64,000 bases of DNA from Phycisphaeraceae bacterium (GTDB lineage: Bacteria > Planctomycetota > Phycisphaerae > Phycisphaerales > UBA1924). The translations under genes were made by a program, and so were the position numbers. The notes beneath the pieces are model-generated. The model searched no databases, was not told the origin of the DNA, and was given only the letters and a program-made list of their open reading frames with translations. How positions within the stretch are numbered: the stretch's first letter is position 1; each line of letters opens with the position of its first letter. The DNA lies in the NCBI GenBank assembly GCA_019636495.1, contig JAHBXL010000006.1, positions 62,001 to 126,000 on the forward strand, written 5' to 3'. Of this stretch, positions 1 through 64,000 are shown one piece after another.

Positions 1-1808
1 ATGATCCACGGGTTGCCGGGCACATCTTCGGTGTTCTGCCGCTCGACCATGTGGTAATAGTCGCGCTCGTAGCGGGCGCACCCGCCGACATCGGTCTTGA
101 CCCACAGCCGCTCCCAGAGCGACTGCATTTCGCTGACGACCATCGGGTTGCCGGGCCGGAGCGCGCCGAAGGCGAACAGCGCGTAGTTCGCGCTGTCGCG
201 CGTCATGTCGAGCCGGTAACCGGTCACCTTGTCGCCTTCTTCGATCGGCGTGGCCATGCGCGCAAAGCGGCTGACATCGGCGTTCCACAGGTGCCGCAGC
301 AGAGCCTCGCGCATGCGCTCGGCCGATTCATCCATCCGCACAGCGCGCTCGTGGTCGCCAAAGTCCCGCGCAAACGCCGCGGCGGCGTGCAGAGCGCCGA
401 TCGTCGCCGCGACGGTGAAGGTGTGAACTCCACGGCGCTCCTCCCACAGGTCCCAACTGGGCAGGGGCAGGCCGTTGGCATCGACGTGCGCGCACATCCA
501 CTCCCCCGGCTGCGCGATGAGCGGGTTGTAGAGCGGCTTGACGAACTCGACATCGCGGAAGGCCTCGAAGTGCTGCCGCAGAGCCCACACCACCAGCGCG
601 GTCTCGTCCTGCTGGATGGGCAGCACCTGCTTGCCGTTGAGGATCCACGGGTGCCACGAACTGGCCAGGTGCCCCGCGGGCGTGTACTTGTGCAGGAAGA
701 AGCCGTGTTTGTTGATGACGCGCGCGCAGTAGCGGAAGAACCCGCGCGACAATTCGCTCTGGTTCGCGAGCGTGAGCGCGTGCGCCACCAGCGCGCCATC
801 CCGCGGCCAGCAATAGGCGTAGTGGTCGCCGGCGAAGTGCGAGATGTCCGAATCGGTCGCCGCGATGATCGCGCCCCGGTTGTCGATCTGCGTCCGCAGG
901 ATCAACTGGCTCGACATGAACAGTTCGCGCACCTCCGGCGGGAGCGCGGAGTGCGAGGGCGAGGCGAGCCCCGCGTGCACCGCGGCGGTCGGGCCATCGA
1001 CATCCTTCCGCACCCACAGCCGCCAATAGGCCTCGGTCCGCGCGAGCATTCGGTCGAGCGTCTTGGTCTGGATCACCCGGTTGAGTTCGCGCACGCGCTC
1101 GTAGGAGTCTCCGCATGCCAGCCAGAACGCCGCGACGGCCTCGCCGCGCGGCGGCACGCGCAGGTCAATCCCCACGGTCGCATCGACCGATCCCTGCGCG
1201 ATGGCGTTGCGGCCCAGCACGCCGTCCTCGGCATCGCGCCAGGTGCCCTCGGCCCCGCCCACGCGCTTGGTGCCGATGGCCCAGTGGTCGACGCCGACCT
1301 GCCCGCCCTCCGCGGCGTTCACCAGGAAGTAGGAATCGTCTTTGTAGAGCACGAGCCCGCGCGTCTCGGGGTCAAAGTCGCAGGTGTCGCCGACGGGCGA
1401 CTCCTTGATCGAGAGATCGACGTGCAGGAACAGACGGACATCGCGCTCGGGCGCGCTCTCGTTCCCTTCGCCGCCGTTCGCGGGGCGGATGTCGCGCACG
1501 GCCACGCGGCGGAGAAACGCGGGCTCGTGAAAGTCCACCGCGTCGTTGCAAAGCAGTTCAAGCCCCAGCCGCTGGTTGACCAGCCGGACCCGCGTGACCA
1601 GCGAGTGCTCGCGATACTCGAGCGTGCGCTCCCACGACGGGTCCTCGATCCAGGCGAACTCGCCATCGGCCCACACGCCGAACCGCTGCACGTGCCCGGC
1701 GGTGTGGTTGTAGCGGCCGACGTGCGGGTAGTAGAGATCGCGCAGGCGATAGAACTCATCGAAGTTGATGAGCAGGTCGCCGTTTCCGACTGGGATATCG
1801 CGCGGCAT
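1..1808 (-). CDS. Glycoside hydrolase family 15 (glucoamylase-like) protein, 3' end off window
   Basis: Family members hydrolyse alpha-glucosidic bonds of starch, glycogen or trehalose-type glucans by inversion. The translation from ATG 1808 begins MPRDIPVGNGDLLINFDEFY and continues with DLYYPHVGRYNHTAGHVQRF. This is the N-terminal beta-domain pattern of bacterial GH15 proteins. Further in, HFAGDHYAYCWPRDGALV contains the WPRDG motif of the catalytic (alpha/alpha)6 barrel. The gene reaches position 1 without a stop, so the C-terminus and the second catalytic acid are not visible. Upstream it follows fliN by about 60 bases on the same strand. No signal peptide is seen, so a cytoplasmic role in glycogen or trehalose metabolism is the likeliest inference. 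A long open plus-strand frame opposite it is a GC-driven shadow. Confidence 0.88.
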   Translation of the reverse strand, partial: MPRDIPVGNGDLLINFDEFYRLRDLYYPHVGRYNHTAGHVQRFGVWADGEFAWIEDPSWERTLEYREHSLVTRVRLVNQRLGLELLCNDAVDFHEPAFLRRVAVRDIRPANGGEGNESAPERDVRLFLHVDLSIKESPVGDTCDFDPETRGLVLYKDDSYFLVNAAEGGQVGVDHWAIGTKRVGGAEGTWRDAEDGVLGRNAIAQGSVDATVGIDLRVPPRGEAVAAFWLACGDSYERVRELNRVIQTKTLDRMLARTEAYWRLWVRKDVDGPTAAVHAGLASPSHSALPPEVRELFMSSQLILRTQIDNRGAIIAATDSDISHFAGDHYAYCWPRDGALVAHALTLANQSELSRGFFRYCARVINKHGFFLHKYTPAGHLASSWHPWILNGKQVLPIQQDETALVVWALRQHFEAFRDVEFVKPLYNPLIAQPGEWMCAHVDANGLPLPSWDLWEERRGVHTFTVAATIGALHAAAAFARDFGDHERAVRMDESAERMREALLRHLWNADVSRFARMATPIEEGDKVTGYRLDMTRDSANYALFAFGALRPGNPMVVSEMQSLWERLWVKTDVGGCARYERDYYHMVERQNTEDVPGNPWI

Positions 1809-1871
1809 AGGTCCATGGCCCCGCAGAAGTGTCTCGTACAAACGCCGCGCGGGGCCGCGCGGCACGATCGG

Positions 1872-2243
1872 TCAGGCCGCCGCGGCGAGATTCCCCTCCG
1901 TTTGCGCTGGCTCCGGCTCATCCGCCGCGACCACATCGGCGGGTGATTCCGCCGCCTTCGCCCCGGCGGGCGCCGCGGCCTCGCCCAGCGCGTGGATGCG
2001 CTGGCGCACATCCCCGATGAACGAGATCCGCAAGCCGAAGTTCTCGCCGACCTTCACGGCATGCCCCGAGCCGATCGGTTTGTTGTTCACCAGCAGCGAG
2101 AGTTCATCCTCGGCGCTCTTGGGCAGTTCGATGATCGCCCCGGGCACGAGGTTGACCACGTCGCCCGTTCGCATCTGCCGCTCGCCCAGCAGCACGATGA
2201 TGGGCACTTCAAGACTCAGAATGGAACGTACATCGGAAGCCAT
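1872..2243 (-). CDS. fliN: FliN-type flagellar motor switch protein (SpoA domain)
   Basis: A 123-residue protein. Residues about 8-85 match the FliN/SpoA surface: an early LEVPIIVLLGE strand, then GDVVNLVPGAIIELPK and NNKPIGSGHAVKVGENFGLR, and ending in the ISFIG strand. FliN forms the bottom of the C-ring at the cytoplasmic base of the flagellum and binds CheY-P and export components. The last ~30 residues are an Ala/Pro/Glu-rich tail that is not part of the fold. No other flagellar gene lies within the window, so this copy is detached from a flagellar operon. A type III secretion SpoA protein is the alternative reading, but the short single-domain form favours FliN. Confidence 0.85.
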   Translation of the reverse strand: MASDVRSILSLEVPIIVLLGERQMRTGDVVNLVPGAIIELPKSAEDELSLLVNNKPIGSGHAVKVGENFGLRISFIGDVRQRIHALGEAAAPAGAKAAESPADVVAADEPEPAQTEGNLAAAA

Positions 2244-2340
2244 GGCGGGTATATCGGCGGTGCGCCCGCCGCGGCTGGAACAACCGACCTTCCTCCAAAC
2301 ACTCGGCCGCGCCGTGCCCGGGTTGTGCCCCGGCGAAGGG

Positions 2341-3624
2341 TCAGGCGTAGCGGCCGATAATCAGCGTCACGTTGTGCCCGCCGAAGCCAAAGGTGTTGTT
2401 CATCACGTAGTCGACGCGGCGTTCCCTGGCGTGATGGGGCACCAGTTCAAGGTCGGCATCGTCGTCGGGGTTGTCAAGGTTGATGGTCGGGGCGATCACG
2501 CCGTCTCGCACCGCGTGGATGCACGCGATGGTCTCGATCGCGCCCGATGCACCAAGGCCATGCCCGTGCATGCTCTTGGTTGAACTCATCATGAGTTTGC
2601 CGCCGCGGCTCTTGAGCGCGTGGTCGCCAAAGAGCGTCTTGACGGCGAGGGACTCGGCCTTGTCGCCAAGGGGCGTGCTGGTGCCGTGCGCGTTGACATA
2701 GCCGATCTGTCCCGGGTTGAGGCCCGCGTCCTCGAGCGCCCAGCGCATCGAGCGCATCGCTCCGCGGCCGGCCTCGTCGGGCGCGGTGATGTGGAACGCG
2801 TCGCCCGCGTTGGCATGCCCGACGACCTCGGCGTAGATCCTTGCGCCGCGTTTCTTCGCGTGCTCCTCGGTCTCCAGCACGTACATCGCCGCGCCCTCGC
2901 CAAGAACGAAGCCGTCGCGGTCCTTGTCGAACGGGCGCGAGGCCCTCTCAGGCGCATCATTGCGCGTCGAGAGCGCCCGCATGACCATGAACGCGCCGAC
3001 GCAGATCGGGCTGATCGCCGCTTCCGCACCGCCCGCCAGAACCACATCGCACTTGCCGCGGCGGAGTAGTTCCACCGCATCGCCCATGGCGTGACCCGAA
3101 CTGGCGCAGGCCGTCGCGTGCGCAGTGGCCGGGCCTTGCAGGCCGAACATGATGGATAGGTTCCCCGTCGCGGCGTTGACCATCAACTTCGGCACCGTGA
3201 ACGGGCTCAGCCGATCAGGGCCGCGATCGTGCAGGATGCCGACCCCGTCCTCGATGGTGATGATGCCGCCCACGCCGGAGCCGACCACCACGCCGCAGCG
3301 CTCCGGATTCTCCTTCGAGAAATCAATGCCCGAGTCTCGCACCGCCTGCACGCCCGCCACCACGCCGAACTGCGCAAAGCGGTCCATCCGCTTGGCCTCG
3401 CGGTGCTCGAGCATGTCGGCGGGAGGGGTCCAGCCCTTGATCTGCCCGGCGATCTTGACAGTCCACTTGCCCTCGTACTTGGCGAACTCGGGCAGTTCGA
3501 TCATGCTGACGCCGCTGCGGCCGGCGCGCATCGCGTCCCACGTCGCGCCCGCGGACGGACCAAGGTTGGTCACCGCGCCCATGCCGGTGATGACAACTCG
3601 GTGTGGATGACGCGTATTCGGCAT
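2341..3624 (-). CDS. fabF: 3-oxoacyl-[acyl-carrier-protein] synthase II
   Basis: KAS II condenses malonyl-ACP with an acyl-ACP in the elongation cycle of type II fatty acid synthesis. A 427-residue form from ATG 3624 (MPNTRHPHRVVITGMGAV) has the family's normal length; an upstream start would add eight unconserved residues. The thiolase-fold nucleophile is Cys173 in ATACASSGHA. The two catalytic histidines lie in NAHGTSTPLGD (His313) and KSMHGHGLGAS (His355), next to Lys350. The gene lies about 40 bases downstream of acpP in the same direction, the usual acpP-fabF arrangement, and probably shares its promoter. Confidence 0.96.
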   Translation of the reverse strand: MPNTRHPHRVVITGMGAVTNLGPSAGATWDAMRAGRSGVSMIELPEFAKYEGKWTVKIAGQIKGWTPPADMLEHREAKRMDRFAQFGVVAGVQAVRDSGIDFSKENPERCGVVVGSGVGGIITIEDGVGILHDRGPDRLSPFTVPKLMVNAATGNLSIMFGLQGPATAHATACASSGHAMGDAVELLRRGKCDVVLAGGAEAAISPICVGAFMVMRALSTRNDAPERASRPFDKDRDGFVLGEGAAMYVLETEEHAKKRGARIYAEVVGHANAGDAFHITAPDEAGRGAMRSMRWALEDAGLNPGQIGYVNAHGTSTPLGDKAESLAVKTLFGDHALKSRGGKLMMSSTKSMHGHGLGASGAIETIACIHAVRDGVIAPTINLDNPDDDADLELVPHHARERRVDYVMNNTFGFGGHNVTLIIGRYA

Positions 3625-3665
3625 GACTGGCCTTGCCGCGCCGGACAAAGGAGCGAACAGGCGGC

Positions 3666-3917
3666 TCAGCCTTCCTTGCCCTGCGCCTGAACGATGAAGT
3701 CAATCGCCTGACCAACCGTCTTGATCTTCTCCGCCTGCTCGTCGGGGATGTTGGTCTCGAACTCGTCCTCGAGTTCCATGACCAACTCCACCGTGTCCAG
3801 CGAGTCGGCGTTCAGGTCCTCGACGAACGAGGTGTTCCGGCTGATCTGGGCCTTGTCGGTGCCCATCTGGTTGGCGACGATCTCGATGACTTTGGATTCG
3901 ATCTCTTGAGGGGTCAC
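3666..3917 (-). CDS. acpP: Acyl carrier protein
   Basis: An 83-residue acidic protein. The phosphopantetheine attachment motif is [16 protein letters not shown], with Ser39 as the modified residue, and the helical pattern matches AcpP throughout. It carries the growing acyl chain in fatty acid synthesis. The start is GTG 3917, preceded on the minus strand by a GGAGAAG ribosome binding site about 6 bases away. It is followed by fabF. A plausible sigma-70 promoter lies about 155 bases upstream. Confidence 0.96.
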
Positions 3918-4405
3918 TGGCGCTTCTCCAAAGGGTCACTGACCATTCCCCCGGCCCATCCCTTCAACACCGCTCGCCGCAACGCCGGGACTCAAACCCA
4001 GCCAAGAGGCCGCACCATCGTCCGGAACCCGGGTCGCAACCCGTTCGGTCCCGCCGGTGCGGTGCGAGCCAAATATAGCCGGTTCGCCACTCAACCGCAA
4101 AACCGCCCCCCACCCACCCCCCCTGCCCACTTTCGTTCCGCCGCGACCGGGGCCCCGTGTCGCCGACCCGAATCCCCACGGCCAAGGGGCGGATCGAGGC
4201 TCGGACCCAAAGCACGCCCGTGCCAATCAATGCGGCTGATCCCCCGGAGTTTTCCGCACAGGTTCACTGGGGCTGCCGATTGGTCGATGCAAAGGAATGC
4301 GCGGCGTGCCGTTCCGGTGCCGCGCTCGCCGAAGGACCCCCAACCCACGGGGGGCGGCGAGCGTAGAGCATGTGGAGAGCCGTCCGCGCCCAGGACCGAC
4401 GCGCC
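3918..4405. other. Intergenic region between acpP and the DUF1444 gene
   Basis: About 490 bases separate these divergently transcribed genes. It holds the acpP promoter candidate and a C-rich stretch around 4103-4130. Nothing in it reads as a convincing gene: the open frames here are short, Pro/Arg-rich and frame-inconsistent. No terminator or tRNA was seen. Confidence 0.6.
4072..4100 (-). promoter_or_regulatory. Candidate sigma-70 promoter for acpP-fabF
   Basis: On the minus strand, TTGCGG (4100-4095) is followed after exactly 17 bases by TATATT (4077-4072). The -10 is close to consensus and is conspicuous in such GC-rich DNA; the -35 is weaker. It lies about 155 bases upstream of the acpP start, leaving room for a long leader. 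This is inferred from sequence only. Confidence 0.55.
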
Positions 4406-5203
4406 ATGGCACGAATGCCGCACGAGCCCGAAGCCTTTGCCGAGACCGTCGCCGCGATGCTGCGCCGCCAGCAGCCCGACCAAGCGATCAAACTGATCGG
4501 TCCGCGCGAGTTGATCGTCGATGGCCGGCGCCTGGACCTTGAGAACCTCTTCCGCCTCGTCCGCCACGATCCCGACCGCGGCACCGAGATCGTCGAGCAC
4601 TACCTCGACAACCTCTTCAACGGCGAGACGCTGCAACTGGCCGCGGCGAGTTTCGACTTCGTTCGCCCGCGGATCATGCCGCGAATCCAGCCGGAGGCGA
4701 TCTTCCAGCACCTCTCGCGCGAGCAGGTCGCGTATGTGCCGTTTGTCAACGGCACGGTGATCGTGTTCGTGATCGACCTGCCGCAGATGACGGTGAGCGT
4801 GACGACCGAGCAGATGGTTCGCTGGGGCGTCAACGCGGACGAACTCGAAGACATCGCGCGGAAGAACCTCGATCACTACCTGCCGGAGTTGAACTTCCAG
4901 ATCGTGCAGAGCAAGGAGGGCGGCAAGGCCGCGATCCTCGCGGAGCAGGATGGGTATGACGCAGCGCGGGTGCTGCTGAGCCGCCTGTTCGAGAAACTCG
5001 CGCCGCAACTCGGCGGGGACTTCTACGTCGGCCTGCCGGCGCGGGACATGTTCGTCGCACTCACGGGCGGGCCGGAGCCGTTCATCGATCGGCTCAAGAC
5101 GCGCGTGAAGCAGGACTATCGGCGGCTGCCGTACCCGATCACGTCGGAACTGTTCTATGTCACGCGCGATGGCGTGGCGGGGACGCAGGCCGAGGCCGCC
5201 TGA
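4406..5203 (+). CDS. DUF1444 (YtpQ-like) family protein
   Basis: A 265-residue protein matching the DUF1444/YtpQ pattern: an N-terminal region with LIGPRELIVDGRRLDLENLF, and a central VAYVPFVNGTVIVFVIDLPQ. A C-terminal half contains LDHYLPELNFQI and GGDFYVGLPARDMFVAL. The family is soluble and of unknown biochemical function, and no catalytic motif is apparent. ATG 4406 was preferred over an upstream TTG/GTG-type start because conservation begins soon after it; ATG 4415 is also possible. It is convergent with the downstream cupin gene, with about 75 bases between stops. Confidence 0.8.
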   Translation: MARMPHEPEAFAETVAAMLRRQQPDQAIKLIGPRELIVDGRRLDLENLFRLVRHDPDRGTEIVEHYLDNLFNGETLQLAAASFDFVRPRIMPRIQPEAIFQHLSREQVAYVPFVNGTVIVFVIDLPQMTVSVTTEQMVRWGVNADELEDIARKNLDHYLPELNFQIVQSKEGGKAAILAEQDGYDAARVLLSRLFEKLAPQLGGDFYVGLPARDMFVALTGGPEPFIDRLKTRVKQDYRRLPYPITSELFYVTRDGVAGTQAEAA

Positions 5204-5279
5204 ACTTTGCGAATCGCATATCAGCAAATGAAGGCGGCGAAATGCGCCGCTGAATGTCGCTCGCGCGTCTGCGAACAAT

Positions 5280-5660
5280 TCAGCCGTTCCGGTTGCCGCC
5301 CTGCGCATCCACACCCGTCGTCGCGCTGGGCGGGCTGAACAGGTCGAGCAGCACGCACTCCTCAAGCGCCTCGGCCGCGTGGGGCACGTTGCCGGGCAGG
5401 TGGACGACCTGTCCCGCGCCGAGTTCGATGAACTTCGCCGCGTCCGCCGGGCCGATGCTGAACCGGATGCGGCCGCTCAGCACGACCGAGATCTGCTCGT
5501 TCTCGTGGTGGTGCGTTGCGACCTTGAGGCCCTTGTGCAGGGTCACGTGAGAGATCATCATCTTCGAGCCGATGATCCTCTTGCGGTCGATCAGCGGCAT
5601 CGGGCGGTCAATAGGGATCTGGTCGAACGAGTACGCCGGCGCGCGTGAAGAAAGCGGCAT
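5280..5660 (-). CDS. Cupin-domain protein
   Basis: A 126-residue single-domain cupin. Motif 1 is KVATHHHENEQISVVLSGRI, supplying the HxH and Glu metal ligands. Motif 2 is LPGNVPHAAEALEECVLLD, with the final His. The closest general type is the small cytoplasmic cupins with quercetinase/mannose-isomerase-like folds, and no substrate can be assigned. ATG 5660 (MPLSSRAPAYSF) is preferred because the 39 residues before it look unlike the family, although the frame stays open to 5777. The neighbouring genes give no pathway clue. Confidence 0.75.
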   Translation of the reverse strand: MPLSSRAPAYSFDQIPIDRPMPLIDRKRIIGSKMMISHVTLHKGLKVATHHHENEQISVVLSGRIRFSIGPADAAKFIELGAGQVVHLPGNVPHAAEALEECVLLDLFSPPSATTGVDAQGGNRNG

Positions 5661-5742
5661 GAGGGGGTCCTTTGTGGACCATGCACTCAGCGGTGCATCG
5701 GAGGGAATGATCGTGAGAGACCCTCCGTACATGGGCCGATCA

Positions 5743-5985
5743 TCAGGCTGCGCGGCGCTTGGAAGTTGAACGGCCATTGGCCGCGGTCGTCGGGGAACGG
5801 CAGACCGACCGAGGCTTGGCCGCGCGAACCGGCTTGGGCTTCCCGGTTGATTTTTTTCCTGCCCGCCCGGCCTGCTCGCGATCGAGTTCGGCCACGGCCC
5901 GACGGACGGCTCGCTTGATGGCAGAATCGACTGCGCGGCCGACTCGAAAAACCTCAGCGGCTGAATTGCTCCTACTCGTTTCCAC
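5743..5985 (-). CDS. Small basic protein coupled to the zeta-like kinase (possible cognate partner)
   Basis: An 80-residue, Lys/Arg/Ala-rich protein from GTG 5985. The start is fixed by a strong AGGAGG site seven bases upstream. That site lies inside the last codons of the kinase gene, and the two reading frames overlap by 14 bases. Residues about 7-36 (NSAAEVFRVGRAVDSAIKRA) form a probable amphipathic helix. A low-complexity cationic tail follows. Small helical proteins of this kind often accompany COG4185 zeta-like kinases, and I infer an antitoxin or partner role from position alone. Unlike the familiar partners, the tail lacks a recognisable Gly-Asn-Pro strand segment. Confidence 0.55.
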   Translation of the reverse strand: METSRSNSAAEVFRVGRAVDSAIKRAVRRAVAELDREQAGRAGKKSTGKPKPVRAAKPRSVCRSPTTAANGRSTSKRRAA

Positions 5986-6574
5986 GGGCGGCCTCCTGAA
6001 GTCGTTGCCAGGCAACTGGATGATAGATGGTCCGCCGCATGCCCCTGCCGCCCATCGCCACCTGCCGGGGAGCCCGAGTCGAGTTGTCATACACACGCCA
6101 TGCACCGAACCGTTCCGCGATCGGCAGGTAAAGATCGATCAGGTTCGCCGCGGATCGCCCGAACCGACGGTGAATGACTTCGTCGGGCACCGAGTGGCCA
6201 CCCCTACGGACGCGCGCCTGAACACGACGAACAGCAATCTCCGGCGACCGCAGCCAGACATACAGGAGCAACACTACGTACCCGCCAGCGCCGATCTCTT
6301 GCAGCCACGGCGCCAGACTCCGGCTTGCCAGTGTCGACTCGAATGCGAACGACTGCCCCGCTGCCGCCAGTTCGCGCAGTCGCGCAAGCATGACCCGGCC
6401 CGCGGCGAACGCCGCCCGCTCGGGGTCAAACCCCGAGAGCCCGGACGCGATGGTGTCGGCGTTGACGAACTCAGACACACCCAGCGTGCCGTGAAGGACC
6501 TCTCGGGCGATGGTCGACTTGCCCGCGCCATTCGGCCCGCCGATTACGATGATCTGTGGTGGGTGCCTGCTCAT
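5972..6574 (-). CDS. Zeta-toxin-like P-loop kinase (COG4185 type)
   Basis: A 200-residue P-loop NTPase. Walker A is GGPNGAGKST at residues ~11-20. It is followed by VNADTIASGLSGFDPERAAF and FAFESTLASRSL, the substrate-side motifs of zeta/PezT-like kinases. Arg-rich VRRVQARVRRGGHSVP and EVIHRRFGRS follow in the lid/arginine region. Zeta toxins phosphorylate UDP-N-acetylglucosamine. Many COG4185 chromosomal relatives are uncharacterised, so toxicity is inferred. ATG 6574 is chosen because the Walker A follows it at the usual distance. The gene overlaps the small basic protein downstream, suggesting translational coupling. Confidence 0.75.
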   Translation of the reverse strand: MSRHPPQIIVIGGPNGAGKSTIAREVLHGTLGVSEFVNADTIASGLSGFDPERAAFAAGRVMLARLRELAAAGQSFAFESTLASRSLAPWLQEIGAGGYVVLLLYVWLRSPEIAVRRVQARVRRGGHSVPDEVIHRRFGRSAANLIDLYLPIAERFGAWRVYDNSTRAPRQVAMGGRGMRRTIYHPVAWQRLQEAARGNE

Positions 6575-6777
6575 GAGTGCTTCTGCGCAATCGCACATGG
6601 GATGCCCTGAGAGACCCTCCTTCGACATTCCGACCCCAGGAGCCCAGCCGTCTCATCGCGCTTCAATCACCAGATTACCATCACCGGCCCGCCGGGGTTC
6701 CTTGACCCCATTGGCCGCTTTGCCGATTCATTGATTCGGTTTGCCACGCGCCCATTTGCGATTTGCCATCTTCCATC

Positions 6778-7437
6778 ATGATCCTCCTCATCGACAACTA
6801 CGACTCCTTCACGTACAACCTCGTGCAGAGGCTGGGCGAGATCGATCCCTCCCTCGACCTCCGCGTCATCCGCAACGACAAGATCACCGCCGATGAGGCG
6901 GAAGCGATGTCGCCCACGCATGTGATCATCTCGCCCGGGCCGTGCACGCCGCGGGAGGCGGGCGTGTCGAGCGAGATCATCCAGCGCTTCGCCGGGCGCG
7001 TGCCGGTGCTCGGCGTCTGCCTCGGCCATCAATGCATCGGCGACATGCACGGCATGACCGTCTCGCGGCACGCCATCCCGATGCACGGCAAGACCTCGCC
7101 GGTGCAGCACGACAACCAGGGCGTGTTCGCGGGGCTGAGCAATCCCCTCATCGCCACGCGCTACCACTCGCTGGTGGTGCTGGCGGAGACGATTCCGCCC
7201 GCCGCGGCGGACGGGAGCGGCTGGAAAGTCTCGGCATGGACGGATGAGCCGGTGGATGCCGCGAAACCGGGCGGCCCCACACGCCGCGTGGTCATGGGAT
7301 TGCGGCGCATCTGGCCGCGGGGAGAGATCAAGGCTCTGCTCGAGGGTGTGCAGTTCCACCCCGAGAGTTTCCTGACCATCGAGGGGCCGAAACTGCTGCG
7401 GAACTTCCTCGATGCCGGTGCAGGCGCAACGGTGTAG
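6778..7437 (+). CDS. trpG: Anthranilate/aminodeoxychorismate synthase glutamine amidotransferase subunit
   Basis: A 219-residue class I glutamine amidotransferase. It opens MILLIDNYDSFTYNLVQRLG and contains VIISPGPCTPREAG. The nucleophile motif is LGVCLGHQCIGD (Cys in GVCLGH), and the catalytic His-Glu pair sits in VQFHPESF. It supplies ammonia to TrpE for anthranilate, or to PabB for aminodeoxychorismate. Neither partner is next to it, so trpG and pabA cannot be separated. It has a short insertion around residues 150-180 (GWKVSAWTDEPVDAAK). ATG 6778 is the start because the first residues are the conserved strand. Confidence 0.9.
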   Translation: MILLIDNYDSFTYNLVQRLGEIDPSLDLRVIRNDKITADEAEAMSPTHVIISPGPCTPREAGVSSEIIQRFAGRVPVLGVCLGHQCIGDMHGMTVSRHAIPMHGKTSPVQHDNQGVFAGLSNPLIATRYHSLVVLAETIPPAAADGSGWKVSAWTDEPVDAAKPGGPTRRVVMGLRRIWPRGEIKALLEGVQFHPESFLTIEGPKLLRNFLDAGAGATV

Positions 7438-7500
7438 AAGCGAAAGCGCGCTCACCGCTCAACACGCACCGATCACCGCCCACTTTCCTACACTCCGCCC

Positions 7501-7941
7501 ATGCTTCACCCCGCACCCACCGACAGGATCGCCCCGACGCTCGCCCGCGGCGAACTCGCCGAGGTTTTCGCCGCGACCGCGACCAAGCCCGGCCACATCG
7601 TCATCACGTTTCCCAACACCAGTTACCGCGTGCACCTGATCCCCACGGGCGAGATCACCACGCCCATCGGCAAGCGGATCATCGGCACCATCCGCGCCAC
7701 GGCGCGGCGGGTCGATCTCGTCGAGACCGGTGGCAAGTACATCGAGCCCGTCTACGGCCGGCCGCGGCGGGTTCAGGGCCGCGTCATCGGCGGCGATGAC
7801 CACTCACGCACGCTGATCGTCGATGCGGGCATGCCGATCCACTGCACGATGACCGATGCGCGCCAGGTGCCATCGCAGTTTGAGCGCGGCGCGATGGTCA
7901 GTTTTGACGTGCTCGATGGCGCGATGTTTACGCCGCAATGA
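7501..7941 (+). CDS. Conserved hypothetical protein
   Basis: A 146-residue, beta-rich soluble protein with no motif I can tie to an enzyme. It starts MLHPAPTDRIAPTLARG and includes GHIVITFPNTSYRVHLIP, KRIIGTIRATARRVDLVE and RGAMVSFDVLDGAMF. The spacing of strands suggests a small barrel of OB or SH3 type, which is inference only. It lies between trpG and the aldehyde dehydrogenase on the same strand, 63 and 38 bases from each, so the three may be cotranscribed. Confidence 0.65.
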   Translation: MLHPAPTDRIAPTLARGELAEVFAATATKPGHIVITFPNTSYRVHLIPTGEITTPIGKRIIGTIRATARRVDLVETGGKYIEPVYGRPRRVQGRVIGGDDHSRTLIVDAGMPIHCTMTDARQVPSQFERGAMVSFDVLDGAMFTPQ

Positions 7942-7979
7942 CCGCGCGTCCCTCAGGCCTCGGGCACTACCCTTGCCCG

Positions 7980-9398
7980 ATGAACACGCTCAAGTCGCTC
8001 AACCCCGCCAGCGGCGAAGTCGTCGGCGAGGTGCCCATCACGCCCGTCGGACAGATCTCGGCCATTGTCGCCCGTTCGCGCCTTGCGCAACAGGGGCCGG
8101 ACGGCCTGAGCGGGTGGGGCGGGCTCAGCATCGCCGAGCGCGTGGAGATCCTGAAGCCCGCGGGCGCGAGGCTGGGCTCTCGCGCCGCGGAACTCGGCAG
8201 GCTCCTCACGCTCGAGATGGGCAAGCCGCTGAAGGAAGGCATCGGCGAGGTGAAGGGGTGCGCTGGCGGCGAGGACGGCGCGGGGTGGGCGGAAGAACTC
8301 GAAGAGATCGCCGCGGCGATCGCGCCCGAGACCATCGAAGATGACAAGACCCGCTCGACGGTCTACCGCGACCCCTTCGGTGTGTGCGCGGCGATCACGC
8401 CGTGGAACTTCCCCATGCTGATGGTGCACTGGCAGGTGCTGCCCGCGCTCGTCGCGGGCAACACCGTCGTGCTCAAGCCCAGCGAGGAGACGCCGCTGAT
8501 CGCGCAGGCGTACGCCGATGCGCTCAACGAAGTGCTGCCGCGGGATGTGCTGATCGTGGTGCACGGCAACGAGCAGCAGGGCAAGGCGCTCGTCGCGGCG
8601 GATGTTGACCTGATCACGTTCACCGGCTCGCGCGGCGCGGGCAAGCACATCCTCGCGGAGGCGAGCAAGGGCCTGAAGCGCGTCATCCTCGAACTGGGCG
8701 GCAAGGACCCGATGGTCGTTTTGCCGGGGGCGGATGTGCAGAAGGCCGCGGAGTTCGCCGCGCGGAACGGCTTCCGCAACGCCGGGCAGGTGTGCGTGAG
8801 CACGGAGCGCGTGTACGTCCACAAAGATGTGGAGAAGCCATTCGTCGATGCGCTGCTGGTTGAGGCGAAGAAGTTCGCGCCGGGGCCGGGGATCGAGGAC
8901 AAGGCGGCGATCGGCCCGATGGTGAACGCGCGGCAGCGCGACCACGTGCTGCGGCAGGTGCGCGAGGCGGTGAAGCAGGGGGCGCATGTGGCGTGCGGAC
9001 CTGATGGATCCGCTTCAGCCGGAGCGCCGGCAAGCAACTTCGTTGCGCCGATCGTGCTGACGAACGTGACGCACGAGATGGAGGTCGCGCGCGAAGAGAC
9101 CTTCGGCCCGGTGCTGACGGTGACCACCGTCGCCGATGACGGCGAGGCGCTGCGGCTCGCCAACGACACGAAGTTCGGCCTGGGCGCGGTGGTCTTCGGA
9201 GAACCCGGTCGCGCGGCGAAACTCGCCCGCAAAATCTGCTCGGGCATGATCGGCATCAACCGCGGCATCGGCGGAGCCCGCGGCCCCAAAGGCGGCACGC
9301 CCTGGGTCGGCGCCCGCGAGAGCGGCTACGGCTTCCACTCCGGGCCGGAGGGGCACAGGCAGTTCTGCCAGGTGCGGGTGGTGAGTGAGGGGAGATAG
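7980..9398 (+). CDS. NAD(P)+-dependent aldehyde dehydrogenase
   Basis: A 472-residue class 3-fold aldehyde dehydrogenase that oxidises an aldehyde to the acid. Visible landmarks are AITPWNFPMLMVHW and NTVVLKPSEETPL. The general-base motif ILELGGKDPM has Glu near residue 236. The nucleophile sits in GFRNAGQVCVSTERVYVH, with Cys near residue 271, and EETFGPVLTV follows. The overall pattern is closest to succinate-semialdehyde-type enzymes, but the substrate cannot be assigned. ATG 7980 (MNTLKSLNPASGEVVGE) gives the standard N-terminus. A short variable stretch (DGSASAGAPASN) lies near residues 341-352. Confidence 0.92.
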   Translation: MNTLKSLNPASGEVVGEVPITPVGQISAIVARSRLAQQGPDGLSGWGGLSIAERVEILKPAGARLGSRAAELGRLLTLEMGKPLKEGIGEVKGCAGGEDGAGWAEELEEIAAAIAPETIEDDKTRSTVYRDPFGVCAAITPWNFPMLMVHWQVLPALVAGNTVVLKPSEETPLIAQAYADALNEVLPRDVLIVVHGNEQQGKALVAADVDLITFTGSRGAGKHILAEASKGLKRVILELGGKDPMVVLPGADVQKAAEFAARNGFRNAGQVCVSTERVYVHKDVEKPFVDALLVEAKKFAPGPGIEDKAAIGPMVNARQRDHVLRQVREAVKQGAHVACGPDGSASAGAPASNFVAPIVLTNVTHEMEVAREETFGPVLTVTTVADDGEALRLANDTKFGLGAVVFGEPGRAAKLARKICSGMIGINRGIGGARGPKGGTPWVGARESGYGFHSGPEGHRQFCQVRVVSEGR

Positions 9399-9419
9399 CG
9401 CACGATCGGGATAGGGCAA

Positions 9420-9519
9420 GCAACTTTTCGGCTGCTCCGCAACGCCCTCCCTGACGGTCGGGCTGCTTATTCGGTCGGGCTGCTTACACGGGCAGGATGC
9501 CCGTGCTACGTTGGGCGGG
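9420..9519. repeat. Short intergenic repeat with direct and inverted copies
   Basis: Between the dehydrogenase stop and the sucD stop, GGTCGGGCTGCTTA-like units occur twice in tandem (about 9460-9487). They are followed by ACGGGCAGGATGCCCGTGCT, where GGGCA and TGCCC can form a small hairpin. It could act as a bidirectional termination region for the converging genes, although no T-tract is present. Confidence 0.45.
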
Positions 9520-10620
9520 TCACGCCAGCCCCATCGCCTTGGCCATCGCGCTGCCCATGTCGGCCGGGCTCATCGCGACGCTCACGCCCGCTTCCTGAAG
9601 CGCCTTGATCTTCGCATCCGCGGTGTCGTCGGCCCCGCCGATGATCGCCCCCGCGTGCCCCATGCGCTTGCCGGGGGGCGCGGTGCGCCCGGCGATGAAC
9701 GCCGCGACGGGCTTGGTGAGCCTGCCGCTCTTGCGTGCCGCGGCCACCCACTTCGCCGCATCGATCTCGTCGCTCCCGCCGATCTCGCCGATCATCAAGA
9801 TGCCGTGCGTGTCGGGGTCCTGCGCGAAGAGTTCGAGGCACTCGATGTGATTGAGGCCGCGGATCGGGTCGCCGCCGATGCCGATGCACGTGCTCTGCGC
9901 CAGGCCGAGGCGCGAGGTCTGCCAGACGGCTTCATAGGTGAGGGTGCCGGAGCGCGAGACGATTCCGACGGACTTGCCGGTCTTGGCTTCACTCACGTGC
10001 GTGTGGATGTAGCCGGGCATGATGCCGATCTTGCAACCGCCACCGGGGCCGCCGCCCGTCAGGCCGCGCTTGCCGGATGATGTGTAGGGATCGCTTGGGC
10101 CTTCGCCGCCGCCGGTCTTCGGGCCGGGCGTGATGATGCCGGGGCAGTTGGGGCCGATGAGTGTGAACCTCCGGGTGGCACTCTCTTTGGTGGCACTGCT
10201 CTCCAGAGCAGTGCAGTGCCTTCCTCCGCTCTGGAGAGCGGAGCCACCAGGAGCAAAGCCACCAGAACCATTCATCTCATCGAGCACCGCGCGCGTGCGG
10301 ACCATGTCCTGCACCGGCACGCCCTCGGTGATGCAGCAGATGACGCGGATGCCCGCATCCGCGGCCTCCAGGATCGCATCCGCCGCGAACGCAGGCGGGA
10401 CGAAGATCATCGTCGCCTCGGCGCCGGTGGCCTTCACAGCCTGATCGACGGTGTCGAAGATGGGCAGGCCGTTGGCATCCTTGGTGCCGCCCTTCCCGGG
10501 CGTCACGCCGCCCATGAGGCGCGTGCCGTAGTGCAGGCAGCCCTTGGTGTGTACGGCCCCGAACGAGCCGGTGATGCCCTGACAGATGACGCGGGTTTCA
10601 GCGTTGACGAGTACGGCCAT
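9520..10620 (-). CDS. sucD: Succinyl-CoA synthetase alpha subunit with two in-frame insertions
   Basis: The alpha subunit binds CoA and carries the phosphohistidine in the ADP/GDP-forming TCA-cycle step. Core motifs are intact: [60 protein letters not shown] and [12 protein letters not shown] (active His). At 366 residues it is ~70 longer than usual. An extra segment of about 34 residues (~117-150, Gly/Ser/Ala-rich) precedes [11 protein letters not shown]. Another of ~29 residues (~167-195, starting [12 protein letters not shown]) follows GIITPG. The first is encoded by a palindromic DNA element. Both fall beside the nucleotide/CoA-binding loop. No sucC is adjacent. Confidence 0.93.
10189..10248. 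repeat. Palindromic element inserted in frame in sucD
   Basis: Two arms, 10189-10213 (starting GGTGGCACTGCTCTCC) and 10224-10248 (ending GAGCGGAGCCACC), are inverted copies matching at about 20 of 25 positions. They are separated by 10 bases. Each arm also contains its own small palindrome (GCTCTCCAGAGC / GCTCTGGAGAGC). A partial third copy of GGTGGCACTC lies just outside at 10174-10183. The element coincides with the non-conserved extra segment of SucD, so it appears to be an insertion that kept the reading frame. Confidence 0.75.
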
Positions 10621-10705
10621 AGTGGGCGGAGTGTATGGGGCGGGGGGACAGATTTTCAGATTGGCAGAGGAGCAGATTTTCAGATCAAGCCGGGCGGCTC
10701 TCCCT

Positions 10706-10762
10706 CCTGCCTTCTGCTATCTGCTCCCTGCTCTCTGCTCTCTGCTCTCTGCTCTCTCTCTG
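10706..10762. repeat. Simple pyrimidine-rich tandem repeat (TGCTCTC units)
   Basis: The spacer before the stop of the prenyltransferase-fold gene contains at least four consecutive TGCTCTC heptamers. They are flanked by near-copies such as TGCTATC and TGCTCCC. Further 5', AGATTTTCAGAT units recur at 10650-10685. It looks like slippage-prone spacer DNA rather than a regulatory site. Confidence 0.6.
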
Positions 10763-12007
10763 CTATCTCGTCTCCGCCGCCCACTCCGCGGGCCTGGGCA
10801 TTTCGGGCATCAGCAGCGCCATCACGCTCATCGCGGTGCCGTAGTTGGCCGAGCGCGGGAAGATGCGGTCGTTCCACGAGCCATCATCGAGCCGCACCGA
10901 GAAGAGCAACTGCCCGAGGCGGCGGCGATACTCGGCCCGCTCGCGCTGCGGCAGCAGCTCGATCGCCTGCCCCGCGTAGTAGTGCGCGTAGTAGAAGTAG
11001 TACGGCGCGACGCCATAGGGCGGGATGTGCGTCCCCGTGCCCGCGCGGCGTTGATCGAGCCAGTCCCAATGCACGATGAACGCATCGATCGCGCCGCGGA
11101 CGCGCTCCGGGCTGCTGCGACCGGCCAGCGAGAGCGCGCACTCGGTGCACAGCATCCGCCCCACCGAGCCGGGCGTGGCCTCGGGTCGGCGATCCGCCGG
11201 ACCCGCGTACGACACCGAGCCCGTCGCGGACCGGCCGCGCTCCAGCGCTCCCAGCGCGCGCTCGACCATCTGCGCATCCACCGGGTACCCCTGCTTCTTC
11301 GCCTCGAACAGCATCGTCAGCGTCGGCGCGGTCATGAACGGTGACGACGGATTCGGTTTCTTCAGCCCCGCGGGCATCGAGTAGTTCCATCCGCCCGACT
11401 CCGGAATCTCGGTCTTGTGCACGCCGTCGAGATACCACCGGATCGCCGCGTCCACCTTCGCCTTCATGTCGTCGGGCACGGCCTTGCGGTCCTGCATCGT
11501 GAGCAGGAACCACGCGCCGTAGGTGTATCCCCAGCCCCGAACGTCGTACGTCTTCTCATGCGAGGGGACCATCTCGGCGTGGTCGAGCCCGGCGATGACA
11601 AACTCCGCCGCGCGGCGGACGGCACCGTGCCGCGCCTCATCGGCCTCATACCCCGGTGCCTGCAACAGGCACATGCCCGAGATGCCCGTTCCGCCGATGC
11701 GGTAGCCGATGGGGATCTGTCCGCGCTCGCGGTACACGCCCTCGTAGGGCCATTCCGCCTTGGTGTCGCCTTCCTGCATGGAGACGATGATCTCGACGCC
11801 GCGCGTCACCGCCGCGGCGAGCGCGTCCTTGTCCGGCGCGGGCGTGTCCTTCTTGGCGAGCATGGGCGCGGGGGTCGGCGCGGGCGCGGCACGCGGTCTC
11901 GGCGCACGGCGCTCGGCCTGCTCGGAGTCCTGCTGCGCGGGTTGATTCTGACCGAACGCCGCGGAGCCGCCAACAACGAGAATGCACGCCGCGAACTGCT
12001 TGATCAT
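10763..12007 (-). CDS. Exported protein with prenyltransferase/squalene-cyclase-like alpha-barrel fold
   Basis: A 414-residue protein. ATG 12007 opens a clean signal peptide (MIKQFAACILVVGGSAAFGQ). A Pro/Ala-rich linker follows, then a region of repeated helical hairpins. Typical segments are ALAAAVTRGVEIIVSMQEGD, YDVRGWGYTYGAWFLL and MQDRKAVPDDMKAKVDAAIR, with ESGGWNYSMPAG and a C-terminal DDGSWNDRIFP. The QxxDGSW-like and GGWxY turns recall terpenoid-cyclase/prenyltransferase repeats. The DxDD catalytic motif of squalene-hopene cyclases is not seen, so enzymatic cyclase activity is doubtful. Planctomycetes carry many such exported proteins of unknown role. It is divergent from the hydrolase gene, sharing an 88-base spacer. 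Confidence 0.72.
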   Translation of the reverse strand: MIKQFAACILVVGGSAAFGQNQPAQQDSEQAERRAPRPRAAPAPTPAPMLAKKDTPAPDKDALAAAVTRGVEIIVSMQEGDTKAEWPYEGVYRERGQIPIGYRIGGTGISGMCLLQAPGYEADEARHGAVRRAAEFVIAGLDHAEMVPSHEKTYDVRGWGYTYGAWFLLTMQDRKAVPDDMKAKVDAAIRWYLDGVHKTEIPESGGWNYSMPAGLKKPNPSSPFMTAPTLTMLFEAKKQGYPVDAQMVERALGALERGRSATGSVSYAGPADRRPEATPGSVGRMLCTECALSLAGRSSPERVRGAIDAFIVHWDWLDQRRAGTGTHIPPYGVAPYYFYYAHYYAGQAIELLPQRERAEYRRRLGQLLFSVRLDDGSWNDRIFPRSANYGTAMSVMALLMPEMPRPAEWAAETR

Positions 12008-12095
12008 GGGACTGCCTCGATTCCCCGCCGCGCCGGTATCCGATGCCTGACCACCAGCATACCGCCCCGACCGCGTTTGGTGGTAGGATGAAGCC

Positions 12096-13463
12096 ATGAA
12101 CACGCGCACGATGGTGGGCCGGGTCTCCCAGCCGGCCATTCAACTCGCCGTGGCCGCAGTGGCACTCCCGCTGTTCTCCGCCTTCGCCGCCGCGGCAGGC
12201 ATTTGCGGAGAGACTCCTCCGCCGACCATCCCCGCCGCGTCCGTCCAACCGCCCGAAGCGGCCCGGCCTCGCGCGACCGCGACCGACCTGGCGCGGGCGT
12301 ACATCGAACTGGAGCGAGCGTTCTTCGCCGCGCCGGTCGAGCGGGAACTCTGCCGCGAGGTGAACATCGCGTTCGATGAAGCGTCCCTGCTGTTCTTCTC
12401 GGGGGACTTTGCGCGGGTGGTGGAGATTGTGAACGCGCAGACGGCGCGGATCATGGAGACAGGAGGTCTCAAACCCCACGTGCTGCGCGGGCCGCGTGAA
12501 GAGGGAGCGCTTGAAGCTGGTCCTCTTCGTGGATCTGATCAAGTGGCGCTCGAGATTGCTGACTTCGTCGCGGAGTCCGAAACCGATGGCTTGCTGCAAA
12601 AGGTACAGTGGCCCGCGAACTCCGAATTGGTGTGGCGCGAGCGTCGCTTACTCCTGTCGCGTGTCGAGACTCGCGGGACAATGGAGTCTCTGCTTTTCAG
12701 TTCGCGATCTCTTGCGACCGAGCTTGGCGGTGAGTACCGGAGAGTCATACACGGCGAACACCCCTACACCCGCCGCCGCGGCGACCTCTGGCGGCCATTC
12801 TTCATCGACGATCAGCCCGCGCCGATGCGCCTGTTCTGTCCCGAGAACCGCGAGCCCCCCGCCGCGGGATGGCCGCTGGTCATCGCGCTGCACGGCGCGG
12901 GCGGGAACGAGCACATGTTCTTCGCGGCGTACGGCGTGGGCCGCATCAAGCAACTCGCCCAGCAGCACGGCTTTGTCGTCGCCTGCCCGCAGAACTCGCC
13001 GTTCTCGGCCCAAGCGTCGATCTTCGATGCGCTGGTCGATTCCATCGCGCTCGACTACCCGATCGACCGCTCACGCATCTACCTCGTCGGGCATTCCATG
13101 GGCGCGGCGGTCGCGCTGGCGTGGAGCAAGGGACGGCACGACAAGGTCGCCGCGAGCGCGCTCATCGCCGGCGCGGGCCGGCTCTCGCCGCGGGACACAC
13201 TCCCGCCCACGCTCGTGATTGCGCCCGAACTCGACGGGTTGATCGCCGCGAAGTCGATCATCGACAACGCCGAACGCGCCGCCGCGGCGGGCGTGAAGGT
13301 GGAAGTGCGCGAGATCAAGGACTACGGCCACACGCTGGTCGTCGGGCACGTGCTGCCCGAGGTGATCGAGTGGCTGTTGAACCACACCCGCGAAGGCGAC
13401 GCGCCGGCGCCGCCCGCGCCCCCTGCATCGCCGCGAACCGCCAAACAAGGAGCCGCCCCATGA
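12096..13463 (+). CDS. Exported alpha/beta-hydrolase
   Basis: A 455-residue protein with an N-terminal signal (about residues 17-34) and an uncharacterised helical region to ~230. An alpha/beta-hydrolase domain begins at WPLVIALHGAGGNEHMFF, whose HGAGG forms the oxyanion turn. The nucleophile is in YLVGHSMGAAVAL (Ser ~333), the acid in IAPELDGLIAAK (Asp ~380), and the His in KDYGHTLVVGH (~411). The family includes feruloyl-esterase and dienelactone-hydrolase-like enzymes; the substrate is unknown. The C-terminal tail is Pro/Ala-rich. Its TGA overlaps the start of the following lipoprotein gene, so the two are translationally coupled. Confidence 0.82.
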   Translation: MNTRTMVGRVSQPAIQLAVAAVALPLFSAFAAAAGICGETPPPTIPAASVQPPEAARPRATATDLARAYIELERAFFAAPVERELCREVNIAFDEASLLFFSGDFARVVEIVNAQTARIMETGGLKPHVLRGPREEGALEAGPLRGSDQVALEIADFVAESETDGLLQKVQWPANSELVWRERRLLLSRVETRGTMESLLFSSRSLATELGGEYRRVIHGEHPYTRRRGDLWRPFFIDDQPAPMRLFCPENREPPAAGWPLVIALHGAGGNEHMFFAAYGVGRIKQLAQQHGFVVACPQNSPFSAQASIFDALVDSIALDYPIDRSRIYLVGHSMGAAVALAWSKGRHDKVAASALIAGAGRLSPRDTLPPTLVIAPELDGLIAAKSIIDNAERAAAAGVKVEVREIKDYGHTLVVGHVLPEVIEWLLNHTREGDAPAPPAPPASPRTAKQGAAP

Positions 13464-13771
13464 TGTCCCGAATCGCTGTTTCGGTCGCGCTCGCCGCGTG
13501 CCTGCTCGCCAGCGCGTGCGAAGAGAAGATCACGGTCGAAAACTACGACCGCATCACCAACGGCATGACCATCGCGCAGGTCGAGAAGATCCTCGGCTCG
13601 GGCAAGGACGACACCTCGCACCAGGGGACCAGTATCGGCACGTCGGGCATCGCATCGGCCAGCAGATCCACGGACCAGGTCTTCGTGTGGGAAGACAAGA
13701 GCGGGGCGAAGATCATCGTGGTCTTCCAGGATGGCAAGGTGGTGCAGAAGAGCAAGCAGAACCTGGAGTGA
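13460..13771 (+). CDS. Small lipoprotein with SmpA/DUF3862-like domain
   Basis: A 103-residue protein. The signal peptide ends in the lipobox LLASAC, so Cys should be lipidated. The mature part reads YDRITNGMTIAQVEKILGSG, then a Ser/Thr-rich loop, then VFVWEDKSGAKIIVVFQDGK. This is the compact beta-sheet pattern of DUF3862 and BamE/SmpA-type domains. Function is unknown; relatives are periplasmic or outer-membrane associated. The start overlaps the upstream hydrolase stop (ATGA at 13460), indicating a two-gene operon. Confidence 0.78.
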   Translation: MMSRIAVSVALAACLLASACEEKITVENYDRITNGMTIAQVEKILGSGKDDTSHQGTSIGTSGIASASRSTDQVFVWEDKSGAKIIVVFQDGKVVQKSKQNLE

Positions 13772-13957
13772 GGGGATGGCGGAGTGCGGATTTTTGATTT
13801 TGGATTGGGGACTTTGGGTTGAGAACCCCGGAACCCCGGAACCCGGAACCCGAGACCCGCCCCCGTTCGCGGCCCCGTGGAATGGCCGCGGGCGGGGCCT
13901 ATACTGGCATCCCGTGGCCCAAGCCAACCGCCGCGGCGACCGATAGCAGACATACGA
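13772..13957. other. Spacer with short GGAACCC repeats and a possible tRNA promoter
   Basis: The first half is unusually AT-rich for this genome (GATTTTTGATTTTGGATTGG). It then turns into reiterated GGAACCCC/GGAACCC units near 13828-13856. Positions 13900-13905 read TATACT, a good -10 hexamer about 55 bases before tRNA-Ile, but no convincing -35 was found at the right spacing. Confidence 0.45.
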
Positions 13958-14031
13958 AGGCCTGTAGCTCAGTTGGCTAGAGCGCACCCCTGATAAGGGT
14001 GAGGTCGGCAGTTCGACCCTGCCCAGGCCTA
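13958..14031 (+). tRNA. tRNA-Ile (anticodon GAT)
   Basis: A 74-nucleotide cloverleaf. The acceptor AGGCCTG pairs with CAGGCCT. The D arm is GCTC/GAGC, and the anticodon stem CACCC/GGGTG encloses loop CTGATAA (anticodon GAT). The T arm GGCAG/CTGCC encloses TTCGACC. The discriminator is A, and CCA is not encoded. Confidence 0.97.
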
Positions 14032-14069
14032 TTTGATCGACCCCGGCACCCGAAGCAGCCGGGGTCGTG

Positions 14070-14450
14070 TCATTTTTGGATCGGCGCTCGCGGCGGCGCA
14101 GGCTCAGCGCTCCGCAGCGTCAGCCCGCACTCCGGACAGATGGGGGCCTTGAGGTTCTTGAGGGAGTAGCCGCATTGTGGGCACTCGGTCGCGGGGCCGG
14201 GCACGGGCACCAGCCAGCGCGCCAGCGGGCGGCTCGTCGCGGCGAGCACGAGCGCGGGAACCCAGAACGCGCCGAGGACCGCGAGCACCGGGACGGCGAG
14301 ATACTCAAACCCGCTGAAGCGCCCAATGCGCGACTGAAAGGCCATGCCCGCGGCCAGAGCGCCGACCAGCACCAGCAGCAGCGCGATGGCGCGCACGATC
14401 ACCAGGCACAGGTGGCGGCGCTGCAGGATGACGCGTGCATCAACGCTCAT
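14070..14450 (-). CDS. Small membrane protein with C-terminal zinc ribbon
   Basis: A 126-residue protein. Two predicted transmembrane helices (about residues 14-38 and 49-71) are followed by a C-terminal zinc ribbon ECPQCGYSLKNLKAPICPEC, with two CxxC pairs. The ribbon would face the cytoplasm if the N-terminus is inside. This membrane-plus-ribbon architecture recurs in planctomycetes (see the gene at 17606), with no known function. It is convergent with tRNA-Ile and immediately downstream of the PEP-CTERM-like gene. Confidence 0.68.
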   Translation of the reverse strand: MSVDARVILQRRHLCLVIVRAIALLLVLVGALAAGMAFQSRIGRFSGFEYLAVPVLAVLGAFWVPALVLAATSRPLARWLVPVPGPATECPQCGYSLKNLKAPICPECGLTLRSAEPAPPRAPIQK

Positions 14451-14459
14451 GCGGGCATG

Positions 14460-14822
14460 CTACCGCTCGCGACGGCGGCGTGCGCACAGGCCCGCCAGCG
14501 CGAGCAGCCCCGCCGCGCCCGGCGCGGGAACGGGGCTGGGAGCCTGCCGCGCCGGCATGACAAAGTCCGGCGATTCGGGCCGCACGGCGAACACGGGGCG
14601 CGGCGAGAACGTCGCGCCTGTGGGGTCGAGCAGCGCGGCGACCTCGGATGGTGGCTCGCCGAAAACCGGCGCGGCGGGCTCGACCACCACGACCGACTGG
14701 ATCAGCGCCGCGCTGCGGGTGTTGGACGATGGAACGAAGGTGTCGGGAGTGATGGTGGACTGCGCCGCGACAGGCGAGCCGAGTACGCACACCGCAACCA
14801 CGACAGCACCGAGCCGGACCAT
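14460..14822 (-). CDS. Short exported protein with PEP-CTERM-like tail
   Basis: A 120-residue protein. ATG 14822 opens a signal peptide (MVRLGAVVVAVCVLGSPVAA). The middle is low-complexity and Ser/Thr/Pro-rich. The C-terminus reads SPVPAPGAAGLLALAGLCA, followed by RRRRER. That is the Pro motif, hydrophobic helix and Arg cluster of PEP-CTERM exosortase-sorted proteins. It is probably attached to the envelope or processed by an exosortase, whose gene is not in this window. An 18-residue upstream extension is possible but unlike a signal peptide. Confidence 0.65.
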   Translation of the reverse strand: MVRLGAVVVAVCVLGSPVAAQSTITPDTFVPSSNTRSAALIQSVVVVEPAAPVFGEPPSEVAALLDPTGATFSPRPVFAVRPESPDFVMPARQAPSPVPAPGAAGLLALAGLCARRRRER

Positions 14823-14927
14823 CGGATCCTCCCTCCGTCCACGGCTCAATCTATCGTCGTCGCGCAGTGAACCCAAGCAGAAATCGCGCCGTGCGCGCGG
14901 GCGAGGTCCGAGAACGCGCGTGCGTCG

Positions 14928-16097
14928 TCAATGCCCGAACAGGTTCTTGTCCCCGAACATGCCCTCGGCCTCGAAGTGCGCCAGCGCCTCATCGACCGAC
15001 CGGAAGACCTTCGTCGCGGTCTCGGTGATGAACGGCGACGGGTTCTTCTTGGGCTTCCAGACGACGTACACCTCTTTGGTGTGCTCGAAGGCGTGCTGCA
15101 ACTCGCGCTCCACGCCGCTCGACAGCCCCGGCACGCCGCCGGGCAACTCGGGGATCAGACTCACGATCATGTCGGATTGATCGATGAGTTTGAAGTCCCG
15201 CATGTAGATCTGCCCGTCGATGTCGCCGGCGATATCCAGCACCTCGCGGACGCGCACGCGGATCGGATCCTTCGCGGCCTTGGACCCTCCGAAACTGTGC
15301 GGAACAACCTCCAGCCATTCATCGACCTTGCCCTCGGCCGCCTTGGCCACGGCACGATCGAGCAGCAGTTTCTCATCGACGTCGCCCGGATCGAACGTAA
15401 TGAAATGCTCGGCGAGTTTGGCGCGGAAGTGATCAATCTCCGCCAGCGTGTCGGGCATGTCCACCACGTGCGACATCGGGAACGATGGATACACCTTCTT
15501 GAGGCTCGGCCGGCAGACCAGGCGGAAGAGCGTTCGCCGCGTATCGGCGTGACGCCCGCGGGCCATGATGTAGAAGTTCGACCCGCCCCCCGCGCCCCCG
15601 CCCCCACCACCACCCCCGCCACCGGAAACCGCGCGACTCATCAGTTCCGTCGCGAGCAGTTCCTCCTCGCGCCAGACCATGCAGTCCTTCAGCGTCGCAT
15701 CGATGTCGTGCTCCTGGTGCAGACGGTGGTGCACGACCTCGATGTTGTCGACCAGGCAGATGAACAGGTCGGGCCGGAGCGCGGCGATCTGGTCATAGTC
15801 GAACGCCGCGAACAGCCCGTGCCGCCAGCGGAAAGTCGCGTGGGTGTTGACGATGATGTTCTTCTGGTCGCGCGCATCGGCGATGACGTCCTTGAACGCC
15901 GCCCGCCGGAGCGAGTTCAGGCGCGACAGGGGCAGATCGAGAATGCGACCAGGGCGCACATCGGGTGCCTCCTTGTACATCAGGTCGCCGATGTGGTACA
16001 TGGACAGGGCCTCGCCCTGCGCGCCGGCGAAGTCTCGCACGGCGTCGAGGTACTGCTTCTTGTCCATTCCGACCTGGCCGGTGATGATCGCTCGCAT
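14928..16097 (-). CDS. Nucleotide-kinase-like/deoxyribosyltransferase-like fusion with poly-Gly linker
   Basis: A 389-residue protein from ATG 16097. The N-terminal ~155 residues resemble an adenylate-kinase-type P-loop domain: IITGQVGMDKKQYLD in the Walker A position, then NIIVNTHATFRW and ALRPDLFICLVDN. A nearly pure glycine stretch follows at ~158-172. The C-terminal half includes DFKLIDQSDMIVSLIPEL and GVERELQHAFEHTKEVYVVW, the pattern of nucleoside 2-deoxyribosyltransferase-like folds that bind nucleotide bases. The P-loop is atypical (GQVGMDKK), so ATP binding is uncertain. Together the parts suggest nucleotide sensing or salvage, which is inference. Upstream 130 residues in frame look unlike protein. 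Confidence 0.6.
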   Translation of the reverse strand: MRAIITGQVGMDKKQYLDAVRDFAGAQGEALSMYHIGDLMYKEAPDVRPGRILDLPLSRLNSLRRAAFKDVIADARDQKNIIVNTHATFRWRHGLFAAFDYDQIAALRPDLFICLVDNIEVVHHRLHQEHDIDATLKDCMVWREEELLATELMSRAVSGGGGGGGGGGAGGGSNFYIMARGRHADTRRTLFRLVCRPSLKKVYPSFPMSHVVDMPDTLAEIDHFRAKLAEHFITFDPGDVDEKLLLDRAVAKAAEGKVDEWLEVVPHSFGGSKAAKDPIRVRVREVLDIAGDIDGQIYMRDFKLIDQSDMIVSLIPELPGGVPGLSSGVERELQHAFEHTKEVYVVWKPKKNPSPFITETATKVFRSVDEALAHFEAEGMFGDKNLFGH

Positions 16098-16499
16098 ACG
16101 GCCCGAGTATACGGGTGCCGCCCCGGCAAACCCCGGCACCCCGCCCTCGCCGCCGGAGCCTGCGCTCTGGGCCTCGCGCAATGGCAAGGGCCGGGCGACT
16201 CGGCCCGGCCCCGCTATCAGAGAGTTGTTCTGCGCTTCGCACCGGCCTCGCGCACCGCCCCGGTGCCGAGCCGCGGTCGAAATCCGTGACCGATGAAGCG
16301 GCGAGGATGTCCGAGTTCCTCGCCGCTCGCATGAAGGTGGGCCCGCGATCGGGTCTCGCGTTCGGCCGACTCGGACATTGCAAGCCGCGTGCCGCGGCGG
16401 ACTTCCGCCGAGTACTGGGCATTTCCTGATGCCCGCACCGCCCTTGCAGCCAATGCTGGCTGCAATCCGCCGCCACTGGCTATGCACCGCCGCTCCACG
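16098..16499. other. Intergenic region without a recognisable gene
   Basis: About 400 bases lie between two minus-strand genes. Apart from a strong GC hairpin at 16188-16211, it contains GCAGCCAATGCTGGCTGC (another small inverted repeat near 16446-16463). I see no ORF with protein-like character. Confidence 0.5.
16188..16211. terminator. Perfect 9-bp GC hairpin, possible terminator
   Basis: GGGCCGGGC (16188-16196), loop GACTCG, then GCCCGGCCC (16203-16211): a perfect nine-pair stem. It lies between the TPR lipoprotein gene and the nucleotide-kinase-like gene, nearer the start of the latter. No T-tract follows on either strand, so factor-independent termination is doubtful; attenuation or a repeat element is possible. 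Confidence 0.45.
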
Positions 16500-17486
16500 T
16501 TACGGCGCGTACCCGGCACCCGCCTCGCGCCGCATCCGTGCCAACTCCGCCTCCCCGGCGATGTGACCGAACGCGGGCCAGGGCGTTTCATTCACGATGT
16601 CTCTCAGTTGATCCACCGCGGCGCGCCGCCGACCGTCGAGCAGGTCGGCCATCGCCGCGCCGTACAGCCATGTTGCCCGGTCGATCGAGGCCGGCATCGG
16701 CGCGCGGGCAAGCGTGTGCCCGACCGACTTGAAGTCCAGCAGCAGCGCGTGATACGCGTGGTTCTCCAGGATCTCCATGTCCTGGCGGATCGGCTCCAGC
16801 GCAGCGCGCGCTTCCTCCGCCCGCCCCAGCCGCCGAAGCGTGAGATAATGCCAGTAGGTCGAGGCCACCAGCATGTCGTCGTTGATGCGCGACAACCCCA
16901 CGCACCGCGCCCAAGATTTCTCCGCCGCGGCGAACTCGCCGCGAAGATACTGCACCAGCGCAAAGTGATACCAGATGTTGGTGTGATCCGTGCTCCGCGG
17001 CAAGCCGGCGGCGTTGGGCGCGCCATCGGGTTCGACAGCATCGGCCGTTCCCGCGGCCAGTTCCGCCGCGCGACGAAGATCGCGCTCGGCCAGCGAAAAC
17101 TGCCGCGTGGTGATGTACCTGTGCCCGCGATGCCGGAGCAGGCGGTAACTCTGCGGGTGAACGCGCAGGCCCGCGCTGAAGGCGTCGATCGCCTCCCGGT
17201 AGCGATACTGGTAGGCCAGCCGACGGCCAAACCAGATGTGCGCTTCTTCCGACTGCGGATCGGCGGCGAGCGCGGCCTTGGCCGCGGCGAGATCGGCCTC
17301 GAGCGCAGCGCGGCGATCGGCGGCAATCTCCGGTGCCTCCAGCCTTTGGCCGCTGAGTGACCAGACGGTGGTCGAGTGCGGAGCCCGGCCCGCTTCCCGG
17401 AGTGTGCTGTCGGGTGGGCTGCAACCCACCGGCACGGTGAGTGCCAGCAGCCAGAGGGCTCCGCGAACGCCGCGTGCGGTGATCAT
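16500..17486 (-). CDS. TPR-repeat lipoprotein
   Basis: A 328-residue protein. ATG 17486 opens a lipoprotein signal ending VPVGC, so the mature protein should be membrane-anchored. Tetratricopeptide-type helices start near residue 65: AKAALAADPQSEEAHIWFGR, YREAIDAFSAGLRVHPQSYR and RQFSLAERDLRRAAELAAG, then ALVQYLRGEFAAAEKSWARC. TPRs usually mediate protein-protein contacts, and no enzymatic domain is seen. It is divergent from the zinc-ribbon membrane gene at 17606. Confidence 0.75.
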   Translation of the reverse strand: MITARGVRGALWLLALTVPVGCSPPDSTLREAGRAPHSTTVWSLSGQRLEAPEIAADRRAALEADLAAAKAALAADPQSEEAHIWFGRRLAYQYRYREAIDAFSAGLRVHPQSYRLLRHRGHRYITTRQFSLAERDLRRAAELAAGTADAVEPDGAPNAAGLPRSTDHTNIWYHFALVQYLRGEFAAAEKSWARCVGLSRINDDMLVASTYWHYLTLRRLGRAEEARAALEPIRQDMEILENHAYHALLLDFKSVGHTLARAPMPASIDRATWLYGAAMADLLDGRRRAAVDQLRDIVNETPWPAFGHIAGEAELARMRREAGAGYAP

Positions 17487-17605
17487 CAAGCCCAGTCTAC
17501 TTGATCGGGAACCGACCGGCCTGTCGTGGGGTACGGTTCAGTGTGGGTGATCCGCTCGCACCGCCCAAAAGCGCCCTCGCGGGTAACTCAGCCGCGGCAT
17601 CGGCC

Positions 17606-18556
17606 ATGTGCCCGCGCTGCGGATACGACCTGCGCGGCACGACCCAGGCGTGGAAGACCGCCTGCGATCTCACCGGCACCTGCCCGGAGTGCGGCCTGCA
17701 CTTCGACTGGGCGGACCTGCTGCGCGAGGACCGGGCCCGGCTCCCGGGGTTCGTCGAGCATCCCGGCCACGGCAGTTCGTGGCTGGGCGGCGCGTTCCTT
17801 TTTCGCGCCCTGCGCACCTGGACCTGGGCTCTCTGGCCGCCGCGGTTTTTTGCGCGAGTCTGCATGCATCACCGCTTCGACGTCCTGAGGCTCCTGCTCT
17901 GGCTGCCGGCGCTGTGCGGCACAATGTATCTCGCCGCCGCGGCGTGCATGTTCGCCGGCACGTTTGTACAGGCCGGCGCGGTGGTGGGCCCCGCGCTCGC
18001 AGCCGAGCGCGCGGCCGCTGCGACCATCAACGACCTGTGCGTCGGTCTCGTGCATGTCACGCCCCGGTGGACCGTGCTCGTGCGGCTTTCCGCGCACCGA
18101 GTGCCGATCTGGGTGTTCCCGGGACTCGCGGCGTGGGCGGTCGCTCCCCTGCTACTGCTTTCTCTCTCCGACACGCGCCGACTGGTGAAGATCCGTGCCG
18201 CGCACGTGCTCCGCGCTGCGGTGTACGGGTGTGCGTGGATCGTTCCGATCTTTGCGCTCCGGCTTGTGAACCGCGCGGGGATGGTCGTGCTGGTGTCGCT
18301 GGACCGCTGGGTTGGGACGCCGCGGACACTGGTGGTCCGAACTCACTGGTTCAGCATGCTCCTGCCCTCCTGGAGCGACATCGCGCTCGGTGGCGTTGTG
18401 GCGCTGTGGATGACCTGGTGGTGGTGCGTGGCGATCGCGCGAGGGTGGCGCTTGCCGCGGCCGCTGGCCGTGTGCGCCATCGTGCTCGGGATCAGCATCG
18501 CAACGGGTGTTGTGGTGCTCTTTCTGGATCGCCGCATGGTCCGATTCCTTGTTTGA
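17606..18556 (+). CDS. Multi-pass membrane protein with N-terminal zinc ribbon
   Basis: A 316-residue protein beginning MCPRCGYDLRGT, a first CxxC. A second (GTCPECGLHFDW) follows, together forming a zinc ribbon in residues ~2-40. Roughly five hydrophobic helices follow (for example FDVLRLLLWLPALCGTMYLA, FPGLAAWAVAPLLLLSLS and the C-terminal LAVCAIVLGISIATGVVVLF). ATG 17606 was chosen because it places the ribbon at the N-terminus; GTG 17543 would add 21 low-complexity residues. Ribbon-plus-membrane proteins are common in planctomycetes and uncharacterised. Confidence 0.68.
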   Translation: MCPRCGYDLRGTTQAWKTACDLTGTCPECGLHFDWADLLREDRARLPGFVEHPGHGSSWLGGAFLFRALRTWTWALWPPRFFARVCMHHRFDVLRLLLWLPALCGTMYLAAAACMFAGTFVQAGAVVGPALAAERAAAATINDLCVGLVHVTPRWTVLVRLSAHRVPIWVFPGLAAWAVAPLLLLSLSDTRRLVKIRAAHVLRAAVYGCAWIVPIFALRLVNRAGMVVLVSLDRWVGTPRTLVVRTHWFSMLLPSWSDIALGGVVALWMTWWWCVAIARGWRLPRPLAVCAIVLGISIATGVVVLFLDRRMVRFLV

Positions 18557-18566
18557 GTGCCCATCC

Positions 18567-18584
18567 CCACCGAAAGTTCGGTGG
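18567..18584 (+). terminator. Hairpin after the zinc-ribbon membrane gene
   Basis: CCACCGAA, two loop bases, TTCGGTGG: a perfect eight-pair stem beginning 11 bases after the TGA of the gene at 17606-18556. It is followed by TTATCGG rather than a full T-run, so it is a weak or Rho-assisted terminator candidate. Confidence 0.5.
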
Positions 18585-18731
18585 TTATCGGAAACTGAAA
18601 GCGAGGACGAACCCACCGGCACCCGTACAAATACGGTCTTTATTCGCAACCTGAACGGGTGTTTTTCCCAAACAGGGGTATGGTCGGCCAGAATTTCCAC
18701 CAAAGACCCCCCCAACGTTGTAACTTGGGTA

Positions 18732-18760
18732 TTGACCGCCCTTTGACGATCGAGGATACT
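18732..18760 (+). promoter_or_regulatory. Sigma-70 promoter candidate for the HU gene
   Basis: TTGACC (18732-18737), a 17-base spacer, then GATACT (18755-18760). This is the best match to the housekeeping consensus noticed in the window. It lies about 190 bases upstream of the HU start codon and downstream of the hairpin closing the previous gene. Confidence 0.7.
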
Positions 18761-18951
18761 GATCCGTTGCCGATGGTGCGCCGCGATCGCGTTTCCGCTC
18801 GGCATGCGGAACGATCGGGAGGCTGATCGGCCGCGGATTCAGGCGGTTGTGCGTTCGTTTGGGATGGACACGGAACGGTTGCACCAGTCAAAGCGTTGGC
18901 CACGGCGCATGAAGCGCGGGTCTCGCTGAAACACGAGCGGGTAGCGAGTCC

Positions 18952-19320
18952 ATGGCCACGATCACCAAGAAAGACCTCGTCGACCGGATCTCGGCGAGGA
19001 TGACGACCTGTCATCGTGCAGACGTCAAGCAGGTCATCCAGTCGTTTTTGGACAGCATCATCGAAGAACTGGGGAAGGGCAACCGCCTTGAGTTTCGGGA
19101 CTTCGGCGTGTTTGAAGTGAAGGAGCGAGCGGCCCGCGTCGCCCAGAACCCCAAGACGCTCGTTCCCGTGAAGGTCCCGCCGAAGCGCACCGTGAAGTTC
19201 AAGGTCGGAAGGCTGATGAAGGAGCAACTGGAACGCAACGCATCGAGCAAGCCCGAGGTCGTGGTAAACCCGGACCTCTCTCCCAACGGACGCGTGCAGA
19301 GCAAGAAGCCCGCGACCTGA
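18952..19320 (+). CDS. HU family DNA-binding protein
   Basis: A 122-residue nucleoid protein. Residues 1-90 are a standard HU/IHF fold: MATITKKDLVDRISARM, helix VIQSFLDSIIEELGKGNRLE, strand FRDFGVFEVKERAARVAQNP, the DNA-bending arm PVKVPPKRTVKFKVG, and a closing helix. A 30-residue tail with scattered Lys/Arg follows, a feature of some planctomycete HUs. It stands alone as a transcription unit, with its own promoter and a rho-independent terminator 35 bases downstream. Confidence 0.92.
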   Translation: MATITKKDLVDRISARMTTCHRADVKQVIQSFLDSIIEELGKGNRLEFRDFGVFEVKERAARVAQNPKTLVPVKVPPKRTVKFKVGRLMKEQLERNASSKPEVVVNPDLSPNGRVQSKKPAT

Positions 19321-19354
19321 GCCGCCAAGAGCCGACAACCCGAAGTGTGTTCCG

Positions 19355-19392
19355 GAACCCCGGCCGTTGTTTCCCGGGGTTCGTGTGTTTTT
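19355..19392 (+). terminator. Rho-independent terminator of the HU gene
   Basis: GAACCCCGG (19355-19363), a 10-base loop, and CCGGGGTTC (19374-19382) form a nine-pair stem. GTGTGTTTTT follows in the plus direction. It also lies just past the stop of the converging AAA ATPase gene at 19414. Confidence 0.8.
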
Positions 19393-19413
19393 GGGGAGCG
19401 CGATCGCAGGCGC

Positions 19414-20949
19414 TCAATCCGCCGGAACGCACCGGCCCCGGGCCCAATCCCGCAACTCCTCAACGCGCTCGCGCATTGTCACCGACAGCGGCGGAGAGTT
19501 CGCGGCGGTCTGCAGCAGCAACTGCGTTGTCAGGTCTTCGTCGCGCGCGTGGGCCCGGTGCAGCGCGGCGATGATCGCCTGCTCGATCTCCGCGCCCGAG
19601 TAGCCCTCCGTTCCCGCCGCGAGCGCCTTCACGTCGAACTGCGCGGGGTCCCGCTTCCGCTTGGCAAGGTGGATGCGGAAGATCTCTTCCCGCGCTTCGG
19701 CGCACGGAAGGTCCACGAAGAAGATCTCGTCGAATCGGCCCTTGCGCAGCAGTTCCGGCGGCAGGGCCTCGATGTCGTTGGCCGTCGCCACCACGAACAC
19801 CGGCGCACGGTGCTCCTGCATCCACGTCAGCAGCGAGCCGAACATGCGGCGGGAGAGGCCGCCATCGGTGCTCGTGCTCGCGGCGGACGCAAAGGCCTTC
19901 TCGATCTCGTCGATCCAAAGAACGATCGGCGACATGGCCTCGGCCTGGTGCAGTGCATCGCGGAGCCTCCGCTCCGACTCGCCGATGTAGCGGTCGTAGA
20001 GCGCGCCCACATCCATCCGCAGCAGCGGCCGCTGCCACGCCGTCGCGATCGCCTTGGCGCACAGGCTCTTGCCCGCGCCCTGCACGCCCAGCACCAGCAG
20101 CCCCCGCGGTGGAACAAGCCCCTTCTCCAGCGCGCCGTCATCCAGCGCGTGCTCGCGATCGGCCAGCCATTGCTTCAGCCGGCGCATCCCGCCGATGCGC
20201 GACAGGTCCACCGGGCTCTTGACATACTCCAGCAGGCCCCCGGCCGTCACCGCCTGACGCTTGATGGCCATGATGCGGTTGATGTCCGAGGCATCGAACT
20301 TGCGGTCCTCGCTGACCGCATCAATGACCACCTGCCGCGCCTGCCGGCGCGAAAGCCCCGCGAGGTTTCGCAGCATGGTGTCGAGTTCGCGCCGGGACAG
20401 ATTGACCCGCACCGGCGTGCCGCGGTGGGCCCACTGCAGCGTGCTCTTCACGATCTGGTGCAGTTCGTCGCGCGTCGGGAGCGTCAGTTCAAGCCGCGCG
20501 GAATCGGACGAAAGCACCGGGGGAAGGTCCGGCCGGTGGTCGATCAGCACCACGGTCGCGCCGCGCGCGGCCACGCGGCCGATGGTCTCGCGCAGCAGAC
20601 GCAGCACGCGCTCATCGCCCAGATGCGGGACCAGGTCCAGGCACACCAGCAGCGGCCCGTTGGTCGCGCCCAGCCCCGCCGATTGGTCGGCTTTCTCCGC
20701 CGCGCGGGCCAGCGCGGCCAGGCCCACGATCGGGTTCTCGGTGCCGGTCTCGGGCGATGCGCCGGCGAGTTTGGCATCCTGCACGCCGCGGATCACCGAC
20801 CACGTCCACACGCCGCGCCCCAGCCGCAGGGCGGCATCATGCACCAACTGCTGCGCATAGTCCTCCTCGAAGGTGGGAATCCAGATGCAGCCGTTCTGGC
20901 CGCGGACCAGGTCGCACAAACGGTCGAGGTTGGACTTGGCATCGGGCAT
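19414..20949 (-). CDS. AAA-family ATPase (Ycf46-like)
   Basis: A 511-residue protein. An N-terminal domain (~1-230) resembles a degenerate RecA-like fold (LVCLDLVPHLGDERVLRLL, TVVLIDHRPDLPPVL). The C-terminal half is an FtsH-type AAA module. It has Walker A LVLGVQGAGKSLCAKAIA, Walker B PIVLWIDEIEKAFAS, sensor FVVATANDIEALPPELLRKG, and a second-region Arg pattern GRFDEIFFVDLP. There is no protease domain and no membrane helix. This domain order matches the Ycf46-like ATPases of cyanobacteria and chloroplasts, whose role is unclear. ATG 20949 is used because the preceding frame lacks protein character. Confidence 0.85.
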   Translation of the reverse strand: MPDAKSNLDRLCDLVRGQNGCIWIPTFEEDYAQQLVHDAALRLGRGVWTWSVIRGVQDAKLAGASPETGTENPIVGLAALARAAEKADQSAGLGATNGPLLVCLDLVPHLGDERVLRLLRETIGRVAARGATVVLIDHRPDLPPVLSSDSARLELTLPTRDELHQIVKSTLQWAHRGTPVRVNLSRRELDTMLRNLAGLSRRQARQVVIDAVSEDRKFDASDINRIMAIKRQAVTAGGLLEYVKSPVDLSRIGGMRRLKQWLADREHALDDGALEKGLVPPRGLLVLGVQGAGKSLCAKAIATAWQRPLLRMDVGALYDRYIGESERRLRDALHQAEAMSPIVLWIDEIEKAFASAASTSTDGGLSRRMFGSLLTWMQEHRAPVFVVATANDIEALPPELLRKGRFDEIFFVDLPCAEAREEIFRIHLAKRKRDPAQFDVKALAAGTEGYSGAEIEQAIIAALHRAHARDEDLTTQLLLQTAANSPPLSVTMRERVEELRDWARGRCVPAD

Positions 20950-21174
20950 CGCGAGGCAGTGTACTCGAGCCGGCGGGAGCGTCGAAGTCCAGCCTGTGAC
21001 ATGGATTTGCATGGAGCATCCGGTTCCGGATCCTGGACTGGAGATTCTGGACTGTGGAACTCCGGGCCCCGGATGCCCCTCTCCGCACGACCCTGTGCGC
21101 CTTCGTGCCCGCATCATGTCCGCGCGGCGGTCGCCCTCGCCTACCCTTGGCTCTCCAACGAAAGGACCTGCACC

Positions 21175-22020
21175 ATGCGCTTTGTTTCGGCCTTGCTTGT
21201 TGCCGCGGGCCTCGCCGCCGCGGCCGCCGCGACCCAACCCGCCACGACCCCCCCGCCCACCAAGCCGGTTGCTCCGGCCCAACCAGAGACCCCCCCGATG
21301 CCGCAGGCGATCCCCGTGCCCGATGGTCCCATCGTGGCCCGCAAGGAACTCGAGGGCGGCCTGCTGGTCGAGGACATCAAGATCGGCGAGGGGTACGAGG
21401 TCAAGGAGCACGGCGCGATCGTGGCGCACTATCACGGCACGCTGCGAGCCGACCCGACCAGGGTGTTTGATTCTTCATTCAACCGCGGCGAGGAAGCAAC
21501 GTTCTCGCTCGACGGCGTGATCCAGGGCTGGCAGAAGGGCGTGCCGGGGATGAAGATCGGCGGCGTGCGCCGGCTGATCATCCCCGCCGCGCTGGCCTAC
21601 GGGGCCCGCAGCCCGTCGCCGGACATCCCCGCCAACGCGGATCTGGTGTTCGTGATCCAGGTCGTCGATGCACTGCAGATCGAGGATGTCAAGGTCGGCG
21701 AGGGTGAGGAGTGCGATGGGCAGTTTGTCGCCGTGACGGCGCACGTGATGCGCGATGCCGAGGGGAAGGAAGTCGAGAAAGTCGACGCCTCGAAGCCGTA
21801 CATCTGGCTCCCCGGCGAGATGAACGCGCCGCAGACCAACTTCGACACCATGCAACTGGCGATGGATGGGATGAAGCCCGGCGGGAAGAGGCGGATCAAG
21901 ATCCCCAGGCAGATGAACGCCTCGCCGCCGTCGCTCTTGTCCACGCGCCCGCAGAACGTGGCGCTCACGGTCGAGATCGAGTTGATCGCCGCGAGAAACC
22001 TGCCGCGACGCGGGCGGTGA
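21175..22020 (+). CDS. Exported tandem FKBP-type peptidyl-prolyl isomerase
   Basis: A 281-residue protein. A signal peptide (MRFVSALLVAAGLAAAAAAT) and a Pro-rich linker lead to a first FKBP domain at ~60-165. That domain contains GGLLVEDIKIGEGYEVKEHG, IVAHYHGTL, VFDSSFNRGE, VIQGWQKGVPGMKIGGVRRL and IPAALAYGAR, the family's active-site framework. A second domain (~166-275) keeps MDGMKPGGKRRIKIP but has lost the AYG loop. Such proteins act as periplasmic folding catalysts or chaperones. ATG 21175 has an AAAGGA site nine bases upstream. The 3' end overlaps an antisense fragment on the minus strand. Confidence 0.88.
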   Translation: MRFVSALLVAAGLAAAAAATQPATTPPPTKPVAPAQPETPPMPQAIPVPDGPIVARKELEGGLLVEDIKIGEGYEVKEHGAIVAHYHGTLRADPTRVFDSSFNRGEEATFSLDGVIQGWQKGVPGMKIGGVRRLIIPAALAYGARSPSPDIPANADLVFVIQVVDALQIEDVKVGEGEECDGQFVAVTAHVMRDAEGKEVEKVDASKPYIWLPGEMNAPQTNFDTMQLAMDGMKPGGKRRIKIPRQMNASPPSLLSTRPQNVALTVEIELIAARNLPRRGR

Positions 22021-22117
22021 GGCCCGTCACGACAATCGGCCCGGTCTGAGCCTCAACCGATACCCCGCTCGTGAGCACGGTAAGTGCTCCGAGCACGCCG
22101 AACTTCCAGAATCTCAT
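21965..22117 (-). pseudogene. Signal-peptide-only ORF, probable truncated remnant
   Basis: A 50-codon frame from ATG 22117. It encodes a textbook signal peptide (MRFWKFGVLGALTVLTSGVS, VEAQ cleavage site), then only about 25 residues ending in an Arg/Ser-rich stretch that is antisense to the FKBP gene. It starts five bases after the SUMF1-like stop and reuses the AAAGGGTGA at that stop as a ribosome binding site. The rest of an exported protein seems to have been lost, or a tiny secreted peptide is made; I favour loss. Confidence 0.5.
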
Positions 22118-22122
22118 GTGGT

Positions 22123-23265
22123 TCACCCTTTGCGTTTGCGTCTTGTCACGAGAACAACGCACCCGGAGGCAAGCACCGCCGCAACGGACGGGCCGGGGAC
22201 AGTCGAAGCAATCCGAAGGCCATGGCTGTAATCACTAATCCAGGGTTCCGTTTCTCCGAGGCGAAGCCAGACTGGATCACCAACACCGCTGCCGAGATTG
22301 TTCCAATAGCTGCCGTCGTAGGCGCGCCCCATCCCTCCGCCTGCCACGAATCGAATCTCCTCCGTCCACTCCGTCGTTGCGCCAGAAACATCGAACAACC
22401 CCCACGGACTCTGAACGTCGGAATATGCGCCGAGGGGCACCGTGAACGGGCTGTAGCCGGGAAAGAAACCCGCTTCCCACCCGTAGTTCGTCTGCGCTGG
22501 CACGCCGTTGGGGTCAGGATGCGGCGGCTGCAACAGGTTCGGGCTGACAAGCACGCCCGGCGGGCCGGGGATGAGCGGCGAGTCGGAGCCGTTGGGGTAG
22601 GCCCACCAGCCGCCCTGGTCGGGGCCGTCCTTGTGCGGGTCGTAATGAGCGGCTTTGAGCCATTCATCCCATGTTGGGATGAAATACCGTGCATCCGGCG
22701 AGCGAGTCGCCTGGTCACTGAACCCGCCCGTGCCGTTGTTGCCGAACGTGCTGACATCATACGCGCCGACCAGGAAGTTCTCCCGCGGCACGACCCCGCC
22801 CGGGCCCGCCGCACCGGCCCCGCCGTTGTGCAGGAAGTTGCAGTATATCGCGGCCATCCGCCACGAAATGTTGCCCACAGGCCGCATTTCGTTGCCCGCC
22901 GGAACCTGCCATCGTCGCGCGTTGGGGTTCGAGTTGTTGATTGGCGTCGTGCCCTGCGCACCCCAGAACGTCGGCGGGATCAGCCAAGGCAGCCCCGGCT
23001 CCCCCGCCGGACGGTCAAACGCCGCGTTGAAGAATGAAACCCACTGGCTCGTCGTCACCTCGAACCGGCCGATGGAGTACTCGTAGCCGACGCTTCCACG
23101 ACCGAGAGCCTGATTCGGGATTGGTGGAAACTGCTGCGGTGGCGAGCCCATCCACGGCGCATTGCCGGGATGCGAAATCCGCACGAAGTCGATGCCGGAG
23201 AGCGGGTCGATGTCGGCGAGGGCCGGAGCGGCGATTGCCGCCGCGGCGATGATTGAAGCCAACAA
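22123..23265 (-). CDS. SUMF1/FGE-like exported protein with PEP-CTERM-type tail
   Basis: From TTG 23265 (AAGGAAGAGG about 10 bases upstream) this is 380 residues. A hydrophobic signal (ASIIAAAAIAAPALA) leads to a formylglycine-generating-enzyme-like fold: YSIGRFEVTTSQWVSFFNA, RPVGNISWRMAAIYCNFL, ARYFIPTWDEWLKAAHYD and GLFDVSGATTEWTEEIRF. The catalytic cysteines of true FGEs are not seen at the usual RGGSW-C position, so catalysis is unlikely. The tail (TVPGPSVAAVLASGCVVLV, RRKRKG) is PEP-CTERM-like. No ATG exists for the signal; the frame stays open upstream into the tandem repeat, with GTG 23304 as alternative start. Confidence 0.7.
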   Translation of the reverse strand: MLASIIAAAAIAAPALADIDPLSGIDFVRISHPGNAPWMGSPPQQFPPIPNQALGRGSVGYEYSIGRFEVTTSQWVSFFNAAFDRPAGEPGLPWLIPPTFWGAQGTTPINNSNPNARRWQVPAGNEMRPVGNISWRMAAIYCNFLHNGGAGAAGPGGVVPRENFLVGAYDVSTFGNNGTGGFSDQATRSPDARYFIPTWDEWLKAAHYDPHKDGPDQGGWWAYPNGSDSPLIPGPPGVLVSPNLLQPPHPDPNGVPAQTNYGWEAGFFPGYSPFTVPLGAYSDVQSPWGLFDVSGATTEWTEEIRFVAGGGMGRAYDGSYWNNLGSGVGDPVWLRLGETEPWISDYSHGLRIASTVPGPSVAAVLASGCVVLVTRRKRKG

Positions 23266-23288
23266 CCGCGCGATGCCTCTTCCTTCTT

Positions 23289-23931
23289 CCCCTCTCCCCG
23301 CCACAGCGGGGAGAGGTCCCCGAGCGCAGCGAGGAGGGTGAGGGGAGTGAGGTGCGAGCCGGCAGAACCCCTCACCGTCTCGGCCTTCGGCCTCGACACC
23401 TCTCCCCGGCGACCGGGGGAAAGCGAACCAAGGCCCCCTCACCGGTCGCTGCGCGACCACCTCTCCCCGTTCAGAGCAACGGGGAGAGGGGAAAGCGAAA
23501 GACAACCTCCCCCTCTCCCCGCCACAGCGGGGAGAGGTCCCCGAGCGCAGCGAGGGGGGTGAGGGGAGTGAGGGGCGAGCCGGCAGAACCCCTCACCGTC
23601 TCGGCCTTCGGCCTCGACACCTCTCCCCGGCGACCGGGGGAAAGCGAACCAGCGTCTCGCGCGACCACCTTCCGTTCAGAGCAACGGGGAGAGGGAAAGC
23701 GAAAGATTGGTCTCCCCTCTCTCCCCGCCACAGCGGGAGAGGTCCCTTGAGCTGCAAGAGGGGGTGAGGGGAGGAGGGGGAAGGTGAGCCGCGTGCAGAA
23801 CCCTCACTGTCTCGCCTGGTGGCCTCGACAGCCTTCCTCCCCGGCGACCGGGGGAAAGCCAACCGCGTCCCTCACCGGTCGCGGCGACCACCTCTCCTCC
23901 CCGTTCAGAGCAACGGAAGAGGAGAAAGTTG
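23289..23931. repeat. Three tandem ~200-220 bp repeat units
   Basis: Unit 1 runs from ~23289, unit 2 from ~23509 and unit 3 from ~23711 to ~23931. Shared landmarks, in order, are CTCTCCCCGCCACAGCGGG, GAGGTCCC, CCTCACCGTCTCGGCC, CACCTCTCCCCGGCGACCGG, GGGGAAAGC, and CGTTCAGAGCAACGG. Units 1 and 2 are nearly identical; unit 3 has many small indels. Each unit contains internal inverted CCTCTCCCC/GGGGAGAGG segments, so it can fold extensively. All six frames are open but Pro/Arg/Ser-rich and not protein-like. Confidence 0.85.
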
Positions 23932-24148
23932 GAACACGTCCGATAGGTTGTCCGGGGCTTGCGTGCGGCACGGGCGTCTCCAAGGAGAACCGAGACAGCC
24001 CTCTCATCCATGGGGAAGGTACCACCCCGTGCGCGGAATGCAAGGGGCGGTTCTGAATCTCCGGCCCGAACGTGTACACAACTTGCGATGCGCCCGCCGC
24101 GGCGAAGTTGCCGCGGGGTTGAGCCCGGTACGAAGTCGCCGGGTGGTC
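23932..24148. other. Spacer between repeats and sppA
   Basis: About 217 bases downstream of the sppA stop. It contains one copy of the CGCCGCGGCG palindrome (24095-24104) and no credible ORF, terminator or RNA gene that I could recognise. Confidence 0.45.
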
Positions 24149-25991
24149 TTACTTCACGATCACCGCCCGCGGCGACACAAGCAGCACCGGCCGATCGCGG
24201 AGTTGCATGAGCGCGCCGAGATGATCCCGCACCGCGGGCCAGTGGCGCTCGCCCACCAACGCACGACCCGCCGCGACCAGCGGCGACAGCGCGGGGTCGT
24301 CCCGTCCGGCCTGCACCGAGCCGGGCGCGGCGGCGCCCAGTGCTCCGCCGATGACATCCAGCAGGCTCGCCGGGCCGGGGTACTCGAGCACGTCGTATGC
24401 GCCATCCGCGAGATTGAGGTGCGCCGCCATGTCGGCCACCGCGTCCTGCAGCCCGCCGACCTTGTCGGCCATCTTGTGGCCCACCGCATCGGCGCCCGTG
24501 AACAGCCGGCCCTCGGCGGTGCGCGACAGGTCCATGCCCGGCCGGCCCGCGCTCACGCGCGATGCGAACAGGTCGTAGGTCTCCTTCATCTTGGCGCGCA
24601 CCAGTTCGCGCTCGGCATCGGTCCACGGCGCCGACGAACCGAGGATGTGCCCCATCGGCCCGCGGGCCCGGCCCACAGAACGAACCCGGAGTTTGTCGTA
24701 CAGGCCGGTCATCGCCACCTTGCCGCCGACAACGCCGATCGACCCGAGAACGCTCGACTCGTTGGCATAGATTCGCTGCGAGCCGACGGCGACGTAGTAG
24801 CCGCCCGAAGCGGCCATGTCGCCCACGCTCGCCCACACCGGCTTCTCCTTCGACACGCGGTGCAGACCCTGCCAGATGATCTCGCTGGCCGTCGCCGAGC
24901 CGCCCGGCGAGTTGATCCGTATGACAATGCCCTTGATCAGATCGTCGGACTTCAACTCTTCGAGAATCCGCCGGATGGTCGTCGAGCCGACACCCGATTC
25001 GCCGAACAGCCCGCCCTGCGTCGACTCGCCGTCGATGATCGGCCCATCGATGTGCACGACCGCGATCGTGTCGCGCTCGGGGTAGATCTCCGGCTCCTGG
25101 AACAGCGCGCCGATCGCGGCGAACGGATTGCTCATGTCCGGAGCGGCCGCGCCCGCCTCGTGCTCGATGTTCACCCACGACACGCCCGATGCGCCGTACC
25201 CACGCGCCAGGTGATCCGAGAGGTCCGGCAGGTCGATCGACGCATCGAGAAGGCCGACGCGACGCGCCGTCGGGCCATCGGCCATCCACGCGGCCCGCAT
25301 CGCTTCGTCGATCTGGGCATCGTTGAGCCTGCGCCCGGCTCTGATCCTGGTGCGCAGGTTCGCGTACATCCCGTCGAGCAGCGCGTTGATGTTCTGGTCC
25401 CACTCCGGGCTCGGCCCCGGACGAGTCATGGACTCGTTTGCGCCCTTGTACGCGCCGACCTGCACCAGTTCCGCCTTCACGCCGACCCACTCCAACGCGT
25501 CCGCCAGGAACAGTTCCTCCATGTACAGTCCGGGGAGCGATACCGCGCCGCCCTCCTGGATGATCACCTCATCGGCGTGCGCGCCGAGCACGATCTCCGC
25601 TGGCCCGTAGAAATCGGTAAAGACGTGGACCTTCTTGCCCGCCGCCCGCACACGCCGGATCTCGCGGCCCAGTTCCTCGGCCTGCGTGATCGAGAGCGGC
25701 GCTTCGCGCAGACGAACCACCACGCCCTTTGAAGCGGCGTCGTCCGCCGCGCGGCGGAGCAGCGAGACCACCGCGCAGCGTCGGCTCGTTCTCAGCGCCA
25801 AAGAGCCACGCCAGAGGGCTGGGCCGCTCGACCGGCGTCGCCTCGATCTCGATCAGGGCGATCGTGGGATTGGCGGCCGGCTCATCGGCACGAGCCGTCC
25901 ACGCTGCCAGCGCTCCGACCAATGCGCACGCTCGGGTCAGTCTCGAAAGCACCGGGTGACCTCCTGCGGCCGAGGTGCGAGTCGTCGCCAT
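24149..25991 (-). pseudogene. sppA: Signal peptide peptidase SppA, interrupted by a frameshift
   Basis: SppA is a membrane-anchored Ser-Lys protease that degrades cleaved signal peptides. The N-terminus starts at ATG 25991 with a signal anchor (LTRACALVGALAAWTARA), then IALIEIEATPVERPSPLAWL and GAENEPTL. The remainder, in a frame beginning one base later, carries VVSLLRRAADDAASKGVVVR, ELGREIRRVRAAGKKV, GGAVSLPGLYMEELFL, VVHIDGPIIDG, RINSPGGSATASEIIW, DMAASGGYYVAVG (nucleophile Ser) and LGSIGVVGGKVA. The switch falls near 25771-25775, where one extra base (or two missing) is needed. It may be a real mutation or a sequencing error. Everything else looks intact and full length. Confidence 0.8.
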
Positions 25992-26050
25992 CCGCCGCGG
26001 CGAACACTAGGGCACCGGCGAGAACCCGCACCGGCGTAGACTCCTCGCGT

Positions 26051-26124
26051 GCCCGGGTAGCTCAGTTGGATAGAGCAGCGCTTTCCTAAAGCGCAGGTCG
26101 CACGTTCGAATCGTGTCCCGGGTG
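26051..26124 (+). tRNA. tRNA-Arg (anticodon CCT)
   Basis: A 74-nucleotide cloverleaf. The acceptor GCCCGGG pairs with CCCGGGT (one terminal G-U). The D arm is GCTC/GAGC. The anticodon stem GCGCT/AGCGC encloses TTCCTAA (anticodon CCT). The T arm GCACG/CGTGT encloses TTCGAAT. CCA is not encoded. TAGACT, a possible -10, lies 10 bases upstream. Confidence 0.96.
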
Positions 26125-26230
26125 TTTCGGAGGACCGCGGAGCGGCAGCGAGCCGCGCTAGACTTGGCCCCACGCACGGGCGGGCAACCCGCCCGTCGGA
26201 AATGCGCAACACGGTCAAGGACAAGCACTT

Positions 26231-27346
26231 ATGGAAGCCGGGATCGTCGGCCTGCCCAACGTCGGCAAGAGCACGCTGTTCAACGCGCTGACCAAGGCCG
26301 GCGCGCTCGCCGCGAACTATCCGTTCGCGACCATCGAGCCCAACGTCGGGGTCGTGCCGATCCCCGATCCGCGGCTCGAGGAGATCCGGCGGCACATCGA
26401 GAGCCAGAAGATCATCCCCGCCGCGTTGCGCCTGGTCGATATCGCGGGCATTGTCCGCGGCGCGAGCAAGGGCGAGGGTCTGGGCAACAAGTTTCTCTCG
26501 CACATCCGCGAGGTCGATGCGATCGTGCAGGTGGTTCGGTGCTTTGAGAAAGCGCCGGGCGGCGAGGAGATCACGCACGTCGATGGCACCGTCGACCCGG
26601 TCCGCGACCTGGAAACGATCAACGCCGAACTGGTGCTGGCCGACCTGCAGACGGTGGAGAACTCGATCGGCAAGGCCGAGCGTGCTGCCAAGAGCGGCAG
26701 CCGCGAGGACATCGCCCGATACGAAGTGCTCAAGAAACTGCTGCCGGTGCTGAGCGATGGCCGACTCGCCGGCACCGTGCGCTTCGATGATCCGGAACAG
26801 ATCAAGGCCATGAAGGGCCTGGGGATGATCTCCGCCAAGAAAGTGCTCTATGTCGCCAACGTAAGCGATGACGATGTCAACGGGCGCGGGCCGCTGGCGA
26901 TGAAGGTGCGCGAGTGGGTGAAGGCCCACGGCGGCGACCCGGAGTTCGACGTGGTGCCGGTGTGTGCGAAGATCGAGAGCGAACTGGCCGAACTCTCCGA
27001 CGAGGACCGGCTGGAGATGCTCCAGAGCCTGGGGATGAAGGAGCCCGCGCTCAACGCGCTGGCCCGCGCTGCGTATCACTTGCTGGGCGTGCAGAGTTTC
27101 TACACGGCGGGCCCGAAGGAGATCCGCGCGTGGACGGTGCCGGTGGGCGCGACTGCGCCGCAGGCCGCGGGCGTGATTCACACCGACTTTGAGCGCGGCT
27201 TCATCCGGGCCGAGATCTACTCGGTCGAGGACCTGAAGGAACTGGGCACCGAGAAGGCCATCAAGGATGCGGGCCGCCTGCGCGTGGAGGGCAAGGGCTA
27301 CACCATGCAGGATGGGGATGTCTGCCACTTCCTGTTCAACGTGTAG
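26231..27346 (+). CDS. ychF: Obg-like ATPase YchF
   Basis: A 371-residue TRAFAC-class P-loop NTPase of the Obg family that prefers ATP. It is linked to ribosome function and oxidative-stress response in other bacteria. G1 is [18 protein letters not shown], switch I is [14 protein letters not shown], and G3 is [21 protein letters not shown] coiled-coil A domain and the NVSDDD nucleotide-specificity region follow. The C-terminal TGS domain ends [20 protein letters not shown]. Length and order are typical. Its stop overlaps the stop of the converging kinase gene by 11 bases. Confidence 0.96.
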
Positions 27347-29528
27347 GCGGCGGGGCGGCCGGCTCCGCGGCGGGCAGCGTCGAAGACGCGGCGGGCACGC
27401 CCTCGCGCCGAACCAGGCGCCGCTGCAACTCGGCAACCTGCGCGGGCACGTCGAGCATGTCGGGCTCGAAGGCGCGCTTCGCGGCCATGAGGAACAGCAG
27501 GCGCAGCGCGCGGTTGTGCGAGTCGTCCTCGATTTGTTCCGCCAGCGCGAGCAGGTCGCGCACGGCTGCTTCCACGACTGACCGGGCCTCATCGCTCAGC
27601 GGCGTGCCCACTGGTCGATCCGCCGCGCGGAGCACCGCGGCGGTCAGGCGCATGCCGCGGCGCATGTCCCGCCACCGGTCGCCGGGCGCGAGCATCGATT
27701 CGTAGTGCGCATCGTTGATGTCCAGATACTTCCGGGCGGCCTCGTGATCGCCGATCCGCAGAGCCCAGAATGCCAGCGCATCGCGCCAGAGGAGCGTCTC
27801 GTAGTCACCCGCGCGGCCGCGGGACTCAAGGTCCTGCACAAGTTCTGCGACGATTCTGACACGGCTAGACCAGAGTTCGGCCATCTGCTGGTTCGACTGC
27901 TCTGAGAAGATCAACGGGCCCGCGATCGACTCCATCATCGTCAGCCCGGGCATCCAATCAATGCTGACACCGCCATCGCTCTTGCTTCTGATGATGTGGG
28001 CCATGGTTCCGAGCATTGCGAGCGAGTCATCGATTGCCCGCTTCTGCTCGGCGGACACTTTCCTGAGCGTCTGGTTCTGCTCTTCGAGGATTCTCCGCTG
28101 GGACACCGCCTGTGAACGCGCGACCCCCGCGACCGCGACAACCACGGCCAGCGCGCCCAGGCCGACCGCCGCGGACACCAGAGGCTGCCTGCGGACGAGC
28201 AGGGACGTGCGACGCCATGGCGTCGGCCGCCTCCATTCCAACGGTCTGTGCCCAAGAAACGCATCGAGGTCTTCGGCAAGGGCGTGCGCAGACGGTTGCC
28301 TGTCGGCGGGGCGCGGCGCGAGCGCTCGCCGGCAGATCGCGTCGAGGTCGTCGTCTACATCGGGATGCGCGGCGCGGGCCGATGGCGCTGGAGAATCCGG
28401 CCGCGCGTGCCGCGCGGCGACCTGCGCCGGCGTTTCGCCGTTGGGCGCCTTGCCGGTCAGCAGGAAGTACAGCAACCCGCCCAGCGCGTAGATGTCCGCC
28501 GGGATGGCCTGCGCGCCCTCCTCGGCCCGGTACTGCTCGGGAGCGATGTACGCCAGATTGCCCACGGGGGTCGCATCGGGGATGCGCCCCGAGTTCGACC
28601 GCACCGCCGCGGCGACCCCGAAGTCGGCGACCTTCGGCTCTCCCGAACTGGTCATCAGAATGTTCGATGGCTTGAGGTCGCAGTGCACAACGCCTGCGAC
28701 ATGGGCCGCGTGCACGCCCCGGGCGATCGCGGCGACGAGCCGCGCGGCCTCGCGCGGCGGCACACGCTGGCTGCGCCTTGCACACCACCGCGCGAGGTCG
28801 CCCGCATCGACGTGCTCGTACACGATGTACTCGATGGAACGCTCATCCGTGCCGCGGTCGTGTACACGCACAACATTGGGGTGATCGATCCGGCGGGCCT
28901 TGAGGCTCTCGGCCGCGGCGAAACTCGCGGCGTCCGCCGCGGCAACGGGTCGCAGGCGCTTGATCGCGACCCAGGCGGGCTTGTCGGGTTCACTGAGCAG
29001 GTGGTCGGCGGCGAGATACACCTCGCCCTGTGCGCCGATGCCCAGACGCTCGCGCACATCGAAGCGGCGCCGTCCATCGGGCAGCCGCGGGCCGTACTCG
29101 CACGGGACCTGAAGAGGGACCGATCTGCCCGCCGAGCGCCCCAGCGTGGTCGTTGAGGCCAGCCCGTCGGACAGCGCGACAGCGGTCTCGATCGCGGCGG
29201 ACAACCGGGGGTGCTGACGCGCGAGCATTCGCGCCGCATCCGCCTCGGGCATTCCGGCGGCGATGGCTGCCCGCAATGCGAACTCAATGGCCGCGTCGAG
29301 AGCGATCCGCATTCCCTCGATGCCCGGCACACCGTTCAGGTAGCGCTCGATGGTCAAAGGCAGGCCGCGGGCAAGTCGCTCGCGTGCATCGGCTTCGATG
29401 CTGTCGGCGACATCGTGGTCCTCGATTGCGCCGGTCGCCGCGCACACGACCGCGAACCCGGGATCGGGATCGGCCGAGTACCGTGCGGCGACCGCCGCGG
29501 CCGTGTCCTGGGATGTTCGCACCGGCAT
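27336..29528 (-). CDS. Transmembrane Ser/Thr protein kinase
   Basis: A 730-residue protein. A helical N-terminal region (~1-150) precedes a Hanks-type kinase domain: Gly loop [12 protein letters not shown] (~162-173), VAIK Lys190, catalytic loop [13 protein letters not shown] (Asp284) and DFG at 302-304, then [16 protein letters not shown] replaces the usual HRD. One transmembrane helix (~450-470, [20 protein letters not shown]) separates it from a ~255-residue presumably periplasmic helical domain with a Pro-rich tail. ATG 29528 overlaps the sigma factor stop by one base (TGATG), so the two are co-translated. The pairing suggests kinase control of that sigma factor, an inference. Confidence 0.9.
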
Positions 29529-30178
29529 CAGAGTTCCCCGGCGTCGATCTTCTCGCGGAGCAGACCTCGGATGATGCGCCACCGCTGCCGAACCGCGGCG
29601 GGCGTAGCACCGAGCGCTTCGGCGATGCGGAAGAGCGGCCAATCGGCGAGCCACAACGTGAGGATCGATCGATCATCGTCAAAGTGCAGGGCGCTCAGCG
29701 CCTTTTCGAGAACGATGTCGGTGCCGCCAACGCCTGTTCGCTCCGCCGCGTCGATGCGGGCAAGGAGCACGCGCGCGATGGGTCCGTCTTCGCCTTCGGC
29801 CAGTTGCAGGCGCTTGACCGCACGGACCTTGTCGACCACGGCGGTTTCGGCCATTCGGAACAACAGCGACCACAACTGCGGTTCGTCGATCGCCTGCAGT
29901 TTCCCATCGCGAACGTAGTGGTCGAACCGGCGGCCCACGGTCGAGAGGATGTCCAGCGAGTCGAACATCCTCCGCACCGAGGCCCCGAGTTTTCCCCGTA
30001 CCCGACGACGGATCAGATCGCCGTAGTCGTTGATGAACATCGCCGCGGCCTGGCGGTCCCCCTCACGCATCCGCTGAAGCAGTTGCTCGACCGGGAGCGT
30101 GTCCGCGACCGCCGGCCCCCCGCCACCGCCCCCGGGCGGGTCCCGGAATGTCGTGGAGATGGGCTGGGTCTCGAGCAT
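29528..30178 (-). CDS. ECF-type RNA polymerase sigma factor (planctomycete kinase-associated type)
   Basis: A 216-residue sigma-70 family protein with regions 2 and 4 only. Region 2 includes FINDYGDLIRRRVRGKLG and RRMFDSLDILSTVGRRFD. Region 4 helix-turn-helix is WPLFRIAEALGATPAAVRQR. The DxxDIL pattern is characteristic of planctomycete ECF factors encoded beside Ser/Thr kinases. No anti-sigma gene is adjacent. ATG 30178 (MLETQPISTTF) is chosen; the frame remains open to 30250, including a possible GTG start. The upstream region is cut into by the IS element from 30364. Confidence 0.85.
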   Translation of the reverse strand: MLETQPISTTFRDPPGGGGGGPAVADTLPVEQLLQRMREGDRQAAAMFINDYGDLIRRRVRGKLGASVRRMFDSLDILSTVGRRFDHYVRDGKLQAIDEPQLWSLLFRMAETAVVDKVRAVKRLQLAEGEDGPIARVLLARIDAAERTGVGGTDIVLEKALSALHFDDDRSILTLWLADWPLFRIAEALGATPAAVRQRWRIIRGLLREKIDAGEL

Positions 30179-30363
30179 GGGCGGCCGGGTCAGGAACTGG
30201 GTGCGCGAAAAAAAACTTTCCGGATTGCTCACACGAGGGGTTCGAGGCACGACTAGTCGGTTGGAGGGCCGGTTTCCGGGGTCGCCGAGAACCGCGTGTG
30301 TACGCGGCGGCGATCACTGCGCGCCGTTCCCTCCCCAAGACCGGAGTACGTGCCATGGCAGCA

Positions 30364-31552
30364 GAGATCTGGAATCTCTGAACAATCGCGCAACCGCGGC
30401 GTGTGAATGATCGTATCGGAAGCGGGCCGTTGGCGGGAGAGCCGATGGCCGCACGGAGACGCGATCATGGGTGTCCGGAAGAACGAGTCGATGGGGTTTG
30501 TGGATGCGGCGCTCGACGGCCTGGGCGGAACACGGTCGGCCACGCTGCTGGAGCGGCTCGACGCGGCCACGCCGTGGGAGCGGCTCGCGGCCCCGATCCG
30601 GGCCCTGCCCGAGTACAACGCGCCCGGAGCCGGTCATCCGTCGTGGTGCCCGGTCCTGATGCTCAAGTGCCTGATGCTGGCCAAGTGGAACAACCTGAGC
30701 GATCCCGGGCTGGAGGATGCGCTCAAGGACCGGATCAGTTTCCGGAAGTTCGTGGGACTCTCGTTCACCGACAAGACGCCCGACGAGACCACGTTCGTGA
30801 AGTTCCGCAAGCGGCTGCGCGAGGCCGGGCTGCACGACACGCTCTTTGACGCGGTGGTGAAGCACATCGAGAAGCAGGGGTTGCTGGTACGTGAGGGGAC
30901 GATGGTGGATGCGACGATCATCGAGGCCCCGCGTGGCCGGCCGCGGCCGGATGGCACGACCACACGCGACCAGGACGCCTCGTTCACCAGCAAGCACGGG
31001 ACGCCGCACCACGGGTACAAGGGCCACATCGCCGCGGACCTCTCCGGGATCGTCACCGACTACCGCTTCGGCACCGCCAAGGAACACGACTCCAACCACA
31101 TCGACGACCTGACCAGGAACGAGCAGAAGCTGGTGCTGGCCGACAGCGCCTACTCCTGCGCTGCGCGGCGTGCCGAACTGCGGGCCCGCGGCGTGATCGA
31201 CGGCATCTGCTACAAGCGGGTGCGTGGGCAGGCCAGGCTGTATGACTGGCAGGAGCGGTGGAACGCCATCGTGGCACGCGATCGGGCCAGGGTCGAGCAT
31301 CCCAACGCGATGATGAAGCAGCAACTGGGGTTCAGACGGGTGAGATACAGAGGAAGAGACCGCAACGCCTTCGACTTCGCCATGATCCTCATCGCCTGCA
31401 ACATCAAGAGAAGCCTCAGTCTGAAAACCGCGGCCTGAGCCGCGGAGATCCACGTCGCACCGATGGATTCGCTCATCGGACGCGACGCCGGTCACCGATG
31501 CCGGCCCGTCCTCTCGAAGTGCAAGTGCCATTGGTCAGAGGTTCCATCTGTC
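30364..31552 (+). mobile_element. IS5-family insertion sequence, ~1.19 kb
   Basis: Imperfect terminal inverted repeats bound the element. The left end 30364-30392 begins GAGATCTGGAATCTCTGAAC. The reverse complement of the right end 31552-31524 begins GACAGATGGAACCTCTGACC. They agree at about 21 of 29 positions. A single transposase gene fills most of the interior. No clean target duplication is evident, so insertion is probably old or the boundaries are off by a few bases. It sits upstream of the sigma/kinase operon on one side and at the 5' edge of a secreted-protein/HTH operon on the other. Confidence 0.7.
30467..31438 (+). CDS. IS5-type DDE transposase
   Basis: A 323-residue transposase from ATG 30467. 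It carries the IS5-group N-terminal pattern (FVGLSFTDKTPDETTFVKFR, LREAGLHDTLFDAVVKHIEK). The catalytic acids fall in GTMVDATIIEAP (first Asp), KLVLADSAYSC (second Asp) and RARVEHPNAMMKQQLGFRRV (Glu). HHGYKGHIAADLSGIV is the typical strand between them. The frame is intact and full length, so the protein may be active. C-terminus AFDFAMILIACNIKRSL is standard. Confidence 0.92.
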   Translation: MGVRKNESMGFVDAALDGLGGTRSATLLERLDAATPWERLAAPIRALPEYNAPGAGHPSWCPVLMLKCLMLAKWNNLSDPGLEDALKDRISFRKFVGLSFTDKTPDETTFVKFRKRLREAGLHDTLFDAVVKHIEKQGLLVREGTMVDATIIEAPRGRPRPDGTTTRDQDASFTSKHGTPHHGYKGHIAADLSGIVTDYRFGTAKEHDSNHIDDLTRNEQKLVLADSAYSCAARRAELRARGVIDGICYKRVRGQARLYDWQERWNAIVARDRARVEHPNAMMKQQLGFRRVRYRGRDRNAFDFAMILIACNIKRSLSLKTAA

Positions 31553-31974
31553 AACAGGTTATCAGAAAGTGCCGCAGGATTCCAAAGGTTTCCACATTCG
31601 TCGCGCTGGTCCTGGCGATTGCCGTGCCGATTGGGCCGGCGATCGCAGCCCCGCCCCCCGCCGCTGCCCCACGAGACGGCAGTTCGTGGGAGTCGTGGAT
31701 CCTGATCCTCCTGGAGTTGATGATCCAACGGCTCAGTTGCCCCGGTCTTCAACTCCCCCCCGATGTCCCCGTCGCGATGGAGGTGACGGTCGACTGCTAC
31801 AAGAGCAATGGGCTTGCCCCCATGACCCTCTCCGAGCGTCTGGCCTTCCTGGCCGTTCTTGATGAGGCGGAACTGGCCGCGAAGCAGGCTCCGCAGGGCT
31901 TCCCCGACAACACGCTCAAGGAGTTCGTGAATGCCATCGCCGCGATGCGGCAGGAGGCGATGGCCGTTCCATGA
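31498..31974 (+). CDS. Small exported protein whose 5' end abuts the IS
   Basis: A 158-codon frame from ATG 31498. The first ~18 residues are encoded inside the right end of the IS. Then RRIPKVSTFVALVLAIAVPI and GPAIAAPPP form a signal peptide ending near residue 50. The mature part (LLELMIQRLSCPGLQLPPDV, MTLSERLAFLAVLDEAELAA) is helical and not recognised. No ATG/GTG gives the signal a short n-region, so the native start was probably lost to the insertion. TTG 31531, also inside the IS end, is another option. The stop overlaps the HTH gene by ATGA, indicating an operon. Confidence 0.55.
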   Translation: MPARPLEVQVPLVRGSICQQVIRKCRRIPKVSTFVALVLAIAVPIGPAIAAPPPAAAPRDGSSWESWILILLELMIQRLSCPGLQLPPDVPVAMEVTVDCYKSNGLAPMTLSERLAFLAVLDEAELAAKQAPQGFPDNTLKEFVNAIAAMRQEAMAVP

Positions 31975-32645
31975 GCCAAAACCCATCCCCCAAACTCGAC
32001 ACCAACGGCAATGGCGAGCAGGCCGGCCCGCCCGATCCCGCCCTGCAAGCCCGGCTGCAACTGATCTGCCGCCCGTTCACGCGGCGCGAACTGTCGGACC
32101 TCACCGGGATCTCCCACGAGTCGGTGCGACGCTACCTCGGGGGCCAGAACCCGGGCGTGCTCTTTGTCATGCGGTTGTGCGAGGCGCTCAACATCAGCGC
32201 CGATTGGCTGTTGCTCGGCCGCGGCATGCCCTTGTTCCTGTCGGACCAACGCAAGGACCCATCGCACGAGTCCATCAATCGCGCGCTCGAGACCCTCGGC
32301 GAGCACTTCCGTCTTCTTTCGGAGGAGATCTCACGCGCGGCGACGGTTCGCCCAACTGAGTTCGCCTCCCCGGAGTCGGTCACCCATGAGTCCGAGCCGG
32401 ACCCTTCCAACACTCCGATCAAGCGAGGCAAACGAGCGCCCCCGGTCCAGGTCAGGCTGCTGCTCGGGCCTGCCAACGGGCGGAATCTGGAACTCCGCCA
32501 GCCGCTGCCCAACCGGATCCTGGTCGTGCTCGGAGAAGCCGGGGCCGTGACCGCCGAACCAAGCGAGCGGGAAGCCGCCCCGGGCGAGATGGTCTATCGG
32601 CGCGTGCTGGACCGCTCCTACCGCTGGGTTCCTTCGGATCGGTAA
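31971..32645 (+). CDS. HTH-domain transcriptional regulator
   Basis: A 224-residue protein. Residues ~36-85 (RPFTRRELSDLTGISHESVR, RYLGGQNPGVLFVMRLCEAL, NISADWLLLGRG) form a Cro/CI-type helix-turn-helix with the characteristic ISADWLLxGxG turn. The remaining 140 residues are a charged linker and a beta-rich C-terminal region (VQVRLLLGPANGRNLELRQP) of unknown type. It is translationally coupled to the small exported protein upstream. A regulator paired with an exported protein suggests envelope sensing, an inference. Transcription may now depend on the IS. Confidence 0.72.
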   Translation: MSQNPSPKLDTNGNGEQAGPPDPALQARLQLICRPFTRRELSDLTGISHESVRRYLGGQNPGVLFVMRLCEALNISADWLLLGRGMPLFLSDQRKDPSHESINRALETLGEHFRLLSEEISRAATVRPTEFASPESVTHESEPDPSNTPIKRGKRAPPVQVRLLLGPANGRNLELRQPLPNRILVVLGEAGAVTAEPSEREAAPGEMVYRRVLDRSYRWVPSDR

Positions 32646-32673
32646 GCCCGGACGCGGCCCCTACGCTTGCGCG

Positions 32674-33573
32674 ATGCGGGAGAACCAACTGCTCGCGCAC
32701 ATTCATGCACGCTCGGCGGACCTCGTCGCGGCGTTTGGCGAGGTCGTTGTCGGACCCGGCGACGACTGCGCTGTCGTGCGCGCCGGCACCGGCTCGCTGC
32801 TGCTGCTCACCGTCGATCAACTGGTCGAGGGCCGGCACTTTGCCGCAGACGCCGCCGCGGCGGAAATCGCGCACAAGGCCATCGCCCGGAGCATCTCCGA
32901 TATCGCCGCGATGGGCGGCACGCCCGCCTGGGCGCTGGCGACGGGGCTGCTGCCGCGGCACTACGAGCGCGCCGACGAACTGTTCGACGCGATGTCCGCG
33001 GCAGCGCGCCAGATGGGCGCGCCGCTTGTCGGCGGCGACATCGCCACCTGGGATGGCGCGCTCGCGCTCACGTGTACGGTCGGCGGCGCACCGCACCCTG
33101 CACGTGGCCCCGTGCTGCGCGCCGGTGCCCGCCCGGGCGACGATCTGTGGGTCACGGGACGCATCGGCGGCAGTCTGCGCAGCGGTCGGCACCTGCGCTT
33201 CGTGCCGCGCACGACAATCGGCGCGTGGCTGTGCGATGCGCTCGGCCCCGCCCTGCACGCGATGATCGACATCTCCGACGGCGTCGGGGTCGACTCTGCG
33301 CGCCTCGCCGCCGCATCTGGCATCCGTGCGGTCATCGATCTGCCGCGCATCCCGCTGCATGATGGCGTGGTCGATCCGCTTGCGGCGATCGGCGAAGGCG
33401 AGGACTACGAACTTCTCTTTGCGGTCGCCCCCGGCTCGGCGCTCCCCCCACAAGCGCCCGACGGCACACCGCTGACGCGCATCGGCCGGTGCGCCGAGGG
33501 GTCCGGCTGCATCGCGCTGGATTCGGGCGGGCACGAGCACGACTGCGCACATCGCGGCTGGGAGCATGCCTGA
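32674..33573 (+). CDS. thiL: Thiamine-monophosphate kinase
   Basis: A 299-residue PurM-like kinase that makes thiamine pyrophosphate from thiamine phosphate. The N-terminal VVGPGDDCAVV and LLLTVDQLVEGRHF, the central ARSISDIAAMGGTPAWAL, LVGGDIATWD and GARPGDDLWVTGRIGGS, and MIDISDGVGVDSARLA are the family's ATP and metal-binding strips. EGEDYELLFAV is the usual C-terminal motif. The TGA overlaps the tsaE ATG by one base, the conserved thiL-tsaE neighbourhood. Confidence 0.93.
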   Translation: MRENQLLAHIHARSADLVAAFGEVVVGPGDDCAVVRAGTGSLLLLTVDQLVEGRHFAADAAAAEIAHKAIARSISDIAAMGGTPAWALATGLLPRHYERADELFDAMSAAARQMGAPLVGGDIATWDGALALTCTVGGAPHPARGPVLRAGARPGDDLWVTGRIGGSLRSGRHLRFVPRTTIGAWLCDALGPALHAMIDISDGVGVDSARLAAASGIRAVIDLPRIPLHDGVVDPLAAIGEGEDYELLFAVAPGSALPPQAPDGTPLTRIGRCAEGSGCIALDSGGHEHDCAHRGWEHA

Positions 33574-34343
33574 TGCGTCTGACCGCGCGATCCTGCCACG
33601 AACGACAGACCATCGCGCTCGGCCGCGCGCTCGGAGCCGCGCTCTTCCCCGGCGACGTGGTCGCGCTCGAGGGCGAACTGGGCGCGGGCAAGACTCGCTT
33701 CGTTCGCGGCGTGTGCGAGGGCCTGGGCCTTGATCCCGCGCAGGTCAGCAGCCCGACTTTCGTATTGATGAACGAGTACGCATCGCCCATGGACCATCAA
33801 CGCACGCCGCGGGCCGTGCTGCGACACGTCGACGCCTACCGCCTTCGCGGAACCGACGACCTGGACTCGATGGGGTGGGACTGCGTTTCCGACGGCGCGG
33901 CGGTCGTCGTCGTCGAGTGGGCATCGCGCATCGCTCCCGCGCTGCAGGAGGCCGTGCACCGCGCGGCGCATCACACGATGGAACCTGTGCTCTTCACCGT
34001 GCGGATCGAAACCGAGGGCGCGGCGGACGAGGTGGACGGCCGCGGCACGCGCACACTCACGCTCGATGCGCCCGACGCGGCACAAAGGCGAGCGGGGTGG
34101 GCTCGCATCGCCGAGGCGTGGGCCGCGGCGGGAATTTCTGCGCGGGGCGGCTCGCTACCCGAGGGCTGGGCCCGCTGCCCGACGACCGGCAAGCCCGTCT
34201 CGCCGGACAGCCCCACGTTCCCGTTCATCGACGAGCGGGCGCGCATGGCCGACCTCGGCCGATGGATGAGCGGCCACTACCGCGTCAGCCGCGAGATCAC
34301 GCCCGAAGATGCGGACAAACTCCCGCCGCCCGAGAGCAACTGA
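33573..34343 (+). CDS. tsaE: TsaE (tRNA t6A biosynthesis ATPase) with degenerate YacG-like C-terminal domain
   Basis: TsaE is the ATPase partner of TsaB/TsaD in threonylcarbamoyl-adenosine formation on tRNA. Here residues 1-145 hold Walker A ALEGELGAGKTRFVRG (34-41), SSPTFVLMNEY and LRHVDAYRL, with VVVVEWASRI later. The 256-residue length is ~100 over typical. The extra C-terminal part, ~201-240, reads CPTTGKPVSPDSPTFPFIDE then MADLGRWMSGHYRV. It aligns with YacG (DNA gyrase inhibitor/DUF329) almost throughout, but only the first of the four zinc cysteines (Cys202) remains; Thr205, Ile219 and Ala223 replace the others. Confidence 0.88.
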   Translation: MRLTARSCHERQTIALGRALGAALFPGDVVALEGELGAGKTRFVRGVCEGLGLDPAQVSSPTFVLMNEYASPMDHQRTPRAVLRHVDAYRLRGTDDLDSMGWDCVSDGAAVVVVEWASRIAPALQEAVHRAAHHTMEPVLFTVRIETEGAADEVDGRGTRTLTLDAPDAAQRRAGWARIAEAWAAAGISARGGSLPEGWARCPTTGKPVSPDSPTFPFIDERARMADLGRWMSGHYRVSREITPEDADKLPPPESN

Positions 34344-34385
34344 CCCGCGCCCAACCGCGGGCCCGAAGCGAATACACTCCCGCCC

Positions 34386-35261
34386 ATGCACGCACCTTTC
34401 ACGGACCCGCGAATGAACCGAGTTCTCCCGATCGTCTCCCGGCGCGCCGCCTGGTCGCGCTTCGTGGTCCTGCTCGCGGTCGCGTGCACGCTGGTCTTGG
34501 CGCTGGCCGGCGGCGCGGCCGTCGCGCAGGGCACGGGCACGCCCGCCGGCGCAGCCGGGCCCGCAGTCACCGAGAGTGGACGCGTCTCGTTGTGGGAGTT
34601 GTTCAGCCAGTCGTTCGACCTGTTCACCGTGCTGCTGGTGATCGGCTCGCTGGCCGGGTGGACGATCATCATCATCTGCATGATCGAGGTGCGCAAGAGC
34701 AACATCGCGCCGGACGAGCCGGCCGAGATCATCTCGGGCCTGTGCCGCGCGGGACGATGGGCCGACCTGAGAGCATTCGTGGCCGAGGATGATGCGCTGG
34801 TCAGCCGCGTCATCCGCGCGGGTCTGGCCGTGCCGACCGACGACAAGGACGCGGTGCGCGAAGCGGCGGAACTTGCCGCGAGCGAAGAGTGCGCTCGCTG
34901 GTTCCGCAAGGTCGAACCGCTGAACGTGATCGGAAACCTCGGCCCGCTGCTGGGGTTGGCGGGCACGGTGTGGGGAATGATCATCGCCTTCGCCGCGCTC
35001 GGGCACGCGGGCGGACAGGCCTCGCCGGCGAACCTGTCGCTGGGCATTTCCAAGGCCCTGTTCCACACGCTCCTGGGCCTGCTGCTGGCCGTGCCGTGCC
35101 TGACGGTCTACGGCTTCTACCGGTCTTTCATCGACAAACTCTGCACGCGGGCGATGGTTGCTTCCAGCGAACTGGTGGAGTTGCTGCCGCGCGAGGCGAG
35201 GCTGCGTCTTGGCGATGCGCCGGCACAGCAGCCGCCGCGCCCGGCTGCTGCGCGATCTTGA
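34386..35261 (+). CDS. MotA/TolQ/ExbB proton-channel family protein
   Basis: A 291-residue membrane protein. A signal-like first helix (~26-48, FVVLLAVACTLVLALAGGAA) is followed by a helix at ~79-101 (LLVIGSLAGWTIIIICMIEV). A cytoplasmic loop comes next. The paired helices carry the conserved NLGPLLGLAGTVWGMIIAF and SLGISKALFHTLLGLLLAVP. In complex with an ExbD/TolR partner, these proteins use proton flow to energise envelope processes. No exbD lies next to it in this window. ATG 34413 (MNRVLPIVS) is an alternative start giving a more standard signal. Confidence 0.85.
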   Translation: MHAPFTDPRMNRVLPIVSRRAAWSRFVVLLAVACTLVLALAGGAAVAQGTGTPAGAAGPAVTESGRVSLWELFSQSFDLFTVLLVIGSLAGWTIIIICMIEVRKSNIAPDEPAEIISGLCRAGRWADLRAFVAEDDALVSRVIRAGLAVPTDDKDAVREAAELAASEECARWFRKVEPLNVIGNLGPLLGLAGTVWGMIIAFAALGHAGGQASPANLSLGISKALFHTLLGLLLAVPCLTVYGFYRSFIDKLCTRAMVASSELVELLPREARLRLGDAPAQQPPRPAAARS

Positions 35262-35274
35262 GGAACTGCGGGGA

Positions 35275-35946
35275 TCATCCGCGACCGCCGTGCTTCGCGG
35301 CCGCGGCGCGTTCGGCGACTTCCTCCCAGCGCGTGTTGAGCGCATGCTCGACCTTCAACAGGTCCAGCACCTTGCCGACCATGAAGTCGACAATGTCGCC
35401 AACTGCGCGCGGGTGCAGATAAAAGCCCGGATTGGTCGGGCACACGATCGCGCCGGCGAGCGTGAGCGTGCGCATGTTCTCGATGTCGATCAGGCTCAGC
35501 GGCGTCTCGCGATGGCAGACGATCAGCGGCCGCCGTTCCTTGAGCGTCACCATCGCCGCGCGGGTCAGCAGGTTGGAGCCCGAACCGGTCGCGATCGCGC
35601 CCAGCGACGTGCTCGAGCACGGCAGCACCACCATCCCGTCGTGCAGGAAACTGCCCGAGGCGATCGTCGCCCCGACGTCCTTGTTGGGGTGAACGACGAG
35701 CCGCGACGCCGCGGCGGCATCGACGATCGTCGGGCACATCGACGCGAACTCGACGTGCGTCACCCCCGCCTCATCGAAGAGCAGCCGCCTGCCGTAGTCG
35801 CTCACGACCAGGTGCACCTCGGCCCCGGTCAGCAGCAACTGCTCCAGCAGCCGAAGCGCGTACGCGGCCCCCGATGCCCCGGATATGCCCAGCACAAACC
35901 GTCGCGGGCGGGTGAGGGTCTCAGGCGTGGCGAGTGCGGTGTTCAT
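35275..35946 (-). CDS. ubiX: Flavin prenyltransferase
   Basis: A 223-residue UbiX-type enzyme that prenylates FMN to the prFMN cofactor used by UbiD decarboxylases. The N-terminal RRFVLGISGASGAAYALRLL binds flavin; ASGSFLHDGMVVLPCSSTSL, ATGSGSNLLTRAAMVTLKER and ETPLSLIDIENMRTL are standard, as is PTNPGFYLHPRAVGDIVDFM near the C-terminus. ATG 35946 is chosen. No ubiD is adjacent. It is convergent with the ExbB-like gene, with 13 bases between stops. Confidence 0.9.
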   Translation of the reverse strand: MNTALATPETLTRPRRFVLGISGASGAAYALRLLEQLLLTGAEVHLVVSDYGRRLLFDEAGVTHVEFASMCPTIVDAAAASRLVVHPNKDVGATIASGSFLHDGMVVLPCSSTSLGAIATGSGSNLLTRAAMVTLKERRPLIVCHRETPLSLIDIENMRTLTLAGAIVCPTNPGFYLHPRAVGDIVDFMVGKVLDLLKVEHALNTRWEEVAERAAAAKHGGRG

Positions 35947-36030
35947 ACGCCTGAGTATTCGCACGCCGCGGGAACACGGATGTTCGATGCCGGACTGTCC
36001 GGCGCGGCGCTCGGGTTCGCCGCTCCGGGG

Positions 36031-38475
36031 TCATGGCGCTGCCGCGAACCACGCGCCGAGAAAGACGAAGATGTCGGTGACGTCCGGCGTGCCCGATCCG
36101 TCGTAATCGGCGACCTGTCCACCAGCAAACCACGCCGCGAGGAACGCGAACACGTCCGCGACGGTTCGCTGGCCGTCAAGGTCGAAGTCGGCGTGGGGAA
36201 TGCGTGCGAGCGCGGCGAAGGGCATGAGGGTGACGGCACGGTTGGTCGGCGAAGGCTGGCCGACGGGCTCGATGCGCACGGCGAAACGATCGGCCCCCTG
36301 CGCACCACCCGGCCATGGGCTGAGGATCTCGATAGAGATCGTGCCGTCGGCGTCATGGACCGGGGGCGCGATCTGGGCCCGGCCCGCGCTGCCTGGCGCG
36401 TGCGCAACGATCACCGTGCCCGGGATCGCAGGGACGCTCTGCCCCTGCCAATCGCGCAGGCGGATGGTCAGAGTCTGTACGCAGGGCCCCGCCGCGCCCA
36501 GCGGCGCGCGGGGCGTCGAGATCGTCGCGCTCGATTGCTCGGCATCGGGCCTTCCGACCAGCGCGGCCCGCCACGCGTCATACTGGGCCTGCAACTGCAG
36601 GACGGGGTCGGGCGCGGCGGCGGACTGGTTGGCGACGTTGAACGACATGAAATAATCGCCTGCCGCACATCCCACCCCGTTATTATATATGAGTTGTCCG
36701 CCGACATTGGGCACGACCATGCCGAAGTTGCTTCCCTGGATCGGCACGACCGCGTCGAGGTCGCCGTCGCCGTCGACATCAGCCAGGTCCAGCCGCCCCG
36801 GGGTGTTGGGCAGCGCAACCAGCAGCGGCGAGGGCGCGAACGCCCCGCCCCCCAGCCCGCGGAACACCCCCAGCCTGCTCGCCGTGGTCTGCCGCGTCAG
36901 GCCCACGAGGTCCGCGAAACCGTCGCCGTCGGCGTCGCCGATGCCCACGCCGCCCGGCACGGGCCCGAACGCGATCGATTGCGCCGCGAAGTTCGTGCTG
37001 TTGAGGAAGATGATCAGAGCGCCCGTCCCGCCCGATGCGCACGCGATGTCGGGCGCACCGTCGCCATCGAGGTCGCCGATCACCACCTGCCCGACGTTGC
37101 TCCCGCTCCCGACCAGCGGCGGTTCGGCAATCAACGCGGGCGGACCGCCGGGCGGGGAGACGTTCCGCACGATCTGCACACCCTCCGCGAACGCGCCGCC
37201 GAGCACGAGGTCCGCGTCGCCGTCACCGTCGAGGTCGGCCGCGGCGATGGTCACCGGCCCGTCGAGCACGGCCAGGTGTACGCCGGGGGCGAAGGCCCCG
37301 CCGCCGAGGCCGCGGAAGACCGTGAGGGTGTCGTCGTTGAAGTTGCACGCGGCGATGTCGGCGTGACCATCGCCGTCGAAGTCCGCGGCGACGACGCCGT
37401 AGGTCCCGGCACCGGCGGCGAGGTGCACCGCCGCGCCGAACTGGCCCGTGGGTTGCCCGTTGGCATCGGTCAGACCGGGCAGAACCGAGACGCGGTTGAG
37501 CGCCTGCACGGCGATGAGCAGGTCGGGCGCGCCGTTGCCGGTCACGTCGCGCACGAAGACGTCGCGCGGCGCGGTGAATCCCGCGCCGTGCACGGGCGCG
37601 GCGAACGCCCCCTGGCCCGGCGCGGTGCTGATGTTCGAGAGCAGCGAGAAACTCGACGATGCGCTGTTGACGCCGATCAGTTCCGGGAAGCCGTCGGCGT
37701 TCAGGTCCGCCGCGATCAGCCGGACGGGCGTGGTCTGCATGCGGTAGACCTGGTTGCACCCGTCGCGGTCGCCGGTGCGGGCGATGAGCATGTAGGCGAT
37801 GTGCGCCGACTTGGCGAAACTCGGCGGCGGCGCGCCGCACGCCGTTGGCGCGCCCGAGGAACACGAGCAACGGCCATCGCCGCCCATCGCCCGCGCGGCC
37901 TCCATCGCGGCCATGAGTCTGCACGCAAGGTCGCCCGGGGTGTTGATGACCGCAGCCTCCGCCGCGGCCACGACCGGCTCCCCCGTCAGCACGTTGCCCT
38001 GGATCGCGTACACGATGTCGGCGCCCAGATGCCCGGAGGCGAGGATGCGCCCGGTGCGTCCGCCCGCCCACGCGCCCGCGCCGGTCCCGGTGAACGTGCC
38101 GCAGCGCCCGTTCTCGTGCGTGTCGCACAAGCCGTACTGGCGCGTCTGGTGGCCGGTGTCAAAGGCCGGGAGCGCGGCGAGAATGGCGGCCGGGGACCAC
38201 CCCGCCGCGAGGCGGTCGCGGATGAACGTGCGGTTGTATCCCCCTGCATCGACGAACGACTGTGCGGTCGCCCCGCCAACGCCGGTGATGAGCACCGGCG
38301 TGTTGGCCTGCAGGTCGAAGTTGGTCAGGCACGTGGCCGAGCCCAGCGCGACCTCGCCGGTGCGGGTGTTGATGAGGATGATCGACCAGGTGGCGCGGGC
38401 CTGCGCTGCCGCGGCGAGCAGAAAGAGGGTCGCCGCACACATGATGATCACAAGTCTGAACACGCTTGGAGTCAT
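36031..38475 (-). CDS. Exported DUF1028 protein with FG-GAP/VCBS repeats and dockerin-like C-terminus
   Basis: An 814-residue protein. A signal peptide (~1-28, MTPSVFRLVIIMCAATLFLL) leads to a DUF1028 region (ATWSIILINTRTGEVALGSA, through GHLGADIVYAIQGNVL and the EAARAMGGDGRCSCSS loop). About 370 residues of FG-GAP/VCBS-type repeats follow, marked by recurring calcium-loop signatures: DLNADGFPELIG, DFDGDGHADIAA, DLDGDGDADLVL, DLDGDGAPDIAC and DVDGDGDLDAVV. A short beta domain comes next. The last ~50 residues (DFDLDGQRTVADVFAFLAAW, DYDGSGTPDVTDIFVFLGAW) are two EF-like dockerin-type loops. It probably forms a calcium-stabilised beta-propeller on the cell surface. No enzymatic role is established for DUF1028. 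Confidence 0.82.
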   Translation of the reverse strand: MTPSVFRLVIIMCAATLFLLAAAAQARATWSIILINTRTGEVALGSATCLTNFDLQANTPVLITGVGGATAQSFVDAGGYNRTFIRDRLAAGWSPAAILAALPAFDTGHQTRQYGLCDTHENGRCGTFTGTGAGAWAGGRTGRILASGHLGADIVYAIQGNVLTGEPVVAAAEAAVINTPGDLACRLMAAMEAARAMGGDGRCSCSSGAPTACGAPPPSFAKSAHIAYMLIARTGDRDGCNQVYRMQTTPVRLIAADLNADGFPELIGVNSASSSFSLLSNISTAPGQGAFAAPVHGAGFTAPRDVFVRDVTGNGAPDLLIAVQALNRVSVLPGLTDANGQPTGQFGAAVHLAAGAGTYGVVAADFDGDGHADIAACNFNDDTLTVFRGLGGGAFAPGVHLAVLDGPVTIAAADLDGDGDADLVLGGAFAEGVQIVRNVSPPGGPPALIAEPPLVGSGSNVGQVVIGDLDGDGAPDIACASGGTGALIIFLNSTNFAAQSIAFGPVPGGVGIGDADGDGFADLVGLTRQTTASRLGVFRGLGGGAFAPSPLLVALPNTPGRLDLADVDGDGDLDAVVPIQGSNFGMVVPNVGGQLIYNNGVGCAAGDYFMSFNVANQSAAAPDPVLQLQAQYDAWRAALVGRPDAEQSSATISTPRAPLGAAGPCVQTLTIRLRDWQGQSVPAIPGTVIVAHAPGSAGRAQIAPPVHDADGTISIEILSPWPGGAQGADRFAVRIEPVGQPSPTNRAVTLMPFAALARIPHADFDLDGQRTVADVFAFLAAWFAGGQVADYDGSGTPDVTDIFVFLGAWFAAAP

Positions 38476-38889
38476 GAACAGAGTCTTGCACATGAATGGC
38501 GGAAAGCCCAGCATCTGACTTGGGCCGCGGGAAGTGGCAGAAGGTGCCCAATCGTCCGAGAAGCGTCTTGTGCAATCGGGGGTCAGTCTCCGGCGCGCCC
38601 CCCCGATGCGGATGCCGAACCGGCCGAGTCACTGTGTCTTTCGCGGCACGTGGGCCGCGGCGCGTGACCACCGGGGCGAGCCCAAAGGCTCGGCATGGCC
38701 CTCCCGGATTCCGTGAGATTGGCGAATCCTGGCCAGCCGCGTCAGTACGAGGCCTTGTTGAAGGTCCGCGCGAGGTTCACTATCCTCTGCGTCCCTGTGG
38801 GGCCGGCCGCGGCGAGCGGCCCGGTCCCCTGCTGTTCCGCGTTGTGTTCCTCGCCCGAGTCTTCCCGCCGCGCGTTGGAGTCTGCCACC
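38476..38889. other. Divergent intergenic region upstream of nuoJ
   Basis: About 415 bases between the DUF1028 gene and nuoJ. It contains the nuoJ promoter candidate (38758-38786). An open frame from ATG 38695 runs into nuoJ, but its first 65 residues do not resemble NuoJ, so it is treated as leader. No nuoA-nuoI sequence is present here. Confidence 0.55.
38758..38786 (+). promoter_or_regulatory. Candidate sigma-70 promoter for nuoJKLMN
   Basis: TTGAAG (38758-38763), a 17-base spacer and TATCCT (38781-38786), about 100 bases before the proposed nuoJ start. This would let the membrane-arm genes be transcribed without the rest of the complex I genes. Assigned by eye. Confidence 0.5.
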
Positions 38890-39897
38890 TTGGACGGCCT
38901 TGTCAGCCCGATCCTCCTGTACCTCGGGTGTGCGATCGGCGCGGTGGGCGTCTGCATGGCCCTGCCACGCAAGGGAGTCAGCCCGCAACTGCTGGGTGCC
39001 CTGATCGCGGCGGTGGGCGTCGGCGGGGTGTTCCTTGGCCTTGGCCTGCGGTCGGCCGAGAACGGCACGCTGCCCAACTTTCATTTCTACCTGTTCACGA
39101 TTCTCGCGCTCGGCTCGGCCCTGCGGGTGATCTCGCACCCGCGGCCGGTGTATGCCGCGCTCTACTTCGTGCTCACAATCGTCGCCAGCAGCGGGCTGTA
39201 TGTCTTGCTGTCGGCGGAGTTTATGGCGTTTGCCCTGATCATCGTCTACGCCGGGGCGATCCTCATCACCTACCTGTTTGTCATCATGCTCGCCACCGAG
39301 TCGCCCACGGCCGATCAGGTCGAGGCTCTGGCCGAGTATGACCGCTACAGCCGCGAACCGGTGCTCGCCGCGGTGGTGGGCTTCATCCTGGTCGCGGCGA
39401 TGACGACGATGCTGGCACGGGGCGTGCAGACACTCCCGCCGCCGACGGAAGTATCTACCCAGCAACAACTTGCGCTCTTGCCCGGGAAGGTTGAAAGGGC
39501 GCTGCGTCAGGCCGGCCTGATGACCGCCGACGAGCGCATCGCGCGCGGGCCCGATCGTGCCGATGGCACGCCCGGCGCACCGATGATCGACCTCTCCGGC
39601 GGCGGGTACGGCGTTCAGATCGCCTATGGACAGGGGCAGGTGCGGACAGTCGGGCCGGATCACCCCAACTGGCCCCGGGACCTGTACGTGACGAACCCCG
39701 AGGGCGTGGGCTTTGCGCTGCTGAACGGTGCGCCGGGGGCGATCGAGGTCGCGGGCGTGATCCTGCTGATGGCGATGCTGGGGGCGGTGGTGCTGGCGCG
39801 GAAGAAGGTCGAACTGGACGAGGCCGAGAAACTCGCCGCGCAATCGCGGCACCTGCCCGACTCGCCCCTCTCGCCGGTGCACGGGGGTGCGGCATGA
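38890..39897 (+). CDS. nuoJ: NADH-quinone oxidoreductase subunit J
   Basis: A membrane subunit of complex I. The helices PILLYLGCAIGAVGVCMALP, LGALIAAVGVGGVFLGLGL, AALYFVLTIVASSGLYVLL and FALIIVYAGAILITYLFVIM match NuoJ closely. The last helix (GAIEVAGVILLMAMLGAVVL) is separated from the fourth by an enlarged loop of about 115 residues. It contains TADERIARGPDRADGTPGAP. At 335 residues it is roughly 1.5 times the usual size. TTG 38890 is chosen as start, with GGAG nine bases before it, because the ATG at 38695 would add 65 unconserved residues. The stop overlaps nuoK. Confidence 0.85.
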   Translation: MDGLVSPILLYLGCAIGAVGVCMALPRKGVSPQLLGALIAAVGVGGVFLGLGLRSAENGTLPNFHFYLFTILALGSALRVISHPRPVYAALYFVLTIVASSGLYVLLSAEFMAFALIIVYAGAILITYLFVIMLATESPTADQVEALAEYDRYSREPVLAAVVGFILVAAMTTMLARGVQTLPPPTEVSTQQQLALLPGKVERALRQAGLMTADERIARGPDRADGTPGAPMIDLSGGGYGVQIAYGQGQVRTVGPDHPNWPRDLYVTNPEGVGFALLNGAPGAIEVAGVILLMAMLGAVVLARKKVELDEAEKLAAQSRHLPDSPLSPVHGGAA

Positions 39898-40268
39898 ACA
39901 CACTTACGGCGACGGCTCTCTCGGCGAGCGTGCTGGCGCAGCAGGGCTTCCCCGAGATCATGCCCGCGGCGACGCTGTACCACTATCTGGCGGCGTCCGC
40001 GATGTTGTTCGTGGTCGGGCTGATCGGCTTTGTCACGCGGCGGAACCTGATCATCATGTTCCTGTGCACGGAACTGATGTTCCAGGCCGCGGGGATCGCG
40101 TTGATTGCATTCGGGCGGTACCACCTCAACCACACGGGCGAGGCGTTTGTGATTTTCGTGCTGACGATCGCCGCGGCGGAGGCGGCGCTGGCGCTGGCGC
40201 TGGTCGTGTTGCTGTTCCGTCGGCGCGAGACGCTGGATGCGACGAAGTGGTCGGAACTGCGCGGATGA
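39894..40268 (+). CDS. nuoK: NADH-quinone oxidoreductase subunit K
   Basis: A 124-residue, three-helix complex I subunit. LYHYLAASAMLFVVGLIGFV, RRNLIIMFLCTELMFQAAGI (with the buried glutamate used in proton transfer) and FVIFVLTIAAAEAALALALV match family helices, including a second conserved glutamate in AAAEAAL. It has an N-terminal extension of about 25 residues. ATG 39894 overlaps the nuoJ stop by ATGA, so it is translationally coupled. Confidence 0.92.
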   Translation: MNTLTATALSASVLAQQGFPEIMPAATLYHYLAASAMLFVVGLIGFVTRRNLIIMFLCTELMFQAAGIALIAFGRYHLNHTGEAFVIFVLTIAAAEAALALALVVLLFRRRETLDATKWSELRG

Positions 40269-40311
40269 GCGGCGGATCTCGGGTCGGCTTTTTCAATGGT
40301 GAAGCGAGCAC

Positions 40312-42539
<2,228 letters not shown>

Positions 42540-42543
<4 letters not shown>

Positions 42544-44234
42544 CGGGTCTTGCACTCCTGCTTGTGGTGCCGCTGCTGGGCGCTGCGCTGGTCGCGCTCT
42601 CGCCCTCGCAGCGCGCCAAGGACCTGGCGCTCCTGGGCACGCTCGCGCCCGTCGCCGTGTTTGCGTGGATGGCGTGGTCGTTCGACTGGTCGCGCGGCGC
42701 GGCGGACGTGCCGGGCTTTGTCGGCGCGATCGACTGGTTTGCGCCGCTGAACATCCGCCTGTCGCTCGGGCTCGACACGGTCAGCATGTTGATGGTCGGC
42801 CTCACGGTGCTTCTTGGGCCGATCTGCGTCCTGGCGTCCTATACGGCCGTCACCGAGCGCGTCCGAACGTACTACTTCTGGCTGCTCGTCCTGCAGACGG
42901 CGATGACCGGTGTCTTTGCCGCACGCGACGTCGTCGTGTTCTACATCTTCTTCGAGTTCACGCTCGTCCCCCTGTACATCCTCATCAGCCTGTGGGGCTC
43001 GACCAACCGCAAGGCCGCGGCGACGAAGTTCTTCCTCTACACCTTCACCGGCTCGCTGGTCACCCTCGCGGGACTGGTATACGTCGCCTACCGCCACGCC
43101 CAGCACAACCCGTGGACGTTCGACTTCGCCGCGCTCGCCGAGACCTGCGCCGCGCTGCCGCTGGCCGAGCAGGGCCTGGTCTTCTGGGCGCTGATGTGCG
43201 GCTTTGCCGTCAAGGTGCCGCTGTTCCCGGTGCACACGTGGCTGCCGCTGGCGCACACCGAGGCCCCCACCGCCGGCTCGGTCATCCTTGCCGGCGTCCT
43301 GCTGAAACTCGGCACGTACGGGCTCTACAAGTTCGCGCTGAACATGTGCCCCGCCGCGGCCATCCACTATGCCCCGGTGGTCGGTGTCCTGGCCGTGATC
43401 GGCATCGTGTACGCGGGGCTGATCTGCTGGGTGCAGAAAGACGTGAAGAAACTGGTGGCGTACTCGTCGGTGAGCCACCTGGGCTTCTGCGTGCTCGGCC
43501 TGTTCGCGCTCAACAGCATCGGGCTCTCGGGCTCGATGCTGTACATGATCAATCACGGACTTTCCACGGGCGCGCTGTTCCTCCTGATCGGCATGGTCTA
43601 CGAGCGGTACCACACCCGCTCGCTGAAGGAACTCGGCGGCCTTGCCGCGAAGATGCCCGTGTGGTCCACGTTCATGGTCTTCTTCGCCATGTCCAGCGTC
43701 GGCCTGCCCGGGCTCAACGGGTTCGTCAGCGAGTTCATGTGCCTGTTCGCCGCGTTCCAGGCCGACAGTTACCACTGGCAGGGCGCAACCGGCAACCTGC
43801 TCCCGGGCGCGACGCCCGGCGAACTCGGCCCGTGGTTCGGCTTCTTCGCCGGCACCGGCATGATCGTGACCGCCATGTACATCCTGCTCATGGTTGGCGC
43901 GGTGGTGTGGGGACCGTTGAAAGTCCCGCACGGCCACGATGGCCATGGGCACGGGCACGATTCCAAACAGGGGCACGGCGCCCATGCCGCCTTGCCCACC
44001 GACCTGTGCAGGCGTGAAGTCGTCATTCTCGCGCCGCTGGCCGTGCTGTGCCTTGTGCTGGGCCTGTACCCGCGCCCCCTGCTGCACGTACTGGAAGCGC
44101 CCACGCAGCAGATGGCGCAGATGCTCGACCACGAGCGCCGCACCAACCCCGAACTGAACCGCTCGCCCGAAGGCGTCGCGGGCGTGCCCGTTGTCCCCGC
44201 GTCCTTGCCCGCCGCGGCGGCGAATCCGCATTGA
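42540..44234 (+). CDS. nuoM: NADH-quinone oxidoreductase subunit M
   Basis: A 564-residue antiporter-like subunit that pumps protons. Landmarks are LGLDTVSMLMVGLTVLLGPI, VVFYIFFEFTLVPLYILISL (key Glu), KVPLFPVHTWLPLAHTEAPT, KLGTYGLYKFALNMC, KKLVAYSSVSHLGFCVLGLF and MVYERYHTRSLKELGGLA. A His-rich segment near residues 463-480 (HGHDGHGHGHDSKQGHGAH) precedes the last helix. The C-terminal tail is Pro/Ala-rich. ATG 42540 overlaps the nuoL stop. Confidence 0.94.
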
Positions 44235-44276
44235 TCACGATCTCCCGCGTCCTGTTCATCACTTCCATCGGATCCC

Positions 44277-45872
44277 ATGGTAGATAAAGTCGCCCAACTC
44301 TGGCCCGAGATCGCGCTGTTCGTCGGCGCGTGCGTTGTGATGGTCATGGGCCTGTCGCGCGATCGCTCGACGCGGCGGCAGTGCGGGCTGCTGTCCATGG
44401 TCGCGCTGGCGACGGCGGGATTTCTCGCGTGGTACACCACGCCGCCGACGCCGGGGCCGCTGCCGCACATGGCGATGTACGCCAAGGTGCTCGTCGCCGG
44501 CGTCGGCCTGCTGCTGCTCATGCTGTTCGAGGGCGGAGTAGACCGCGACTACGAGGCGGGAGTCGCCCGCGGCGGCACCTACGATCCCCTCCGCTCGACC
44601 ACCGGCGAGTTCTGGGCCTTTGCACTCTTCTCGCTCACCGGCCTGATGCTCTGCGCGGGGGCCGACGACCTGATCTTCCTCTTCCTCGCGCTCGAACTCA
44701 CATCGCTGCCGACCTACATCATGGTCAGCCTGTCCACCGCTCGCAACCGCTCGATGGAAGCGGGCGTGAAGTACTTCTTCCTTGGCGCGCTGGGCGCGGC
44801 GATGTTCCTCTACGGGTTCGCGCTGCTCTTTGGCGCAACGGGATCGACCTCGTTCGTCGAGATGCAGCGGGTGCTGGGCTCGGGGCCCGTGGGCGACATG
44901 GCGATGCTCGGCCTGCTGCTCTCGGTCCTGGGCATCGCCTTCAAGATCGCCGCGGTGCCGATGCACTACTACACGCCGGACGTGTATCAGGGTGCATCGT
45001 CGCCGGTCGCGGCGTTCCTGGCGTTTGTGCCCAAGGCCGCAGGGTTCTTCGCGATCATGAGCCTGCTGGGCCTGGTGGGCTGGCGGTTCGGCGCAAGCGG
45101 CGAGAGTCTGCCGGAGATGCTGCGGATCGTGCTCTGGGCGATCGCCGCGCTGACCATGACCGTGGGCAACGTGCTGGCGCTCTGGCAGGCCTCGGTCAAG
45201 CGGATACTCGCGTACTCCTCGATCGCGCACTCGGGGTACATGCTCGTCGGCGTGATCGCCGGCCCGGGCGCGGGCGTTTCCACGCTGACGCGCAACGGCC
45301 TGGGCGCGGTGCTGTTCTATCTCGCGACGTACGGCGTGATGACCATCGCGGCCTTCGCGGTGGTCGCGTGTCTGGAGCGTCGCGCGGCGGATGGCGGGAC
45401 GGAAGAAGCCGAGGACGTGGCGGACCTGCGCGGCCTCTGCAAGCGCGACCCGCTCCTGGGCTGGACGATGGTCATCAGCGCGGTCGGACTGCTCGGCCTG
45501 CCGCCGCTGCTCGGGTTCTTCGGAAAACTCCCCCTGTTCACCGCGGGGATCGGCGCGGGCGAAGTGCCCCTGGTGCTGATCCTTGGCGTGAACTCCGCGA
45601 TCGCGGCCTACTACTACCTGCGTCTGGCGGGCGCAGCGCTGCTGGCAGATCCCGAGGCCGACGCGGTCGCGCCGCGCGTGGTCCGGGCAGGGGCCCGTCG
45701 AATGGCGGGCGCCATCGCCGCGGCGGCGGTGGTCGTGGTCGCCGTGACCGGGGCGGGCTCGTGGCTGGGCGCCCGCGCGGCGGAGGCCGGCCGCTTCCGC
45801 CCCGCATCCGGCGCCGAGGCCGGCGCACCGACCGCGCCGGATATGGCAACGGCAGGAACGCCGACACGCTAG
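44277..45872 (+). CDS. nuoN: NADH-quinone oxidoreductase subunit N
   Basis: A 531-residue antiporter-like subunit and the last of the membrane-arm set. Recognisable stretches are LIFLFLALELTSLPTYIMVS, EAGVKYFFLGALGAAMFLYG, AFKIAAVPMHYYTPDVYQGA, ASVKRILAYSSIAHSGYMLV, AVLFYLATYGVMTIAAFAVV and LLGLPPLLGFFGKLPLF. A C-terminal Ala/Pro-rich tail extends past the last helix. It starts 42 bases after nuoM. Confidence 0.93.
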   Translation: MVDKVAQLWPEIALFVGACVVMVMGLSRDRSTRRQCGLLSMVALATAGFLAWYTTPPTPGPLPHMAMYAKVLVAGVGLLLLMLFEGGVDRDYEAGVARGGTYDPLRSTTGEFWAFALFSLTGLMLCAGADDLIFLFLALELTSLPTYIMVSLSTARNRSMEAGVKYFFLGALGAAMFLYGFALLFGATGSTSFVEMQRVLGSGPVGDMAMLGLLLSVLGIAFKIAAVPMHYYTPDVYQGASSPVAAFLAFVPKAAGFFAIMSLLGLVGWRFGASGESLPEMLRIVLWAIAALTMTVGNVLALWQASVKRILAYSSIAHSGYMLVGVIAGPGAGVSTLTRNGLGAVLFYLATYGVMTIAAFAVVACLERRAADGGTEEAEDVADLRGLCKRDPLLGWTMVISAVGLLGLPPLLGFFGKLPLFTAGIGAGEVPLVLILGVNSAIAAYYYLRLAGAALLADPEADAVAPRVVRAGARRMAGAIAAAAVVVVAVTGAGSWLGARAAEAGRFRPASGAEAGAPTAPDMATAGTPTR

Positions 45873-46009
45873 GCAACCGCGGCCTACGCTGGTCCGTACA
45901 ACCGTGCGGCGCACGTGGCCAAGCGACCGCAGGCGCGCTGCCGGGTGCCGCGGGAAGCGCGGGGCCGAGGATACGGGGAAGCGGGCGGGGCAGGGATGGA
46001 GAGTTCGCC

Positions 46010-47977
46010 ATGAGTTTGCGTTCTTCGCGTTGGTCCGCGCGCCGGTCGTGCGGCGTTGCTGCGCCGCTGGTGGCGGAGCAGTTCGGCATTGAGCCCCTGG
46101 AGCGCCGCGACTTGCTGACGGCCGACATCGGCGTGGAGTTCAACAACTTCAACGTGCCCTCGACGCTGGTGCCGGGCGACCGGTTTGTGGCGGGGATCGT
46201 CCTGACCAACAACGGCCCGATGAACGCCGCGGGCCAGATCAGCATCCAGTTCTATCTCTCGACCGATGTGACGCTGTCGAGCGACGACCTGCTGTGCGGG
46301 TCGTTTCCCAATCAACAGATCCCCGGCGTGTTCGGCGTGGGCGAGGAACTGCTGTTCTCGGACAACTTCACCGTTCCGACCAGCGCGACGCCCGGCAACT
46401 ACTTCCTGCTGGCGCGGATCATCCCCAGCGCGTCGGTCGCGGACAACAACCAATCGAACAACGTCGTCGCCAGCGACAACTTCTTCCCGCTGGAGATCAA
46501 GTTCGGCAACATCCCCGGGCGCGGCAACGCGATCCTGCAACTCACCGACCCAGAGGGCACGACGGTGCAGTTCCAGTTGCTCGACGGGGGCGTGGGCACG
46601 GTGACGCGGGACTCGGGCGGGCGGTTTGTCGTGGACATCACCGGCTCGGGCGCGAACTCGCGCCTCGGAATCGCGACCAGCGGCGGCGACGGGATCGCCG
46701 ATATCGCGCAGATCGTCATCGCCGGATCGATGCAGTCGATCGCGGCCGTCAACACGCGGCTGCTCGGCTCGCTGTCGCTCACGGGTACGCTCGCCACGCT
46801 GACGCTCGGCGCCATCGGCGGCACCGCGTCGGAAGTCTCGATCACCATCGGGCAGGCGGGCGTGAACACCGTGATCTCGCTGGGCGCGGTGACCAACGCG
46901 AGCATCACGACCCCCGGCGCAATCCAGTCCCTCGCGGTCGCGAGTTGGACCGACACCAACGCCTCGCCCACCGACCTCATCAGCGCGCAGTGGCTCGGCA
47001 CACTCGCCTCGACGGGCAACTTCGGCGCGAGTCTGCGACTCTCGGGGCGCACCGGAGGGCCGACGCTCGGGAGCGCGACCATCGGGCAGTCGATCACCGG
47101 CGGGACATGGGGTGTGATCGGTCGCGGCGGCAGCATCCAGATCAGGACCTCGGTCGCCAAGTGGAGCGCTTCGTTCACACAGGCGCTCGAGTCGCTCACG
47201 AGTACGCGCACGCTCCGCGGCACGATCGCCGCGAAGAACTTCCTGAGCATCAATGTCGGGCTCGACCTGCTCGGAGCGAAGATCCTGGCCGGCGCGAACC
47301 TCGGTGACGATGCGAAACTGGGCGGAGCGGGCGATGCGGCCGACCGCTTCGCCTTCGGGCGGATCGACTCCCTGACGGTCGCGCGGCGCGTCAAGGGGGT
47401 GATCGTCGGCGCGGGGCTCGACCCGGTGAACGGCGTGCTCAACGACGGCGACGACCGCATCAAGCAGCCCGCCAAGAGCCGCATCGGCGCGGTGACCATC
47501 GGCGCGACCATGGCCCCGGCGGCGCGGATCGTCGCCGGGCGTTTCACCGGTGCGGTCAGCGTCAACGGCAACTCCATCAACCCGGCCAACGATGCCCGAT
47601 TCCGCGTGCGCGATCTGGTGTCGCCCGCGGCGGTGCTCGTCAGCGTCGACACCGGCGCCGTGCCGTCGCTGATCACGGTGCGCTTCACCGACAACCAGGC
47701 CGTGCTGCGTTCGAGCATCGGCGATGGTGACATCCGCATCGATGCGCCCGACGGGCTGTTCTCCATGGTGGTCGAACTGGTGAGCGTCTCGCGCCCCGGG
47801 AACGGCTCGCCCATCGTGGCGACCTACCGCTTCTCCCCCCCCGATGGAACCTGGGACCCGGCCGATCACGGCACCTACACCGTGGTGCTGCTGGCCGGGG
47901 CCGTGATGGACACATCCGGAAACGCCGTCAACGGGGGAAACGCGCTGACGCTGGGCACGTTCGACATTCCGGCCTGA
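46010..47977 (+). CDS. Large exported LEPR-xLL-motif protein with CARDB-like domain
   Basis: A 655-residue protein. The N-terminus has basic residues, then IEPLERRDLLTAD (~28-39), the planctomycete LEPR-xLL-type signature thought to mark export or surface sorting. Residues ~42-165 form a CARDB/adhesion-type beta sandwich (LVPGDRFVAGIVLTNNGPMN, SVADNNQSNNVVASDNF). The rest is a long beta-rich, Gly/Ser/Thr-rich region with FDIPA at the end, suggesting a cell-surface fibre or adhesin. It begins 137 bases after nuoN on the same strand, with TGGAGAG before ATG 46010. Specific ligand unknown. Confidence 0.72.
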   Translation: MSLRSSRWSARRSCGVAAPLVAEQFGIEPLERRDLLTADIGVEFNNFNVPSTLVPGDRFVAGIVLTNNGPMNAAGQISIQFYLSTDVTLSSDDLLCGSFPNQQIPGVFGVGEELLFSDNFTVPTSATPGNYFLLARIIPSASVADNNQSNNVVASDNFFPLEIKFGNIPGRGNAILQLTDPEGTTVQFQLLDGGVGTVTRDSGGRFVVDITGSGANSRLGIATSGGDGIADIAQIVIAGSMQSIAAVNTRLLGSLSLTGTLATLTLGAIGGTASEVSITIGQAGVNTVISLGAVTNASITTPGAIQSLAVASWTDTNASPTDLISAQWLGTLASTGNFGASLRLSGRTGGPTLGSATIGQSITGGTWGVIGRGGSIQIRTSVAKWSASFTQALESLTSTRTLRGTIAAKNFLSINVGLDLLGAKILAGANLGDDAKLGGAGDAADRFAFGRIDSLTVARRVKGVIVGAGLDPVNGVLNDGDDRIKQPAKSRIGAVTIGATMAPAARIVAGRFTGAVSVNGNSINPANDARFRVRDLVSPAAVLVSVDTGAVPSLITVRFTDNQAVLRSSIGDGDIRIDAPDGLFSMVVELVSVSRPGNGSPIVATYRFSPPDGTWDPADHGTYTVVLLAGAVMDTSGNAVNGGNALTLGTFDIPA

Positions 47978-48018
47978 CACGCGCCCGGCACGGGGCGTTC
48001 TGATATCTTGTCCGCGGC

Positions 48019-49374
48019 ATGATCCTCGCGATCCTCGTCCTGCTGATCGTCTGCAGTTCGCTGTGCACAGCGGCGGAGATGTCGCTGGTCTCGGCGCGGC
48101 GGTCGCGACTCGAGGCCGCGCGGGACCGCGGCGGGGCCGGCGCGCGGGCCGCGCTGGGCCTGCTCGACACGCCGACCCGTCTCTTCTCGACCGTGCAGAT
48201 CGGCAACACGCTGTTCACGGTGCTGATCGGCGCGCTCGGCGAGGCCGCCGCCGCCAGCACCATCACGCCGCTCATCTCCGCGCAGGGCATCGCGGAGACC
48301 ACCGCGCGGCAGGCATCGCTGGGCATCACGGTGATCGCCGTCACACTGTTCACCATTGTCTTCGGCGAACTGGTGCCCAAGCGCGTGGCCCAGTCGGCGC
48401 CGGAGCGCGTCGCATCGGTGCTCAGCCCGCCGATGACGCTGGTGGCGACTGCCGCCGCGCCCGCCGTGTGGCTGCTCTCACAGGTGACGGACCTGATCCT
48501 TGCGCTGCTGCGCGTCCGCCCGCGCGACGAGCACGAGGGCGCGGAAGACGAGGTCCGCGCGCTGATGCGTGCCGGAGCCCGCGGCGGGCTGTTTCACGAG
48601 GCGGAGCGGCAGATCGTCGAGCGAGTCTTCGCGCTCTCTGACCGAACGGTGAAGTCGATCATGGTGCCGCGGACCGACATCGACTGGCTGCCCGCCGATG
48701 CAAGCGTGCACCGGATCCGCGTCGAAGTCGCGACGACGAGCCACTCGCACTTTCCGGTATGTCGGACCGGGCTGGACGACCTGATCGGCGTGGTGCACGT
48801 CAAGGACCTGGTCAAGAGCGGCCTGATCAGCGACGACGTGAGGCTCACCGAACTGGCGCGCAAGCCGATGTTCGTGCCCGAGTCGCTTCCCGCGCTCAAA
48901 CTGCTGGACCTCTTCCGCGAGCGGACCGACCGGGTGGCGTTCGTGCTCGACGAGTATGGCGTGCTCGAGGGGCTTGTCACGCTCAACGACGTGGTGGAGG
49001 CGATTGTGGGCGACACCACCGCCGCGGGCGGGCACGAGCCCGATCCGATGGTCGTGCGCCGCGAGGACGGCTCGCTTCTTCTTGACGGGATGCTGCCCGT
49101 GGGCGAGTTGCGGCGGCTGATGTTCGGCGAGCAGGTCGCGGCCACGCTGCCCAAGGAGGACGAGGCCGCGTTCGAGACGCTCGGCGGCTTCGTGCTGGCC
49201 TATCTCGGCCGCATCCCGGCGACGGGCGACACCTTCGGATTCGACCGATTCAAGTTTGAGGTCGTGGACATGGACCGGCACCGCATCGACAAGGTGTTGC
49301 TGACGATCCGCGAGGCCGCGCCTCCCGATGAAAGCCCGCGCACGGGCGGGCTCGGTACCGACGCGGCCAAATAG
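48019..49374 (+). CDS. CNNM/HlyC-CorC family membrane protein with CBS pair
   Basis: A 451-residue protein. The DUF21/CNNM membrane domain (~1-185) includes SLCTAAEMSLVSARRSRLEA, STVQIGNTLFTVLIGALGEA and TIVFGELVPKRVAQSAPERV. Two CBS motifs follow (SIMVPRTDIDWLPADASVHR; FVLDEYGVLEGLVTLNDVVE). A C-terminal CorC-HlyC domain comes last (ETLGGFVLAYLGRIPATGDT). Relatives export or sense Mg2+ and other divalent cations. The first segment lacks a long signal; ATG 48019 is 41 bases after the preceding gene. Confidence 0.88.
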   Translation: MILAILVLLIVCSSLCTAAEMSLVSARRSRLEAARDRGGAGARAALGLLDTPTRLFSTVQIGNTLFTVLIGALGEAAAASTITPLISAQGIAETTARQASLGITVIAVTLFTIVFGELVPKRVAQSAPERVASVLSPPMTLVATAAAPAVWLLSQVTDLILALLRVRPRDEHEGAEDEVRALMRAGARGGLFHEAERQIVERVFALSDRTVKSIMVPRTDIDWLPADASVHRIRVEVATTSHSHFPVCRTGLDDLIGVVHVKDLVKSGLISDDVRLTELARKPMFVPESLPALKLLDLFRERTDRVAFVLDEYGVLEGLVTLNDVVEAIVGDTTAAGGHEPDPMVVRREDGSLLLDGMLPVGELRRLMFGEQVAATLPKEDEAAFETLGGFVLAYLGRIPATGDTFGFDRFKFEVVDMDRHRIDKVLLTIREAAPPDESPRTGGLGTDAAK

Positions 49375-49384
49375 CCGCAACACG

Positions 49385-51358
49385 TCAGCGCTGCTCGATG
49401 CGTCCGGCGTCCGGGGTCGAGGGGGCGACCTGTCCGGCCTCGCCGAGCATGAGCGTGCGGTACATCTGCAGCGTGCGCTCGTCGCCGTTGTTCGGCGGCG
49501 GAAACCAGACATCGAACGGCGGCTGTCCCTGCGTGGCCATCTGGTCGACCATGGCGCGGAGGTTGGTGCGCTCGAGCAGCACATACGCCCGGCCCTGCAG
49601 ATCGGCCGGGGCGCGGCGGTACATCACCGGGCCCTGCGGGATGCCCGCTTCCTCTACCAGCCCGGCCAGGAACGTGGCCGCCATCTGGTCAAACGGCGGG
49701 AAGGCCATGCGCCCCTCCTGCCCGGTGACCACCGTGCGCACGCTTCCCTGCTCCTGCTGGTAGCGGTCGTGGAACATGCGGGCGTACTCGATGTTGCTGC
49801 GGAACTGCTGCTCGTCGCCGGCGAGCAGGCCCGCGACAAACGCGGACATGAGCGCGCCGGCGATCTCCTGCATCGCGACCGTCGGGTTGGTCTCGCGCGC
49901 GTCTTCGACGATCTCGTTCACCACGAACTCGCGCAGAGGCACGGTGATCTTGGCCTGCAACTCCGGGTTGTGCGTGTTCAGCCCGGGCCACGTGCGCAGG
50001 TAGCGGTAGTACTCCTCGGCCGCCTTCAGATCGCCGCGCCGATAGAGAAAGCGGATCGAGTCCTTGATGTGGTTCTCGTTGCCCGCGGCGTAGAAACTGT
50101 ACACGCGCGTGGGCGTGTCAAAGTCGGACCGCGCGGCCAGTTCGTCCAGAAGTTTCGGGTAGATGGGGATGAAGTCGGCGTGCGGGAGGTTTCGCATGAA
50201 CGCCGGGTTGACGATGTCGTACTGCACCCAGCCGGAGCGGAAGAGTTCCTGGATGGCCTGGATGGTGATTCGGTCGGTGTTGAGAAAGTCAAAGTCCTTG
50301 CGGTTGGCCTCGGTGACTCGGAACAGGGCCTCCTCCGACCCGCGGGCCGACCAGTAGACGGCGTGCGCGGCGGGGTGACGCCAGTCCAGCGGGCCGTACT
50401 TCTGGGTATAGCGGATCATCGTCCGCGGGTCCATGTTGTAATCATCCAGCAGAACGCGCTTGCGGAGATGGCGGATGAGCATCGGCCCCGCCTGCGCGTA
50501 TCGCTGGTCGGTGAGAACGCGGACCAGCCCATCGTCGGCGAACCCGGGCGGGAGCGGCACGCCCGCGCCGGCGAGCATGACGTAGGACCGCACCTCCTCG
50601 GCGTACTCGAGAAGTTGCCTGTTCAGCGACAGCCCGGCCTCGTCGCGGATCCGGGCGACGAGTTCGCGGGCCAACGGCTGCTGTGCATACACCTCTTCGA
50701 GCGTGTCGGGGGCTTCGGCGATGGGTGTCAGCCAGCGCTCGATGTACAGGTTCTTGAGCGCGTCGGGCTCGGTCCGCTCGCCGAAGGGGATCTTCGGCGG
50801 CATGCCCATGACGATCGTCCACTCGCGGGCGTGCATGCGCTTGTAGTACCGATGGGCGTCGTCCATGTAGCCCTGCACCTTGTGCAGGTAGATCCACGCC
50901 AGTTCCTTGTAGAGCAGGATCGAGCCCGGGTTGTGCGGAATCCCGTCGCGGCGCAGCAACGTGATGCCCGACTGCACCCACTGCCACCGCTCCTGCGGCG
51001 TCTGGGTGGCGACGGAGATGTTGTACGCCAGGTTCCACGCGTGGAAGACCCACACCCGCGGGAAACGTGGCTGGAGCCGCGTGATGGTCCGCGCCAGATC
51101 GACGGACTCGTAGTACTTCCCCTGCTCCTTCAGCGTGTTGGCGCGGATCCAAAGGAAGTTCACGAACACGCCGCGGAACGCGCCCATCGCGATCCCCAGC
51201 GCGACCTCCGGCGGATCGCCGGCCTCGGCGCGGTCGGCGAAGACCAGCCGGTTGCGCCCGACCGATGCGGCCAGTTGGGTGGACAGCACGCCCTGTGCCG
51301 TCAGGAAGACGAGCATCAGGCCGAGGGCTGTCAACTGGATGGACCTGTCGCGTCGCAT
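49385..51358 (-). CDS. Membrane-anchored helical-repeat-like protein of the SPFH/ABC operon
   Basis: A 657-residue protein with one N-terminal membrane helix (~8-30, IQLTALGLMLVFLTAQGVLS), no recognised catalytic domain and a long run of amphipathic helices. YYESVDLARTITRLQPRFPR, VWVFHAWNLAYNISVATQTP and SILLYKELAWIYLHKVQGYM are TPR-like helix pairs. It is the last gene of the six-gene unit, 22 bases after the permease. Planctomycete homologues are usually annotated hypothetical. A role as periplasmic or cytoplasmic scaffold is inferred from context. Confidence 0.65.
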   Translation of the reverse strand: MRRDRSIQLTALGLMLVFLTAQGVLSTQLAASVGRNRLVFADRAEAGDPPEVALGIAMGAFRGVFVNFLWIRANTLKEQGKYYESVDLARTITRLQPRFPRVWVFHAWNLAYNISVATQTPQERWQWVQSGITLLRRDGIPHNPGSILLYKELAWIYLHKVQGYMDDAHRYYKRMHAREWTIVMGMPPKIPFGERTEPDALKNLYIERWLTPIAEAPDTLEEVYAQQPLARELVARIRDEAGLSLNRQLLEYAEEVRSYVMLAGAGVPLPPGFADDGLVRVLTDQRYAQAGPMLIRHLRKRVLLDDYNMDPRTMIRYTQKYGPLDWRHPAAHAVYWSARGSEEALFRVTEANRKDFDFLNTDRITIQAIQELFRSGWVQYDIVNPAFMRNLPHADFIPIYPKLLDELAARSDFDTPTRVYSFYAAGNENHIKDSIRFLYRRGDLKAAEEYYRYLRTWPGLNTHNPELQAKITVPLREFVVNEIVEDARETNPTVAMQEIAGALMSAFVAGLLAGDEQQFRSNIEYARMFHDRYQQEQGSVRTVVTGQEGRMAFPPFDQMAATFLAGLVEEAGIPQGPVMYRRAPADLQGRAYVLLERTNLRAMVDQMATQGQPPFDVWFPPPNNGDERTLQMYRTLMLGEAGQVAPSTPDAGRIEQR

Positions 51359-51380
51359 GAGGATGCCCGACTCCTGATCA

Positions 51381-53330
51381 CTACTGGCCCGAATAGGTCG
51401 CCAGTTCGCGCCGGCGGAAAATCGCGACCGCCGCGGCGAACAACGAGCCGGTCAGCGCAAACAGCACGGCCACGCCCCGGGAAACGGTCCCCCAATCGAG
51501 CAGTCTGCCCTCGACCAGATGCGCCGAGGGGCGCAGTTCCGCATAGAACTTGAACCCGTACGCGACGGGCACTGCGATCGAGCGTATGAGCAACCGGGCC
51601 CACAGAATCTCGCCCTGCTTGCCGCTGGAGTCGTAGTACTCCAACGACTCGACCAGAAACGAGGCCGACTCGGCCATGAGGAACACGCCGAACGCCACCA
51701 GGCACGAGACCGAGAAGGACAAGTGCGTCGCGGCGCAGATGCCGACCATCGCGAGGAACGCGAGTTTCAGCCACAGCACGCCGACGACCCGGATGTAGTT
51801 CATCCGGTAACTGGACACCGGGTAGTAGACCTCCAGCCCGTCGGGCGGGAAGGACACGGTCTCGTCGTTCATTGTCTGGCGCGCCGCATCGGCATTGACG
51901 ATCAGCACCTCCAGCATGCCGTCCTCGCCGATCGACGCGGGGCTGACACGGAGCGTGAGCGTCTGGCCCAGCGGCACTTCCTGGATCGCCGGCTGGGCGT
52001 TGTGCATGAAGAACGTCAGGCGGTACGCGGCCCGCGGGTCGTTGGCACCGGCGTTCACGCGGTAGCGCAGCGTGACGGGCAACCCGCGGTCGCGGACCTG
52101 CTTGAGCCCGGGGAACTTGTACAACTCGCGCTGCCCCGGCCCGATCGAGAGAAACGCCTGCTGCCGCTCGCCCAGGAACTCCTGCAGCAGTTTCTGGCGC
52201 GCCTCGGGCGTGTCGCGGAACGAGGGGTCGCTGCGGCGGGCACGCTCGGCGCGATCGGCGATCTCCTCGCTCACTGCGGTCGGGTCCATGCGCGGCAGCA
52301 GCGGCATGACCGATTGCCGCGCCGTCAGCACCTGGGTCTCGAGAATCCAGCGGTCATCGGTCACCAGTTCGTTGCCACGCGGCACGAATGCACGCACCTC
52401 GCCGATGGCCGGCTGCTCACGAAGATAGCCGACAAACAGGAACACGCCGGCCGAACTCACACCGAGAAGTACCGCCGCGACGCCCACAACCCCCAGCCAC
52501 TTGCCAAGCAGATACTGCCACGCCGCAACGGGCTTGGTCATGGTCTGCCAGATGACCTTGTCGCGCTGCTCGAAGGCGACCGTGCCGACAGCGAGGAAGA
52601 GGGTGAGCAGCGCGGTGATCCAGAACGTCGCACCGACACCGTACTGCAGGAACGACTGCACGCGATAGCGCAGCGGCCGCTCGGGGTCGAGTTGCTCGGG
52701 CAGCGCGGCCAGCACAATCACCAGCAGCACGATGAAGATCACGCTCACCTTCATCCGCACGGCTTCGAGCACGACGTTCCGCGCGATCGCCAGCGGCTTG
52801 AACGGCGCGGCGAAGGCCGCCTTGAGAAGTTCCATCAGCACCAGGAACGAGAACGTCAGCGCGCCCGCCGAGGCGATGAACCGCCCAAGGTCCTGCCAGG
52901 CCCCGGTCCCGAAACTCACCAGCGGCCACGCCACCGCGGTCAGCAGCGCAAGAACTCCGAACGACCACAGCCCGAGGCCGAGCCAGACGACCGCCACGGC
53001 CACGGCAACCGCCAGCCCCACACCCAGCGCGACGGCCGTCGGGTCGCCCTGACCCTGCAGCACCACGTTGGTGGCCTTGGCCATCGCGTCAGCGGAGAAC
53101 CGGATGCGCTCCCACTGGTCCTTGATCTGCGGGTCCGCATCATCGGGCGGGCGCGGGAACATCTCTTCGAAGTTCGACCGCACACCCGGATCTGCGTTGG
53201 CCTGCTGGTGCACGATGTACGCCGTCAGGCCGCCAATACCCAGCAGCGCGACGATGATCGTCGCGACCACCTTGAAGTGGAACGACCGTTGCACACGGTC
53301 GATGCGCCGCCACAGTTCGCCGAAGTTCAC
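51381..53330 (-). CDS. ABC-2-type transporter permease of the SPFH/ABC operon
   Basis: A 649-residue protein. It has a first helix at ~21-41 (VVATIIVALLGIGGLTAYIV), a run of about five helices between ~105 and 310, a soluble domain of ~200 residues (310-510), and final helices near 525-560 and 625-645. WQTMTKPVAAWQYLLGKWLG is the coupling-helix region of ABC-2/NosY-type permeases. No enzymatic motif. Start is GTG 53330, overlapping the ATPase stop by four bases. It probably pairs with the ATPase directly upstream to export or extract envelope components. Confidence 0.75.
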   Translation of the reverse strand: MNFGELWRRIDRVQRSFHFKVVATIIVALLGIGGLTAYIVHQQANADPGVRSNFEEMFPRPPDDADPQIKDQWERIRFSADAMAKATNVVLQGQGDPTAVALGVGLAVAVAVAVVWLGLGLWSFGVLALLTAVAWPLVSFGTGAWQDLGRFIASAGALTFSFLVLMELLKAAFAAPFKPLAIARNVVLEAVRMKVSVIFIVLLVIVLAALPEQLDPERPLRYRVQSFLQYGVGATFWITALLTLFLAVGTVAFEQRDKVIWQTMTKPVAAWQYLLGKWLGVVGVAAVLLGVSSAGVFLFVGYLREQPAIGEVRAFVPRGNELVTDDRWILETQVLTARQSVMPLLPRMDPTAVSEEIADRAERARRSDPSFRDTPEARQKLLQEFLGERQQAFLSIGPGQRELYKFPGLKQVRDRGLPVTLRYRVNAGANDPRAAYRLTFFMHNAQPAIQEVPLGQTLTLRVSPASIGEDGMLEVLIVNADAARQTMNDETVSFPPDGLEVYYPVSSYRMNYIRVVGVLWLKLAFLAMVGICAATHLSFSVSCLVAFGVFLMAESASFLVESLEYYDSSGKQGEILWARLLIRSIAVPVAYGFKFYAELRPSAHLVEGRLLDWGTVSRGVAVLFALTGSLFAAAVAIFRRRELATYSGQ

Positions 53331-54577
53331 GGATTCGACCCCTTGCCGGGCTCGGTGGGCCGCGACGGCTGATCGACCAGACCTTCGATCACACTCAGGT
53401 CAACATCCGCGGAGCGGCGCGGCGGCGCGGCCGGGGCGGGCGCAACCGCAGCGGGCGTCGGAGCGGGAGCCTCGGGCTTGAGCAGATCCGCGAGCACGTC
53501 GCGGTCCGGGCCGGCGGGTGACTCCGCGGCGGGCGTGGCCTCGGCGCGGGGGAGTTCCTCGCGCCGCCCCGCTTCGACAAGCGACGAAATGAGCCCGTCC
53601 CCCTCATCGCCCGCCAGAAACGCCGCGGTGCGGCCGCCGTGCTGCGCGCCGCTGGTCTCCTGCTGCGCCGCGCGGGCCTCATCGACGATCTGCACAAAGA
53701 GGTCTTCGAGTTTCTGGCGCGGTCGCGCGACGCGGACCAGACTCCTGGCCCCGCCGCTGCGCTCGCGGATCAGCCTGTCGATCGCGCTGATGGTGGCCTC
53801 GTCGAGGGGGTCGGTCTCGAGGACGGTGGCGTCCTGCGTCTCGAGCAGCGCGTCGCATGTACCCTCGCGCTGGATGCGCCCGCCGTAGAGGATGACCATG
53901 CGATCGACGCAGTCCTCAACATCCGACAGCAGGTGGCTGGAGAGCAGTATGGTCTTGCCGCGACGGCCCAGCGCGATGATCAGGTCCTTGATCTGTCGTG
54001 TGCCGAGCGGGTCCAGCCCGGTGGTCGGCTCGTCGAGGATGAGGAACTCGGGATCGTTGATGAGCGCCTGGGCGATGCCGATGCGCCGCTGCATGCCCTT
54101 GGAATACTCACGCACCGGCCGGAACTGCGCGCCCCCGAGCCCGACCATGTCGAGCAGTTCGTCGATGCGGCGCTTCCGCACGGCGCGGTCGAGTTGGAAC
54201 AGGCGGCCGTAGTAGTCCAGCGTTTCCCGCGCGTTGAGGAACGGGTAGAGGTACGACTCCTCGGGCAGATAGCCGATCCGCTGTTTGATCGACACGTCGG
54301 TCGGCAGTTTGCCGAACACCGAGACCAGCCCGCTGGTCTTGTGCAGCAGGCCGAGAATGATCTTGATGGTCGTGGACTTGCCCGAGCCGTTCGGGCCCAG
54401 CAGGCCGAACACCTCGCCGCGGCGGATCTCGAAACTCACCGCGTTCACGGCCTTGGCCCGCGGCCGCAGCCAAAAATCGCGGAAGACCTTGGTCAGCCGC
54501 TCGCACACGACGACCGGCGCCGCGGCCGGCGCGCCGCGCGCGGCGGAGAAACTGGTCGTGGTCGCGGCATGGGTCAT
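53327..54577 (-). CDS. ABC transporter ATP-binding protein with long C-terminal tail
   Basis: A 416-residue protein. Walker A is FGLLGPNGSGKSTTIKIILG, the Q-loop region IGYLPEESYLYPFLNARETL, signature EYSKGMQRRIGIAQALINDP, Walker B EFLILDEPTTGLDPLGTR, and H-loop TILLSSHLLSDVEDCVDRM. This is the classical CcmA/NatA-type exporter ATPase. About 120 residues after the core are a disordered Ala/Pro/Glu-rich tail ending VDQPSRPTEPGKGSNP. ATG 54577 is used. It begins 22 bases after the HflK-like gene. Confidence 0.93.
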   Translation of the reverse strand: MTHAATTTSFSAARGAPAAAPVVVCERLTKVFRDFWLRPRAKAVNAVSFEIRRGEVFGLLGPNGSGKSTTIKIILGLLHKTSGLVSVFGKLPTDVSIKQRIGYLPEESYLYPFLNARETLDYYGRLFQLDRAVRKRRIDELLDMVGLGGAQFRPVREYSKGMQRRIGIAQALINDPEFLILDEPTTGLDPLGTRQIKDLIIALGRRGKTILLSSHLLSDVEDCVDRMVILYGGRIQREGTCDALLETQDATVLETDPLDEATISAIDRLIRERSGGARSLVRVARPRQKLEDLFVQIVDEARAAQQETSGAQHGGRTAAFLAGDEGDGLISSLVEAGRREELPRAEATPAAESPAGPDRDVLADLLKPEAPAPTPAAVAPAPAAPPRRSADVDLSVIEGLVDQPSRPTEPGKGSNP

Positions 54578-54599
54578 GCGGTCTCCGGTCCGATGTCGA

Positions 54600-56048
54600 T
54601 CAGTGGGCGAGTTTGGTCCCGGTGTTGCCCAGTCGCTGCTCGAACTGGGCCCGCTCGCGCTCGCGGACGCGCTGCTGCTGAGCCCGCTGGAACTCTTCGG
54701 TGTTGCGCTGCATCTCCTGCTCGCGCGCAAGGAACGGGTCGCGATTGATGTTTAGCACCCATCGACCGGCCGTTTGCGGCGGCAGCAGCAGCACCTGCAC
54801 TCCGGGCCTGCCCAGGAACGTCGAGTAGGCGTCCGACCACTCCGTATTGACGAGCACCAGCGAGTTGGACTGGAAGGCCTTGAGTTTCGCCGCGAACAGT
54901 TCCGCGTCCGACCGTGCGGCGGCGACCATCGTGGTGCGCTCCTGCCGCGCCTGGTCGAGGCGCGAGGTCACATCGCCCGAGATGCGGGGGTTCAGAACCG
55001 CGCCGTCGATCTCCACCGGCTCACCGAGCAGAAGTTTGTTGATGGCCGCGAACGTGCGCTCGGCCTCTGCCGTGTCGCCGCGGAGCAGTTCGACCTCGTA
55101 GCGGTCGATCTGGTCGATGATGACCGCCGCGGCGTCTCCCGCGGTCTTCTGCATGGCCTGCTGCCAGGCGCGTTCGGATTCCAGGACAGCGGCGCCCGCG
55201 TCGGATTCGGCGCTCTGCACGCGGTAGTAGTCGGGCATGACGCGCCGGGGCGGAAACTTCTGGGTCATGACCAGTTGCTGCACGCGCACGCCCGCGTTCA
55301 TGTCGTCCAGGGCTCGTTGCGTCAGGTCGCGGGCGCGTTGCTCGATCGTCCGGAACTGCTCCGGATTGCGGCCCTCGTCCGGGATGTTCCGCATCATCTC
55401 GTCGAGGGTCATGCTTGCCGCGGCGGTGACGATCGACCGGCGCGCGATGGCCAGCACGATCCGCGAAAGGTGCTCGGGATTGACGTTGCGTTCGCTGAAG
55501 TCGGGGCGCAGGTCGTCGCGTCGCCAGGAGATGGTCCATCGCGCATGGGCGATGCTGCCATCGGCGGTGATGAGTTGGCCGTTTGCGTTGGGATCGAGCG
55601 AATCGGAGCCGCCGCCGGCCAGGACAGTGGGCCCGTCCTTGTCGAGCGACTTCTGCTCGTTGTCGCTGAGGTTTGGGAAGAAGGTGATCTCGCTGGACTG
55701 CTCATCGACGCGGACCTTGACGATCTCGCCGATCGGCGGCGGCGCGCTGAACTGCGCGCCCGGCGCAAGGCTCGGCGACACGACGCGCCCGAACAGCAGG
55801 CGCATGCCGCGCTCCGACTCGCCGACCTTCTGCACGCCCGAGCCGAAGTAGAGCGCGACGAGCACGACGATCGAAGCGAGCAGCAGGCGGTAACTGATGC
55901 GCAGCGCATCGGCCAGCGACTTGGTCGCCGGGTCCATCATCGAGGCCAGTTCCGCCGCGGCGCTCGGGCCCGTTTCGTTCAGCCGGACCGAGGCGGTCTG
56001 GCGGCGCTCGCGGGTTGAGAGCGGATTGGTCCCGGGGTTCTGGCTCAT
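54600..56048 (-). CDS. SPFH/band-7 protein, HflK-like
   Basis: A 482-residue protein with an N-terminal cytoplasmic segment, one transmembrane helix (~55-75, LLASIVVLVALYFGSGVQKV) and a band-7/SPFH domain. ESERGMRLLFGRVVSPSLAP is the characteristic entry strand. QRALDDMNAGVRVQQLVMTQ and YRVQSAESDAGAAVLESERA fall in the HflK-type coiled helix. A C-terminal coiled coil (EQEMQRNTEEFQRAQQQRVR) closes it. In E. coli HflK/HflC cages modulate FtsH; no ftsH is adjacent here. ATG 56048 overlaps the HflC-like stop (ATGA). Confidence 0.82.
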   Translation of the reverse strand: MSQNPGTNPLSTRERRQTASVRLNETGPSAAAELASMMDPATKSLADALRISYRLLLASIVVLVALYFGSGVQKVGESERGMRLLFGRVVSPSLAPGAQFSAPPPIGEIVKVRVDEQSSEITFFPNLSDNEQKSLDKDGPTVLAGGGSDSLDPNANGQLITADGSIAHARWTISWRRDDLRPDFSERNVNPEHLSRIVLAIARRSIVTAAASMTLDEMMRNIPDEGRNPEQFRTIEQRARDLTQRALDDMNAGVRVQQLVMTQKFPPRRVMPDYYRVQSAESDAGAAVLESERAWQQAMQKTAGDAAAVIIDQIDRYEVELLRGDTAEAERTFAAINKLLLGEPVEIDGAVLNPRISGDVTSRLDQARQERTTMVAAARSDAELFAAKLKAFQSNSLVLVNTEWSDAYSTFLGRPGVQVLLLPPQTAGRWVLNINRDPFLAREQEMQRNTEEFQRAQQQRVRERERAQFEQRLGNTGTKLAH

Positions 56049-57163
56049 CGGGTCGGCTCCTGCGTGCCGGCGACGGGCACCGCCCGCTCGACCGGGTCGC
56101 GCGGCGTCGGACGGTGCGATGTCCCGTTCTGGAAGAGGCGTTCAAAGTCCGGAATGGGAACCGTGCCCTGCCGGAACGTCGATGGCGCATCGGGCCCCAG
56201 CAGTTCGAAGCCGGGCATGCTCGTGGGCAGCACGAGGGTTGTCTGCCGCCCGTAGACCTCGCGGTACATCTTCATGTTCTTCAGGAACACGGCCAACTCG
56301 GGGTTGGCGCTCATCTGCTGGATGTACGAAGCGACCTCGGCCTGCCCGCGGCTGCGCAGTTCGTTGGCCATGCGGTCGGCGAAGGCGAGGATGCGCTTGG
56401 CATCGTTCTCGGCACGGGAGCGGATGGCGTTGGCCTGGCTGGTTCCCTGGTTGGTGATCTCCTGGGCGACCTTCTTGCGGTTCTCGTTCATCCGCGCCAC
56501 GACGTTCTTGGTGTTCTCCTGCGGAAAGACGATCGACGACAACCCGACCGCGTGGGCCTTGATGCCGTAATCGGCCAGCGCGGCGCCGGCCTGATCGCCC
56601 CCGCCCGGACGCTGGAGCATCGCGAGCATGCGGGCCTCGAGTTCGGGCAGGCGGCTGCCGCGCTCGTCCGCGGCGAGCAGGTCGGTCAACCGGAAGGCGC
56701 TGACTTCGCCGAGCGAACTGCGGAGTTTGGACTTGATGCTGTTCTCGGCCTCGCGGTAGTGGTCGCGCGCCGAGTCGCCCGCGCCGGAGAAACTCTTGTA
56801 GAACTTCAGCGGGTCCTCCACGCTCCAGGCCACGTACGACGTCACCACCAGTTGCTTGGAGTCGAGCGTGGACTGCGTCTCGGGCGCGGACTCGACGAGC
56901 CGCGCACGGGTGTCGTAGGTGGTAACACGCTGGATGAAGGGCAGTTTGAATCCCAGGCCGGCGTCCCGGCGGACCGACGATTCGTCGGCCCGCCCGATCA
57001 TCGACACCACCGCCGCCTCGTTGAAGCGCACGGTGTACGTCACCATGAACGAGAGGAAGACCAGCACCACGATGCCGATGATGATGAAGCGTTGCAAGGC
57101 CGGTTCTCCTGGTGCGGGCGCCGCGGCGCGGGGTGCGCCGGCGCGGCCCGCGGTCGGGTTCAT
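56045..57163 (-). CDS. SPFH/band-7 protein, HflC-like
   Basis: A 372-residue protein. One transmembrane helix (~25-45, FIIIGIVVLVFLSFMVTYTV) is followed by the HflC-type band-7 domain. It has VRFNEAAVVSMIGRADESSV, DAGLGFKLPFIQRVTTYDTR, TLDSKQLVVTSYVAWSVEDP and FRLTDLLAADERGSRLPELE, then the helical ERV-like segment NKKVAQEITNQGTSQANAIR-type repeat and EVASYIQQMSANPELAVFLK. It overlaps the upstream SPFH gene by four bases and the downstream one by four, so all three SPFH genes are translationally coupled. Confidence 0.85.
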   Translation of the reverse strand: MNPTAGRAGAPRAAAPAPGEPALQRFIIIGIVVLVFLSFMVTYTVRFNEAAVVSMIGRADESSVRRDAGLGFKLPFIQRVTTYDTRARLVESAPETQSTLDSKQLVVTSYVAWSVEDPLKFYKSFSGAGDSARDHYREAENSIKSKLRSSLGEVSAFRLTDLLAADERGSRLPELEARMLAMLQRPGGGDQAGAALADYGIKAHAVGLSSIVFPQENTKNVVARMNENRKKVAQEITNQGTSQANAIRSRAENDAKRILAFADRMANELRSRGQAEVASYIQQMSANPELAVFLKNMKMYREVYGRQTTLVLPTSMPGFELLGPDAPSTFRQGTVPIPDFERLFQNGTSHRPTPRDPVERAVPVAGTQEPTR

Positions 57164-59160
57164 TCCTGCGGTTGCCGCGGCTGCTCGAACAGGTTGCCCC
57201 CGAGCGCGGAGTCCTCGAGGTTGACGCGCACTTCCACGCCGTCGCCGCGGACGAAGTACACGCGCTTGTCCTTGATCAGATCGCGGATGGTGTCGAAGTA
57301 CCTGGTTGCGCCGTAGATCCGCGGGGCGGCGCGGTACATCGCCAGTTCCCCGGCGAAGGCCTCGGCCTCGGCCCGCGCGGTCATGTGCTGCTGCCAGCGC
57401 TCGGCCCGCGCCTCCTGCAGACGCACCGCCGCCTGGCCGCCGGCCTTGGAGATCAGGTCGGAGATCTCGGCTTCGAGTTCGGCTCGCCGCGCGGCATCGC
57501 GCTCCGGCTCGGCCTCGTTGATCAGCGCCACCAGCCGCTCGGCCGTCGACAGGCTGCCCGCAGCGTTGATCAGCATCTCCGCCGCCTCGCGTCGGCCCAT
57601 GTCGATCAGCGCCTCGCGCTCCTGGTTCGCGCCGACGTACTTCTCATACTCCTCGGCCGTCTCGCGCGGCGGGTGCACGCCCTCGATCCCCACAAACAAC
57701 ACGCCCACGCCCGATTCCAGTTCGGCCAGACGCGCGCTGATTCGCCGGTAAAGTTCCGCCGCGGCGGCAGACCGACCGCGCCCCAGAACGTCGTCCACGT
57801 TCATCGACGCCATGTACCGCAGCACGACCCGCTGCGCCTCGGCGCGAATCAGGTGCTCCCGCGCCTCGGCCGCGGCGAACCGGTGGAACTTGATCACGTC
57901 ATCGACCCGGTAGTACAGCGGGATCTCCGCCGCGACCAGCGAGTAGTCGCCGCTGGCGACGCCCGCGGTGCGCTCCAGCGCGGCCGGCTGCACGAGGAAG
58001 AAACTCTCGGCGGACTTGTGGTCGTTGGTCCAGAGGATCGCGCCGGAGATCGTCGGCGACTCGCCGGCGACGTTCACGCGGCGCACTCGCTCGGTGTCGA
58101 AGCGCTCGATGCGCTCTAGCGGCCAGGGGAGTTTGAGGTATGGGCCCGGCGGGAGCGGCTGCTCGCTGACCATGCTCCCCAGCCGCAGTCGCACGCCCTG
58201 CTCGTTGGGCTGTACCACGCCCACCATCGTCATCAGCCACAGCACCGCCACGCCGACGACCAGCAGCGCGGTCAGCGAGCGCGACAGCAACTGGTAGAAC
58301 CAACTCCCCGTCACGTCGAACCCGAACTGGTAGTTCAACGCGCCGCCGATCGACTCGGCGATGCGGTCCGGCGCGGCGACAAACGACAGCACCCGCGAGT
58401 CCATCGCCGGGCGCGGCACCTCGCCGGGGCGGCGCGGGCGATAGATGCCCAGCAGGAAGTTCAGCACCACCTCGATCGACAGCGCGATCATCAGCGCCGG
58501 GAGCACCGCCTGCAGATAGCGGCTCCCCGCGTCGGGGCCCATGTAATCGATGAACTGCGTGACGGCGATCGCCAGCCCGACCAGCGCAGCGCCGACCGCC
58601 TGCGCCGCGCCGCCTCGCAGATTCGCCCACACCGCCTGCTTGGCCATGCCCGAGACGTACCGCGCGAACATGAAGCCGACGAACGCCAGCGCGATCCCGA
58701 TGGAGATCGGCCACCCGTGCTCGGTCATGGGGCGGAACGCGTCGTGGTCGATGAGCGCCTCGCCGGAACGGAACCGCCAGATGCCGATCCCGGCCAGCGA
58801 CGCCGCGTACAGCAGGCTCACCATCGGCAGCAGGACGCGGTGCATGCCGGCCAGCCGTTTGGCGGCGATGCGCAGGTCGTCGGCTCCCTCACCGAACGCC
58901 GAAAGAGCACGGCCACCCTGCTGGGCGATGACCTCGGCCTCCAACGCTTCGATCCGCTCGCGCCGGTGCTGGTCGAAGACAATGGCCAGACACAGCCACA
59001 CCACGCCCCCAAGCAGGATGAACATCGCGCCCGTCACGCCCGAGTGGTTGTGTGACAGCACGCTGTTGATCAGCAGCGTCAAGCCCATGGCCAACTGCAG
59101 GACCAGGCCCAGCAGGCACACGCTCGCGGCACGTCTGAAACTCTGGTAGTCGGCCTTCAT
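57160..59160 (-). CDS. Polytopic SPFH/band-7 membrane protein
   Basis: A 666-residue protein. Unlike HflK/C it has about seven N-terminal transmembrane helices (~14-34, 41-62, 110-128, 151-170, 185-205, 218-240, 295-315). A band-7 domain begins near 316 (VQPNEQGVRLRLGSMVSEQP) and continues with RVRRVNVAGESPTISGAILW, YSLVAAEIPLYYRVDDVIKF and LRYMASMNVDDVLGRGRSAA. A coiled-coil stretch (RRAELEAEISDLISKAGGQA) and VNLEDSALGGNLF close it. The start is ATG 59160, preceded by GAGGAG. First gene of the operon; about 460 bases separate it from a divergent permease. Confidence 0.78.
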   Translation of the reverse strand: MKADYQSFRRAASVCLLGLVLQLAMGLTLLINSVLSHNHSGVTGAMFILLGGVVWLCLAIVFDQHRRERIEALEAEVIAQQGGRALSAFGEGADDLRIAAKRLAGMHRVLLPMVSLLYAASLAGIGIWRFRSGEALIDHDAFRPMTEHGWPISIGIALAFVGFMFARYVSGMAKQAVWANLRGGAAQAVGAALVGLAIAVTQFIDYMGPDAGSRYLQAVLPALMIALSIEVVLNFLLGIYRPRRPGEVPRPAMDSRVLSFVAAPDRIAESIGGALNYQFGFDVTGSWFYQLLSRSLTALLVVGVAVLWLMTMVGVVQPNEQGVRLRLGSMVSEQPLPPGPYLKLPWPLERIERFDTERVRRVNVAGESPTISGAILWTNDHKSAESFFLVQPAALERTAGVASGDYSLVAAEIPLYYRVDDVIKFHRFAAAEAREHLIRAEAQRVVLRYMASMNVDDVLGRGRSAAAAELYRRISARLAELESGVGVLFVGIEGVHPPRETAEEYEKYVGANQEREALIDMGRREAAEMLINAAGSLSTAERLVALINEAEPERDAARRAELEAEISDLISKAGGQAAVRLQEARAERWQQHMTARAEAEAFAGELAMYRAAPRIYGATRYFDTIRDLIKDKRVYFVRGDGVEVRVNLEDSALGGNLFEQPRQPQE

Positions 59161-59622
59161 CGGCTCCTCAGGTGGGTTGAACCAATGACGCGGGAAGGGC
59201 CGCCGGCACTCGTCGCGGCGGGGGCAGATTGTGACCGGGAACACCCGGCCTGTCCACAGACACCCGGCACAACGTTCGCTCGCCGGGCTCACCACCGCGG
59301 CGACGCGCCGTCGCGTCGGGCTCCCCGCCGCCCCCGTCCCGGATTCGCCCCTCTCTCTCCGCCGACAGAACGCCGATCGGGGGCATAGATTAGCCTCCCG
59401 GACGGGCCGGTGCGCGAACCGCGCGGCCCGCCGGTACGTTGATGTACGATCAGGTTGCCCCTATGTTCGTTCCCGCGGCGGGACTTTCTGCACCCGCGCA
59501 TCGCTTTGCAGCCGGGCCGGACATCCCCGGCTTGCCATGCCCCCGTTCGACCTTTTCCCCGCCCGCGGGTCCCGCGCGATTGACCTCCGCCTCCCGCACG
59601 CCTTCGGCAAACCCCACGACGC
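59161..59622. other. Divergent intergenic region of the SPFH/ABC locus
   Basis: About 460 bases between the polytopic SPFH gene and the second permease. No protein-like ORF. A plausible but weak promoter pattern for the plus side (TTGATG then CTATGT near 59439-59465) is not convincing. Short G/C inverted repeats are frequent, as elsewhere. Shared control of the two flanking transcription units is possible. Confidence 0.45.
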
Positions 59623-60984
59623 ATGTTCTCGCAACTGCTCACCATCGCGCGGAACACGTTCGTCGAGAGCGTGCGTCAACCGATCTACTTCATCATCATC
59701 GCGCTCTGCGGCCTGTGCCAGATGTTCACCACCTGGTCGGCCGGGTTCACCATGGGCATGACCGAATCGTCGGAGGTCTCCGGCGACAACAAGATGCTGC
59801 TGGATGTCGGGCTGGCGACGATCTTCGTCTGCGGCCTGCTTCTCGCGGCGTTCCTTGCCACGGCGGTGATCAGCCGCGAGATCGACAATAAGACGGTTCT
59901 GACGGTCGTGAGCAAGCCGGTTTCCAGGGTCACGGTGGTGCTCGGCAAGTACCTCGGCGTCGCCGCGGCGATCGTCATCGCCAGCCTGACCATGAGCCTG
60001 TTCCTGTTCGTCGCGCTGCGGCACGAGGTGATGTCCACCGCCGCGGACGACCTTGACGGGCCCGTGATCCTGTTCACCGGTCTGGCCGTGGCAATCGCGA
60101 TCGGGGCGGCGATCTGGTGCAACATTTTCTACGGCTGGGTGTTCCCGCAGACCGCGACCATGCTGTTGTTTCCTCTCATGGGTCTGGCCTATGTCGGCGT
60201 GTTACTGGTCTCGAAACGGTGGCACCTTCAACCGCCGTCGGTGGACTTCAAGCCCCAGATCTTCACGGCGACGATGTGCATCGTCATGGCGCACCTGGTG
60301 CTGACGGCGCTGGCAACAGCGGCCTCGGCCCGGCTGGGGCAGGTCATGACGCTGGTGGTGTGCTGCGGCGCGTTCCTGCTTGGATTTCTGTCCAATCACT
60401 TCCTCGGCGCCAAGGCGGTGGATAATCGCTTTGTGTCGCGCATCCGCGACGCCGAGCCGGAACTGGTCGGGCACCGGCAGTTCGACCGGAACGGGGATGT
60501 GTACCGCGTGCGGCTGGAATACGACCCCCGCGTGGTGATCAACGCCGGTTCGCCGATCTACTTCGGGCCCAATCCCAACGGCATGGGCATGTCGGTTCCG
60601 ACCTTCGAGCCTTTCGATGGTCGGGTAACGGAACTCTCTGAACTCTCGGATCGATCCCGGCCTCCCGCGGTCGTGGTCAAGAGCGCGGATCCGGCTGAAC
60701 GACTGCTCATCATCCAGCGGGTCGGTGCCGATCGGCCGCTCGTCCGACGTCCACCACAACCGGGTGATTACATTTTCCTAACGCCCACACGGATCAATCC
60801 GCCGGCCTTGGTCGTATGGTCAATAGTACCGAATGTGCAGTATTTCTGGCTGCTGGACGCGATAAATCAGAATCAGTTGATCCCGGCATCGCACATCGCG
60901 CTTGTGGCAATGTACGGAACGACTCAGATCGGGGTTTTCCTGTGTCTGGCGGTCGTGCTGTTCCAGAGGCGTGAAGTCGGGTAA
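59623..60984 (+). CDS. Second ABC-2-type transporter permease
   Basis: A 453-residue protein. Six N-terminal helices include PIYFIIIALCGLCQMFTTWS, VGLATIFVCGLLLAAFLATA and MTLVVCCGAFLLGFLSNHFL, with the coupling region ISREIDNKTVLTVVSKPVSR. It continues into a ~150-residue soluble domain (ERLLIIQRVGADRPLVRRPP) and a final helix (VAMYGTTQIGVFLCLAVVLF). It has no adjacent ATPase. The one on the opposite strand at 53327-54577 is the nearest candidate partner, an inference. Residues 300-420 probably lie outside the membrane. The start is ATG 59623. Confidence 0.78.
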   Translation: MFSQLLTIARNTFVESVRQPIYFIIIALCGLCQMFTTWSAGFTMGMTESSEVSGDNKMLLDVGLATIFVCGLLLAAFLATAVISREIDNKTVLTVVSKPVSRVTVVLGKYLGVAAAIVIASLTMSLFLFVALRHEVMSTAADDLDGPVILFTGLAVAIAIGAAIWCNIFYGWVFPQTATMLLFPLMGLAYVGVLLVSKRWHLQPPSVDFKPQIFTATMCIVMAHLVLTALATAASARLGQVMTLVVCCGAFLLGFLSNHFLGAKAVDNRFVSRIRDAEPELVGHRQFDRNGDVYRVRLEYDPRVVINAGSPIYFGPNPNGMGMSVPTFEPFDGRVTELSELSDRSRPPAVVVKSADPAERLLIIQRVGADRPLVRRPPQPGDYIFLTPTRINPPALVVWSIVPNVQYFWLLDAINQNQLIPASHIALVAMYGTTQIGVFLCLAVVLFQRREVG

Positions 60985-61032
60985 TCTAGACCGAGGAACG
61001 TGCAAGGGCGGACGCCCGGGAGGACATCAGGC

Positions 61033-61344
61033 ATGGCCAGAACATCAATCGAGGGCTCGGTCGCGAAGCCTGCGCCCAAAAAGTCGACGGCCGGCAAGGG
61101 CGGGAAACTGGAACAGGCCCAGATCATCAAACTTTCGGTATCCGTCGGCGTGATCGTCCTGGTGTCGGTGTGGCTGCTGTTCAGCATGGAGATCATTTCC
61201 TTTGGCGGCGGGACCAGCGAGCCTGAGGTCACGTCCGAGGAACAGCGCGCTCTCGACGAGCAGATCGCCCGCGATGCGGAGATGCGCGCCCGAGCCGAGC
61301 GCGACCCGACCGCGCCGCGGCCGCCTCCGGTCGGTTCGCAGTAA
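61033..61344 (+). CDS. Small single-pass membrane protein
   Basis: A 103-residue protein. A Lys-rich N-terminus (KPAPKKSTAGKGGKLEQAQI) precedes one transmembrane helix (~38-58, SVSVGVIVLVSVWLLFSMEI). The acidic and Arg-rich C-terminal part (EEQRALDEQIARDAEMRARA) is predicted helical, ending in a Pro-rich stretch. No homology family was recognised. It follows the permease by 48 bases on the same strand and might be its accessory subunit, which is inference. Confidence 0.6.
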   Translation: MARTSIEGSVAKPAPKKSTAGKGGKLEQAQIIKLSVSVGVIVLVSVWLLFSMEIISFGGGTSEPEVTSEEQRALDEQIARDAEMRARAERDPTAPRPPPVGSQ

Positions 61345-61575
61345 GCCCGTGCAACCTGATGGCCCGGCCTCATGACCCCGCGGTCGCATGCCCCGATCGG
61401 GCGCGATAACCGCGTTGCTGTCAACCTGCGCTGACCATGCGGCCGGTACCAGATGCGGCACGCCGGAAATCTGTGCGACCGGGGTTCGCACTCAACTCCG
61501 CTTGATCCGGTGTCGATGGCGGGCGCGACGATTCCGCCCACGGTCCAAGACCATTGACCGAACCAAGGAGGCGAT

Positions 61576-62034
61576 GTGAGCAGCACGCCCGTACCTACGC
61601 ACGGCCCCGCCAGACTCGTTGTCGCCGACGACGAGACCCACATCCGCCTGGTGGTCGCGGAGAAGTTCCGCGCTGCGGGCCACATCGTGTTCGAGGCCCG
61701 AGACGGCGAGGAAGCGCTCGACCTGGTCCGCGAGCATCGTCCCGACGCGATCATCACCGACCTGCAGATGCCCTACATGAGCGGTCTGGAACTCTGCGAG
61801 CGCCTTGCACAGGACGCCGCGGCGGAAAACCGGACGCCCACGCCGACTGTTCTGCTGACCGCGCGCGGGCACATCCTTGAGCCGGAGCAGTTGCTGCGCA
61901 CGGGCATCCGACGCGTGATCGGCAAGCCTTTCGGCGTGCGCGATCTGCTGGAGTATGTGCAGACGCACCTGCTTGCAGCACCGGTGTCCAAGCCCGATCC
62001 GGCCGACAGCAAGGTGGAGTGCCGCGCCGCATGA
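61576..62034 (+). CDS. Single-domain response-regulator receiver protein
   Basis: A 152-residue CheY-like receiver. The acidic pair is LVVADDETHIRLVV (Asp18/19), the phosphoacceptor AIITDLQMPYMSGLEL (Asp62), the Thr LLTARGHI (Thr95), and the Lys RVIGKPFGVRDLLE (Lys117). A ~25-residue tail follows. The start is GTG 61576, with AAGGAGG ending four bases upstream. The stop overlaps the start of the HD-GYP gene (ATGA). That coupling suggests it regulates or is controlled with the phosphodiesterase; no histidine kinase is near. Confidence 0.88.
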   Translation: MSSTPVPTHGPARLVVADDETHIRLVVAEKFRAAGHIVFEARDGEEALDLVREHRPDAIITDLQMPYMSGLELCERLAQDAAAENRTPTPTVLLTARGHILEPEQLLRTGIRRVIGKPFGVRDLLEYVQTHLLAAPVSKPDPADSKVECRAA

Positions 62035-63686
62035 GCACGCAACCGACCACGCCCGCCTCCCCCATCGCGATCAGGGACGCACACGCGCCCTCGATCCACG
62101 CGCTGCGCGAGCGGTGCATGGGCCTTGGGCTGGCGACGTGGCGCTGCGACAACCTGGGCGCGATCCTGGCCGAGCCGCTGGACACCGGCCCCGTGGGGCT
62201 GCTGCTCGGCTCCTCGACGATCACGAAACTGGTGCGCGATGCCGCCCGCAAATGGGGCGAGGGCTCGCGGGACCGCGCGCCGGGAGTCGAGGAACTCTTC
62301 CCGGGGTGCTGGGCCATCCCGCTCACCGAACAGCGACGGCGCGAGCGCGTCGGGTTCATCGTTGCGCTGGCCTTCGGCGAACGCGCCCTGGGCGAGGAGT
62401 TCTTCCTCGCCGCGTGCCGCGCAGCGCACCTCGATGCCCAGGCCACGCGCAGGAGCCTGCTGCCGCGAGCGCGGTACGACGCCGCCTCCGCCGCGGCTCT
62501 GCGCGACGCCCTGCTCTGGATGGGCGGCGACCTGAACCGCATCGAGGAGCACACCAAGACGGTGTCGGGATTCACGCGGCAGTTGACCGACTGCTTCGAG
62601 ACCATCGATCTGCTCTACACGCTGGGCCGTTCGATGAACGACCTGACCCAGCCGTCGCAGTTCATCCACCGGATGTGCGAGCGGCTGCGCTCCACGCTGC
62701 CGTTCACCTGGATCGCGGCGACCTTCAACCACCGGGCCGACGTGTCCGGGCCGGTTGCCGGACGGTTCTTCGCCAGCGGCGACGTTGATCTGGACAGCGA
62801 CGCGCTGGCCTTGGCCAGTTCGAACGTGCCCGAGGATCATGACCCCCACGTGCCCCTGATCCTGACCGAGATCGGCGGGAAGCCCATCCCGGGGTCGGGG
62901 CAAGTGCTGGTGCAGCCTATCTGGCGCGGCAGCCAGCAGGCCGGCGCGCTGCTCGCCGGCGACAAGCACGGCGACGACCCGCAGGTCAGCAGTTACGACA
63001 TCCAGTTGCTGGAGGCCGCCAGCGGCTACGTCGGCGCGTACCTCGACAACGCCGTGCTCTATGCCGACCAGCAGGCGCTCTTCCTGGGCACGCTCGAAGC
63101 GCTCACCGCCTCGATCGACGCAAAGGACCGCTATACCTGCGGCCACTCCCGGCGCGTCGCGCACCTCTCGCACCGATTGGCGCTGGCCATCGGCATGAGC
63201 GACGAGGACGCCGACCGCGTCCGGATCGCCGGCCTGGTACACGACGTCGGCAAGATCGGCGTGCCCGAGGCGGTCCTGACCAAGACCGGCCGACTGACCG
63301 ACGAGGAGTTCGAGGCCATCAAGCAGCACCCGGAGATCGGCCACCGCATCCTGAAAGACATCCCGCTGCTGGCCGACGTGCTGCCGGGCGTGCTGCACCA
63401 CCACGAGCGCTTCGACGGCAAGGGGTACCCGCACGGCCTTGCCGGAGACTCCATCCCCGTCATGGCCCGAATCATCGCACTGGCCGACACCTTCGACGCG
63501 ATGAGTTCCAGCCGTTCGTATCGGGCGGCCATGCCGCGGGCGCAGGTGCTCGCCGAGGTCGCCCGCTGTGCCGGGGTGCAGTTCGATGCCGATCTTGCCC
63601 GGCGGTTTGTCGAACTGGATTTCTCCGAGTACGACCACATGGTCCTCGAGGATGTCTCGGCGGGCGTCCGTCGGGCCGCGGCCTGA
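62031..63686 (+). CDS. GAF and HD-GYP domain phosphodiesterase
   Basis: A 551-residue protein. An N-terminal region (~1-190) of unclear fold precedes a GAF-like domain (~195-345, IDLLYTLGRSMNDLTQPSQF; LLEAASGYVGAYLDNAVLYA). A C-terminal HD-GYP domain follows (TASIDAKDRYTCGHSRRVAH; VRIAGLVHDVGKIGVPEAVL with HD; HHHERFDGKGYPHGLAGDSI with HHExxxGxGYP). The latter motif set is that of active c-di-GMP phosphodiesterases. The neighbouring receiver protein suggests two-component input. ATG 62031. Confidence 0.92.
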   Translation: MSTQPTTPASPIAIRDAHAPSIHALRERCMGLGLATWRCDNLGAILAEPLDTGPVGLLLGSSTITKLVRDAARKWGEGSRDRAPGVEELFPGCWAIPLTEQRRRERVGFIVALAFGERALGEEFFLAACRAAHLDAQATRRSLLPRARYDAASAAALRDALLWMGGDLNRIEEHTKTVSGFTRQLTDCFETIDLLYTLGRSMNDLTQPSQFIHRMCERLRSTLPFTWIAATFNHRADVSGPVAGRFFASGDVDLDSDALALASSNVPEDHDPHVPLILTEIGGKPIPGSGQVLVQPIWRGSQQAGALLAGDKHGDDPQVSSYDIQLLEAASGYVGAYLDNAVLYADQQALFLGTLEALTASIDAKDRYTCGHSRRVAHLSHRLALAIGMSDEDADRVRIAGLVHDVGKIGVPEAVLTKTGRLTDEEFEAIKQHPEIGHRILKDIPLLADVLPGVLHHHERFDGKGYPHGLAGDSIPVMARIIALADTFDAMSSSRSYRAAMPRAQVLAEVARCAGVQFDADLARRFVELDFSEYDHMVLEDVSAGVRRAAA

Positions 63687-63727
63687 AGCGTCGTCACTTT
63701 CGGCAGAATCTGCGCACAACCGAACGC

Positions 63728-63837
63728 GGACCGTCTATCGGGCCAAACCCGAGAAGTGTGCCATTCCGGGCCCTGCCGACCCCGGAAGGATCGAACCGGG
63801 GGGTGGTGGCACGCGAATGGGCTCTCCGGTAGACTCC
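63728..63837 (+). ncRNA. Candidate structured RNA of unknown type
   Basis: Between the HD-GYP stop and the next start, several inverted segments nest. GGA/GTCTA (63728-63737) pairs with TAGAC/TCC (63830-63837). TCGGG/CCCGA forms a local hairpin (63738-63752). GTGTGCCA (63756-63763) pairs with TGGCACGC (63807-63814), with one wobble. TTCCGGG/CCCGGAA forms another (63764-63787). Together they suggest a branched ~110-nucleotide fold. It is not a match to SRP RNA, tmRNA or RNase P that I can see. In GC-rich DNA chance pairing is common, so this is tentative. Strand unproven. Confidence 0.3.
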
Positions 63838-63904
63838 CGACACGCCCGGGGGAGGGGTGGCGGCCGGCGCGCCCGCAGCGCGGCCGCGGGGGAGCGGTGT
63901 CGGG
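63836..63904 (+). promoter_or_regulatory. Long GC-rich hairpin in the leader of the last gene
   Basis: CCCGACAC (63836-63843) pairs exactly with GTGTCGGG (63897-63904), enclosing a second inverted pair (GCGGCC and GGCCGC). It lies 36 bases before ATG 63941 and could be an RNA control element or part of a terminator for the HD-GYP gene. No known family recognised. Confidence 0.4.
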
Positions 63905-63940
63905 CCCGTGTTCAAGGACGGTCGAACAGGAGTCGTGTCG

Positions 63941-64000
63941 ATGGGCAAGCCCAAGCCTGGTCTCGGAACGGACGCTGTGTGCGCGCTGGAGAGTCTGGAA
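63941..64000 (+). CDS. Start of an unidentified gene, runs off the window
   Basis: ATG 63941 with AGGAG (63939-63920 region, about eight bases upstream) opens 20 codons, MGKPKPGLGTDAVCALESLE, to the window end. The basic N-terminus is reminiscent of several DNA-associated proteins, but 20 residues cannot identify it. It follows the structured leader. Confidence 0.5.
   Translation, partial: MGKPKPGLGTDAVCALESLE

Follow-up and report, generated by a model that had tools for sequence, protein, structure and literature searches.

The tsaE gene of the window (the whole stretch of DNA analysed, 64,000 nucleotides in length) encodes a protein in which the ATPase is followed by a domain resembling YacG, and this domain has lost most of its zinc ligands. 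The locus raises the question of whether the zinc-less domain is a decaying relic or a working part and, if it works, what it does on TsaE. TsaE works on TsaBD as a switch driven by ATP (PMC9654439). YacG of E. coli is a gyrase inhibitor whose zinc finger touches GyrB through an inserted Trp residue and whose C-terminal part obstructs the DNA site (PMC10886550). Both protein families are already known, and a literature search on TsaE together with YacG found no relevant report; what is new here is the zinc-less YacG variant within a TsaE fusion.

The features of the locus are listed in Table 1. The TsaE part of the protein matches the Pfam model PF02367 with 110.3 bits (cut-off 26.6, E 8e-32) and the TIGR00150 equivalog with a score of 76.1 (cut-off 60.1). 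The Walker A, HVDAYR and EW motifs are present, and the ATPase core is intact, as had been read from the letters alone. The motif residues Gly37, Gly39, Lys40, Thr41, His85, Asp87, Arg90, Glu115 and Trp116 are invariant across all 83 TsaE–YacG fusions of the order described below. The C-terminal domain matches the Pfam YacG model with 35.1 bits (cut-off 25.5, E 1.1e-8), in agreement with the homology along its whole length claimed by the sequence-only reading. The NCBIfam YacG models also match the protein (E 2.3e-7), but under their curated equivalog cut-offs, and a phmmer search against PDB gave a weak match to E. coli YacG (1lv3 and 4tma, E 0.007–0.008). At the four ligand positions of the CxxC...CxxxC zinc site, the domain has Cys202, Thr205, Ile219 and Ala223; as the same reading had stated, Cys202 is the only ligand left. 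The genome is 96% complete, and whole-genome searches identified this fusion as its sole TsaE and its sole above-cut-off YacG; a second, four-Cys YacG was not found elsewhere in the genome.

Table 1. Features of the tsaE-yacG locus, in window coordinates
Feature	Position	Strand	Remarks
thiL-like gene (AIRS domains), upstream	32674..33573	+	one-base overlap with tsaE start
tsaE-yacG fusion gene	33573..34343	+	256 aa; ORF translation and domain search
TsaE ATPase domain, residues 10-128	33600..33956	+	Walker A GELGAGKT (34-41), HVDAYR (85-90), EW (115-116), all intact
Linker, residues 129-200	33957..34172	+	between TsaE and YacG domains
YacG domain, residues 201-248, zinc-less (C-minus) form	34173..34316	+	Pfam PF03884
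Cys202, only retained zinc-ligand position	34176..34178	+	
Thr205, second ligand position	34185..34187	+	
Ile219, third ligand position	34227..34229	+	
Ala223, fourth ligand position	34239..34241	+	
Trp231, counterpart of E. coli YacG residue 40, GyrB-contacting side chain	34263..34265	+	
MotA/TolQ/ExbB-family gene, downstream	34386..35261	+	neighbour only

Two further genes were noted in the surroundings. A transposase with DUF772 and DDE_Tnp_1 domains lies a short distance upstream (30407–31438, + strand), and positions 36031–38514 of the − strand encode an 827-residue protein in which FG-GAP repeats follow a DUF1028 domain.

To place the fusion in its lineage, TsaE and YacG were sought in 151 genomes of the window's order, and the gene pairs were read from the DNA. 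Among the 146 genomes whose TsaE was read, yacG is fused behind tsaE in 83, is a separate neighbour in 42, lies elsewhere on the same contig in one and was not found in 20. The zinc cysteines are kept in 48 of the 83 fusions; the other 35 are zinc-less, all belong to the window's family (f1), and share the motif CPx[T/S]...PF with the first Cys only. All the separate yacG copies of the survey have zinc cysteines, with the domain match starting just past the first Cys in two copies of family f6. Taken together, the survey of TsaE C-termini bears out a domain fusion with loss of zinc ligands, and the recurrence of the same three losses in 35 genomes of one family is, on the aligned sequences, beyond chance. 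The fusion is common in the order with its zinc site intact; therefore, it did not require zinc loss.

Within the window's family, each genome has one YacG match, except for a weak extra fragment in G095. The genomes that have TsaE but no YacG are G027 and 19 members of family f2. Of the 42 f2 genomes read, these 19 (for example L048, L050, L052 and L053) have no detectable YacG, and the other 23 carry a four-Cys fusion; the YacG domain seems to have been lost repeatedly in this family. Across 392 genomes from the whole phylum, YacG usually stands alone as a short gene, and TsaE beside YacG was detected at none of the 35 loci read, which were the best-scoring loci and five long frames. At L255, L256, L257, L258 and L259, from other parts of the phylum, YacG ends long open reading frames of 302–948 residues that contain no other Pfam domain, and the partner is not TsaE. 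We also considered whether zinc was lost independently in other parts of the phylum, and rejected this: of nine genomes with low scores read outside the family, seven retain the zinc cysteines, and the two others yielded only fragments too short to judge. A search of named organisms with the fusion protein gave a sole match, one free-standing four-Cys YacG of another lineage.

The order of events was analyzed on a GyrB tree of 59 genomes. The tree divides family f1 into a nine-genome clade, in which yacG is a separate four-Cys gene (G027 has none), and a 37-genome clade, in which all members are fused (support 100/100). In the fused clade, 35 of the 37 genomes are zinc-less; the remaining two, G036 and G137, have four-Cys domains (L037:1486–2196 and L102:1141–1842, respectively), and are sisters (99/93) within a six-genome subclade that also contains the window's genome. 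The zinc-less state is therefore not strictly needed. A single clean loss of zinc was rejected on this tree, since grouping the 35 zinc-less genomes as one clade gave an AU p of 0.0003. Consequently, either parallel losses reached the same outcome, or one loss was followed by a return of the four-Cys form. We prefer one loss followed by replacement of the domain in the G036/G137 ancestor, because the substitutions are so uniform (Thr or Ser at the second position, Ala or Glu at the fourth). The closest YacG domains to those of G036 and G137 are in family f2, a weak signal from 45 columns, suggesting a replaced domain. The TsaE tree (123 columns) did not resolve the branching.

The sequence-only reading would have counted a free zinc-binding YacG in close relatives, next to a normal TsaE with unrelated tails, as evidence against itself. 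Close relatives do have a free YacG with the zinc cysteines: in eight family genomes, all of the sister clade, a separate four-Cys yacG adjoins tsaE. We do not take it as a refutation; these free genes, often overlapping the end of tsaE, are a likely source of the fusion. In five of the eight pairs, a start of yacG and the stop of tsaE share four bases, so that one frame change could join or split both genes. We suppose that a frame change joined overlapping, coupled genes; alternatively, the sister clade broke up an original fusion into such pairs.

The zinc-less domains show clear signs of constraint. In all 35, the first Cys, the PF and DL pairs and the Trp are 100% kept. The second ligand position is Thr in 91% and Ser in 9%, and the fourth is Ala in 94% and Glu in 6%; the third drifts between Ala (57%), Ser, Ile and Val. 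In 11 near pairs, dN/dS was 0.06–0.32 for the YacG domain and 0.09–0.37 for the TsaE core; these are Nei–Gojobori counts, silent sites approach saturation in some of the pairs, and the majority of pairs are from a single genus and not independent. In 10 of the 11 pairs, the value of the YacG domain does not exceed that of the TsaE core, and in 10 of the 11 the linker exceeds the YacG domain. The linker, which is 30–78 residues long between the domain matches of the zinc-less fusions, is under weaker constraint than either domain. A decaying relic is ruled out by the invariant columns and the low dN/dS. With constraint about as strong as on the enzyme, the zinc-less domain looks, from these substitution patterns, like a working part that is in use.

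The predicted structures point in the same direction. AlphaFold2 modelled the full protein with a mean pLDDT of 90 and a pTM of 0.75; the YacG part reached 91–98, and a low-confidence stretch lies ahead of it at about residues 189–192. The YacG domain alone gave a pLDDT of 89. In a Foldseek search of PDB, the domain model matched E. coli YacG in all four top places, three times as a chain of the gyrase complex (4tma_K, 4tma_I and 4tma_J, probability 1.00, rmsd 2.4–2.5, E 0.013–0.1 for this short chain). The whole-protein model matched TsaE only; aminotransferases ranked under TsaE were dismissed as noise. The zinc-less domain is thus predicted to keep the YacG fold, a retention partly suggested by the four-Cys relatives that the AlphaFold2 alignments held.

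How such a domain could fold without metal is hinted at by ribosomal proteins, for which zinc (C+) and zinc-free (C−) forms, S14 included, are established according to PMC3087516, citing Makarova et al. In all 30 genomes read, S14 carries C[EQ][LI][TS]GR; its first Cys is kept and its second is replaced by Thr (rarely Ser) followed by Gly. The zinc-less YacG shares this CxxTG arrangement, and this analogy is our best hint that Cys202 has a structural role. As in C-minus zinc-ribbon proteins, by analogy and not by homology, the ligands are gone and the rest of the YacG domain is still constrained. In place of the zinc site there would be a small packed core of Cys, Thr, Ala/Ser/Ile and Ala, as in zinc-free S14, allowing metal-free folding. 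Zinc economy was rejected as the sole cause, since C-minus S14 occurs alike in genomes with zinc and with zinc-less YacG and does not discriminate between them. Ribosomal L36 is zinc-free in G001, G062, G040, G122 and G107 (L260, L261, L265, L268 and L272, match at 1501), and of zinc type in the other family genomes read. These are five of 19 genomes with zinc-less YacG versus none of 11 others; the losses are confined to two clades next to each other, and give weak support to a general drift away from zinc in the lineage.

In E. coli, YacG residue 40 contacts a pocket formed partly by Phe513 of GyrB (PMC5507300, where the residue is printed as F40); by count on the chain, position 40 is Trp. 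Its equivalent here, Trp231, is invariant in all aligned YacG domains. All 59 GyrB sequences have Phe513, including that of G027; as this genome has no YacG, the residue is compatible with a YacG–GyrB interaction but no proof of it. The Trp and the PF pair may also be kept for folding alone. With modest confidence, we consider it more likely that TsaE carries a domain for docking on gyrase than one for docking in the t6A complex.

These data establish the homology, the sole copy, the fixation in the clade, the purifying selection and, in the predictions, the retention of the YacG fold. In the explanation that we consider best, for which we would give an even chance, the TsaE ATPase carries the cell's only YacG as a zinc-less, C-minus C-terminal domain that docks independently of zinc and in cis, probably still on gyrase. 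With less certainty than metal-free folding, the YacG role would be kept through docking of the invariant Trp on GyrB, and this docking might now be permanently in cis to TsaE, at a 1:1 ratio. The stronger proposal, that the domain is a live gyrase-binding module and each TsaE of the clade also a gyrase regulator, is tentative and less likely than not; if true, it would physically link the ATP-driven t6A cycle to DNA supercoiling.

The sequence-only reading had instead proposed that the domain was perhaps repurposed for protein docking in the t6A complex. Spelled out, having left gyrase, the domain would serve a structural or regulatory role in t6A synthesis by contacting TsaB/TsaD, tRNA or the nucleotide site of TsaE. 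The domain does sit in cis to the sole TsaE, and the two have stayed together throughout the clade under purifying selection. However, the fully conserved gyrase-contact Trp fits gyrase at least equally well; the long linker, the low-confidence stretch ahead of the domain and the pTM give no hint of a fixed place on TsaE; and the TsaE of the sister clade and of the 20 YacG-less genomes manages without YacG in cis. We regard this role as unlikely. A neutral outcome is similarly improbable, in which a frameshift fixed the fusion of overlapping genes, zinc was lost in a zinc-economising lineage, and the domain merely stabilises the TsaE C-terminus. The spread of the fusion through the order without zinc loss agrees with it, and zinc sites do disappear in the lineage, as S14 and L36 illustrate. 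But the L36 losses, confined to neighbouring clades, are no independent support; G027 and the 19 f2 genomes have a TsaE without YacG; and the invariant residues, with dN/dS as low as that of the catalytic core, suggest a binding function. Finally, Cys202 might be a redox or regulatory thiol, with CPxT as a monothiol motif and the fusion sensing redox state, and it is the sole conserved cysteine in 35 of 35 proteins; this is very improbable, since these proteins have no conserved partner thiol, and C-minus S14 retains the same first Cys, so that a structural reason suffices.

The zinc-less fusion matters for several reasons. YacG is known as a zinc finger and touches gyrase with this very part, and a clade without the metal ligands but with the rest kept is a natural test of the purpose of zinc in YacG. 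The recurrent coupling and fusion of tsaE and yacG raise the question of a connection between t6A synthesis and the control of gyrase, and the CxxTG match with C-minus S14 suggests a general route from a zinc knuckle to a metal-free form.

Compared to E. coli YacG, the zinc-binding DNA gyrase inhibitor (PF03884; PDB 1LV3 and 4TMA), the domain has full-length homology, the same predicted fold and the invariant PF, DL and Trp in common; different from it, three of the four zinc ligands are replaced, and a free 65-residue protein has become the C-terminal domain of TsaE. With TsaE (YjeE/YdiB), the t6A-synthesis ATPase (PF02367; PDB 6N9A and 5NP9), the protein shares the complete P-loop core, the conserved motifs and the status of sole copy, whereas the linker and YacG domain behind the core are additional. 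The four-Cys TsaE–YacG fusions in 48 genomes of the order, from other families as well, have the same domain order, but their zinc site is complete. Like C-minus ribosomal proteins, above all S14, the zinc-less YacG is a conserved protein that lost its ligands, kept the first Cys and replaced the second by Thr before Gly; unlike S14, which is of a different family, it has no four-Cys paralogue in the genome, and its loss sits in a fused domain.
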